A DNA stretch of 42,135 nucleotides from a virus, in IMG/VR virus record IMGVR_UViG_3300026319_000002, positions 1 to 42,135 of that record, one strand, 5' to 3'. Both the position numbers and the translations under genes were made by a program. Every line of letters starts with the position of its first letter. The first letter of the stretch is position 1. The notes under the pieces are model-generated. The model worked only from the letters and a program-made list of their open reading frames with translations, did not search any database and was not told the origin of the DNA. This document shows positions 1-42,135 of this stretch, one piece after another.

Positions 1-127
1 CCCGGTCACCGGCGCGGATCCTCGGAAAATTCTCCGGCCGAAACGCGAAAATGATCGAGGGCGCCAGATCCCGCAATAACACACAGAGCCGGGTAAAATC
101 GGCCTCGCTCAAATACCGGGCGTAAGG
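1..127. repeat. Left copy of 127-bp terminal direct repeat
   Basis: Bases 1-127 are identical to 42009-42135. A perfect end repeat of exactly 127 bases is what an assembler using a 127-base k-mer leaves on a circular contig, so the non-redundant genome is 42,008 bp. One gene reads through the join without interruption, which supports circular closure. A true short terminal repeat of a linear virion genome is the alternative, but the lambda-type terminase gives it no special support. Confidence 0.95.
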
Positions 128-823
128 GATCAGGCTCCGCGCCTTGGTATGCACCAAATCGCCTGGCCGGATTAAGATCGAATGATCGAGTAAGAAAAAA
201 GTCACCCGGCGAATCTCGACCATGGTCAAATCGTATAGTTGCCGGCTCCGCGAATGGCTCAAATCAAAGACTTGCATACAACTGTTGGCCGCTTCATGCC
301 GGCGCAAAGAGAACGCGCAATCCAAAAAACTCTGTACCAGCCAGCGTTGGGCTGCGAGCTCAGGCTCTAACGTACACAGGGTCCTAATTCCCAAAACTCG
401 CCACTCGAGCTCTTCCTTGAAATCTTTCCAGGCATCGTTGGTGGCCGGGTCGCGCTTATCCAAATCCAGTTCGGTGTAGAGCGAACGATAACGCCGGCTT
501 TCTTGGACCACATTGGCCAGGACCGATTTGATTACTTTAGAGACAAAACTGTAAGCGGTTCCTCGGGTTGCATCAAAACAGTGCAAACTGGTTGCTAATT
601 TGATCTGGATCCGGCTCACCAGTTCGGCCATTTCCGCGTATTGCGTCGTTTTCAGCCCTTGGATAATCGAGCGGGCCAGCGGCACCGAATATTGCAGCAG
701 TTCTTCCAGTGAACCGTTCCGGTTTTTTTGCCAATCTAAAATCAGAGCTTGAGCGTAATCGCTCCTAAAACAATAAATCGCCCCCTCCGGATGATGCCGG
801 GTCGGAAGAAAGGGTGCCGCCAT
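1..823 (-). CDS. Sigma-70-like regulator, N-terminal part (gene crosses the contig ends)
   Basis: This ORF starts at ATG 823 and stays open to base 1. In the circle it continues from 42008 to a TGA at 41938-41940, giving 297 aa. Residues 40-112 resemble sigma region 2: a helical stretch with SVPLARSI, then CFDATRGTAYSFVSKVIKSV, close to the usual FDP-RG-F-YL-I pattern. Residues about 172-208 resemble a region 4 helix-turn-helix (RRHEAANSCMQVFDLSHSRS followed by VEIRRV). The last 90 residues are not recognised. It lies 18 bp after the large terminase gene and overlaps the next gene by one base (TGATG), so it belongs to the packaging/head transcript. I infer a diverged sigma or sigma-like transcription factor that could drive late genes. 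The fold is inferred from motif pattern only, and another helical DNA-binding protein is possible. Confidence 0.6.
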   Translation of the reverse strand, partial: MAAPFLPTRHHPEGAIYCFRSDYAQALILDWQKNRNGSLEELLQYSVPLARSIIQGLKTTQYAEMAELVSRIQIKLATSLHCFDATRGTAYSFVSKVIKSVLANVVQESRRYRSLYTELDLDKRDPATNDAWKDFKEELEWRVLGIRTLCTLEPELAAQRWLVQSFLDCAFSLRRHEAANSCMQVFDLSHSRSRQLYDLTMVEIRRVTFFLLDHSILIRPGDLVHTKARSLIPYARYLSEADFTRLCVLLRDLAPSIIFAFRPENFPRIRAGDR

Positions 824-841
824 GGCCACAGAGCTCGCTCG

Positions 842-2782
842 CTAATAGGCACTGGACCAACCGCGCTGCCGGCCAAAATTAGTCGGTCGCACCCGTTTCG
901 CTCCTTCCGCTGGTGGAGGTGGGGTCAGGATACTGGCCAGATCATCCTTTTTTTCCGGCGCTGGCGCGGCCGGCTTCGAGCGCCAATCGTTCAGCGGCGC
1001 TCGGTCCAAATTCTTTTGGATCGCCCCATAGTCCGGATCCAAGATTTCTTTGGCCGCCAGCGCATAAACCCGGGCATCAAGCGCTTCATTGTGGGCGCCG
1101 CCAGTCTGTAAATCAAAATAACGGACCTGGCGCCCTTCCACGAAACTGGTCCGCATTGATTCGCTTTCCAATTGCTTGAAGTAGGTCGAATCATAGCCCG
1201 CTTGGCTATTTAGCGGAAAATGCTGGAACCCGGGCCCATGTTCCACCAGCCGTAACCGGGAATAAAGGCCTTCCTTGGCTCCGTCCACTTTCAAAATAAA
1301 TAGCCGCGGGTTGCGGCCGGCGCTCCGATTAACCCAGTTCGATACGTACCCGCGTTGACCCCGAGAAGCGTACACCAGCCGTGGCGCGCACCGGCGCACA
1401 TAAGCATAGATTTGTTCGGGTTTATTGGCCGCATCAATACAGGCACAAGCCGGCGCTAGCCAATGACCACTCGGATGTTTCCAACGCTTTAAAAGCCATT
1501 GGTCGAGTTCACCGAATAGTTGCGGCGTATCGGTGTTTCCGCGGAATATTTTATATTCGATCCCCCAGGTTTCTTCCAAAGCCCCGATCCCTAATATTTC
1601 CGCTTCAATCCGGTCTTGTTGCACATCCGCTCCCACCACTAAAAAAAACACGCCTTTTGGCAAAATCATTTCGCCATTCTCGTCCTCGTCATAAATCTCC
1701 CGCCGTGCGTAAAGCATTTCTGGTTCCGGTGGTTTATCGCTTTCTTCTTCGTAACTCTCGGCAAATACCGTATTCACAAATGTCCGTAACACTTCCGGCC
1801 CCTTGTGTTTGGCTTCCAAAAATTCGGCCGCCCATTGATGGAGCCGGTTCCGATATTTGCGTTTGCCGCGTAACAGACATAAAAACGCATTAGCCCAAAA
1901 TCCCGGTTTATCCTTGACCCGCGGATTGGTCGCTACCCATTTGCCCGCCATCACCATTTTCTGACGCGCCGGGTCATCATGCCGAACCCCACATTTCGGA
2001 CAAATCAGGTGCGCGGTTTCCACCAGATTTTCGCCCGCCGGTCCCTTGTCCCACCGGATATCGCGCCACATGATCACAAACTCGCCTTTGCACCCCGGGC
2101 ATTGCACAAACCATTTCCGCTGGTCAGTCTCCAAATATTCCGCCTCGATCCGGCTGAAATTTTTCACCGTCGGTGTCGAAGTATGGATCGAAAAAGAATC
2201 CGGAAAGGTTTCACTCCGGCGTTCAGCTACCGCAATCGGATCCCCTTCCTGGTGGTCCATGTTGCCGACACTTTCCGGATAGCGGTCGACCTCATCGAAA
2301 CAGGTAAACCGGCAACTGAACATGCTCAAACCAGCCGGCGAGTTCGCTCCCCCGATCACCAGAAATCCGCTGGCCCAAATCTTGAGTTGTACCGTGCTCT
2401 GGGCTTTTGGCCCCTTGCCCTCGAACACCATGTCGCTCACCCCCGGCGTATCCTCGAGCATCGGCCCGAGTTTCAGCTTACTCCAGGAATGCGCCATCGC
2501 GATCGTTGGTAACACCATCATTATCCCGCCCGCTTGTAGCTCGATCACCCAGCCAATCAGAATGGTGATGATCTCCGTTTTTCCTAAGACCTGGCTCGCC
2601 CACATCAGGGTCATCGAGTTATAGCGCTCGTCGAGCACCAAATCCATCGGCTCGATCTGATAGGGAAATGGCACAAACCGCCCCGGGCGCGCACTCAAGC
2701 CTTGTCGTAATGTCCGGCGCCGCTTTGCCCACTGGCTCGGGGCCAAGCGTTCCGGGGCCTTAAAGACATCAAAAGCGACCAA
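842..2782 (-). CDS. Terminase large subunit, lambda GpA type
   Basis: ATPase and nuclease that cuts and pumps phage DNA into the prohead. At 646 aa it matches the GpA family length. Visible features are an adenine-motif region near PYQIEPMDLV (about 40-48), a deviant Walker A around SQVLGKTE, a Walker B CFDEVD, two CxxC pairs (CPGC and CPKC) forming the family's zinc site, and nuclease acids in VVGADVQQDR and ALDARVYAL. The frame has no ATG before residue 46, yet the conserved N-terminus (APSQWAKR) lies earlier. It therefore starts at TTG 2782, 11 nt after the small subunit stop and without a good ribosome site, or it is reached by -1 slippage on the A9 run upstream. GpA terminases usually cut at cos sites, which suggests cohesive ends here. 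Confidence 0.93.
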   Translation of the reverse strand: MVAFDVFKAPERLAPSQWAKRRRTLRQGLSARPGRFVPFPYQIEPMDLVLDERYNSMTLMWASQVLGKTEIITILIGWVIELQAGGIMMVLPTIAMAHSWSKLKLGPMLEDTPGVSDMVFEGKGPKAQSTVQLKIWASGFLVIGGANSPAGLSMFSCRFTCFDEVDRYPESVGNMDHQEGDPIAVAERRSETFPDSFSIHTSTPTVKNFSRIEAEYLETDQRKWFVQCPGCKGEFVIMWRDIRWDKGPAGENLVETAHLICPKCGVRHDDPARQKMVMAGKWVATNPRVKDKPGFWANAFLCLLRGKRKYRNRLHQWAAEFLEAKHKGPEVLRTFVNTVFAESYEEESDKPPEPEMLYARREIYDEDENGEMILPKGVFFLVVGADVQQDRIEAEILGIGALEETWGIEYKIFRGNTDTPQLFGELDQWLLKRWKHPSGHWLAPACACIDAANKPEQIYAYVRRCAPRLVYASRGQRGYVSNWVNRSAGRNPRLFILKVDGAKEGLYSRLRLVEHGPGFQHFPLNSQAGYDSTYFKQLESESMRTSFVEGRQVRYFDLQTGGAHNEALDARVYALAAKEILDPDYGAIQKNLDRAPLNDWRSKPAAPAPEKKDDLASILTPPPPAEGAKRVRPTNFGRQRGWSSAY

Positions 2783-2793
2783 TAGCCCAGGCG

Positions 2794-3078
2794 CTATTTT
2801 GCCCTTGAGTTTTTTTTTAGCCCGGCCAGATCGTTGATCAGTTCGTCTTGTTCGCTCGGCGCTAAGCTCGATTGCAATATCTTTTGCCGCACTGTGCCAA
2901 AGATCTTTTCCATTCGAGCCTTGATTTCCTCGACCGAAATCAAATGACCACGCCGTTCCACCAAATCCAATTCCAAGCTATCCGCGCGCGCTTTTTCCAA
3001 ACGCACCCGATGCGCTAACGCCGGATGAACTTTCTTTATTCGTGGGCTGATGTCTGTCGCCGCACCCATCGCGAACAT
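2794..3078 (-). CDS. Terminase small subunit-like protein (Nu1 C-terminal type)
   Basis: This 94-aa protein has the charged helical pattern found in the C-terminal half of Nu1-type small terminases: EKARADSLELDLVERRGHLI, then VEEIKARMEKIFGTVRQKIL. No winged-helix DNA-binding part precedes it, so DNA recognition must come from elsewhere. It sits directly before the large subunit, as expected. ATG codons at 3078 and 3069 are both possible starts. Near its 3' end it carries nine A's in its coding sense (CTA AAA AAA AAC), a strong slippery context whose -1 frame leads into the large terminase. Confidence 0.7.
   Translation of the reverse strand: MFAMGAATDISPRIKKVHPALAHRVRLEKARADSLELDLVERRGHLISVEEIKARMEKIFGTVRQKILQSSLAPSEQDELINDLAGLKKNSRAK
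2810..2818 (-). other. A9 slippery run between terS and terL frames
   Basis: The minus strand reads CTA AAA AAA AAC in the small-terminase frame and so contains the classic heptamer A-AAA-AAC. The -1 frame is open upstream and downstream and is the large-terminase frame. Slippage here would give a TerS-TerL fusion through LKGKIAPGLLVAFDV. The alternative is initiation at TTG 2782. No downstream stimulatory structure was modelled. Confidence 0.4.
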
Positions 3079-3179
3079 ATCATCGCATCAAGATTATTTT
3101 ATTCGATCTTTTTCGCTAAAAATTGAGGATCGGCGGAGCCCGTCTTGCAAAATGCGAGAAACAGGACCCGGGCGGGCAC

Positions 3180-3317
3180 CTATCGAATGGTGGTCTGAAT
3201 CAGCACCGCACAATTGGTGGAATCAAGGGCGGAACCAATTTGAGCTTGGTAACGATCATCTTCATTGTTCGGTTGTTCATCAGATCCAGTAATTATCAAA
3301 AATCCATCTACGCTCAT
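3180..3317 (-). CDS. Small hypothetical protein (45 aa)
   Basis: ATG at 3317 overlaps the TGA of the preceding gene (ATGA) and the ORF ends with TAG at 3180. The product begins MSVDGFLIITGSDEQPN and is acidic with no recognisable domain. The overlap with its upstream neighbour is the main reason to accept it as a translated gene. About 100 bp without an ORF separate it from the small terminase. Confidence 0.5.
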   Translation of the reverse strand: MSVDGFLIITGSDEQPNNEDDRYQAQIGSALDSTNCAVLIQTTIR

Positions 3318-3637
3318 GGCGGCAATTCCTTATTTGCTGTCGGTGGAAAGGTATCGATCATTTGTGCGACAAACTCTTCCCGGCTTAGATGTCCAGCTCT
3401 AAAACGTAATTTCAGCGACAAGCGTTCTTTTTCCACGGCTTCCAATTTTTGGGCGGCCCCTTGCAGCCAACCAGCCACGAAACAATCGCGAGCAACGAAA
3501 TCATCATAGCGCGAGTCCATAGCGCTAGCTTGGTAAAGTTTATAGGCATGATAAATGTCATCGTTATTCATCGGTGCCAATTTCTTATTCTGGGGTAGGC
3601 ATGGCAGTATGGTTTCATAAGGACTGATCACACTCAT
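3314..3637 (-). CDS. Hypothetical protein at head of packaging operon
   Basis: A 107-aa protein of unknown function. It is helical and charged, with an aromatic-rich centre (DFVARDCFVAGWLQGAAQKL) and a tail AGHLSREEFVAQMIDTFPP. A later ATG at 3571 (MNNDDIYHAYKLYQ) may be the real start, because the stretch before it looks unlike the rest and contains an inverted repeat. It is the first gene after the 61-bp dyad that separates the early operon from the packaging genes, so a promoter for the latter probably lies just upstream. Confidence 0.6.
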   Translation of the reverse strand: MSVISPYETILPCLPQNKKLAPMNNDDIYHAYKLYQASAMDSRYDDFVARDCFVAGWLQGAAQKLEAVEKERLSLKLRFRAGHLSREEFVAQMIDTFPPTANKELPP

Positions 3638-3655
3638 TGATTAATCCTGATCAGT
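3623..3655. promoter_or_regulatory. 8-bp inverted repeat, possible operator
   Basis: ACTGATCA at 3623-3630 and TGATCAGT at 3648-3655 form a perfect inverted repeat with a 17-bp spacer. It straddles the first possible start (3637) of the gene that opens the packaging operon. It may be a binding site for a dimeric regulator at the late promoter. No clear -35/-10 pair was seen. Confidence 0.35.
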
Positions 3656-3680
3656 GCACAGTCCACCTTAAGTAAAGGAT

Positions 3681-3741
3681 GGAGTGATGGACTGAGCGCG
3701 TGCGTTAGTATATACGCACGCGCTCAGTCCTCCATCACTCC
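3681..3741. repeat. 61-bp near-perfect dyad between early and packaging operons
   Basis: Left arm 3681-3705 pairs with right arm 3714-3741 (25 of 25 left-arm bases, with a 3-base bulge in the right arm) around an 8-base AT-rich centre. It starts 15 bp beyond the stop of the RepA-like gene, in the direction of transcription. As RNA it would be a very stable hairpin, but no U-tract follows, so a simple intrinsic terminator is not certain. A replication, packaging or recombinase site is equally possible. Confidence 0.6.
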
Positions 3742-3756
3742 ACCGCTTACATACGT

Positions 3757-4977
3757 TCATGGACTAATCACCCCATTTAGCAAATCGTCACTTCCGCGAT
3801 GGATCATTTTGATTCGAGTCGCTCGTCCCGAGCCCCGAATCTCTTGAACGTGAATGAGCTGATCCTCCAAGGCGAGATCGATCGCGATTTTCGCCGAACG
3901 CTGAGTTGCGCCTTTCTCTTCGAGTGCTTTTCGTAAACGCGTCATTGAGATTCCATCCAGGACGGGAACGGCTTGGACGATTGTTTCAGATTCAATGGAG
4001 TGGCGATTGGTGCCGGTAGCGGCCGCAATCTCGGCCGCTTCGGCTTTTGACCAAAGCAAAACCCCGGGCCGAGTATCGTGTTTAAAATAATTGGCTTTTT
4101 CTTCCCAGCCAATCCGTTGCCCGCGCTTGGCCGCAATAAATTTGTAAATTCCGCTTTCGCCGACCGGTTCCATGGCCAGAATTGCGCGAGCCCAATTGGT
4201 GAGCACCGAGGCACCAGCACCCGAATACATCCAATCCATAGTCGACCATTTATCGATTCGAGATCGAAAATTGGTTTTTGGCGTGTGGTGAACGCCTAAT
4301 CCGGCGCAATTGTGGCGGTTGAGCATTGCTTGGAGATCACGGCGCAGAAAAAGTGAATTGGCTTCATCGTCCATGATGCTGGCGCCGAGATATGCGGTGT
4401 AGGGGTTAAGAATTAAAAGATCACAGGGTCGTTGATCCAAAATATTGTCAATCGCACAAATTGCATCTAAGCCCACTTGATCATTGATGGTTTCAATCCA
4501 AGAATTTTTTCCAATGAGCTCGAGCTCTGAGCCGGTAAAATGCAAATGGTCGATTACTCGAGCCATGTCGCTCAAATCCGCATCGTCGTCCTCGGCTTGA
4601 ATTAAATTGATTCGAATCGGTCGGGCCGGAACAATATCGAAACATTCCCGACCGCAGCACCAGCACACCGTGGCTTGCATTACGGCAGTGGATTTGCCTT
4701 GCCCGCTGGGTGCCACGAAAAACATGCCCGAACGCCGGGTTAAATATCGGTTTCCGAGTAAGCAGCTGCCTGGCTCGATCGGTTTGTGGACGTAACTAAT
4801 TGCTGAACCGCCAATCAAATGACGTGTCGATCGATTAATGGGCTCACTGTGCGGATCGCGCCCATTGCCAGAAATCCGATGGGTTTCATCACCCGGCTCG
4901 TAAAAACCGGAAAGCCCAAGTAAATCGAGATCGGCTGCCAATTCTCCATTTGAAAAATCGTCAATGCTGTCTTTCAT
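3757..4977 (-). CDS. RepA-like RecA-fold NTPase/helicase
   Basis: A 406-aa protein with a RecA-type NTPase core. Walker A is FFVAPSGQGKST and Walker B is CDLLILNPYTAYLG, with Asn in place of the usual Asp. A sensor-type stretch GLGVHHTPKT is followed by the SGAGASVLTNWARAIL block typical of phage AAA/RepA-like ATPases. A winged-helix-like C-terminus (residues about 320-400) follows. It probably acts as replicative helicase or helicase loader. ATG 4977 is chosen over an in-frame codon at 5049 because it overlaps the stop of the Lar-like gene (ATGA). It is the last gene of the early operon. Confidence 0.8.
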   Translation of the reverse strand: MKDSIDDFSNGELAADLDLLGLSGFYEPGDETHRISGNGRDPHSEPINRSTRHLIGGSAISYVHKPIEPGSCLLGNRYLTRRSGMFFVAPSGQGKSTAVMQATVCWCCGRECFDIVPARPIRINLIQAEDDDADLSDMARVIDHLHFTGSELELIGKNSWIETINDQVGLDAICAIDNILDQRPCDLLILNPYTAYLGASIMDDEANSLFLRRDLQAMLNRHNCAGLGVHHTPKTNFRSRIDKWSTMDWMYSGAGASVLTNWARAILAMEPVGESGIYKFIAAKRGQRIGWEEKANYFKHDTRPGVLLWSKAEAAEIAAATGTNRHSIESETIVQAVPVLDGISMTRLRKALEEKGATQRSAKIAIDLALEDQLIHVQEIRGSGRATRIKMIHRGSDDLLNGVISP

Positions 4978-5210
4978 GTTTTTGGTTCCACCTTGTTTGC
5001 TTTTTGCTTTTGGAAAAAAATCCAAGTGTTGATCAACCAACTGTTCCACTCAATCATTGCTTGTTCCTTGCTCTCGGCCTGGGGCCCGCGGGCGCCACAT
5101 CCGCATTCGCCAAACCAGATCTCACCCCAGGCATCGACCCGGTCACATCGAACGACGCGTTCGCTGGTTTCATTGCGACACCATGGGCAAAGGGTGAGCT
5201 CGGCTTTCAT
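4974..5210 (-). CDS. Lar-like restriction alleviation zinc protein
   Basis: A 78-aa protein with the Lar pattern: CPWC near the N-terminus, a second cysteine cluster ECGCGARGPQAESKEQA, then the hallmark MIEWNSW. Lar of the Rac prophage reduces type I restriction by favouring modification. Many phage homologues exist with unproven roles, so anti-restriction here is inferred. Start and stop overlap both neighbours by ATGA, placing it in the early operon where a counter-defence would be useful. Confidence 0.75.
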   Translation of the reverse strand: MKAELTLCPWCRNETSERVVRCDRVDAWGEIWFGECGCGARGPQAESKEQAMIEWNSWLINTWIFFQKQKANKVEPKT

Positions 5211-6394
5211 TGGGTGAGCGCTTTTGCTTTTTCCGCGCGCCGGGTCCGCTCGGCTTTGGTGATTTTGGAAATATAAGGCGCGTCGTTCGTCGTTCCGATG
5301 AGCTGGCCCATGAATGAGGCGAATGCCTCTTCGCCCTCTTCGCCTTTGAGATTGCCCTTAGCCAAAAAGCGCTTCTCAAGCCGGGAAACACTCCAGCGAG
5401 CGCAATCGTCGAATTCTTCGCCCGACAAAAGCGGAGCCAAAGTTTGGCGAGCAGCCGACAAATTTGTGATCCATCGGTTGCGCTTGCCTTCATGCAAATA
5501 ATGGCCCTCGAGGGCTTCGGGCTCGGTAGCTAAAACATTTTTGTAACCGTCTTCGATCGAATCCAAAAGCCCGCGGACTAGCGCGATATTGTCGATGATT
5601 TTATCCCCATCTTTGCCCCGCGGAAAATTGGCCAGGTTGGCGTTGAAAGCTTTGGCGACCCGGTAGGTTTGACTGATAAAATCCCGCGCCGCCTTGCACC
5701 GGACCCGAGCTGGGCAATAGCGGCACCACTCGCCGGCATTAAAAGTCTCGGTGTCCCAGCTCAAGCGATCGACAATCTGCAAAACGTGGCTTTCGGCTGC
5801 CGGCAGGGTCGATTCATCATAGCGCACAAATTCGCGCTCCCAGCTCACCCACGGCTCGACAATCGAGGCTTGGATTTCTTTCAAACTGCCGAAGGCACTC
5901 TTGAGAAGCACCGTTTCGACGCGCAATTGCCGATTGTCGGGAAGAGGTTCCGGCTCGATTCGCCCGGTTTTATAATTGCAATTCCAGGCCCGGTCTTTTT
6001 TGCGGTCGATAATAACCACATCGATTTGACCGCTAAAAACCGGAACGATCCCGCGCCGATACCAGAAGCGCTTTTCCCGAAGGATCGCCAAATTGGGCGG
6101 TGGATCATCGACGTCGATCAAACTGCCAAACCATTGCCCAATCAGTTCGTCGCGCAGTTTTTCGCAAGCCCCGGCCGTGAAAAGTTCATCGCTTGAGAGT
6201 TCTAGCTTTTCGCGCTCGGTGCGCCTGGCCCCGAGCCAGGCGTGAATTTTGGTGCCGCTGGACCCGTATTTATTCGGTAAATCTAACAACAACCCTTGGT
6301 CCCGTAATTGGCCGATAAAATGATGGGATCCCGGACACTGTTCGAGTCGGTACATTGCCGAAGCCGAGGGGAGGCCGCGCCGTTCATCATTCAT
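5207..6394 (-). CDS. PD-(D/E)XK-like (DUF2800/RecB-type) nuclease
   Basis: A 395-aa protein starting MNDERRGLPSASAMYRLEQC, the common N-terminus of phage PD-(D/E)XK exonuclease-like proteins. The core motif region is GQIDVVIIDRKK, then WNCNYKTG, then NRQLRVETVLL. The acidic residue of the D/E-X-K motif reads Asn (NYK), so activity may be reduced or the acid supplied elsewhere. Cysteines in EWCRYCPARVRC (about residue 220) resemble the Fe-S cluster of Cas4/AddB-type enzymes. It follows a RecT-like gene with ATGA overlap, which suggests an exonuclease/annealase recombination pair. The ORF extends upstream to 6433, but ATG 6394 fits the overlap. Confidence 0.75.
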   Translation of the reverse strand: MNDERRGLPSASAMYRLEQCPGSHHFIGQLRDQGLLLDLPNKYGSSGTKIHAWLGARRTEREKLELSSDELFTAGACEKLRDELIGQWFGSLIDVDDPPPNLAILREKRFWYRRGIVPVFSGQIDVVIIDRKKDRAWNCNYKTGRIEPEPLPDNRQLRVETVLLKSAFGSLKEIQASIVEPWVSWEREFVRYDESTLPAAESHVLQIVDRLSWDTETFNAGEWCRYCPARVRCKAARDFISQTYRVAKAFNANLANFPRGKDGDKIIDNIALVRGLLDSIEDGYKNVLATEPEALEGHYLHEGKRNRWITNLSAARQTLAPLLSGEEFDDCARWSVSRLEKRFLAKGNLKGEEGEEAFASFMGQLIGTTNDAPYISKITKAERTRRAEKAKALTQ

Positions 6395-7431
6395 ACGACT
6401 AAATCCTGGAAAGTTTGCAGAATGACCGGCCAATCATCCAAGGCCAGTTTCAACGTCGAATCCGGAATTTCTTCCATCGGGATTTCCGCTTCCAAGAGCG
6501 CAAAGCGCCGCAAGAGAAGTACAAAATCTTGCGGGCTCCGTTTGGCTTCGGTTAATTTCGCTTTGAGTTGTTCGACTAATGGCCGCGGTGGCTCAGATTT
6601 GGCTTCAGGCGCCGATTTCGCTGAGCCCCCTAGCTCGACCAAGGTCGGGTCATCATCCGGGCCGCTCGGCGTTCCTGGCGCTTCCTTGATGAGTTCTGGC
6701 ATCGGGCCTGGCTCTTTGTCTTTTTTGGGCCGGCCTGGCCAGCGTTTCGGAGTCTCGGCCGGAGCTGGCACGAGCGGCAAATTCGGTTCAACAATTCGGC
6801 CCTCGGCAGTTTTAGCTCGGCTAAAACCTGGCTCCTCACCGAAATCATCATTGAGTTCGCCAATGGCGCAACCTTTCAAGACATCGCCAAAATTGTCGCG
6901 CAAATTAAAGGCCCGGGCCCGGAAAAGGAGCATTCGTTGAGGTGCGGTCACCCATGGGGTTTTTTTGTTCCCATCTTTACTCATCTTGCCCCAAAGCTCA
7001 GCCCGTTTCGCATCGGCCACCGAATAGCTTGTCACCATTGGCTTAGCGGCACCTTTGCGTTTGGTTGTGACTACGCACCGGAAATCGTCATCATATTCTT
7101 TGCCCAAATATTCCTGTTCGTAATTCTCGAGTAACCCGCTTTGCCGAACTAACGCCAGCGGCATATCACCAAAGATAGTTGCCCGATTATTAACTACATA
7201 GGTTGACGCCAATGCTGCCATGGGCGACATCCCGACTTCGTACCCGTTTGCGATAATAACAAAACAATCAGTTTCATTGAACCCTTGCGGGCACAGTTGC
7301 GACAGCGCGACCGCTTTCGCGAATCGGAAGACATCATCCATTGATTCAAGCTTGAATCCGTTCCGGCCGATGGCGACTGGCCCTAGGCGGGCCATTAGTG
7401 AGGCTTCTTGATTACTGGTTTCTGTAGTCAT
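6391..7431 (-). CDS. RecT-like single-strand annealing protein
   Basis: A 346-aa protein with the RecT-family order: GYEVGMSPMAALASTYVVNN, FGDMPLALVRQSG, a phage-type SYSVADAKRAELWGK, and TPWVTAPQRMLLFRARAFNL with RDNFGDVLKG. The C-terminal third is acidic and proline-rich and likely flexible. It anneals complementary strands in phage recombination and recombination-dependent replication, probably with the downstream nuclease. A possible start at 7431 overlaps the preceding 57-aa gene by 20 bp. Confidence 0.82.
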   Translation of the reverse strand: MTTETSNQEASLMARLGPVAIGRNGFKLESMDDVFRFAKAVALSQLCPQGFNETDCFVIIANGYEVGMSPMAALASTYVVNNRATIFGDMPLALVRQSGLLENYEQEYLGKEYDDDFRCVVTTKRKGAAKPMVTSYSVADAKRAELWGKMSKDGNKKTPWVTAPQRMLLFRARAFNLRDNFGDVLKGCAIGELNDDFGEEPGFSRAKTAEGRIVEPNLPLVPAPAETPKRWPGRPKKDKEPGPMPELIKEAPGTPSGPDDDPTLVELGGSAKSAPEAKSEPPRPLVEQLKAKLTEAKRSPQDFVLLLRRFALLEAEIPMEEIPDSTLKLALDDWPVILQTFQDLVV

Positions 7432-7585
7432 TGGTTAAGCTCATTTCCGGATTCATAGTTGCTTTGTGGTTATAATTGCGGACCACTTCCCATAATCGGC
7501 GAACAAATTCTCGGGTCTTTTCGTTGTAGCGATAATTGGGATCAAAGTTTTGCCAGAAAATAGCGAACTCTTCGTCGGTGTTCAT
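7412..7585 (-). CDS. Small hypothetical protein (57 aa)
   Basis: ATG at 7585 lies 4 bp after the GHKL gene stop, and TAA at 7412 falls inside the start of the RecT-like gene. The product is helical with many aromatic residues (EEFAIFWQNFDPNYRYN, then FVRRLWEVVRNYN). No family is recognised. The tight packing between two operon genes supports translation. Confidence 0.6.
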   Translation of the reverse strand: MNTDEEFAIFWQNFDPNYRYNEKTREFVRRLWEVVRNYNHKATMNPEMSLTNDYRNQ

Positions 7586-7589
7586 AATA

Positions 7590-9050
7590 TTATGGTCGAT
7601 TAATGCGAATTGCTGCGACGACCTCCGTTGCCATCGCGCTAAAAAGTTCAGAAGCTCGATCGAAATTGTTAAGTTCTCCCGATCCCAATGTTGATTGTTC
7701 AGCTTTTTCGATATCGATGAACCACTTCAAAATCACGGCAAAATATGCTGTGACGTTCATCAACCACGGAATTTCTTTAATACAATCAGTGAATCGGTGG
7801 TCAGTATTTATGCAGACATTAATTCCGGCAACGTGACGGGCGTCACCATTAACGTAAACGTTAAATAATGGTTGGAGAGGACCTAACTCCCGATATTCGA
7901 CATTAATTACTGGCGGATTTTTCGCTTTCCCATGGGCTTTGCCGGATTGAAGCGGATCAACCCGATTAACATTTCTCGTCTTTGGTTCGCCAGGCGAATT
8001 TCCTTCCTCTCCGTTTCCAATACCCGGGCGTTTGCCTCCAGGTTTCCTAATCTCCTTACCTTGCGCTTGAGGCATCAAACGTTTAGCAAAGTGTTTTTCC
8101 AAGAATTTTGCGACCACCGGCGCACCAATAGGAAAATTGACAATGTTCGCTTCTTTTTTGAGATCGCGAAGGACCGGTTCAATATGCGTAAAAAGATGAC
8201 GCGCCAATTTACGTAATTCGTTTAACCCGTTCTTATATTTGTTCAATTTCCATCGAACCGGGGCGACATCATAAACGATAATCTCACCGTAAAATCGCTC
8301 CGGTGAATAATTCTCAAAGCCGGTCTCAGTAAAGCCAGTAACGATTCGTCGATGACCATTATAGATGACCGTCCAGCCGCATTTTCGGCTCGTGTCGTTA
8401 GCCGGTAAGACGCCGGCTCGCCATTCGTAAAGTTTGCTATGCCATTCACCATCACCAGAGCGCGCATTAATCAGTTCGACTGCAGTTGGCGCTTCTAACT
8501 GGGTGCCATTAATTCGAATACCGAAGCCGGATCGTAATGAATGCTCAAATAAATAAGGAAGTTCTTTCATGGCGCGAGCCAGATCATGAAATGCGTCTTC
8601 ACGAAATTCGCGGAAAACTACCGTCGTTCCGATTTCCGCTTGGATGCATTCAATTTCCTCATATAAAAACTGTCCGCTTTCGATCATGCCGTCCCAATCA
8701 GCACGTTGTGCCGTTCCATTCGTTTGCTTCGCTGTCTTCGTGTGCGCTTCCATAATGGAAACAAATGGCATGGAGCCTGTCTTGACACCAACGCCAAAGA
8801 AGCCGATTTTTTCGACGTCTTGTTCTGGCTCAACCGCTAGGTCAACGATACGTCGCGCGTCTGAGCAACCTTGTCCGTTATCAGATGCGCGCATTTCATC
8901 AGGTCCAATTGTTATATCAAGCAAGCCCGCCTTCGCATACTTGCTATTATCGACGATCTCAGCCAAAAACCGGGCCGTGGTCATATCGCTCTCATGAATA
9001 AGACTGAGCAACAGTCGTGTGCCCGGTGGGCGATTCTCTAGCTTTCCCAT
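7590..9050 (-). CDS. GHKL (Hsp90/MutL-type) ATPase
   Basis: A 486-aa protein with all ATP-binding boxes of the GHKL superfamily: N-box FLAEIVDNS (E31, D34, N35), G1 box ASDNGQG (57-61), and G2 box GFFGVGVKTG (83-92). The middle (about 180-300) would correspond to the transducer-type domain. A charged Gly/Lys/Pro-rich linker lies near 340-390, followed by a C-terminal domain ending in a helical segment. It has no kinase, gyrase B or MutL endonuclease signature, so it is closest to generic Hsp90-like or MORC-like phage ATPases. The ParB-domain gene ends 6 bp upstream, so the two proteins are probably made together. A DNA-clamp or remodelling role in replication or recombination is inferred. A defence or anti-defence role is also possible. 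Confidence 0.8.
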   Translation of the reverse strand: MGKLENRPPGTRLLLSLIHESDMTTARFLAEIVDNSKYAKAGLLDITIGPDEMRASDNGQGCSDARRIVDLAVEPEQDVEKIGFFGVGVKTGSMPFVSIMEAHTKTAKQTNGTAQRADWDGMIESGQFLYEEIECIQAEIGTTVVFREFREDAFHDLARAMKELPYLFEHSLRSGFGIRINGTQLEAPTAVELINARSGDGEWHSKLYEWRAGVLPANDTSRKCGWTVIYNGHRRIVTGFTETGFENYSPERFYGEIIVYDVAPVRWKLNKYKNGLNELRKLARHLFTHIEPVLRDLKKEANIVNFPIGAPVVAKFLEKHFAKRLMPQAQGKEIRKPGGKRPGIGNGEEGNSPGEPKTRNVNRVDPLQSGKAHGKAKNPPVINVEYRELGPLQPLFNVYVNGDARHVAGINVCINTDHRFTDCIKEIPWLMNVTAYFAVILKWFIDIEKAEQSTLGSGELNNFDRASELFSAMATEVVAAIRINRP

Positions 9051-9056
9051 AAAATT

Positions 9057-9932
9057 TTAGCAGTTGAACTTTTCGAGGTCGGAAAGGATCGCGTCTTGCG
9101 CGAGCTCATGAATCAAAGCCGCAAATTCCGGCGGAAAGTTACTTAGAAACTTTTGCCAATATTTCGGCCAGGTTCGTTCGAATTGTTTTTTCGTAGATTC
9201 ATTGTTCTGGTTTTGGCTACTGCGCAATGTTTTGCCTTTAACTAATGGTTGAGATTCTTTTTCGTTAGTCTTTTGCGAAACCAGATCATTACCTTGTTTC
9301 AACGTTAATTGACCATTCATCACTTGCGTTCTTACCTCGGGATCCTTATCAACGGCGACCGCATAAGTAGCCTGACGCCGTGATCCACCGCCGATCGCCG
9401 CGATTTGACCGATCGTCGACTGTGCGTGCATCTTTGTTAGATCGCGTGGTTCAGATGGTGAACCACATTTGGGGTTCACCTGCTCCTTTGGCTTTCCAGT
9501 AGGATTTCCGGATTGTCCTTTCTGAAACTTACTAACTCTCTTTTTTAGTTCGTTTGTCATAGTGATCTTTCCAAGAAAGTCCAGTGCAACTAACATGCGT
9601 TGGGCCGGAGTGAGACTTCGCCGATTAAAATTTCGGTCGAAGATAAACTGTTCATCACTCGGGATGCTTTCATGCCGATTAACTTTGCAAAACTCCTCGA
9701 TCGACATAATAACCGGAGTAATTTGCAATTCACAACAGGCCCGGTAACGATGGCGCCCATCGAGAACTAGACCCTTAGAATTAACAACGATCGGCTCAAG
9801 CTGACCATTTGCCCGAATACTCTCCTTAAGCTCATCGTACTCTGTTTCCGTAAGAGCCGGGAAAGCTTGGCAAAGTGGGTGAATTTTTGCCGTCTTCCAT
9901 TGCGACATCAAATCAATAACAATTTGCACCAT
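9057..9932 (-). CDS. ParB N-terminal-domain DNA-binding protein
   Basis: A 291-aa protein. Residues about 18-90 form a ParB/sulfiredoxin-like domain: HPLCQAFPALTETEYDELKE, IRANGQLEPIVV, then LDGRHRYRACCEL at the nucleotide-binding motif. A helical region RRSLTPAQRMLVALDFL and a predicted helix-turn-helix near STIGQIAAIGGGSRRQATYA follow, with a charged Gln/Asn-rich linker and helical C-terminus. No ParA is encoded nearby, and the partner gene is a GHKL ATPase instead. Chromosomal ParB proteins are CTP-dependent DNA clamps, but whether this one binds CTP cannot be told. In-frame ATGs at 9932 and 9908 are both possible starts. Confidence 0.8.
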   Translation of the reverse strand: MVQIVIDLMSQWKTAKIHPLCQAFPALTETEYDELKESIRANGQLEPIVVNSKGLVLDGRHRYRACCELQITPVIMSIEEFCKVNRHESIPSDEQFIFDRNFNRRSLTPAQRMLVALDFLGKITMTNELKKRVSKFQKGQSGNPTGKPKEQVNPKCGSPSEPRDLTKMHAQSTIGQIAAIGGGSRRQATYAVAVDKDPEVRTQVMNGQLTLKQGNDLVSQKTNEKESQPLVKGKTLRSSQNQNNESTKKQFERTWPKYWQKFLSNFPPEFAALIHELAQDAILSDLEKFNC

Positions 9933-9943
9933 AATCTATATTG

Positions 9944-10096
9944 TTAAATTCGCTCTTGAATTCGCCGACCGTTACTATCCCGGGCCGGCACGATTAACGG
10001 TTTGGGTTTGCGCGGCCAAACGTAGACAACCAAAATAAGCAAAACGCTAATTAGAATCGCCTCGAGCCCACAAAGAAAAATCAAAATCTCATTCAT
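9944..10096 (-). CDS. Small single-pass membrane protein (50 aa)
   Basis: ATG at 10096 overlaps the VRR-NUC stop (ATGA) and TAA lies at 9944, 11 bp before the ParB-domain gene. Residues 4-27 are hydrophobic (ILIFLCGLEAILISVLLILV), followed by a basic, cytosolic-looking tail with WPRKPKPL. The position within the early operon is clear, but the function is not recognised. Confidence 0.6.
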   Translation of the reverse strand: MNEILIFLCGLEAILISVLLILVVYVWPRKPKPLIVPARDSNGRRIQERI

Positions 10097-10494
10097 AATC
10101 CAAACCATTGACTAATTCGCCGGCTTCCGTCGGCGTAATCTTCGACAATAAATGTCTCGTTTCCGCATTCTCTTAGCCAAGCAATGTAATCATATTGATC
10201 CCGGCTAAGTTTATTGTTGCGGACCTTCAATTCCACATGCAGACATCGATTATCTTTAGTTAACAAAAGATCGGGATGTCCTTTTGGAAGTCTCGATCGC
10301 CGAGTAGGATCACTACCAACGGCATTGATGCGATGACGCAAACAGAAGCCGATTATGGAATCGCGCAATTTCTTTTCATCATCCTTTTGCCGTTTAGCTA
10401 AGCGCTGTTCAAATGTGATGAAGCGCTTTCGTTCGGCCGGCTCCGCAATCTTGCCAATGATATGATCCGGTAAAGCTTGAGAATCGAGGCCCAT
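10093..10494 (-). CDS. VRR-NUC domain nuclease
   Basis: A 133-aa protein. The second half has the VRR-NUC pattern: KGHPDLLL, then CLHVELKV with the catalytic E-x-K, then LSRDQYDYIAWLRECGNETF. The N-terminus is a basic helical segment. Phage VRR-NUC proteins are small structure-specific or Holliday-junction-type nucleases, and here it would serve replication or recombination. It opens the run of coupled early genes, 9 bp after the excisionase-like gene. Confidence 0.8.
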   Translation of the reverse strand: MGLDSQALPDHIIGKIAEPAERKRFITFEQRLAKRQKDDEKKLRDSIIGFCLRHRINAVGSDPTRRSRLPKGHPDLLLTKDNRCLHVELKVRNNKLSRDQYDYIAWLRECGNETFIVEDYADGSRRISQWFGL

Positions 10495-10503
10495 AGCTAT
10501 ATT

Positions 10504-10716
10504 TTAGCGGGTGCGGTTTTTGTACCATTCTTCGAGCTCAGCTCGTTTGAATTTCCATTGGCCTTGTTTGCCCGGAGTTTTCCAGGCGATCCCCTTCAAA
10601 TAACCGAGCCGCGCCCAGCGTTGGAGAGTTTGCGGAGTTACATCGAGAGCGTGGGCTGCTTTCAATATTCCGACCGTCGGGGTTTGGCTTAATGTGCCTA
10701 AAAGCGTTTGAACCAT
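10504..10716 (-). CDS. Excisionase-like winged helix-turn-helix protein
   Basis: A 70-aa MerR/excisionase-type DNA-binding protein. The core is VGILKAAHALDVTPQTLQRW, then ARLGYLKGIAW and QWKFKRAELEEWYKN, the usual HTH_17 layout of helix-turn-helix, wing and LxxW helix. ATG 10716 is preferred because the ORF upstream of it, to 10800, only reads through the 21-bp repeats. It may act as excisionase or as early regulator. The nearest integrase gene is 1.5 kb upstream with other genes between. Confidence 0.7.
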   Translation of the reverse strand: MVQTLLGTLSQTPTVGILKAAHALDVTPQTLQRWARLGYLKGIAWKTPGKQGQWKFKRAELEEWYKNRTR

Positions 10717-10786
10717 ATCTTGCCGACCTGATTCGATCGGTAGAATCAGGATAAGGCACTTTTGATTTTGGGAAGGGCAAGCCCCC

Positions 10787-10849
10787 GACTTAGGACGCAA
10801 ACGGGGTGATTTAGGACGCTAGCGGAGTGATTTAGGACGAAATCGGCCT
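10787..10849. repeat. Three 21-bp tandem repeats (iteron-like)
   Basis: Three adjacent units at 10787, 10808 and 10829 share GAYTTAGGACG followed by a CGG-containing tail (17/21 and 16/21 identity between neighbours). The 21-bp period is two DNA turns, so a bound protein would sit on one face. The third unit and part of the second encode the end of the upstream helix-turn-helix protein (RPKSLR). Upstream of the excisionase start these could be operators or iterons. Confidence 0.65.
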
Positions 10850-11055
10850 TTTGCTTTTTCCTTTTCGAACCAGTTTCTGACCGTATCGGGTTCGACGCCG
10901 AATTCATTCGCTATGGTTTTGATTTCGAGATCGGTAACATCATCAGCAAGCGCAAAAGCCAAAAGCCGAGCGATGCGACCAGGCTTGAGATAACTGCGAG
11001 CTTTCTTCTTATCTTCAGCGCTAGCTAACGCTAATAGCTTTTCGAAAGCATCCAT
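10819..11055 (-). CDS. Small helix-turn-helix protein
   Basis: A 78-aa protein with a clear helix-turn-helix at residues about 43-66: LEIKTIANEFGVEPDTVRNW followed by FEKEKAKG. The N-terminal half is helical and basic. It is the first gene of the early operon and is preceded by palindromes, which fits an autoregulated early regulator or repressor. Its last codons are built from the 21-bp repeat. The exact family is not recognised. Confidence 0.65.
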   Translation of the reverse strand: MDAFEKLLALASAEDKKKARSYLKPGRIARLLAFALADDVTDLEIKTIANEFGVEPDTVRNWFEKEKAKGRFRPKSLR

Positions 11056-11056
11056 C

Positions 11057-11066
11057 GAAAGCTTTC
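11057..11066. promoter_or_regulatory. 10-bp palindrome at early operon start
   Basis: The perfect palindrome GAAAGCTTTC lies 1 bp upstream of the start codon of the first early gene and covers its ribosome-binding region. It could be an operator or simply a translation-control site. Confidence 0.3.
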
Positions 11067-11102
11067 TTGAAAATAGTCGAAAACCTTACAACCCAATCAG
11101 GC

Positions 11103-11123
11103 GTACAAAACTTTATTTTGTAC
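11103..11123. promoter_or_regulatory. Inverted repeat upstream of early operon
   Basis: GTACAAAA (11103-11110) and TTTTGTAC (11116-11123) are perfect 8-bp arms around a 5-base AT spacer. The repeat sits about 50 bp upstream of the helix-turn-helix gene, where its promoter should be, and could be the operator for early transcription. As RNA on the plus strand it would also form a hairpin. Confidence 0.45.
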
Positions 11124-11124
11124 T

Positions 11125-11231
11125 TGCGGCCGGTAACGGAAGAATGTTACTAAAAAGAGCGTTACACGCTCCTTAAAAGGCTTAATTAAAGCGACCGGCT
11201 GAAATTACAGTTTCAGCCGGTTCTCTTTTTT
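11125..11231 (+). ncRNA. Candidate structured small RNA
   Basis: No ORF is seen here, but the plus strand carries successive hairpins: GTAAC/GTTAC (11133-11150), GAGCG/CGCTC around TTACA (11157-11171), then a strong terminator. A terminator with no upstream plus-strand gene implies a plus-strand transcript starting nearby. It could be a small RNA opposed to the early operon start or the leader of a short antisense transcript. No promoter was securely identified. Confidence 0.3.
11194..11231 (+). terminator. Strong intrinsic terminator
   Basis: ACCGGCTGAAA (11194-11204) pairs perfectly with TTTCAGCCGGT (11211-11221) across a 6-base loop, followed by TCTCTTTTTTT. This is a textbook rho-independent terminator for plus-strand transcription. 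No plus-strand gene lies immediately before it. Confidence 0.8.
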
Positions 11232-11544
11232 TCGGTGTTTAAGGTGGGCGAATGCCCGGCGAGAGTTCAAACGCAACCCGGGTTAAGGCGATAGCGCGAT
11301 CCGATTCCATAAAAACCTTTGAGAATGAAGTTGACGAGCAATCAAAACGGTATTTTTCAAAGAGCTATTTGGCAAGCCAAGAATTGGCACGACTCGCCCA
11401 TAGTTGTGAATAACTCGGTGAATAATTTCTGAATAAATTTGCCCCTCCCTGTCGAACTAGGTGTGAATAAACCCGGTCCCTGAGAATCAGGTTTTTTTCC
11501 AAAAACCGGAATCTTTCCATTGCATAGCTCTAAATCTTGCCGAA
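11232..11544. other. Non-coding region with DnaA-box-like repeats
   Basis: No ORF is convincing in this stretch. Its notable content is a set of repeats at 11405-11470: TGTGAATAA at 11405-11413 and 11462-11470 (complement TTATTCACA, matching the DnaA box TTATNCACA), a one-mismatch copy at 11417-11425 and a two-mismatch copy at 11428-11436. The copies start 12, 11 and 34 bp apart, near whole helical turns, and lie in AT-rich sequence. This is a candidate replication origin or iteron site. Further left (11232-11400) nothing clear is seen. Confidence 0.45.
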
Positions 11545-11862
11545 TTGCCGCAATGCGAGATTTCAGTAATGTTCATTAGGGCAAAGAAAGTGCATTCTAG
11601 TAAATATAGGCGCAAGATGCCCGGTCAAAATGTCGGAAGCTTCCAAATGACCGATGAGGAACGAATACGATTTGATCGCGCCCTTAGGGATCGAGGTTAC
11701 CCGAATCGGCCCCATTTTTTGCGAGCGGTTGCCATGCAATTTATTGCCCAGGTCGAAAGCGGCGAATACCCGGATTGGCCGATCCGGTTTGTGATGCGGC
11801 CCGATGTCGAAATAAAAAAGGCGCCAGCCAAACGCGGGCGCCCTCGGAAAAAGAAAGATTAA
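11545..11862 (+). CDS. Small basic DNA-binding protein, ribbon-helix-helix-like
   Basis: A plus-strand ORF of 105 aa. The core FQMTDEERIRFDRALRDRGY, then RPHFLRAVAMQFIAQVESG, has the spacing of a CopG/ribbon-helix-helix strand plus two helices. The C-terminus ends in an AT-hook-like KRGRPRKKK. Starts at 11545, 11569 (MFIRAKK) or 11617 (MPGQNVGSF) are possible, and the last gives an 81-aa protein. Its stop overlaps the stop of the convergent gene (TTAA). As the only plus-strand regulator near the lysogeny region, it could be a repressor. Confidence 0.6.
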   Translation: MPQCEISVMFIRAKKVHSSKYRRKMPGQNVGSFQMTDEERIRFDRALRDRGYPNRPHFLRAVAMQFIAQVESGEYPDWPIRFVMRPDVEIKKAPAKRGRPRKKKD

Positions 11863-12284
11863 CTCTTGAGCGGGTCCGGTAAAGCACGCTCTTTCCAGCT
11901 GCCGGCCGCACAATAGCGATTCGCTTTGGAGCAGATCTCGAGCGCTTCCTCTCTGGAGTAGCGACCAGCGGCGGCGAGGCTTTCGGTATAACCCCAACGG
12001 CCCGGAGCCCACCACGCAGCGTGTTCTTCGCTCCAGATGACCCAATCTTTAGCTTGTTCATTCATGCGGCCTCGATCTAGCGCTTCGCGTTCTAGATTCA
12101 CTAACTCCCGCAGGCGCTTGATTTCTTCTGCGTCGTTCTTGATTCGCGCTTCTAACCCGTCGGTCTCTATCAGCGCACGACGGGCGCATTCTTGCCAGCC
12201 AGCTTGATAGGATACCCAAACATACTTGGCGTCGTAGACGATTGCGCACGCCTCATCGCTCAGCGGATCCTGTTTTCGGTTCAT
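11859..12284 (-). CDS. Conserved phage-type hypothetical protein
   Basis: A 141-aa protein. The N-terminus contains a coiled-coil-like stretch (IKNDAEEIKRLRELVNLERE). The C-terminal half carries the pattern IWSEEHAAWWAPGRWGYTES with GRYSREEALEIC, a motif seen in many small phage and mobile-element proteins of unknown function. Its ATG overlaps the integrase stop (ATGA), so it is translated with the integrase. Confidence 0.65.
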   Translation of the reverse strand: MNRKQDPLSDEACAIVYDAKYVWVSYQAGWQECARRALIETDGLEARIKNDAEEIKRLRELVNLEREALDRGRMNEQAKDWVIWSEEHAAWWAPGRWGYTESLAAAGRYSREEALEICSKANRYCAAGSWKERALPDPLKS

Positions 12285-13471
12285 GCGGCCTCAATCTGTA
12301 GGATCTTGCCCGCGGCCGGCTCCGGATTCGGGCATTGGTTGAACCATTCCCGGCCGGTTTCGGCTTCTAAGATATCCCCAACATAGAACCGCTTCACGGT
12401 GCTTTCGAGATCGCCCATCGCTTTGGCGACGTCGCCCATCGACCGGAACGTCAGCGCATAAGTGGCGTAGGAATTGCGCAGCGCGTTCTCTGGCATCTTG
12501 ACCTTGATTTTGTGGAAAAGCTCGGCTTGCAGCCGTTGGAGCGTGCTTTGACTGATCTCGATCATCGGACCCGCCGGCTTGGCTACCATTTCCAACCATT
12601 GCCTGGCCGCCGGTTCGAGCGGAATAAGCCGTTTCCGATCTTTGGCCTGGGTTTGCTTGGCGACTTCGTCCCGAACGTAAATCAAATTTTTCTGCCAAAG
12701 AATATCGGTCCATTCAATCACTGAATCGCCCGGGTGCGAGGAAATGATTTCACAGCGGCGCATGCCGGCCAGCCCGCGGAGTACGTAGAATGGCAAAAGC
12801 CGTTTGAAATAATCCGTTGGCTGCTTCTGTTCCAGACCGGCACATACAAATAAAATACGGCGAAAAATATCGATCTGGAGATATTCGTCATTTACTCCCC
12901 ACCGATCGGTTGAGGGAACGTCATCCATTAAATTGGTCGCTAGGTAGCCCGAGGTTTTGAGCCAACCAATGAAGGGCGAAATATTCTTGCGGTGACTCTT
13001 GCGGGTGGATCCGGCTTTGATCGGCGCTAAATAATCTCTCAGCTTTTGGGCGGTGAGATCAGTGCACTGAATCGGGCCCATCGCTTCAGAAAGTCGAAGA
13101 ATGCACCGGCGTCGATCGGCGATCGTGCGCGGATTTAGTTCCTCATGCTGGCAGTGAATATAAATGAAATCGCTAGCCGCTTCTTCCAGGGTCGCCTTTT
13201 TGTTGACGCTCAAAATCGTGCTCCGGTAATGCCGGCCGGCCTCAATCATTTGATCGAGAGATTCAAAAGTGCGTTCCGCGGTTTCGAGAAAATGCTGCCG
13301 TTCTGAGTTGATTTGAATCAAACGTTGCGACGGGATTACAAATTCCCGGATCTTCGCTTCGGCATCCTCTTTCTTTTTGAAATAAAGTTGCTGTTCTCGC
13401 CCGGTTTGGCTGAGCCGCGCCGGCACAATAACCCGGTAACAATTTCGGGACGGATAATATTTAGCTTTCAT
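12281..13471 (-). CDS. Tyrosine-family site-specific integrase
   Basis: A 396-aa integrase. The N-terminal region (1-60) is basic and probably binds arm sites, residues about 95-185 form the SAM-like core-binding domain, and 200-370 the catalytic domain. The box I Arg lies in GLAGMRRCEI (238/239), the box II Arg is R332 in LRNSYATYAL, and the nucleophile is probably Y363 in KRFYVGDI. The histidine before R332 is Asn329 and the second His/Trp position is Asp354, so both usual histidines are replaced. Such deviation occurs in integrases of some environmental phyla. An attP-like tRNA fragment lies 160 bp upstream. It establishes and maintains lysogeny. Confidence 0.85.
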   Translation of the reverse strand: MKAKYYPSRNCYRVIVPARLSQTGREQQLYFKKKEDAEAKIREFVIPSQRLIQINSERQHFLETAERTFESLDQMIEAGRHYRSTILSVNKKATLEEAASDFIYIHCQHEELNPRTIADRRRCILRLSEAMGPIQCTDLTAQKLRDYLAPIKAGSTRKSHRKNISPFIGWLKTSGYLATNLMDDVPSTDRWGVNDEYLQIDIFRRILFVCAGLEQKQPTDYFKRLLPFYVLRGLAGMRRCEIISSHPGDSVIEWTDILWQKNLIYVRDEVAKQTQAKDRKRLIPLEPAARQWLEMVAKPAGPMIEISQSTLQRLQAELFHKIKVKMPENALRNSYATYALTFRSMGDVAKAMGDLESTVKRFYVGDILEAETGREWFNQCPNPEPAAGKILQIEAA

Positions 13472-13473
13472 TC

Positions 13474-13481
13474 TGTAACAG
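13474..13481. promoter_or_regulatory. Possible integrase arm-type site at int start
   Basis: TGTAACAG, 3 bp upstream of the integrase start, resembles the two TGTAACGG copies near 13740-13758. It could be an arm-type binding site and allow autoregulation, but this rests on similarity of only seven bases. Confidence 0.25.
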
Positions 13482-13630
13482 ACTTTTTAAATCGAGGCGC
13501 TATGAATTGCTCAGTTGTACCAGTTTTGCAAGCCTTATTTACACCTGTTTGATACTCTTTAATCCTTTCGATGTCCTGGAATTTGAGAGGGTTTCTCCTC
13601 TGCCGATCGGCTTCTAGACTTGATCTCCTA

Positions 13631-13680
13631 GGGAACTACCGCGCTTGGATTCGAACCAAGATAGGCGCCTCCAAAGGGCA
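13631..13680 (-). other. Candidate attP core: tRNA 3'-end fragment
   Basis: The minus strand contains CTTGG-TTCGAAT-CCAAG (13660-13644), a perfect T-arm with the canonical TTCGAAT loop. It is followed by CGCGGTAG, suitable as the 3' half of an acceptor stem, and preceded by a segment that could be variable loop and anticodon arm. No D-arm or 5' acceptor half is present, so this is a fragment and not a tRNA gene. A tRNA 3' end beside an integrase is the usual attP layout. The host tRNA identity cannot be fixed from this alone. Confidence 0.5.
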
Positions 13681-13739
13681 ATCGCAAAATTGTTCTAAGT
13701 CGTTGATAATGAACACACGAGCTTTGCGCTCATGTAATC

Positions 13740-13759
13740 TGTAACGGTTTTGTAACGGT
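13740..13759. repeat. Helically phased direct repeats, possible integrase arm sites
   Basis: TGTAACGG occurs at 13740-13747 and 13751-13758, 11 bp apart (one DNA turn), about 70 bp from the attP-like core. The rest of the 370-bp region between the integrase gene and the next plus-strand gene shows no ORF worth naming. Confidence 0.4.
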
Positions 13760-13842
13760 GTTTTATGCGAAAATTTTGCCAAATTCCCTTTTCAACCACC
13801 ACAAAAAGTGCAATGCATTTGTTTTGAAAGATTTTACTCGAA

Positions 13843-14121
13843 ATGACTCCCCAACAACAATTGCAGCGAATGCTGACTCCTGGGCAATGGCCGGGAATAG
13901 CCGTAATTAATGGTCAAGATATTGGTAGCCTATGGCAGCAAGATAATGATGATCCCGTGATTCATGACGGACCATTCAAAACCTCTTGGGCCCATACCAT
14001 CAGCCCACCGGGATCTTTTATTTTTCATTTTTCGACATTGCCAGGCGATGAACCTCTGAATATGAGCTTCGGAAGTGATGTTTTTGTTAGACGCCTTTTT
14101 GACGAAGGTTGGCGACCATAG
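13843..14121 (+). CDS. Hypothetical protein (92 aa)
   Basis: A plus-strand ORF encoding a 92-aa soluble protein, beginning MTPQQQLQRMLTPGQWPG and rich in Trp, Pro and Phe, with no recognised domain. It lies beyond attP, opposite in strand to integrase and tail genes, and is followed after 17 bp by another small plus-strand ORF. This is the position where lysogenic-conversion genes are often found, but no function can be assigned. Confidence 0.5.
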   Translation: MTPQQQLQRMLTPGQWPGIAVINGQDIGSLWQQDNDDPVIHDGPFKTSWAHTISPPGSFIFHFSTLPGDEPLNMSFGSDVFVRRLFDEGWRP

Positions 14122-14138
14122 AAGGAAGGAAATGAACA

Positions 14139-14297
14139 ATGAAAATCTACAAAACCCCACTCTGCCGAATGAAAATCGAGACCTTTGAACGTCGCATTGC
14201 CAGCCATCAACTCCGATACCGGCTCCGCCAATGGTACAACAGTCAGCTTAGCGCGACGCGCGGCCAGGACGGCTACGTACACTTCACTCGGATCTAG
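14139..14297 (+). CDS. Small basic hypothetical protein (52 aa)
   Basis: ATG at 14139 follows a purine-rich AAGGAAGGAA ribosome site at good distance, and TAG lies at 14295. The product is basic (MKIYKTPLCRMKIETFERRI, then LRYRLRQWYNS) with no family recognised. A second ATG 7 bp earlier opens only an 18-codon frame. It ends 18 bp before the convergent collar-fibre gene. Confidence 0.45.
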   Translation: MKIYKTPLCRMKIETFERRIASHQLRYRLRQWYNSQLSATRGQDGYVHFTRI

Positions 14298-14314
14298 GCC
14301 GAAGATTGCCTGAG

Positions 14315-15268
14315 TTAGTTTTTGATGATGTAGTTAACTGCCAGAAACGGCGGCATTGTATTATGCGCACCGTTGCCTCCGGTATTCTGGTTAGTAGCGA
14401 CGCTGTCGCCAATGTAACCAGATTGCAGCGTATTTTCCATTACTCGAAAGGTTCCACCAGCTACAGCACCCGCAAATGCATAGATGTCATGAGTATGCGG
14501 ATCTTGAATGTGAGTATGTGAGGCTAATTCAGCGATCGTCAACTGATGATTTTCCTCACCTGCTTTAGCTCCCAATAGGCGGTTAGTCAGAGCTATGCCC
14601 TGACCTGCACCGATCATAGTGCGTCCTCGACCATCTGGCAGATTGAAAGTAGTGCTACCGTCGCCCGTTCCATAGATTGTACCAATGACAGCAAAAAGCG
14701 CCGCTTCCGTCGTTCGTGACTTTGTTGATCCATCGCAGAGAAACCATCCGAGCGGTGCAGCGGCACCAGCAAAAGCAATGACAGTACCAGTCGGACCTAC
14801 TCCGACAGCACCGGGCACACCTTGCACACCTTGTAGGCCTTGTGGCCCGATCGGCCCTTGGGGACCAGCCGGTCCAGTATTGCCGGTTATACCGGGATCG
14901 CCTTTGACTCCTTGTGGGCCCGGGTTGCCGATTGGCCCGGTCGCTCCTTGCGGTCCCACTGGCCCTTGCAATGGACCGGTATCCACCCAGGCAATTCCGT
15001 TCCAGCTATGACCATGCCCGGTATCAGAGGTTACCCAAAGATCGCCAATCGTATTGCCGGTCGTTGGTAAATTGGCCGCGGTCGGGACGGTGCCCTTGAT
15101 AATGATACTGCTGCCCGGGGGTCCGACCGGTCCCGGCGTACCTTGCGGACCAACCGGCCCGATTGCGCCTTGTTCTCCTTTAATGGTCTGACTTTGGAGA
15201 ATGACGGGTTCAATTACTGTTCCCGTCAAAACCTGGCTTGGGCTAGTGACTAAATTATCGGAAGGCAT
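14315..15268 (-). CDS. Collagen-like tail fibre with tail-collar domain
   Basis: A 317-aa fibre protein. The N-terminal adhesion segment (1-35) is followed by two blocks of Gly-X-Y collagen-like repeats (about 35-55 and 103-155) separated by a short globular part (GNTIGDLWVTSDTGHG). Residues about 165-250 form a phage tail-collar domain: PLGWFLCDGSTKSRTT, FNLPDGRGRTMIGAGQG and HTH/HTHD clusters suited to metal binding, as in trimeric fibre tips. It ends AVNYIIKN, like other collar fibres. It is probably a host-receptor fibre. It is the last gene of the tail operon and a paralogue of the collar fibre at 19322-20773. Confidence 0.82.
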   Translation of the reverse strand: MPSDNLVTSPSQVLTGTVIEPVILQSQTIKGEQGAIGPVGPQGTPGPVGPPGSSIIIKGTVPTAANLPTTGNTIGDLWVTSDTGHGHSWNGIAWVDTGPLQGPVGPQGATGPIGNPGPQGVKGDPGITGNTGPAGPQGPIGPQGLQGVQGVPGAVGVGPTGTVIAFAGAAAPLGWFLCDGSTKSRTTEAALFAVIGTIYGTGDGSTTFNLPDGRGRTMIGAGQGIALTNRLLGAKAGEENHQLTIAELASHTHIQDPHTHDIYAFAGAVAGGTFRVMENTLQSGYIGDSVATNQNTGGNGAHNTMPPFLAVNYIIKN

Positions 15269-15277
15269 AAGCTTTTT

Positions 15278-15628
15278 TTAAGGAATCGTCCGCTTGATGC
15301 TTTGATTAATGTTAGCTTGGCCACCTAACAAATTAGTTTTGTAACCGCTGGGCGATTTAGTGGCGATTTCGTAGACCGCTTGCCCCGGTGTAAATGCTAC
15401 GGTTAGATTATTGGGAATGGTAAAACTGAATTTACCCAAAACTAAGTTCGCCACCGTCGGCGCGGGTGCTTCATAAAAACCTGGATCCGGATCACTAAGC
15501 TGAGTTTTGAGCGTAAGAATGATCCCGAATCCAGTCAGATCGACCGGGTTACCATCGGTGGTTTTCCAAGTGCAATCGAGGGTATAATCACGCCCGCAAT
15601 CAATATTGATGGCATAGGTGGCGATCAT
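15278..15628 (-). CDS. BppU-like small baseplate/fibre adaptor
   Basis: A 116-aa protein from ATG 15628. The frame stays open to a TTG at 15700, but the family start fits MIATYAINIDCGRDYTLDC. A beta-rich pattern with CTWKTTDGNPVDLTGFGII and VYEIATKSPSGYK resembles the N-terminal domain of BppU-type baseplate proteins. It probably connects or decorates the neighbouring fibre. A similar small protein precedes the sulfatase (18942-19325), so each collar fibre has one such neighbour. Confidence 0.6.
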   Translation of the reverse strand: MIATYAINIDCGRDYTLDCTWKTTDGNPVDLTGFGIILTLKTQLSDPDPGFYEAPAPTVANLVLGKFSFTIPNNLTVAFTPGQAVYEIATKSPSGYKTNLLGGQANINQSIKRTIP

Positions 15629-15703
15629 AACGAAAATCTCGGGCTGGCTCGGAACGATTTCCCAAATAGATCCACCAACCCGAGTTGTTCCGGCGAACAA
15701 AAT

Positions 15704-16198
15704 TTATATTTTTGCGACTGGTGAACACTCTTCCTCTGGTAAAGGCCAGCCCACAATCGGCGGTAGTCCTTGTTCGGGTCTACCCGGATAAATCACCGGC
15801 GGCCGCGCAATCGGATGACCTGGCCGCGGTGGTCGGCCACCAGGCGCAATTGGATGAGCTGGGTCCACTGGCCTTTCGATGGTCGGAGGTAATGGGTGCG
15901 CTGGAGTGCCTTCTTCTGGCAAAGGCCAGCCCACAATCGGTGGCAATCCTTGTTCGGGATCACCTGGGAAAAAGATCGGTGGTTCCACTTGGCCTTCTTC
16001 GATTCCATAAGCCGGATCGATCGGTCTAGCCCCGGGTCGATAAATCGGATGGGCCGGTTGCCCTGGCTGAGCCGGTCCAATCGGCAATTGTCCATATTCT
16101 GGATCGAGTGCCGGTAATGAATTATCAATATCTGGGACAGAGCCTTTGGGCACTCTCAGCCAGTAGGAGACTTGGATTTTAACTAGATGCGATTGCAT
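15704..16198 (-). CDS. Proline-rich protein with internal duplication
   Basis: A 164-aa protein, about a quarter proline. The motif PEQGLPPIVGWPLPEE occurs twice, 60 residues apart, and the underlying DNA repeats at 15731-15779 and 15911-15959 with few differences. No catalytic motif, signal peptide or membrane segment is seen. Extended polyproline segments suggest a stiff linker or virion surface protein. It lies between the endolysin and a fibre adaptor gene. Confidence 0.6.
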   Translation of the reverse strand: MQSHLVKIQVSYWLRVPKGSVPDIDNSLPALDPEYGQLPIGPAQPGQPAHPIYRPGARPIDPAYGIEEGQVEPPIFFPGDPEQGLPPIVGWPLPEEGTPAHPLPPTIERPVDPAHPIAPGGRPPRPGHPIARPPVIYPGRPEQGLPPIVGWPLPEEECSPVAKI

Positions 16199-16241
16199 AT
16201 TATTTTTATTTGGGGTGTTTGGTTCGCTAAAATTTCAGGGA

Positions 16242-16847
16242 TTATACGAATCGGGTGGTAGCGACCTGATGGGCTTTACTCCAACGGCTGCTCAAGCCTT
16301 TCCAGAATTTGGAATTTTCATCCCGCGTACTTTTCTTCCATGGGTAGGAAGTCCGCTCGTAGGTTTGCCGCGCTTGGGTTAATCGCCGGAGAATGTTTTC
16401 AGGACCAAGTTCTTTTAACTGTTTGGCAAATTCCCGATGAGTCGCGGGTCCAACGACCCCGTCGATCGCCGTCATGCCAAGCGCAATCTGAAGTACGGTC
16501 GCAGCGCCTTTTGCCCCACGGTTAAATGCCGTGTCGCGCAAGATAAACTCGATGGCCGCATTGGCTTCAGCGGTCGCCGCATCCGGAAAGAACTTTAGTA
16601 CCGGGCGGGTGTACTCTTCGATGTAGGCGGCCGCTTCTTTCTCGGCTTGAGTGTGCCCACCACTTTCAATCAGTCTCTTGAGTTTGTTTGCCATCGTAGG
16701 GTGATAACGGTCGTTGATCCCAGCAATCTCATAAGCGCCTCCGCCGTCGCCCATCGGCAACGTATAAACTTGCAGTTTTCGGTCCTTGTAACGGCCTTCA
16801 AATTCAACAATCGCCTGGCCCATTTCCTGACGGTGTTTAGCTGCCAT
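16242..16847 (-). CDS. GH108-type N-acetylmuramidase endolysin
   Basis: A 201-aa lysozyme-like enzyme. The N-terminal region has AIVEFEGRYKDR and GDGGGAYEIAGINDRYHP, matching the EGGY and GG-T-GI-pattern of glycoside hydrolase family 108, where the Glu of EGRY would be catalytic. The C-terminal part has MTAIDGVVGPATHREFA, the peptidoglycan-binding signature that accompanies this family. It cleaves the cell-wall glycan at lysis. There is no signal peptide, so a holin is needed. It starts directly at the stop of the holin-like gene (TAAATG). Confidence 0.82.
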   Translation of the reverse strand: MAAKHRQEMGQAIVEFEGRYKDRKLQVYTLPMGDGGGAYEIAGINDRYHPTMANKLKRLIESGGHTQAEKEAAAYIEEYTRPVLKFFPDAATAEANAAIEFILRDTAFNRGAKGAATVLQIALGMTAIDGVVGPATHREFAKQLKELGPENILRRLTQARQTYERTSYPWKKSTRDENSKFWKGLSSRWSKAHQVATTRFV

Positions 16848-17111
16848 TTAATTACCTTTCGTTTGTTCTTTCAAAGTTTTGTCGATCTCATCCAGATATT
16901 TGATCATCTCTCTTTGGTTCGCCCCATCGACTTCAAGAATTTTCTCTAAGACCTCGTAGTGTTTGCTTTGGATATCGACGAGCAACTCTTGTTTAATCTC
17001 ATCTTGACCGTGCTCAATTCCCGGCACTTGGCTTGCGGTATAGGTCTGCATCACCAATAGTAGACCGCCGCCAACGGCCGCGACCATCTTTGTTATCTGT
17101 GCCTGATCCAT
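16848..17111 (-). CDS. Holin-like small membrane protein
   Basis: An 87-aa protein with one hydrophobic segment at residues 8-28 (MVAAVGGGLLLVMQTYTASQ) and a long charged, probably coiled-coil C-terminus (YEVLEKILEVDGANQREMIK). Position immediately before the endolysin is the main argument for a holin. Some phages place hemolysin-XhlA-like or spanin-type proteins here, which is the alternative. Confidence 0.55.
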   Translation of the reverse strand: MDQAQITKMVAAVGGGLLLVMQTYTASQVPGIEHGQDEIKQELLVDIQSKHYEVLEKILEVDGANQREMIKYLDEIDKTLKEQTKGN

Positions 17112-17122
17112 TGCGTGATTGC

Positions 17123-18919
17123 TTATTTCCCCATGGTCGGAGCGCCGCTCAACTCATCATAATCATGTTGCATCGACATAACGCCGAAATTGCCGCCAGC
17201 CTGGCTGGGCGGGTATTCTTTGAAAGTGGCCATGAATTGGCCGACAATTTTTTGAGTCGGCACTAGTACCCAGGCATTGCGCATAAACCATTCGCCGTAG
17301 AGCATCGATTCCTCATGGAATCGTTCGAAGGGATCCATCCGCAAATTTTCGATTAACGGCACATTGGCCTGGCGTGTTTCGCCAGTTAAGAGATTACCTT
17401 CGAAGGTCTTGAAATTGATTTTCCAATCCCCGTATCGAACCGCGCATAATTCGCTATTATCACTGAAGTAAAAAAACTCTTGGCGCGGATCGCTGACATC
17501 TTTTCGCTTAAGCGTGATTGCGGCGAAATAAGGCAACATATTGTAACCGTCTAAATGCGCCTTGAAACTCTTGTCGCCAATCTTTGTGCCCTTTAAAAGA
17601 TCTTGGGTTAGGCTGTCATTGCCGGCCGCGGCGGTCAGAGTCGGAACCCAATCTTCTGCGCTCATGATATCGTTGATTACGGTGCCTGGTTCCAAGACGC
17701 CCGGCCATTTTACTACCAATGGGACAATAAACCCACCATCGAACGTGGTGCCCTTCTCACCGCGAAATGGTGTGTTACCGCCATCGGGCCAGGTCATGAG
17801 CTCGGCACCGTTATCGGTCGTGAAAAGCACAATCGTATTATCCGCAATCCCGAGCTTATCCAGAGTATCGAGCAATTGGCCGACATTGGAATCAAGTTCC
17901 ATCATTCCATCGGCATACAACCCGTACCCTGATTTACCTTTCCACTTATCCGAGAGGTTCGTCCAAACGTGCATCCGACTCGGATTGTACCAAACAAAAA
18001 ACGGATTATTCCGGCGGGCGGCCGTGGTCATGAAATCGATTGTCTTATCGGTAACAACCTCATCGTAGGTGGTCATATCATATTTGGGCGATGGCATTCC
18101 TTTTGGGGTTGCCATGTTTGGCCATGGCGGCAATGGTCCTTCCTCAGTAATGGTTTGCTTGCCGACCTGGCCCCAGCGTGGATCAGTGCGCCGATCATCA
18201 ATTAGGCTGGCCCGACAATCCACAATTCCACGCGGCCCGAAGTTGGCATAAAATGGGGCTGGCGGATAACCGCTTTGCCATGGTTCCTCGAGCGCATTGA
18301 GGTGATAAAGGAATCCGAAGAAAACATCGAACCCGTGGACAGTCGGAAGGAACTTATTCAAATCACCCAAATGATTCTTACCAAATTGTCCGGTGCTATA
18401 ACCCAAAGCTTTCAAGTGCTCGGCTAATGTCGGATCGCTATCTTGCAAGCCTTCGGCCGCCCCGGGTAAGCCGACTTTGGCAAGCCCAGTTCGCATGGGC
18501 GAAAGACCAGTCAGAAAGGTTGCCCGGCCAGCGGTACAACTCTGTTGGCCATAGTAAGCAGTAAAGATCGCGCCTTGGCTTGCTATTTTATCAATGTTCG
18601 GAGTCCGACCACCCATGAGGCCGCGGTGATAGCAAGACAGATTCCAGATCCCGACATCATCGGCCATGATCACCAGAATATTTGGGCGCGCGTTTTTATC
18701 CAAAATCCCTTTAACCATCATATGCCCGATAATGGCCGAGACTTGCAATTGGCCGAGTAATTGGGAACCAAGGCCGGTATTGGGAATCGGTTCCAGCGAT
18801 TCGCTCGGTGGCGTTGCATTTTGGGCCAAGAGCATTTGGCCACGGCCACATTCGGGACATACTTGGGCGTTAGCGTAGCTAGCGAATAGCAGCAAAGGGA
18901 ATATTGATAATCGTTTCAT
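17123..18919 (-). CDS. Secreted arylsulfatase
   Basis: Full-length sulfatase (598 aa from ATG 18919). That start gives a signal peptide, MKRLSIFPLLLFASYANA, with likely cleavage before QVC. The frame is also open to 18964. Metal and catalytic residues are all visible: NILVIMADDVG (Asp-Asp, 87-88), SCTAGRATFLTG with the C-x-A-x-R formylglycine motif (Cys128), GKNHLGD (Lys181, His183), PSRMHVW (His317) and FTTDNGAE (Asp369, Asn370). The C-terminus is complete, ending in a QFMATFKEYPP-type block like bacterial arylsulfatases. The cysteine must be oxidised to formylglycine by a host enzyme. It lies between a fibre adaptor gene and the lysis genes. It may remove sulfate from host surface or extracellular polysaccharide, or act during lysogeny. 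A CPEC motif just after the signal peptide is unexplained. Confidence 0.9.
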   Translation of the reverse strand: MKRLSIFPLLLFASYANAQVCPECGRGQMLLAQNATPPSESLEPIPNTGLGSQLLGQLQVSAIIGHMMVKGILDKNARPNILVIMADDVGIWNLSCYHRGLMGGRTPNIDKIASQGAIFTAYYGQQSCTAGRATFLTGLSPMRTGLAKVGLPGAAEGLQDSDPTLAEHLKALGYSTGQFGKNHLGDLNKFLPTVHGFDVFFGFLYHLNALEEPWQSGYPPAPFYANFGPRGIVDCRASLIDDRRTDPRWGQVGKQTITEEGPLPPWPNMATPKGMPSPKYDMTTYDEVVTDKTIDFMTTAARRNNPFFVWYNPSRMHVWTNLSDKWKGKSGYGLYADGMMELDSNVGQLLDTLDKLGIADNTIVLFTTDNGAELMTWPDGGNTPFRGEKGTTFDGGFIVPLVVKWPGVLEPGTVINDIMSAEDWVPTLTAAAGNDSLTQDLLKGTKIGDKSFKAHLDGYNMLPYFAAITLKRKDVSDPRQEFFYFSDNSELCAVRYGDWKINFKTFEGNLLTGETRQANVPLIENLRMDPFERFHEESMLYGEWFMRNAWVLVPTQKIVGQFMATFKEYPPSQAGGNFGVMSMQHDYDELSGAPTMGK

Positions 18920-18941
18920 AAGGGTTACAGGAATTTTGGAA

Positions 18942-19325
18942 TTAGGGTGGGAAAATCGGCGCATCCATTACGACGAGCGGGCCCGCGCTCAGGACGGAGC
19001 TTTCTGCAGCGATCTGTTGTTCTAAATACCAGCGGTAACTTCCTTCAATTGCTAAGGTCTTTGTTTCCAAACCGGAAAAGGAAAAGATTGCTGATTTAGA
19101 TGCATCAACGGTGAAAGTCTTTTTAGCTAAGACCGCGGAATCAAGCCTTAGTCCATCACTCAAGAGCGGAGCAATAATTAAGGCGAGAATGGCGCTGGTC
19201 GGATCGAGGGTCTTGCCGGAGTCATCAATGATTTGAAAATCGGGTTTCCAAAGCTGGTTTCGGAATACATAAAGCGAAACCGCAAAAGAGCTCGGGAATT
19301 GGGGCGTAACCGTTACCGGAATCAT
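18942..19325 (-). CDS. BppU-like small adaptor protein
   Basis: A 127-aa beta-rich protein with the pattern FRNQLWKPDFQIIDDSGKTL, SAILALIIAP and EGSYRWYLEQQIAAESSVL, comparable to BppU N-terminal domains. Its ATG overlaps the stop of the collar fibre gene (ATGA). It probably works with that fibre, as the equivalent gene at 15278-15628 does with the second fibre. Confidence 0.6.
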   Translation of the reverse strand: MIPVTVTPQFPSSFAVSLYVFRNQLWKPDFQIIDDSGKTLDPTSAILALIIAPLLSDGLRLDSAVLAKKTFTVDASKSAIFSFSGLETKTLAIEGSYRWYLEQQIAAESSVLSAGPLVVMDAPIFPP

Positions 19326-20773
19326 GTTTTAATGATTTTGTTAGTCACAAAAAACGGTTGCAGACTACTATGAGCCGCGCCAGCTCCAGTGGAGGCCCCA
19401 ACCGAAATGCCGGTCGGCTGACTTTGAACACTTATACCAGTGGGCCCGGCGACATTGATCACATTTGAGGGATTAGAATTGATTGATAGATTAGCGTCAG
19501 CAGCAACTATCCCAATCCTAGTCTGTGCTGAATAGGTGGTGTCGGTCGGGCCAGGCTGTTGGGTAATTACTCCGCCCACCGGACCAGCTCCGCCCGAGGT
19601 GTTAGGAAGTGAATTTAACGGGTGGACATGTCCCGGATCGGTGATCGCGTGCCCGTGCGGCGTTTGGGTAATACCGTGGCTATGACCGGGATCAGAATGC
19701 GGGTGATTATGCCCCGGATCAGTCAGGGTATGTAAATGGCCCGGATCATTCACCGGGTGAATATGCGGAGGCAATTCATTGAGTCCGATCGGCAATGCTT
19801 CGGCTCCCCCCGATTGGCCCAATGTACGATTGGTTAGGCCGCTCCCTTGCCCTGCACCGATGGCAACCCGGCCCCGGGCATCAGGCAAATTAAAGCTGGT
19901 GGTTCCATTGCCGGCACCGTATTTGATGCCGATAATGGCAAAGAGCGCCGGGAAAGTGGTCCGACTCGCTTCGGATCCATCGCACAAAAGCCAGCCACCT
20001 GGCGCCGTATCGCCGGCGAAATCCATCATCACGCCCGGCGGTAAAAATCGGTTTTGCCAACTGCCATCGCCGGCTAATGCATCGGATTGATTGCCGCTGA
20101 GCTTTGGCAAAGATCCGGTGCGAGCAATGGTGGCAACCGGGATCGGGTCGACTCCATTATCCAAATGCGTCGGTGCATGATGGGGGATCGGCGCCCATTG
20201 ATGGGTACCAATTAAAACTTGGGTCGGATCATTGGGAATCGCTCGAAGCGAACCACTGCTAACGGTATCGGCTAACCCGATTGGATCAATACCAGTGCCC
20301 CGGTGATTGGCCCCATGCAATTGGATGACCGGCGTCAAAGTGATTGTGGTCGAAACCGGGGCATCTTGAGAATAGGCGATTAAAAGCGCGTAATCTCGGA
20401 CAACGGCACTATCGGGAAGACTCGGCGTGACCGTATCGCCGGTATCATCGCCGGTCGTGGCATAGGCAAAAAGAATGAGCGGACCACCGGGCAAATGGGC
20501 CCAAACCCCGATTTCATTGACCTTAAAGGTAACGGGTGCATTCGCACTAGAGACACTTAAACGCACCGTGGTTTGGTAGAGAACCTGGGCATTGGCGCTG
20601 GTGGGATTGGCATCCATGACGTAGGAAACCAGATCCGAATAATTGTGGGGATCATCGGCCGGCAGAGGGAACCCTTTGCCGACCGTGACCTTGGTAATGA
20701 GAACGGTTTGCCCAGCTCCGATCGCATCATTGATCAATTGACGCCCCGGATTGGTGATATAGAGCCTGGCCAC
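19322..20773 (-). CDS. Collar-type tail fibre protein (P2 H position)
   Basis: A 483-aa protein. The N-terminus ARLYITNPGRQLINDAIGAG with KVTVGKGF is the baseplate-attaching domain of gpH-type fibres. A middle linker follows. Residues about 245-335 form a tail-collar domain (PGGWLLCDGSEASRTTFPAL, FNLPDARGRVAIGAGQG), followed by repeated DPGH and HPH/HSH units that resemble iron-binding His clusters in fibre tips. The C-terminal end reads QPFFVTNKIIKT. It directly follows gpI, the P2 position of the receptor-binding fibre. No separate fibre-assembly chaperone is seen. Confidence 0.85.
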   Translation of the reverse strand: MARLYITNPGRQLINDAIGAGQTVLITKVTVGKGFPLPADDPHNYSDLVSYVMDANPTSANAQVLYQTTVRLSVSSANAPVTFKVNEIGVWAHLPGGPLILFAYATTGDDTGDTVTPSLPDSAVVRDYALLIAYSQDAPVSTTITLTPVIQLHGANHRGTGIDPIGLADTVSSGSLRAIPNDPTQVLIGTHQWAPIPHHAPTHLDNGVDPIPVATIARTGSLPKLSGNQSDALAGDGSWQNRFLPPGVMMDFAGDTAPGGWLLCDGSEASRTTFPALFAIIGIKYGAGNGTTSFNLPDARGRVAIGAGQGSGLTNRTLGQSGGAEALPIGLNELPPHIHPVNDPGHLHTLTDPGHNHPHSDPGHSHGITQTPHGHAITDPGHVHPLNSLPNTSGGAGPVGGVITQQPGPTDTTYSAQTRIGIVAADANLSINSNPSNVINVAGPTGISVQSQPTGISVGASTGAGAAHSSLQPFFVTNKIIKT

Positions 20774-20783
20774 TACCCAATAG

Positions 20784-21350
20784 TTACCGGAAGAGCTGAT
20801 AGCCGTAACTGGCGATCGCCGGACAAACCTTTACCGGTGGCCCGGTGAAGGTGCTAAAGGACGAAATCCCGGCAAAATAAGAGCGCACATTCTTCATTTT
20901 CAAAATCATCCGCACCATTTTAGCGACTCTGACCGGGTCAACCAACGGATCGGCAATCACGATCCGAAAGGTGTCATGCGGGGCCGGTGGCTTTTCCTGC
21001 CACCATTCGATGATCTCGGCGTGATTAAAGGCGATTGTGAGCAGATCCTTGATCGCGGCCGGAGTCCCTTTTTGGAGTTTATCGAGAATGGCGCGTCCGC
21101 AAAGAATCCGTTTCACTGGCAAGGGCAAAGTCGCGTCGTAATAATCCAGATTGAAATGATAGACCGCTAAAAAATCGATTACGTTTTCGGGTTGGGCCGC
21201 TAGATTGGCAATCACGATATTTTTCTTTATTTGGGCTCGGATATCGGCCAACAGCGGATCGAGCGATTTGGCCGCAGCGAGAAAGAATTGATCCTTGGCC
21301 ATGGCCGGATTGAGAAAGGCGGTCAAGGAAGCAGTTTCGAGCTTTATCAT
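20784..21350 (-). CDS. Baseplate protein I (gpI-like)
   Basis: A 188-aa protein with the gpI hallmarks: DPLLADIRAQIK, a CGRAILDKLQKGTPAAIKDL block and an EWWQEKPPAPHDTFRIVI block. In P2 it is a wedge component that links J to the fibre. Its ATG overlaps the gpJ stop by ATGA, and the fibre gene follows after 10 bp. Confidence 0.85.
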   Translation of the reverse strand: MIKLETASLTAFLNPAMAKDQFFLAAAKSLDPLLADIRAQIKKNIVIANLAAQPENVIDFLAVYHFNLDYYDATLPLPVKRILCGRAILDKLQKGTPAAIKDLLTIAFNHAEIIEWWQEKPPAPHDTFRIVIADPLVDPVRVAKMVRMILKMKNVRSYFAGISSFSTFTGPPVKVCPAIASYGYQLFR

Positions 21351-22522
21351 TTATCAGTTTGCAACCCTAAATAGATGATTTGGGGATCATTGACCAAGGT
21401 CGCGAGTTCGCTTTTGCTTAAGCTTTGGTAAACCGGCGAAATGACTTTGCAATAGGAAGCACCCGAATCCATAACCATTTCTGAGAGAACGGCCGGATTA
21501 ATTGAACCACCCAACCGGTTGGAATTGGTGTGCACAAATTGGTTCACCGCGGCCACGACATTGGCTTTGATCTGAACCGCATTATTGGCGTCACCGGTAT
21601 CAATCGCATATTCAAGGGTTATCGAATAGGCCACTTGGCTCGGAGCCAATACGGTCACCTTGGCGCACAGATCGCGGACATTATCCGGGTTAATCGCGGC
21701 CGCGACCTTGTCAAGCATAGCTTGATTGGGTAACTGGCCGTTTTCTAGGAGCACCACAATCTGCACATTGCCCGGTGGAAATCCATCTTCCGGCCCGGAC
21801 ACACCGACTTGAGCAATTGCGATATCGGCGGATTCGGCAAAAAATTTGTAAGCGCCATAGCTGCCAGCATTCGAGTAAGAATCGGTGACGTCATAGATTC
21901 GTAACCGATAATCGGCATCCTCTTCGACCGCGCCACCGCCGGCGGTTGCGATGATATTGGTGACGGTGACGGCAAAGGTACCGGTCCAAGTGATTAAATT
22001 AATCAGATCACCCACTAGTAGCCCGTTTCCATCCGGACCATTAATAGTGCAGCGAGCATCAACTTGGCCTTGGATGTTTCCGGCCGGAATGATCAAATCT
22101 TTGTCGGTGCCAAAGCTCACATTGGGCCGGCTGGCGCTTCCGATTAAGGTGCCGGCCGGGATCACGGCATCGGTGACTAAAATGGTTGATAGATTAAATT
22201 GCAGCGTAGTGGTGGCCGGTGAGGGTGAAAGTCGCAGACTGCGATTTCCATAAATCGTGGCCAAAGCATCCAGAAACCCGCCGCTACTAAATGGCAAAAT
22301 ATTTTGTTTGGCGCTTTGATCGATTAATTCGCGTTCCTGGACCAGATAGGCGACCAGACTAACGAGAAAATGGTAACGCCGATCGGCCTGGGTTAAGAGC
22401 AGGACTTCGCCGGTATCAGCGAGCCAAGCATTTTGGAAATTGGCGACGATGGCATTTTTTAAAGCCGTGATATCGCTATTAACAAAAGAGATCGGGGGAA
22501 GATTGGCGAAGGGATCACTCAT
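21347..22522 (-). CDS. Baseplate wedge protein J (gpJ-like)
   Basis: A 391-aa protein matching Baseplate_J: ERELIDQSAKQNILPFSSGG, a GTLIGSASRPNVSF beta region, a central GGGAVEEDADYRLRIYDV with NAGSYGAYKFFAESAD, and GFPPGNVQIVVL. It forms the baseplate periphery. Overlaps with both W and I are ATGA-type, as expected for the W-J-I block. Confidence 0.9.
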   Translation of the reverse strand: MSDPFANLPPISFVNSDITALKNAIVANFQNAWLADTGEVLLLTQADRRYHFLVSLVAYLVQERELIDQSAKQNILPFSSGGFLDALATIYGNRSLRLSPSPATTTLQFNLSTILVTDAVIPAGTLIGSASRPNVSFGTDKDLIIPAGNIQGQVDARCTINGPDGNGLLVGDLINLITWTGTFAVTVTNIIATAGGGAVEEDADYRLRIYDVTDSYSNAGSYGAYKFFAESADIAIAQVGVSGPEDGFPPGNVQIVVLLENGQLPNQAMLDKVAAAINPDNVRDLCAKVTVLAPSQVAYSITLEYAIDTGDANNAVQIKANVVAAVNQFVHTNSNRLGGSINPAVLSEMVMDSGASYCKVISPVYQSLSKSELATLVNDPQIIYLGLQTDK

Positions 22523-22989
22523 AGCGTGAGAGATTCTTCTTTGACGGTTAAAGGTTGGCCGAAAGGCGCATCAATGACCCAGATCGGCACACCAGTAGGT
22601 GGCGTAAAAATGATCTGGTTAATGGTAACATTGAGATCGACCTCGACCTCAAGAAATAGGTGGTAAACACCAGCCAAATAATCGGTGGTATCAATCTGGA
22701 ATTTGACGCTTAAAACCTTGACCCGCGGTTCCCATTGGGAGAGTGCAAGCAGAAAAGCGACCTTCGCTTGCAATTGACCAATGTTGCCGGGTGAATCGAT
22801 CCAAGATTGATCACTCCCAAAAGCGCGGAACAAAACTTGGGTGCCGATCGGGGTGACAATAATGTTGTAAACGTTCTGAAGCACTTCCTCGACCGAATTA
22901 GCCGGAGCACTCATATCAAACTGATAATCGCCGTCAAAATGCCAATTCCGGCTTCCAACGAGAATGGTCATGTTTTTGAATCCGGCCAT
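22519..22989 (-). CDS. Baseplate protein W (gp25-like)
   Basis: A 156-aa protein of the gpW/gp25 lysozyme-like family. It shows NSVEEVLQNVYNIIVTPIGT, VLFRAFGSD and LLALSQWEPRVKVLSVKF, the usual P-x-GE-R and W-EPR-positions of the family, with only part of the first motif kept. It starts the sheath-nucleating wedge. ATG 22989 overlaps the gpU stop by one base. Confidence 0.85.
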   Translation of the reverse strand: MAGFKNMTILVGSRNWHFDGDYQFDMSAPANSVEEVLQNVYNIIVTPIGTQVLFRAFGSDQSWIDSPGNIGQLQAKVAFLLALSQWEPRVKVLSVKFQIDTTDYLAGVYHLFLEVEVDLNVTINQIIFTPPTGVPIWVIDAPFGQPLTVKEESLTL

Positions 22990-23459
22990 TAGATGAATTT
23001 CCCGATGACGCTGGCACCGGCCCCGGCTAACGCGTTGAGTGGTCCGGCTAAATTGAACGGGTTCGAGTATTCGAGCAGTTTGACTTCAACGCTGGCGCTG
23101 ACCGTGGTTGAGCCGACCCATTTGGTTAATTTGTTGGAGATCGCCTCGACAACAAACAAAGTCAGCAGCCCGCGGCCGACCGGTGCATCCCCGGCAAAAA
23201 GCGGAACCGGTAACCGACTCGCCAGAAGGGTTTCTAATAACAAGATACTGGCCGCCGGCGAGCGAGTATAAGGCGCGAAAAAACTCATGGCAAAACTGAT
23301 CTCGATCGGCTCGCTGCCGGTCGCTTCGATCAGATCGAGGCCATTGATCAATTTGTGTCGGACGAAGGTCTCTTTCCGGGTCTTAGCGATCTCATGAAAA
23401 GTGAACGTCGAGCCGTAGCCACCAACAAACGGAAGGGGTCCAAGGATTCCAACAACCAC
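22989..23459 (-). CDS. Tail protein U (P2 gpU-like)
   Basis: A 156-aa protein matching gpU: short glycine-rich start MVVGILGPLPFVGG, central RHKLINGLDLIEATGSEPIE, LLLETLLASRLPVPLFAGD and C-terminal SASVEVKLLEYS. Its P2 counterpart helps end tail tube growth. Here the gene lies between V and W and not before D as in P2, a local order change. Confidence 0.78.
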   Translation of the reverse strand: MVVGILGPLPFVGGYGSTFTFHEIAKTRKETFVRHKLINGLDLIEATGSEPIEISFAMSFFAPYTRSPAASILLLETLLASRLPVPLFAGDAPVGRGLLTLFVVEAISNKLTKWVGSTTVSASVEVKLLEYSNPFNLAGPLNALAGAGASVIGKFI

Positions 23460-23471
23460 ACAATCTAAATA

Positions 23472-24104
23472 CTAGATCGGGCCGCCGGTGCGGGTGCCAG
23501 AGTAACTATTGCCGGAAACATTCGAATCCGCATTGACCGACACATCTTGATCGACGGTCAATGTGCCGGTGATGTGTACCGGTCCATCCAAAGTAATGGA
23601 GCCAGCTTTAACCGTAGCGGTGGCTGCAATCACATCGGCCGCAGCGCCTACCGTCGCTTTCAGGGATCCGCCGATCTGAGCCAGGCAATCGCCGCCGGTG
23701 ACCAAGTGAAGCTCGGCCACCCCGGTCACGGTCAGAATCCCGCTATTGGGTTCAAACTCGAAATAGGCGCCTTTCTCGCTGGCCATGGCGATCGAATCCA
23801 AATGGGTCGGCTGATAAAGTGGGCTATTAGCGCTCGGGGTTGAACAGGCTACGACCCCTTGTTCGATGCCGGTGGCCGGATGCAACACAGTCACATTATC
23901 ATTGACACGCGGACAATAATGCATGCCGGTCCCGGCGGCGGCCTGGTTCCCGATCGGCAACCAATCGCTCGTCACATTGCGATCATGAAAAACCACTCTA
24001 ACTTCGGGGCCGTATTGCCCGCGGCGCCGATCGACCACCGTACCGAATCGGACCAGATTATGATGAGTCGGCTCAAATTTCTCGCCACTTCCGTACTCGG
24101 TCAT
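23472..24104 (-). CDS. Baseplate spike protein V (gpV-like)
   Basis: A 210-aa protein. An OB-fold N-terminus contains RRGQYGPEVRVVFHD and SDWLPIGN, followed by PRVNDNVTVLHP and a glycine-rich, beta-helical C-terminus with repeated short units (ATATVKAGSITLDGPVHITG) ending TRTGGPI. It is the central membrane-piercing spike of the contractile tail. No clear HxH iron-binding tip is visible at the end. Confidence 0.85.
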   Translation of the reverse strand: MTEYGSGEKFEPTHHNLVRFGTVVDRRRGQYGPEVRVVFHDRNVTSDWLPIGNQAAAGTGMHYCPRVNDNVTVLHPATGIEQGVVACSTPSANSPLYQPTHLDSIAMASEKGAYFEFEPNSGILTVTGVAELHLVTGGDCLAQIGGSLKATVGAAADVIAATATVKAGSITLDGPVHITGTLTVDQDVSVNADSNVSGNSYSGTRTGGPI

Positions 24105-24105
24105 A

Positions 24106-25302
24106 TTAAAAATCCAGGCATTTATGAATGTCTAGAGTGGTAGTCGAACCCGCGCCGCTTTTGCCCAAAAAATGATGTTCCACGTGTAAGACGAGCCAAT
24201 TGCCATCGAAGCCTTTGGCGAATCCGCTGACTGCATAAACGGTCGAACTTTCCACCGTCAGATTGAGCGGCAAAACAAAACTGTGTTTCCGCCGTTTTCG
24301 GTTTTTACTTTTGAGTTTGGCCAGCGCTTGACCCGTGGAATCGGCCAATTCATCGGTATGCGGAGTTGCGGGTGGATCATAGAGCGGCCCGGCCCAGCCG
24401 ACCTCGCCAGCCTTGGCGCCAGGAACCTGGCCTTCGCCCAGTGGCGGTTTACTGGTCGGATAAGCGACGTGCGGGTTCTCTTTAGTGTGAAGAGTGGGTA
24501 AGCCAGCTTCGGCCCCTGGATCGGTGGCAGTTGATTTGACGGTCGCGCCGAGCTGATTCGAGCGCCAGGCGCTCTCGGAATTAGCGTATACATCCTCGAC
24601 ATTGTCGGTCAAATACCAGCTTTCGACTCCGCCTACCCCGTTGATCCCACCCGGATTATTTTTGGTCGGGCAAATAATGGTTCCGATCGCACTTAGAGCT
24701 TCCTGTTCCGAATAGCCCCTAATCCACAGGCCGCCATTTTTGACCTTGAGAAACAGATCATGCTGTTTGCATAAGCGGTTGAGCAAATTATAGTCGGATT
24801 CGTCGTGTTGATCTACCCTGGCCAACGTCGGATTATCCTTGGTTAAATAATGAAGGCTCAAATTGTTCTTTTGCGCGATCTGGCCAGCTAATTCTTGCAA
24901 ATTGGTCGAGTCCCAAGCAAAGCTTTTGCGCTCGAGTCGACCGCTACTAGCTGGACTAATCGAGGACGCATAAAGATTGACAACGGTCCCACCCGGTTTG
25001 CTTTGGCTGATATCAACTCTGGAGACCATAAAAGAACCGGCGACATGATCGACAATCTCACCCGGATAATTCCAGTTCTCGGTATGGAAACTCAAAGTCA
25101 AGGGCACGACTGCTTTCAGGGTCCAGGTCAACCGAAACCGGCCTTCCGGATCCGCTAAACGCAACATGAGAGCATCGCCCGAAAATTGGATTCCCTCTTT
25201 GTAAATGAGCTCGATCAGCGATGGGTAAACCTCTTTGGTCACGTCAACACCATCATAGGTAACGATCGGCCGCGCAGTCCGCGCCTGGCTAAGCAGTGAC
25301 AT
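24106..25302 (-). CDS. Baseplate hub protein D (gpD-like)
   Basis: A 398-aa protein of the late-control-D/gp27-like family. Key blocks are [60 protein letters not shown] and [10 protein letters not shown]. It forms the trimeric hub that receives the spike. The HNH gene upstream runs 14 bp into it, and a 12/13 copy of its first 13 bases sits 61 bp upstream inside that gene. Confidence 0.88.
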
Positions 25303-25741
25303 ATTTCCGCTTCGGGCGATTCTTGATTTTGATAATGAATTTCAAATAAGTAAGCAGCGACATCGGACTTCTTTTATGTGTTACAAAAGGTCTTTTTGTT
25401 CCTCGTGGCACACCACCAGGTCTTTTATTTTCTGCTTGTTCTTTTTTTGTCGCCCACTGACAGTTTCTAGGTTCGTAATTCCCGTTGTTATCAATTCTGT
25501 GAATCGTCATTTTCGGATCGGGTTTCAGGCCCATATCTGAAAGAAAATTTTCAAAAATTTGCCATCGGTCACAAACGGTTATTCCCCGAGCACCGTAATG
25601 AGCAAAATCATATCTTTTGGGATCGCGACACCGGCGCCGCATTTCAACCCAAGTAATATATTCCGGCGTCAATTTTTCATGGCTCGCGTGTCCATGTTTG
25701 TATCCTGATTTGTTCCCCAAATTGTAAGATCCTCGATTCAT
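25289..25741 (-). CDS. HNH homing-type endonuclease
   Basis: A 150-aa protein. The N-terminal half has [20 protein letters not shown] and [12 protein letters not shown]. The HNH core is [20 protein letters not shown], followed by [10 protein letters not shown]. This layout is typical of free-standing HNH endonucleases that move between phages. It is squeezed between X and D: its ATG (25741) overlaps the X stop, and its stop lies inside D. The basic C-terminus RPKRKYVTA is read across the D ribosome-binding region. Confidence 0.85.
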
Positions 25742-25952
25742 GCGGTTACAAATAGTTGGCCCCAAGGCACATTGCTCAAATTAGTGGAGGTGTTAACGGC
25801 CGGAACTTTAACCTGAATTCCGGCATCAAATTTGACCACATCGGCGTAAGCGGGATTTTCCCGCATCAGACTCGAGGCGAATCGTTCCGCTCCATAAATC
25901 CGAAGCGAAATCTGGTCCCACATCTCGCCGCCAATCGTGTTGACAATTGTGA

Positions 25953-25956
<4 letters not shown>
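25738..25956 (-). CDS. Tail protein X (LysM-like)
   Basis: A 72-aa gpX homologue. [20 protein letters not shown], then [19 protein letters not shown], is the LysM-like pattern of P2 gpX, which links hub components and may touch peptidoglycan. It starts with an ATGA overlap on the tape measure stop. Confidence 0.82.
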
Positions 25957-28400
<2,444 letters not shown>

Positions 28401-28401
28401 G

Positions 28402-28569
28402 TCAATCCTCCTTTGATGGCTTAAGCATTTCTCCTAAGCAACGTGACCAAGCAATCGCTTCTCCAATCGGAAGCCGAAGCCAGTACTCAATCGAAGTATG
28501 GCTATTGTGGGAGAGACCGAGATAGAGTTTCCGCATCATGTCGAGCGGATCCTCTAAGTCTTTTTCGTC
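28402..28569 (-). CDS. -1 frameshift extension of tail assembly chaperone (E'/GT-type)
   Basis: The -1 frame is open from the G7 run at 28575-28569 to TGA at 28402-28404, 1 bp before the tape measure ATG. It adds 55 residues starting DEKDLEDPLDMMRKL, including HTSIEYWLRLPIGEA and AWSRCLGEML, a Trp- and Leu-rich pattern typical of the second part of tail chaperones. There is no good independent start. The full frameshifted product would be 168 aa and would match gpE+E' of P2 or gpGT of lambda in position and design. Confidence 0.75.
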   Translation of the reverse strand, partial: DEKDLEDPLDMMRKLYLGLSHNSHTSIEYWLRLPIGEAIAWSRCLGEMLKPSKED

Positions 28570-28907
28570 CCCCCCGAATAGAGAAAAGACTGGGCGCGCA
28601 TGAATAGAAGCGTCTGTTCAGTAAACTGTAATTTACGCAGATCTTCCGGAGCAATCTGGTTCAGCTCAGCAATGACCAGACTGATATACTCTTCTTCCTT
28701 ATTTTTGTTGCTGGTTGTCCGCCAAACATCCGGATACATCCGGCGAAAAGTCTCGTTGATGGGGAAATATTTAAGCCCGCTAAGTTTCCGGGAATCGATG
28801 AGAAGCTTCTCAATCGTGCGATTGCCGACCTGGATCGGTTCGGCTAGTTCGTAATAACTCTCGGGATCTTCAGCGCCATTAGCGCTCGCAATTGGTGTTT
28901 CGTCCAC
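28554..28907 (-). CDS. Tail assembly chaperone, gpE-type
   Basis: A 117-aa protein of the phage tail assembly chaperone group: ELAEPIQVGNRTIEKLLI, SRKLSGLKYFP and VIAELNQIAPEDLRKL. It precedes the tape measure, as E does in P2, and ends with SGGTKKT just after a G7 slippery run. It binds the tape measure during tail assembly. Most ribosomes would stop here, and a fraction would shift into the downstream frame. Confidence 0.8.
   Translation of the reverse strand: MDETPIASANGAEDPESYYELAEPIQVGNRTIEKLLIDSRKLSGLKYFPINETFRRMYPDVWRTTSNKNKEEEYISLVIAELNQIAPEDLRKLQFTEQTLLFMRAQSFLYSGGTKKT
28569..28575 (-). other. G-GGG-GGG ribosomal slippery site
   Basis: The minus strand reads TCG GGG GGG ACG in the chaperone frame, so the heptamer fits X-XXY-YYZ. 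A -1 slip places ribosomes in the E'-like frame. The zero-frame stop comes 12 nt later. Confidence 0.7.
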
Positions 28908-28925
28908 ACCTATTAAATACAGAGG

Positions 28926-29147
28926 CTATTTGCCAACAAGAAAAGAAGCGATTGCTCGCCGGACGATTTCGCTAAAGGAGACATCTTCTTTTTTGGCTAA
29001 CTGGATCAAGATTTCCATGTATTGGAACGGAATCGCCACACGAATATGATGAGCATTACTTAGCCCGGTTTTCGGTCGACCCGCCCCTGGTCGTGCTCCA
29101 CCCCAATTTTCCGATTTCTTCTTTTTCACTTGATTTAGAATGAACAT
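28926..29147 (-). CDS. Ribbon-helix-helix regulator with AT-hook-like arm
   Basis: A 73-aa protein. The N-terminal arm is basic with WGGARPGAGRPK, an AT-hook-like motif common in small phage DNA-binding proteins. The C-terminal part, IRVAIPFQYMEILIQLAKKE then VSFSEIVRRAIASFL, has the ribbon-helix-helix pattern. It is divergent from a four-gene plus-strand cassette and its start lies within a 13-bp inverted repeat, so it probably represses itself and the cassette. Co-transcription with the downstream tail chaperone (19 bp away) is likely too. Confidence 0.75.
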   Translation of the reverse strand: MFILNQVKKKKSENWGGARPGAGRPKTGLSNAHHIRVAIPFQYMEILIQLAKKEDVSFSEIVRRAIASFLVGK

Positions 29148-29176
29148 TATTCAAGATTCTGGGTCTAATTCAAGTG
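29127..29176. promoter_or_regulatory. Operator shared by divergent regulator and plus cassette
   Basis: CACTTGATTTAGA (29127-29139) and TCTAATTCAAGTG (29164-29176) form an inverted repeat, 12 of 13 bases matching, with a 24-bp spacer. It covers the regulator start codon on one side and the ribosome site of the plus-strand gene on the other. ATTCAAG is also repeated directly at 29149 and 29168. Confidence 0.55.
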
Positions 29177-29179
29177 GAT

Positions 29180-29332
29180 ATGAAAAATTTTGTGACTCTA
29201 GCAGCAATCGCCGGAATGATGATAAGCGCCGAAACCAATAATTACCTAGCTTTCTGGTTATTGGCTGCTTGCCCATTTCTCGCTGATCAGGTCAAAACTT
29301 GCTTAGCGCTTTCGGCCCAATATTCGAAATGA
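29180..29332 (+). CDS. Small membrane protein of plus cassette (50 aa)
   Basis: ATG at 29180, TGA at 29330. The product MKNFVTLAAIAGMMISAETN continues into LAFWLLAACPFLADQV, so two hydrophobic segments are visible. Its stop overlaps the next start (ATGA), which shows it is translated as part of a cassette. No family recognised. It could be a holin-like or envelope-acting protein. Confidence 0.6.
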   Translation: MKNFVTLAAIAGMMISAETNNYLAFWLLAACPFLADQVKTCLALSAQYSK

Positions 29333-29634
29333 AAAGATCGATCACGATCCCAGTTTTAATCTTTGCCATTCTCCTTGGCCTTTTGGCCATACTTAACGCC
29401 GGCGATTTCAATTCATTCACTGGTGAATATGACGGGATCCAACCAGCTCATGCCGTCCGCGAACACAATGCCGGCCGAGCCCGGGAACGCGATGATAAAC
29501 TTGAGTGGATGCGCGCCCATTACGTGCCAGGTCATACGGTCATTCTCTCGAATGGATCAATGGTGATTACCGAAAACAGCGTCGCCTATTTTATCTTGAA
29601 CCCGTATTGGCGTTCAACCTTGGTCGTACCTTAA
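29329..29634 (+). CDS. Membrane-anchored or exported protein of plus cassette (101 aa)
   Basis: The start at 29329 is set by the ATGA overlap with the gene before. Residues 5-22 form a hydrophobic anchor or signal (ITIPVLIFAILLGLLAIL), followed by a charged soluble domain with AREHNAGR-like helix and the compact end GHTVILSNGSMVITENSVAY. It is probably exposed in the periplasm. No family recognised. The next gene starts directly at its stop. Confidence 0.6.
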   Translation: MKRSITIPVLIFAILLGLLAILNAGDFNSFTGEYDGIQPAHAVREHNAGRARERDDKLEWMRAHYVPGHTVILSNGSMVITENSVAYFILNPYWRSTLVVP

Positions 29635-29829
29635 ATGAGCACTCAATCAGACCAACCTGCCACCAAAGCCGATCTACAATTAGCAATCCGCGAGTTACGC
29701 GAATTTGTGCTAGATCGAGAAACCGCCCTCTTGTGGAAAGTAATTGCTCTACAAGTAACATTAATAGGGGTGATTGCTGGCGCACAGTGGACCGCGATCA
29801 CATTCATATTGCAGCATTGGAAGCCTTAA
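29635..29829 (+). CDS. Small coiled-coil membrane protein of plus cassette (64 aa)
   Basis: ATG follows the previous TAA without a gap. The N-terminal helix ATKADLQLAIRELREFVLD is the pattern of DUF1640-like or XhlA-like coiled-coil proteins, followed by a membrane segment WKVIALQVTLIGVIAGAQW. Such proteins anchor in the membrane with a cytosolic coil. Role in lysis control or exclusion is possible but unproven. Confidence 0.6.
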   Translation: MSTQSDQPATKADLQLAIRELREFVLDRETALLWKVIALQVTLIGVIAGAQWTAITFILQHWKP

Positions 29830-29906
29830 ATGATCCAATTCCGAGAACAGCGCGGAACCAATGGCCAAATCTAGATACGCGGTTTTGACCGAGGAATGGT
29901 GAAGTT

Positions 29907-30218
29907 ATGGAATGCGACTCGAGGACTTGGTCGCATTACTTCGAAAAGAGCCGCGCCCAGCGAATCCTAGCCCAGGAAGATCTCCCCGGTAGCCATTGGC
30001 TCTCGACCGTCTTTCTCGGATTAGACCATAATTGGGATCCCGTCGGACCACCTCACTGGTTTGAGACCATGATCTTTGAACGTAGCGATGGGAAACCTAA
30101 CCTGATCACGGATCGAATTCCTTCGATCGGGAAAGAGATTTTCTGTCAGCGCTACACGACATTGGCCGAAGCCCTCAAAGGCCATGAAAAAGCCAAGCAA
30201 TGGTTCCTAGATCGCTAG
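29907..30218 (+). CDS. Conserved-looking phage hypothetical protein (103 aa)
   Basis: A soluble 103-aa protein with the distinctive WLSTVFLGLDHNWDP and PPHWFETMIFE, followed by a C-terminal helix TLAEALKGHEKAKQWF. This small-protein pattern recurs in phages and prophages, but I know of no function. It is convergent with the tail tube gene and the two stop codons share CTAG. It may belong to the plus cassette, although 77 bp separate it from the third gene. Confidence 0.65.
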   Translation: MECDSRTWSHYFEKSRAQRILAQEDLPGSHWLSTVFLGLDHNWDPVGPPHWFETMIFERSDGKPNLITDRIPSIGKEIFCQRYTTLAEALKGHEKAKQWFLDR

Positions 30219-30733
30219 GTATTAGCTCGGGTGCCCTGGTTCAGATCGACTCCGTTAATTACGCAAACATCGTTGAACGGATCCAATTCCCAGTATTTTT
30301 TGCCGCCGAAAATAAGCGTCAGAATTAAACAATCGAAGACCATTGTGATCTGGCCTTTGGTGCTGGCATCGCGGCGCCCGGGATCATAAGACGCGCCCAA
30401 AAGTCGCATATCGATTTCCTCCGGATATTCGTCGAACTGGCCGGAATTGGTATCAAACATTTGCACGCTCGAGAGACAACGAACGTCTTGGGTTTGACCA
30501 ATAAACATTTCCAAGCTTTGGACCGTATTGGCGTGAAAGCTCAAGGTCGTTTCCATCGGTTGCAGATTGCCGATGACCCCGAGTTTCAAACTGCCGGCCA
30601 AACCAGCCCCCTTAACCGTATCACTTTCCCAAACCAGTTTCGGTAACACGATATCGGCTAGTCCGATCGCTCGGCCCCCACCCGACCGGCCCGGATAGAC
30701 ATTGAAATTTTTGACGACGCTTGGATAAATCAT
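30215..30733 (-). CDS. Tail tube protein (P2 FII-type)
   Basis: A 172-aa protein following the sheath gene after 2 bp. It matches FII: IYPSVVKNFNVYPGR, ADIVLPKLVWESDTVKGAGL, GNLQPMETTLSFHAN and a GQITMVFDCLILTLIFGGKK core. It polymerises into the inner tube. It is the last tail gene before the inserted plus-strand cassette. Confidence 0.88.
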   Translation of the reverse strand: MIYPSVVKNFNVYPGRSGGGRAIGLADIVLPKLVWESDTVKGAGLAGSLKLGVIGNLQPMETTLSFHANTVQSLEMFIGQTQDVRCLSSVQMFDTNSGQFDEYPEEIDMRLLGASYDPGRRDASTKGQITMVFDCLILTLIFGGKKYWELDPFNDVCVINGVDLNQGTRANT

Positions 30734-30735
30734 AG

Positions 30736-32244
30736 CTAGATACTCTCACTACTAGAAATCGTGATTTGACTGATCCACGCGGTCAATCCGGCGACATCAT
30801 ATTCCAGGAGTAAATCGAGCGTTCTGATCGGAGTCGGCGGGGTCCACAAAATATGGAACTTGTAAATACCGGCCATCACATCCGCGGCCAAATTTTCTGC
30901 TGGTAGCCAGCGGACCCGGAACGTGTTACAGGCGCCTTCTTGCACCAGCGAATTGCCAAATTGCTGAATGGTTAACCCAATACTGCCTAAGGTCGTTTTA
31001 TTGCCGGGTAAATCGATATCTTGGGCCAGGGTGAGACCAAGGCTGTTCCCTAGCCAATTGAACATTCGGCGCAGCGGAATCCACATATCATGGACGTCGG
31101 TATCAACCGGATAAGCACAAGTAAAATCACCAATCAGACGCCAACCATTGGAATTAACGATATTGACCAAGCCCCAATTTTCGATGGCATCACTCTGGGC
31201 CAAATCCATATCGATTTGGGTGCCATCAGCTAAAATTGCCCGATCAACCCAGATCCCTTTATTGGAAGGAGAAACGTAGGGGATGTTGTTAAATTTGGCG
31301 TCGGTCACTAGCATCGCGACCGCCAGAATCGTCGAGAAATGATATTTCTTGGCGGTGCCTAAACCACCGAGCGGCCAACCACAAAATTCGAATGCGCTCA
31401 CCACATTATTCGAATTTTTCCAAACCAACAAATCCTCGTACTTTTTGACCGTCGTGGTATCGGCACCCCAACAAGAAACTCCACGGAACCGGCCATTGGA
31501 AATCGATTGGGCCCGGGCATTACCAGCGGCAATCACCGCCGGATCAAATTCGTACTTGGGACAAATCACCGTGCCCGGGACGATATCGGTGATCGTGTAA
31601 ACTTTTTCGACATTTTCTAGTCCGAGATAATTGCCGTTAATATCGACTCCACCGATGATATCGACATTGGTAATCAGGGTCAGATCCGGAGTCGAAAAAT
31701 CAAGTTTCACCGTCAGTTCGGACGCCATCGGTGAAGCGGTAAAAATCGAGAGAGTCGCGGTTTTTAAACTGGGATCATCATAAGCAAAGGAAAAATCGAT
31801 CCCCTGCTTATAAATCACGCCAGCGGTGCCGGTGACCACCAGTGAAGCCAGAATCACTTCATTGGGAATTAAGACCTGTTTTTTGGCCGTAACCGCTGCC
31901 GTCGCGATACTGATTGCTCGGGAATGTTTAAAGGGATCATAGACATTGATCGGGATAAGCGGCGAAACCGAATTCTCGATCATCGCGGCATCGTAGACCT
32001 CCATCAAATCGTAGCTGGCCCAATCAGTCGATTCGCCCAATTGAGTGGTAAAATCGCTGGCGATTTCGCAAAGAATCGGCCGGTTAACCACGCTTTTGTA
32101 ACCGCCGGCTATGAAAGTAAACCCTGGCAAAGAGTGGACCGGCGCGGTCCCACAAGGCACAATCGCGCCGGAATCGGCTCGGATAACCGGCAATAAACTG
32201 GTGGGAACATCGGAAACGATTACGCCGCGCTTAGTGATTGCCAT
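30736..32244 (-). CDS. Contractile tail sheath protein
   Basis: A 502-aa sheath protein. The N-terminal domain opens GVIVSDVPTSLLPVIRADSG and leads to GTAPVHS. A C-terminal assembly domain includes NNIPYVSPSNKGIW, GDFTCAYPVDTDVHDMWIPL and the final AGIYKFHILWTPPTPIRTLD. It contracts to drive the tube into the host. Order sheath then tube is as in P2 (FI, FII). Confidence 0.9.
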   Translation of the reverse strand: MAITKRGVIVSDVPTSLLPVIRADSGAIVPCGTAPVHSLPGFTFIAGGYKSVVNRPILCEIASDFTTQLGESTDWASYDLMEVYDAAMIENSVSPLIPINVYDPFKHSRAISIATAAVTAKKQVLIPNEVILASLVVTGTAGVIYKQGIDFSFAYDDPSLKTATLSIFTASPMASELTVKLDFSTPDLTLITNVDIIGGVDINGNYLGLENVEKVYTITDIVPGTVICPKYEFDPAVIAAGNARAQSISNGRFRGVSCWGADTTTVKKYEDLLVWKNSNNVVSAFEFCGWPLGGLGTAKKYHFSTILAVAMLVTDAKFNNIPYVSPSNKGIWVDRAILADGTQIDMDLAQSDAIENWGLVNIVNSNGWRLIGDFTCAYPVDTDVHDMWIPLRRMFNWLGNSLGLTLAQDIDLPGNKTTLGSIGLTIQQFGNSLVQEGACNTFRVRWLPAENLAADVMAGIYKFHILWTPPTPIRTLDLLLEYDVAGLTAWISQITISSSESI

Positions 32245-32247
32245 AAA

Positions 32248-32502
32248 TTAGCGTTTCCTAATGGGGGCCGGGAGTCGGATTGGGGGCGCTTCGACCGGCA
32301 CTCTTTCGCTCGGTGCACCGGGCGGAACACCGCTCGAGAATTCGCTAAAATCTTGGAACAGATTGGCAAAGGCTGGACTCGCATCCATTGCTGCTTTGAC
32401 CAGATCCGGTAGCTCTTCGCCCGCTTCCAAGACCCATTTTTTATGGGGATAAAGTGCTAAATCATTTCGCTTCGGGCCGGTGTAAATGATGATTCGCGCC
32501 AT
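32248..32502 (-). CDS. Small hypothetical structural protein (84 aa)
   Basis: An 84-aa protein with a short beta-like start (MARIIIYTGPKRNDLALYPH) and a proline-rich tail (PPGAPSERVPVEAPPIRL). It sits between the putative tail terminator and the sheath. Function is not recognised, but its position suggests a neck or tail accessory protein. Confidence 0.6.
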   Translation of the reverse strand: MARIIIYTGPKRNDLALYPHKKWVLEAGEELPDLVKAAMDASPAFANLFQDFSEFSSGVPPGAPSERVPVEAPPIRLPAPIRKR

Positions 32503-32539
32503 GTTTCAAAGGATAGATACCGGCGCTCAAGGAGTGACT

Positions 32540-33070
32540 TCACGGACGATAGACCCAAAGCTCACCAACCGAATCATCGGCTTCATTGATGCCCGGGGTC
32601 ATGATGCCGAACCGCGCGCTGACCCCGGCCACAAAATAAGGGAAATAATCTTTCGAGAGATCTTCGATTAAATTCCAGTGAACCGGATCATCGAGGAGCA
32701 CAAAACTTTTATCCACTAGGCCGGCCTCATAGAGCCGTTGGACCAGCACCATTGAGAGGTTCATCGAGTCCCGGTACCCGCTCCGGTCAGGATTATCGTC
32801 CCAGGTCAGAATAAAAAAGTGAATATCGCATTCCCCTTTTAAGCGAATATAGGAACCGCCGACCGCACGAATTGCGATCACCGGCGCCTTGTTCTGGGCT
32901 GGCATCTTCGGACCAGCTTGGAAACTCGGCACAAACCCCTGAACGACTTGGACCGGGATCGGATGAGCGCCCCGATCTTCCGGACTTTTAAGCTCAAAAT
33001 CTTGGACCCAAACCTTGACGTCACGCACTAGCAGCCGCTCCAGATCGAGGGGGAGAAACGCATTTTTCAT
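32540..33070 (-). CDS. Putative tail completion/terminator protein
   Basis: A 176-aa protein with VWVQDFELKSPEDRGAHPIP, GECDIHFFILTWDDNPDRSG and LVQRLYEAGLVDKSFVLLDD. Phages of this type often carry a protein of about this size before the sheath, where it would form the ring that ends the tail. Start overlaps the gpZ stop (ATGA). Assignment is by position and general pattern, not by a firm motif. Confidence 0.55.
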   Translation of the reverse strand: MKNAFLPLDLERLLVRDVKVWVQDFELKSPEDRGAHPIPVQVVQGFVPSFQAGPKMPAQNKAPVIAIRAVGGSYIRLKGECDIHFFILTWDDNPDRSGYRDSMNLSMVLVQRLYEAGLVDKSFVLLDDPVHWNLIEDLSKDYFPYFVAGVSARFGIMTPGINEADDSVGELWVYRP

Positions 33071-33633
33071 TTTGGCGGCGCCTTGGTCGATTTCCAGGCA
33101 AGAAATAAACTGACGTAATGCTCAAGCCGGCCCGCTAATTCTTCATTCATTGCTGCACTGGTCGGTTCCAAAACCTCGGATTTCCCGATCATTTCGGGAA
33201 TCGATAATCCGGTCATCTCCTGGATCGGTAACCGAGTCGCACCAATCCGCGAAAAAACCCCTTGATAGGATCTGCCGGGCATCGTGCGAATAAAAGCCTG
33301 GGGCAAAACACTTTGTTTGCGCACCAACTCCGTGAACTGGACCCCGCCGGGTTTAATGTCCCGGGCCCGGAAATAGATCAGCGGAATTTTTTTGGACCGG
33401 ACCCGGATAAACCCGAGCAGATTGCCGGCATTGGCTTTGTAGAGCCGCATATGCTCGGTGATATCCCGTTTAAGGACGTTGTAGCGCTCTGTGACGGCTT
33501 TTGAGCTGACGGTGCGGCCCATGTCCAGGGCATCGTTGATCGAGCGCGCCAGGGCCGTTTGCGCGGCCCCAGGGACCGTTCTTAAGCGGGCGGCCAGCTC
33601 TGCGGCATCGGGTAGGGCAATATTAACGTCCAT
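33067..33633 (-). CDS. Minor tail protein Z-like
   Basis: A 188-aa protein with the family pattern: many small helical turns (ARLRTVPGAAQTALARSIND), VTERYNVLKRDITEHMRLYK, and MTGLSIPEMIGKSEVLEPTS near the C-terminus, close to the GPSIP motif of lambda gpZ-type proteins. Z connects tail and head in lambda. Here it would do the same in a contractile virion. Confidence 0.75.
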   Translation of the reverse strand: MDVNIALPDAAELAARLRTVPGAAQTALARSINDALDMGRTVSSKAVTERYNVLKRDITEHMRLYKANAGNLLGFIRVRSKKIPLIYFRARDIKPGGVQFTELVRKQSVLPQAFIRTMPGRSYQGVFSRIGATRLPIQEMTGLSIPEMIGKSEVLEPTSAAMNEELAGRLEHYVSLFLAWKSTKAPPK

Positions 33634-33637
33634 TCTC

Positions 33638-34006
33638 CTAGTCGCTCCCCAAAAGCATTAAGGTCAATTGCCAGAGCCCATATTCGAGAATCGAAACATC
33701 GATCCGGTAACTGACCCCATCAACGTCCAGATAAGCATTGGAAAAAATCAGCGCGTTTTCTGGCACATCGGTCGCCCGGAACAGGCAAGTAAATTGATTC
33801 TGGTGAACGATGTAATTGAGGCCCTGGCTATGGGTCCGGACATCGCGCCATTGATCCGTTATCCAGAGGCAATGAATTTTTGCCTGGATCCGGCCGGCCG
33901 GCGTTTTGCCATCGCTAAAGGTGAAAGTTTTCCAGGTGCCATCATAATCAAGGGGCACATCGAATGACTCAGCGAATTGGGCTTGAACCTCTGGTAGATC
34001 GCTCAT
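33638..34006 (-). CDS. Putative head-tail joining protein
   Basis: A 122-aa protein, mostly beta by appearance, with WKTFTFSDGKTPAGRIQAKI, FTCLFRATDVPENALIFSNA and YLDVDGVSYRIDVSILEY. Proteins of this length and pattern between capsid and gpZ act as stopper or adaptor. The frame is open to a TTG at 34009, but ATG 34006 is chosen. It overlaps the previous small gene by 38 bp. Confidence 0.6.
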   Translation of the reverse strand: MSDLPEVQAQFAESFDVPLDYDGTWKTFTFSDGKTPAGRIQAKIHCLWITDQWRDVRTHSQGLNYIVHQNQFTCLFRATDVPENALIFSNAYLDVDGVSYRIDVSILEYGLWQLTLMLLGSD

Positions 34007-34184
34007 CAATTCGGAGATCGGTTTCCGGATCAGTCAGATGAATCAGGGCCGGATAATATTTTACGGCAGCACCGTCCCGGATCAGTTCGGCGGCCGTTTC
34101 CCTTTCTACCGTGATAATCGTGCCGGCCTTGAAATGAGGAGAAATGGTGCGGACAATTAATAATTTCTGCTTTTGTTCTGGCAC
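33969..34184 (-). CDS. Small hypothetical head protein (71 aa)
   Basis: A 71-aa protein beginning 2 bp after the capsid gene. It opens KQKLLIVRTISPHFKAGTII and continues with AAELIRDGAAVKYYPALIHL, a pattern seen in small proteins behind phage capsid genes. It may be a decoration or connector component. The long overlap with the next gene fits dense packing. Confidence 0.6.
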   Translation of the reverse strand: MPEQKQKLLIVRTISPHFKAGTIITVERETAAELIRDGAAVKYYPALIHLTDPETDLRIDERSTRGSSPIR

Positions 34185-34186
34185 CG

Positions 34187-36121
34187 CTATTGGTTGCCGG
34201 CATCGGTCGACGCGGTAAACGCGATCGCGTGCCGGAAAGCAACATCGGTCAACAAATTCATGATTACCCGAATCTGGAAATTTTGGGCCAAGCTATAGGG
34301 ATCGGTCACGATATCGAGCCCGCTCCAAGTCGCTATCATCAACTCCCTCCATTTCCCGAAAATGACCCGATCCGCCGGGATCTGTTTGGTGGCAAAGGCC
34401 CGGTAACCGTTGACCTCACTATCCGGTTCCCAAAGGTAACTTGGGAAATTGACCGCCTTGGGCAAAACCTTCCATTTCGCTTTCACATGCGGGGTCGTGA
34501 GATAAGCCGCAGTTTCATCCAATTGCACATTGGAATCTTCGACCGCACCTTCGAAATTGACCACCGAGCCATAAGTCGCTGCGGCGCCAAAGGTCTGATC
34601 CGGCGAGCGCAAAGCTGGATTGTACAAATTACCAACTCCGCTCACATTAGCGCCCACCGTTAAAATCCCGGTCGGTTGCGGATTAGCGCCGGGACCGGTG
34701 CCAGCAATCGCCGCCAAATCTTGGCCCAACGCAATAATCCGAAGGAGATCGTCGCGAACAATGACCTCGATATCGAGCGAGGATTGAGCCAAGAGTAGTT
34801 TCGAATAAGCGGTTTGGGTGGCCAAACGTTTCGGGGCCAGGGGCACTTGATCAAAGGCTTGAGCGCTCGGTGCAATCGCGGCATTTTCCGCTTCCCACGT
34901 TGCGGTAGCGGCACCGGTTTGGCGCGGCATACTTAGATTGCCGACTAAGCCACCCATCATGGTGGCACCGGCTTTGCCCGTAATGACCAAATTGCGAAGG
35001 AGTTCGATTAAACTCGGTTCAATCGTATTCTGAATCGTGAGACCACCGGCGCTGGGCACCCCGGCACTGAGTTGCCGGGTAAAAGCGAAATCGGGCATGA
35101 AAAATCCGGCGGGTTGCCGCCCAAGTTGCCGGGTGAGTTCAACACTGACTTCGCGCTCAAGTCCGCTTAAGCCTTCCTGACCTTCTCGAAGCGCTTTTAA
35201 GAGGGAATAGCGCCCAATATCGCGCTGGGAAACGTTAACCGGTTGCGGTACTGCCGGCACAATCGTCGATTCGCCGCGCTTCATTTGTTCATCGAGAATA
35301 AAGCGCTGGAATTCACCGACCGCTCGGCCCTCGGTCACGAATCGATCGGCGTCGGTTTTATGTTTGTAAAAATCCCCTAACCTCATGAGATCGCGAACCC
35401 GAAGTTGTTCGGCACTTCGAGCATCAGTGATCGCTTGTTCGTTGACTTCGATTTGGGGTTCCATAGATGGCGCTTGATTCATTGGAGTAGATACCGGTGG
35501 TTCGGGAGTGACTTCCTCGCGCGGATTAAAAACTCTGACCTCATAACCTTGCAAAGTTTCGCTCCGGCCAATGCCGACATTGGTATCGGCCGGGATATTA
35601 ACCAGACTTATTTCGATCGGTTCCCAGCGTTCGATCGTAAAATAATCTTCGTCTTCGTCTTCATCCGGTTTTTCTTCTTCATCCAAAAGGTCATCGAGCT
35701 CGTCCCGTTTAAGCCGGCGCATATCGTGGACGATGTAACCGACCGAAATATTGGTCCGGATCCGAGCCTTGATGTCGCGTAAAATTTCGCGGACCTGATC
35801 AGTTTCAGAAAATCTGGCGGTGGCGTAGCCTTTGCCGTTTTCAAACTTGTATTCGCTAATTACCCCGATCTGGCTTCGCCAATTGAACCGGTCATGATCC
35901 AGTAAAAAGGGCACCATTCCCCGATCGAGCCGAGCCGTAACAATGGCCCCTTTCTCGTGGGAAAGGGATTCATGGCCGAACCAGCGCGGGATAAAAGTGC
36001 GACTGGAAAAGGAAAATTTTGCTTCCCGTTTTTCTTCGTCCACATCCTCGCTGCGAACCTCACAACCGCGGGTTTGAATCAATGCTTTCGGCGGCAGCGT
36101 TGGGATCTTCTCCGTATCCAT
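34187..36121 (-). CDS. Fused HK97-type prohead protease and major capsid protein
   Basis: A 644-aa fusion. Residues 1-190 form an S78 prohead protease, with His76 in FLLDHDRFNW, Ser126 in TNISVGYIV and Glu170 in EPIEISLVNIPADT, the expected catalytic triad. An acidic stretch (144-160) interrupts it. Residues about 205-320 form a helical scaffold-like delta region, and about 335-644 an HK97-fold capsid protein (SAGVPSAGGLTIQNTI, GNLSMPRQTGAATATWEAEN, KLLLAQSSLDIEVIVRDDLL). Self-cleavage should release the capsid part in the prohead. The start lies within the portal 3' end, a 62-bp overlap in another frame. Confidence 0.9.
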   Translation of the reverse strand: MDTEKIPTLPPKALIQTRGCEVRSEDVDEEKREAKFSFSSRTFIPRWFGHESLSHEKGAIVTARLDRGMVPFLLDHDRFNWRSQIGVISEYKFENGKGYATARFSETDQVREILRDIKARIRTNISVGYIVHDMRRLKRDELDDLLDEEEKPDEDEDEDYFTIERWEPIEISLVNIPADTNVGIGRSETLQGYEVRVFNPREEVTPEPPVSTPMNQAPSMEPQIEVNEQAITDARSAEQLRVRDLMRLGDFYKHKTDADRFVTEGRAVGEFQRFILDEQMKRGESTIVPAVPQPVNVSQRDIGRYSLLKALREGQEGLSGLEREVSVELTRQLGRQPAGFFMPDFAFTRQLSAGVPSAGGLTIQNTIEPSLIELLRNLVITGKAGATMMGGLVGNLSMPRQTGAATATWEAENAAIAPSAQAFDQVPLAPKRLATQTAYSKLLLAQSSLDIEVIVRDDLLRIIALGQDLAAIAGTGPGANPQPTGILTVGANVSGVGNLYNPALRSPDQTFGAAATYGSVVNFEGAVEDSNVQLDETAAYLTTPHVKAKWKVLPKAVNFPSYLWEPDSEVNGYRAFATKQIPADRVIFGKWRELMIATWSGLDIVTDPYSLAQNFQIRVIMNLLTDVAFRHAIAFTASTDAGNQ

Positions 36122-37775
36122 TTAATTCTTTAGATACCGCCACCGGTTTCGCTACAGGTTTGACTACGGGTTTCGCACCATTGGGTTTAGCGGCCGGTTT
36201 AAGCCCGGTCGGGCCGGTCCCGGCTTCCGGTGCTTCGCCTTCCTGGGTGGGTTCAACGGCCGGCATTTTGCTGAACGGATTGATGAAATCGAGGCCGGCC
36301 GCTTCGATCAATTCTTTTTCTTGGACTAATTCCTCGATCACATCTTCGAGCTCAAGCCCCTGCTCGGCCAATTCCCGGCGCCGGGTCGATAGGCCGCCAT
36401 CGATCGCGCCCAAACTGGCTTGCAAATCTTTGACTGGATCGACAAACGCCCAACCCCGCGGTTTCCAAATTGCGCTTGAGCCAATCTGTTCCAATTGATC
36501 GAAACCAACGTCCGGTAAGGCATCGGCTAAGATTGCAGTTTCGAACCAGGCTTCAAAGATGGGTTGCATCACATGCTCGCTAAAGAAGCGTTGCAACTCC
36601 CGCCAGTATTCCACTTCCTTGCTTTGGCCAAAGCGAGCGCTCGAGTAATTGACGCTCTCCAAATCGTTGGCCAGGGTGTTGTACTGGATTCCGAGCCCGC
36701 TCGAGATTGAGCGCAGCGTATTTTTGCGAAAATCAGCATAAGTCTCGGTCGGGTTCGAAGGATCAAAGGGTTTGAAACTGTAGCCCGGCGGCAATTCCAC
36801 GACTTCACCCGGGCTAACTTCCTCGATAATCTCGCCGGTCTCAGCCTGGCCTTGACCCTCATATCTCGGAGCGTCTTTGGTCCGCTCAAGAAACCCCATC
36901 TTGGAAGCGGCAATCCGATTGGAAACCGCCAGCGCTTCCTCGTAACGCTCTAGGATCCGGCACTTGGTTTCGACCGGAGTAAACCAGGTAATGCCGCGGA
37001 CCTGGGTGATGCGTTCCTGCAAATAGACGTGAACCACATCGCTCGCTTCAACCCGGATCCGGCGCGCGGTGTAGGAATTGGCGGCAAAAACGTCTTGCTG
37101 AAAATAATCGAGTAAATTGTACGCGGTCGGTTTGCCGTAATTGTCGAGCTCAACCCCGAGAGAGACGCGTTTTCCTTCCGTTAGCAGCGCGTTGTACCAG
37201 ATATCGAGGGCATCGGCTTCTAAGAGTTGAACGGCGAATCGGAACCGATTTCCTCGAAAGCCGCGAATCAGACGAATCAGCACTTCCCCATCACGAGCTA
37301 AGGCCCGCAGAATTAATCGATCCGCATCTAGGCCACTATTCTGGCCGGTCACATCGTAAATCCCGCGGCGCCGGAATTCCTTCCAACCATCCTGCAAGGT
37401 TTTATTCAATTTATCGTTGTAATTTGGCCCTTTGAGATTTTTGACCTTGGAATGGTATTTGATCCCGGTCGCTCCCAACACATTGGAACAGAGCTCGCGC
37501 AAGAATGCTTTGGCATGCGGATTATTGCGCTCGAGATCGCGCGCCAAAAAACAAGTCCGGCGCCAGCCATGCAGAATTTCGTAGTTGCCGCTCGTAGCCC
37601 AGGCCAACCAATCGCTCTGCGTATTGGACGGGATCGCTGCATCATAACGCCGGATCCGATGCAGATTCCCCTTGGTAAAGGGCACCAGGGCGGCCGCCGG
37701 TCTGGGTACAACCGGAGATGGTTCAACTACCTTGGCCGGTGCCCGGGTTGGAGGTAGCAGATAAATTAAGCTCAT
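36060..37775 (-). CDS. Portal protein, lambda type
   Basis: A 571-aa portal (lambda gpB family). NPHAKAFLRELCSNVLGATG, DGWKEFRRRGIYDVTGQNSG, a RVEASDVVHVYLQERITQVR block, LRSISSGLGIQYNTLANDLE with NYSSAR, and IWKPRGWAFVDPVKDLQASL are family hallmarks. A flexible Ala/Pro/Lys-rich C-terminus follows (AKPNGAKPVVKPVAKPV). It forms the dodecameric ring for DNA entry. A purine-rich ribosome site precedes ATG 37775. Confidence 0.92.
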   Translation of the reverse strand: MSLIYLLPPTRAPAKVVEPSPVVPRPAAALVPFTKGNLHRIRRYDAAIPSNTQSDWLAWATSGNYEILHGWRRTCFLARDLERNNPHAKAFLRELCSNVLGATGIKYHSKVKNLKGPNYNDKLNKTLQDGWKEFRRRGIYDVTGQNSGLDADRLILRALARDGEVLIRLIRGFRGNRFRFAVQLLEADALDIWYNALLTEGKRVSLGVELDNYGKPTAYNLLDYFQQDVFAANSYTARRIRVEASDVVHVYLQERITQVRGITWFTPVETKCRILERYEEALAVSNRIAASKMGFLERTKDAPRYEGQGQAETGEIIEEVSPGEVVELPPGYSFKPFDPSNPTETYADFRKNTLRSISSGLGIQYNTLANDLESVNYSSARFGQSKEVEYWRELQRFFSEHVMQPIFEAWFETAILADALPDVGFDQLEQIGSSAIWKPRGWAFVDPVKDLQASLGAIDGGLSTRRRELAEQGLELEDVIEELVQEKELIEAAGLDFINPFSKMPAVEPTQEGEAPEAGTGPTGLKPAAKPNGAKPVVKPVAKPVAVSKELNGYGEDPNAAAESIDSNPRL

Positions 37776-37780
37776 TTTCT

Positions 37781-38131
37781 TTACCCCTTAGCCGCGTAAG
37801 CTGGTAACCAGCCAGTATACTTGTGCGAAACCTCTCCCGTCGATTCGCGGTGGCTAAATACACAATAGGCGTAACCGATCGGAGCCCCGCCCAAGAAAGT
37901 GAACTCGTGCTTAGAATCGGCTTCAATCAGTACAAAAAAGGGACCTTCTCGCTCAAAGTCATAAGCCAGCTTTCCTTCTGGTGTCCACTTCTTGATGTGC
38001 CAATTGCCGCAAAAGAAAATCGAAGTGTGATCGAATAAATGTGTATGCCCGTCGATCACCTCGCCCGGTTTCAACCCGTGGCCATCTTCGCCCATGGTCC
38101 GCACAAAAATGCTATCTAGCACAAATTCCAT
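37781..38131 (-). CDS. Cupin-like small protein
   Basis: A 116-aa protein that looks like a single small beta-barrel. GLKPGEVIDGHTHLFDHTSI carries a His-x-His cluster in cupin motif 1 position, followed by GPFFVLIEADSKHEFTFL as motif 2 with a further His. This suggests a metal-binding cupin fold. It lies between the S74 fibre and the portal, so it could be a head decoration or a fibre partner. Function is unknown. Confidence 0.55.
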   Translation of the reverse strand: MEFVLDSIFVRTMGEDGHGLKPGEVIDGHTHLFDHTSIFFCGNWHIKKWTPEGKLAYDFEREGPFFVLIEADSKHEFTFLGGAPIGYAYCVFSHRESTGEVSHKYTGWLPAYAAKG

Positions 38132-38143
38132 CGGTCAACCGCA

Positions 38144-40531
38144 TTAGTTGCTTTGGTTTAATCGAGTTTCTAATACCACAATGCGCGCTTCGAGTTCTTT
38201 AATTTTGGCCACTGCAATCGCCAATACTCCGGCCATGTCATAGCTTTTTATTCCCTCTTCATTTTCGTACACCGCATCAGGCATTCCCTCGTAAACGTGA
38301 TCTGCAAGGAAGCCGAAATGAAGCCGGTCAATATCTGGATCAGGCATCTGTACCCGACCAGCTGGAGCTTGTAAGGGGTTATCGATTGGGATCGGCGCCC
38401 ATTTAAAGCGAACTGGCTTCAAAGCCTCGAACGCAACAGCAGCTTCGTCCGGGTCAACCGGCGCAATATCGGTTTTAAGCGAAGCATCCGAAGTCAATTT
38501 TACTCCATTAGCATAAACGTCTCTTGTGACCTGAAGATCACCACCGGGAGCGGTTTTGAATTGGGTCTGTAAACCATAACCCGCATTACCACATGCAAAT
38601 TCGAAAGCCGTCACGGTACCGTAATAACTGTAAGGACCTACTTGATGAACGATGATAGCCGCATTAGCGGCCGCATCCCGCCCACTAGGAACAGCAAATC
38701 GAATAGCGGGCCAATCTTGTCCGACCGTGGTGTTGCTTTTGTAAATCCGCAGATAACTGTCGTTCAGACTCGCGGCTATACCACCTCCGGCATTAATCGA
38801 CAAACCAGCGCCGCCACCAGTTTCCGTAATATCAATCGCATTGCCACCGACAGAATTATTAATAGTCAGGGCGTTCGCTGAAGTGACAGCGGTAATAGAT
38901 AACGGTCCCGACATATTATCGCCAGTCTTAGCTACCTTAGTGGCGACAGACGCAGCAGTAGCGTAGCGAGCATCCCCGTTGATCGTATCGATAATATCGC
39001 GCCGATTGCTGCCATCATTGTTTTCAATACCGGGCTGAGTATTTCCCGAATGACATCGAATGGTCAGACCGGTACCAACCTTCTTAAAAAACCTACCTCC
39101 ACCGTTGCAAGTTAGTCCCTGGCCATCGATATCGGTCTGGAACGCTTCGGCCCCAGTACCCGCAACATGCACCGCGATTCCGCCATTATTGTTAGTAACC
39201 GACACCGCATCGGTCGTTGTATTATCGGTAACAGCGATAGCATATCCACTAGAACCGTTAGTGATATCCAGAGCATCAGCAGCAGTGGTGCTGATTAGAA
39301 TCAAGGTACCGGTCATGGTATCGCCAGCCTTGGCCACCTTGGTGGGATCAGTTGCGCTCAGTACCTTAATATCAACGTACTGTTTAGTTGCAGCCTGCAA
39401 ATTAGCTATAGGATCAGCCGCTAAGAGTACCGCTGGAGCATTAATTTGACCGGCCCAAATCGTTTGTGGAGGTGAAGCTATCGCAGTACGGAAAATTTCT
39501 CGCTGACCATAACCGCCGTTCCAAGTATAAAGTATGAAAATTCCTTCCGCGCTTCCACCAACAATATTGCCATCCCAAATTGCAGTAAGCTGAGCTAGAG
39601 GACGGCCATCGGCACTACGTAACACGATGCCGTTATTGGATTGATTCGCTACTCCCGAACCATAAAGATTGAGTTGAGCATCATTCTGAATACTCAAAGC
39701 ACCCGTCATCGTGTCGCCAGCCTTCTTCACATGCAGAGGGTCGAGAGTCAGACTGCTATCGACATAATTCTTGGTGGCAGCATCCTGCGGATTAACTGGA
39801 TTACTCAGCGCGGTGATCCGCCCAGTACCACCCAGATTGATCGCCGTACAAGTGAGTCCATTGTTATCAATCTGTAACTTGGTATTGCCGGCACCAATCA
39901 GCACAAAAAGTGCGTTGCCCACACGCATGAGCCCATAATCCAGTGAACCGAGCGCCAATCCGGCCGTGTTGGGGTCCCCTCCTGGCACCTGCAATGGGCC
40001 AGTCATGGTATCGCCAGCCTTGAGCACTTTGGTCGGATCAGTGGCCGTCAGTACTGCGATATCAACGTAGCCTTTCGTGGCCGCACCGAGCAAATCGATC
40101 GGATCAGCCGAAAGCACCAGCAGGCCCGTCATGGTATCGCCGCTGCGCTCGAGCTTGGTTCCTTCCAAGAGCGAGAGCGCATCTTGCACATTATCCTGAC
40201 CGACTATTTGCGGTACCACCGTGACATTGGCGGCGGTTACTGGTGCTCCCCCGATCGCGATCCGAACCCATTGCGGGCTCTGATCACAAAAGACCCAATC
40301 CGCTTGATTTAAATCCATGCCGGCAATCGGCCCGCTCGGCACCGTGCCGCCCTTGGTGCAAATCACATAATCATTGACCCGCAAAATATCGGCCGGTGGT
40401 AATGGCCCATCGGCAATCCCGGTAAAGACACTGAAATGACAAAGACCGGTCGAACCGTCAATCGTGCCAATGGCGACCTGATTTTTCACCAGCACCGAAC
40501 CCGCACCGCCAATGGAACCGAAACCTCCCAA
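38144..40531 (-). CDS. Fibre protein with S74 self-cleaving C-terminal chaperone
   Basis: A 795-aa fibre. The N-terminus (1-110) is a glycine-rich attachment region. Five AGDTMTG-type repeats at roughly even intervals (RSGDTMTGLL, KAGDTMTGPL, KAGDTMTGAL, KAGDTMTGTL, KTGDNMSGPL) with ATKGYVD-type partners mark a long trimeric beta shaft. The C-terminus has SDASLKTDIAPVDPDEA and PVRFKWAPIP, the S74 endosialidase-type intramolecular chaperone with the cleavage Ser before Asp, ending in a coiled coil (IKELEARIVVLETRL). It is encoded between terminase and portal, far from the tail fibres, so a head fibre is possible. Confidence 0.85.
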   Translation of the reverse strand: MGGFGSIGGAGSVLVKNQVAIGTIDGSTGLCHFSVFTGIADGPLPPADILRVNDYVICTKGGTVPSGPIAGMDLNQADWVFCDQSPQWVRIAIGGAPVTAANVTVVPQIVGQDNVQDALSLLEGTKLERSGDTMTGLLVLSADPIDLLGAATKGYVDIAVLTATDPTKVLKAGDTMTGPLQVPGGDPNTAGLALGSLDYGLMRVGNALFVLIGAGNTKLQIDNNGLTCTAINLGGTGRITALSNPVNPQDAATKNYVDSSLTLDPLHVKKAGDTMTGALSIQNDAQLNLYGSGVANQSNNGIVLRSADGRPLAQLTAIWDGNIVGGSAEGIFILYTWNGGYGQREIFRTAIASPPQTIWAGQINAPAVLLAADPIANLQAATKQYVDIKVLSATDPTKVAKAGDTMTGTLILISTTAADALDITNGSSGYAIAVTDNTTTDAVSVTNNNGGIAVHVAGTGAEAFQTDIDGQGLTCNGGGRFFKKVGTGLTIRCHSGNTQPGIENNDGSNRRDIIDTINGDARYATAASVATKVAKTGDNMSGPLSITAVTSANALTINNSVGGNAIDITETGGGAGLSINAGGGIAASLNDSYLRIYKSNTTVGQDWPAIRFAVPSGRDAAANAAIIVHQVGPYSYYGTVTAFEFACGNAGYGLQTQFKTAPGGDLQVTRDVYANGVKLTSDASLKTDIAPVDPDEAAVAFEALKPVRFKWAPIPIDNPLQAPAGRVQMPDPDIDRLHFGFLADHVYEGMPDAVYENEEGIKSYDMAGVLAIAVAKIKELEARIVVLETRLNQSN

Positions 40532-40545
40532 TTTAAAAATCCTTT

Positions 40546-41004
40546 CTAAAATTTAGCAAAAGTAACTGTGGTGTATGCGTCGGCGGTCAGCTTCATGACT
40601 GATAAGGTCGGGCCAGGGCGTTGCCCTTCAAAAAATTTGCTCACCCCCACATTAAGCAACATGCAACTTTCGGCTCCTACCACCGGATCAGTCAGCGGAT
40701 CGAAATTAATCCAGATATTGCCTGGCCCATAATTCAGGATCGAAAACTGCCCGGTTTGATAATCGATCTGGATCGTTAACACGTCGCCCGTCGCAATCGA
40801 GATCGTGCCAACATCCACACAGAGCACAGTCCGATTGGCGGCCCCAACCCGCGGCCGCATTTCCCGCGGTGCTTCCGGCGCTTCCGGTTCTGGCGTTTCC
40901 GGTGCGGCCTCCGCCTCAACTTCGCGCTCGGGTAAGCCCAGCCGTTTCACCCGCCGAGGAAAATCGACGTAAATCAAATCGGGCGGCTTTTTTGGCTTAA
41001 CCAT
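40546..41004 (-). CDS. Hypothetical virion protein (152 aa)
   Basis: A 152-aa protein. The N-terminal 50 residues are basic then Glu/Pro-rich (AAPETPEPEAPEAPREMRPR). The rest is a beta-rich domain with LCVDVGTISIATGDVLTIQI, LNYGPGNIWINFDPLTDPVV and a C-terminal TADAYTTVTFAKF. It looks like a small surface domain on a flexible arm and lies directly upstream of the S74 fibre. No family is recognised. Confidence 0.6.
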   Translation of the reverse strand: MVKPKKPPDLIYVDFPRRVKRLGLPEREVEAEAAPETPEPEAPEAPREMRPRVGAANRTVLCVDVGTISIATGDVLTIQIDYQTGQFSILNYGPGNIWINFDPLTDPVVGAESCMLLNVGVSKFFEGQRPGPTLSVMKLTADAYTTVTFAKF

Positions 41005-41014
41005 ATTAGGCCAT

Positions 41015-41149
41015 TCATGGCCAATGCTTAGGTGCGTCTTTGATCGCTTCGGAAATGGGGGGCAATTCTAATTCTCCGAAGTCCGGATCGACCACAATTT
41101 CATAACCGGCTGCACGGAGAATAGCCGCAATATCGTCTGGTTCACTCAT
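41015..41149 (-). CDS. Very small hypothetical protein (44 aa)
   Basis: ATG at 41149 lies 3 bp after the previous stop, and TGA is at 41015, 10 bp before the next gene. The product MSEPDDIAAILRAAGYEIVV continues DPDFGELELPPISE and is acidic. Tight spacing on both sides supports it as a real gene. Function unknown. Confidence 0.5.
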   Translation of the reverse strand: MSEPDDIAAILRAAGYEIVVDPDFGELELPPISEAIKDAPKHWP

Positions 41150-41152
41150 GCT

Positions 41153-41353
41153 CTAGCGTGTAGCTAAGGGTTTAAGCCGGCTACGTAATTCGCGGTTTTC
41201 TTCCTCGAGCTCTTCCTTCTCCGTCTCCAGCTGCCCGATCTGCTGATTCAAATCAACAATATGCAAGCTCAACCAGAAAATGCTTTGCCGCGAGCGTTTG
41301 ACCAATTGCACAAAGCGTTCCTCGCGGTCGTCGTTCTCTTGGGTCTCAGTCAT
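41153..41353 (-). CDS. Small coiled-coil protein (66 aa)
   Basis: A 66-aa protein that is almost wholly helical. Residues 28-62 show a leucine/isoleucine heptad pattern (LHIVDLNQQIGQLETEKEEL followed by EEENRELRSRL), so it should form a parallel coiled-coil. It could be a scaffold-like or adaptor protein in head assembly. No family is recognised. Confidence 0.6.
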   Translation of the reverse strand: MTETQENDDREERFVQLVKRSRQSIFWLSLHIVDLNQQIGQLETEKEELEEENRELRSRLKPLATR

Positions 41354-41359
41354 AAATTT

Positions 41360-41938
41360 TTACATGTTGCGGAACCAAGGAATGATTCGATTCGAACGGC
41401 GGTTGCCGATTAATTTGGCCTGCTCATCTTGCACCCGCTGATAAATCTCGTTCCGGACCTGCCAGAGCTTGGCCACATCCCAGAGGGTGTATTGTTTGGT
41501 GCCAAAGGTGACCATTTGCACTTTCTGGCTCAAGAGTGCCAACAGCGTTTTATCGCATGCCGCCAAATCCTTTTGCAAAATCGTCTCGGTCCCGACCCAG
41601 TTGGCGTTGCCGATATCGACGACCACCTTGACCCCGCCGGTCTGCAAAACAAATTTGTCGGTTCCCTTCGTTACGCTGACTTGGAATTGATAGGGTTGGG
41701 GTAAGAGCCTGGCGGTATCGGCTCCGGCAATATCCCAGGAAAAAATGTTGCCATCCACGCTCGCCGGCGCCACCAGGCGCGCCGTGGTCGCGGCGAACAC
41801 AATTTGCCCAGCCCAAGTACCATCGCCATAATCGAAATTTTGCACTTTAAATTGCCAATTTGTGCCCGCAATCAGCCCGGTATCAGGAAAAATGATCGTT
41901 TTTGCTAAATCTTGGCTCAGGAATGGACTGGTACTCAT
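41360..41938 (-). CDS. Two-domain structural protein (192 aa)
   Basis: From ATG 41938 the protein has 192 aa. The frame is also open from TTG 41941. Residues 1-115 look beta-rich and Ig/BppU-like (GLIAGTNWQFKVQNFDYGDG, PYQFQVSVTKGTDKFVLQTG). Residues 115-192 are helical and resemble gpW-type or head-tail adaptor tails (YTLWDVAKLWQVRNEIYQRV). Its start overlaps the sigma-like gene stop (TGATG). I cannot name a family, but a virion role is likely from context. Confidence 0.6.
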   Translation of the reverse strand: MSTSPFLSQDLAKTIIFPDTGLIAGTNWQFKVQNFDYGDGTWAGQIVFAATTARLVAPASVDGNIFSWDIAGADTARLLPQPYQFQVSVTKGTDKFVLQTGGVKVVVDIGNANWVGTETILQKDLAACDKTLLALLSQKVQMVTFGTKQYTLWDVAKLWQVRNEIYQRVQDEQAKLIGNRRSNRIIPWFRNM

Positions 41939-42135
41939 CAAGCCCTAAATACCGGTCGCGCCTCCGGATGTCCCCAGAGAACCAATCGAAGATTGTCCCG
42001 GATCGCGACCCGGTCACCGGCGCGGATCCTCGGAAAATTCTCCGGCCGAAACGCGAAAATGATCGAGGGCGCCAGATCCCGCAATAACACACAGAGCCGG
42101 GTAAAATCGGCCTCGCTCAAATACCGGGCGTAAGG
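41938..42135 (-). CDS. Sigma-like regulator, C-terminal part (continues from 823..1)
   Basis: This is the end of the gene described at 1..823. The reading frame runs in from the right edge and stops at TGA 41938-41940. Bases 42009-42135 duplicate 1-127, so only 41938-42008 adds new sequence. The C-terminal residues include PENFPRIRAGDRVAIRDN and a final HPEARPVFRA. No domain is recognised in this part. Confidence 0.65.
   Translation of the reverse strand, partial: PYARYLSEADFTRLCVLLRDLAPSIIFAFRPENFPRIRAGDRVAIRDNLRLVLWGHPEARPVFRA
42009..42135. repeat. Right copy of 127-bp terminal direct repeat
   Basis: Identical to bases 1-127. It should be counted once in the circular genome. Confidence 0.95.

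Follow-up and report, generated by a model that had tools for sequence, protein, structure and literature searches.

A complete S1 sulfatase gene between the fibre and lysis genes of a myovirus-like phage, with a possible role in desulfating polysaccharide during phage spread

The window, by which we mean the whole stretch of DNA analysed (42,135 nt), is an entire IMG/VR virus record, IMGVR_UViG_3300026319_000002. An exact 127-bp terminal direct repeat in this 42 kb sequence indicates a complete circular assembly, and its set of genes (terminase, portal, capsid with a weak protease match, tail sheath, baseplate and integrase) identifies it as a complete temperate myovirus-like phage. The first-pass annotation had reported a complete phage-encoded sulfatase at 17123-18919; the observation is real and the coordinates are right, with the gene on the minus strand. 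The features relevant to this gene are as follows.

12281-13471, minus strand: tyrosine integrase, 45-47% identical to the integrase of IMG/VR locus L013
16242-16847, minus strand: endolysin-like protein (phrog_315, E = 2e-7; weak PG_binding_3 match)
16848-17111, minus strand: holin-like protein of 87 aa with one apparent transmembrane segment and a coiled coil (topology judged by eye)
17123-18919, minus strand: S1 sulfatase of 598 aa, with predicted signal peptide (residues 1-18), low-complexity linker, AIIGH helix and sulfatase domain
18524-18538, minus strand: formylglycine motif C-T-A-G-R (C128)
18692-18865, minus strand: N-terminal extension with a CPEC motif, a linker and the SAIIGHMMVKGILDKN helix (residues 61-76)
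18866-18919, minus strand: predicted Sec-type signal peptide MKRLSIFPLLLFASYANA, cleaved before Q (a rule-based call, not SignalP)
18942-19325, minus strand: small gene of 127 aa, fibre module, no family match, upstream of the sulfatase
19322-20773, minus strand: tail fibre/collar protein
20784-22522, minus strand: baseplate gpI- and gpJ-like genes, syntenic with those of loci L013 and L015, which carry a sulfatase in the same slot

The sulfatase ORF runs from an ATG at 18919 to a stop at 17123; the plus-strand frame across the same interval contains many stops, and a plus-strand reading was rejected. An alternative in-frame ATG at 18964 would give a 613-aa form, and a classical signal peptide is N-terminal solely with the start at 18919. 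The Pfam Sulfatase family PF00884 matches residues 94-448 (613-aa numbering) with E = 1.7e-52 and 179.1 bits, against a curated cut-off of 25. By family, the window gene is an ordinary S1 sulfatase with each testable feature of the family. It is separated by 22 bp from the upstream 127-aa gene and by 11 bp from the downstream holin-like gene, which in turn abuts the endolysin-like gene, so that the late tail/lysis position given in the initial description holds; the names 'fibre adaptor' and 'holin' are assigned by position and topology only. Gaps of this size are too short to hold a moron-type promoter for the sulfatase alone.

Elsewhere in the window several other observations were made. Upstream of the integrase, positions 13630-13679 resemble the 3' half of a tRNA (with a GGTTCGAATCC T-arm) and are 84% identical to the L013 sequence; the T-stem changes between the two keep the pairing (TTGG/CCAA versus AAGG/CCTT). 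This segment is probably an attP core within a tRNA gene and could name the host. The major capsid gene (34187-36121; Phage_capsid, E = 1.4e-29) seems to encode a fusion whose N-terminal part resembles a prohead protease (weak Peptidase_S78 match). A large fibre gene that includes a chaperone of the S74 endosialidase type (38144-40531) lies upstream of the portal gene, apart from the other fibre genes, and the early region encodes a GHKL/HSP90-like ATPase protein (7590-9050) beside a ParB-like gene (9057-9932). A possible homing-type gene (25289-25765; 43% identity to a gene of locus L022, no Pfam match) overlaps the tail genes 24106-25302 and 25738-25956. Shine-Dalgarno-like tetramers precede 9 of the 33 gene starts checked, an unusual context for translation initiation. 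The sole match of the integrase in the phage collection is to an Akkermansia phage (21.6%); together with the few Shine-Dalgarno-like sites, it hints at a PVC or Bacteroidota-type host.

The active site is intact, as the first reading of the sequence had it. The motif [CS]-x-[PA]-x-R is present as C-T-A-G-R at residues 128-132 (598-aa numbering), the metal ligands (DD...DN) are D87, D88, D369 and N370, and the catalytic Lys and His residues are K181, H183, H317 and K389. All of these are invariant in an alignment of 15 sequences containing both phage and bacterial members, and they align with the motifs of human arylsulfatase A (ARSA). An AlphaFold2 model built from 15 sequences is of only moderate quality (mean pLDDT 72.5, pTM 0.79), with residues 1-73 unreliable. 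In a Foldseek search the model was most similar to PsFucS1 (7aj0, E = 1.6e-31, TM 0.63/0.74), followed by human ARSA, and the predicted structure has the alkaline-phosphatase-type fold with a sulfatase C-terminal domain. The protein would thus be expected to hydrolyse sulfate esters after formylglycine maturation. The FGE-sulfatase family PF03781 had no match in the window phage in a search that was positive in 4 of 14 control genomes. Self-maturation by an FGE of the phage's own was therefore rejected, and maturation must be supplied by the host, a need that had been anticipated.

The N terminus is where the phage proteins depart from their bacterial relatives. By rule, the window protein starts with n-, h- and c-regions (hydrophobic peak 1.88) and an AxA cleavage site, in line with the signal peptide already proposed for it. 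The model places the N-terminal helix at residues 52-75, largely within its unreliable 1-73 region. Just ahead of the catalytic domain, an AIIGH motif is common to the sulfatases of the window, L003 and L033 and is absent from the sampled bacterial homologues; these three phage proteins have signal peptides and carry no fibre module. N-terminal extensions of 65-147 residues, mostly Pro-rich, characterize both virus-only clades described below, and the sampled bacterial members mostly have 5-45 N-terminal residues, the longer ones having uncertain starts. The sulfatases of L013, L015 and L014 are without signal peptides. At 9704-9835 of L013, and likewise in L015, a candidate tail-fibre/BppU-type N-terminal module with a Pro-rich linker stands in place of the signal peptide. 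The first 44 residues of the L013/L015 extension match phage tail fibres and a BppU baseplate protein; with a best E of 7e-5 and most of the remaining matches at 0.03-0.7, this similarity is suggestive of such an identity.

Could the sulfatase have entered the record by host contamination or chimeric assembly? A second IMG/VR contig, L002, also has this block, in the order fibre, 127-aa gene, sulfatase, holin-like, endolysin-like and Pro-rich gene. Across 4199 aligned columns the two copies show no mismatch and differ by a single in-frame gap of 9 bp; L002 is a separate contig that may share the window's sample. L003, a divergent contractile-tail phage whose sheath is 30% and whose sulfatase is 65% identical to those of the window, has its sulfatase between a fibre-type gene and a connector/sheath/tube/tape-measure run; such a comparable setting in a second phage cannot be explained by a single bad assembly. 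The codon usage and GC content of the sulfatase gene also match the rest of the phage. The chimera and contamination explanations raised at the outset were rejected on these three grounds.

Alignment-based scans of IMG/VR, made in two runs, yielded 28 loci each. The baseplate genes of L013 and L015 are homologous to and collinear with those of the window, and L013 has a homologous integrase (the integrase scan found one relative only, on L013's own contig). In both, the sulfatase follows the fibres and lies beside a one-TM protein; the L013 copy also neighbours a GH46 glycosidase. Like these two, other sulfatases have clear phage settings: they lie next to the terminase small and large subunits (L014), between a TerS-like gene upstream and a portal gene downstream and adjoining a GH46 gene (L033), next to a GH19 endolysin-like gene with terminase and portal also present (L031), with tape measure and tail fibre (L023), with terminase and portal (L022), and with tape measure and integrase (L016/L017). 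GH46, the chitosanase family, is thus found beside a sulfatase in two unrelated phages (L013, 11941-12660, minus strand; L033, 12528-13307). We excluded L012, L018, L021, L024-L029, L032 and L034-L036 as phage-borne because of contig ends or host-like neighbours, and set aside L019 (sulfatase broken across frames) and L030 (GTA-like appearance). No sulfatase match was found in the stretches examined of L062-L067, relatives by baseplate gpI from distant P2-like phages. Deposited phage genomes gave weak matches only, the best reaching about 39% across a fragment. PHROG 19870 (unknown function) matches the window sulfatase with E = 1.3e-35, so that unnamed distant sulfatase-like proteins do exist in reference phages. 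Among predicted viral structures (BFVD), sulfatase-type matches occur solely in giant viruses of eukaryotes, which agrees with the initial remark that sulfatases do not normally serve as virion or lysis proteins.

A tree of the catalytic region (50 rows, 496 columns) places the window, L003 and L033 in a virus-only clade (support 100/99), sister to enzymes from Variovorax, Phyllobacterium and Desulfuromonadales, a group that also holds L016/L018. L013, L015 and L014 form a second virus-only clade (100/100) elsewhere in the tree. A single clade for all six was rejected (AU test, p = 0.002; the second clade is long-stemmed and we picked this grouping after seeing the tree), and with it, from tree and test alike, the idea that all virus copies descend within one phage lineage. 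Different sulfatases therefore occupy the same slot, between fibres and integrase, in related phages. Bacterial homologues were sampled from Pseudomonadota and Desulfobacterota and by scanning 84,980 species for an exact pattern, so the virus-only clades could break with further phyla. Between L013 and L015 the sulfatase has dS 0.40, dN 0.018 and dN/dS 0.045, below the dN/dS values of the other tail genes compared (gpJ 0.124, gpI 0.066, a fibre 0.24); the gene is under purifying selection in these relatives. The notion of a passenger recently taken from the host, or a chimera, with no role in the phage may thus be largely dismissed as very improbable: many bacteria carry several family members, but a mismatch-free second contig, homologous phages with similar slots, phage-typical codon usage, a phage-specific N terminus and purifying selection in relatives all speak against it.

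Taking together the intact gene with its predicted fold and residues, the late-operon position, the homologues in independent phages forming two virus-only clades, the selection in relatives and the lack of an FGE, we propose, with a probability of about one half, that this is a selectively maintained phage S1 sulfatase, expressed late and exported, that desulfates envelope or extracellular polysaccharide so that progeny spread. The gene would be transcribed late, together with the tail and lysis genes. While still in the cytoplasm, its product would be matured by the FGE of the host, or by an enzyme that does this anaerobically; Sec would then export it, and it would be released into the periplasm or when the cell lyses. 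At that point it could strip sulfate esters from polysaccharide, in the envelope or outside the cell, belonging to the host or to neighbouring cells, which would let progeny leave, diffuse and reach new cells. By analogy, it may be a de-decorating enzyme comparable to phage deacetylases and depolymerases, and in L013/L015 the virion itself may carry an enzyme of equivalent chemistry. From position and sequence we infer export, late expression, catalytic activity, the polysaccharide substrate and the benefit; a sulfated surface polysaccharide in the host is assumed. Three points run against this reading. The closest bacterial homologues include proteins lacking a signal peptide (Variovorax, Phyllobacterium), and the subfamily may for this reason include small-molecule sulfatases; the L003 gene lies outside a recognisable lysis cassette; and the L013, L015 and L014 proteins are without signal peptides.

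The first-pass annotation had listed entry, exit, sulfate supply and a changed lysogen surface as possible functions. Sequence does not separate these. The missing own-promoter gap and the position in the late operon by the lysis module make a late role in the infection cycle more likely than nutrition or lysogenic conversion. Among the alternatives, the one that survives best, though we consider it unlikely, is a virion-borne sulfatase, situated on the tail or elsewhere on the particle, that desulfates a receptor polysaccharide at entry. The gene directly follows the fibre genes, and the 44-residue fibre/BppU-type match with a Pro-rich linker and no signal peptide in L013/L015 makes virion attachment plausible in the wider group. 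However, the proteins of the window, L003 and L033 have signal peptides in place of a fibre module, and an exported protein would miss the cytoplasmic assembly line. The earlier argument that the signal peptide points to export and not to tail incorporation accordingly needs limiting to the window phage.

A slightly less probable alternative is an auxiliary metabolic gene whose product would supply the infected cell with sulfate or sugars cleaved from organic sulfate esters. S1 sulfatases have this role in bacteria, the nearest bacterial relatives are host-type enzymes of free-living proteobacteria, and the GH46 gene adjacent in L013 and L033 could be a polysaccharide-degrading partner; but the late tail/lysis position recurs in several unrelated phages, and no transport, assimilation or other metabolic partner genes adjoin the sulfatase in the window. 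Still more doubtful is lysogenic conversion, in which a prophage-expressed sulfatase would alter the surface or diet of the lysogen. The window phage does have an integrase, and L016/L017 carry a related sulfatase (57%) beside an integrase at a prophage end, yet the window gene is embedded among late genes with no space for its own promoter, unlike typical morons.

Returning to late, exported desulfation, we note that related viruses kept or separately gained sulfatases in late-gene neighbourhoods, which suggests that desulfating host surface sugars helps them. Somewhat less confidently than for the window gene itself, we suggest that tailed phages repeatedly capture S1 sulfatases into the fibre/lysis region and refit them with phage-specific N termini, either a signal peptide followed by a linker or a fibre module. 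Such proteins would make up an unrecognised class of desulfating enzymes that clear sulfated polysaccharide at exit or entry. If so, the soil bacteria infected would produce surface glycans whose sulfation hinders phages, phages would take part in the desulfation of organic sulfur, and phage sulfatases would offer new tools for sulfated glycans. With two virus-only clades and one slot in related phages, selection becomes testable.

Several known systems invite comparison. PsFucS1 belongs to SulfAtlas subfamily S1_13 (PDB 7aj0; PMC8484680). It resembles the window protein in predicted fold, in the C-x-A/P-x-R type motif, in metal and catalytic residues and in having a signal peptide; at about 26% identity it is the best solved match and not a subfamily assignment, and the window protein differs in its phage late operon and phage-specific N-terminal linker. 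In the search for relatives that had been suggested, homologues from Variovorax, Xenophilus, Phyllobacterium and a Desulfuromonadales MAG proved to be among the closest bacterial ones, being 58-60% identical in the catalytic region and forming the sister clade; in contrast to the window protein, they either lack a signal peptide or have one that runs straight into the catalytic domain, and they have no Pro-rich linker and no AIIGH. Among known phage enzymes, tailspike deacetylases and depolymerases take off acetyl groups or cleave capsule. Like them, the window sulfatase is encoded with tail genes and would act on host surface polysaccharide; unlike them, it would use sulfate-ester chemistry and has a signal peptide instead of virion attachment. 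A viral chitosanase has been described as an auxiliary carbohydrate enzyme of soil viruses (PMC9485262); the likeness lies in a carbohydrate-active enzyme on soil-type phages, with GH46 adjoining the sulfatase in L013 and L033, and the difference in that the window enzyme is a sulfatase in the tail/lysis region. The giant-virus proteins in BFVD (Yasminevirus, Satyrvirus, Tetraselmis virus 1) share the sulfatase fold at 14-22% identity and belong to eukaryotic viruses. A viral sulfatase from groundwater is cited in passing in another report (PMC10029852), and FGE genes have been reported in Pseudoalteromonas phages (PMC10232697). In the open-access literature we found no study of a phage sulfatase, or of a phage encoding and exporting one in its late operon, which is not proof of absence. 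Set beside these systems, what is unusual for an S1 sulfatase here is its ownership by a phage, its genomic place, its N terminus and its repeated capture.
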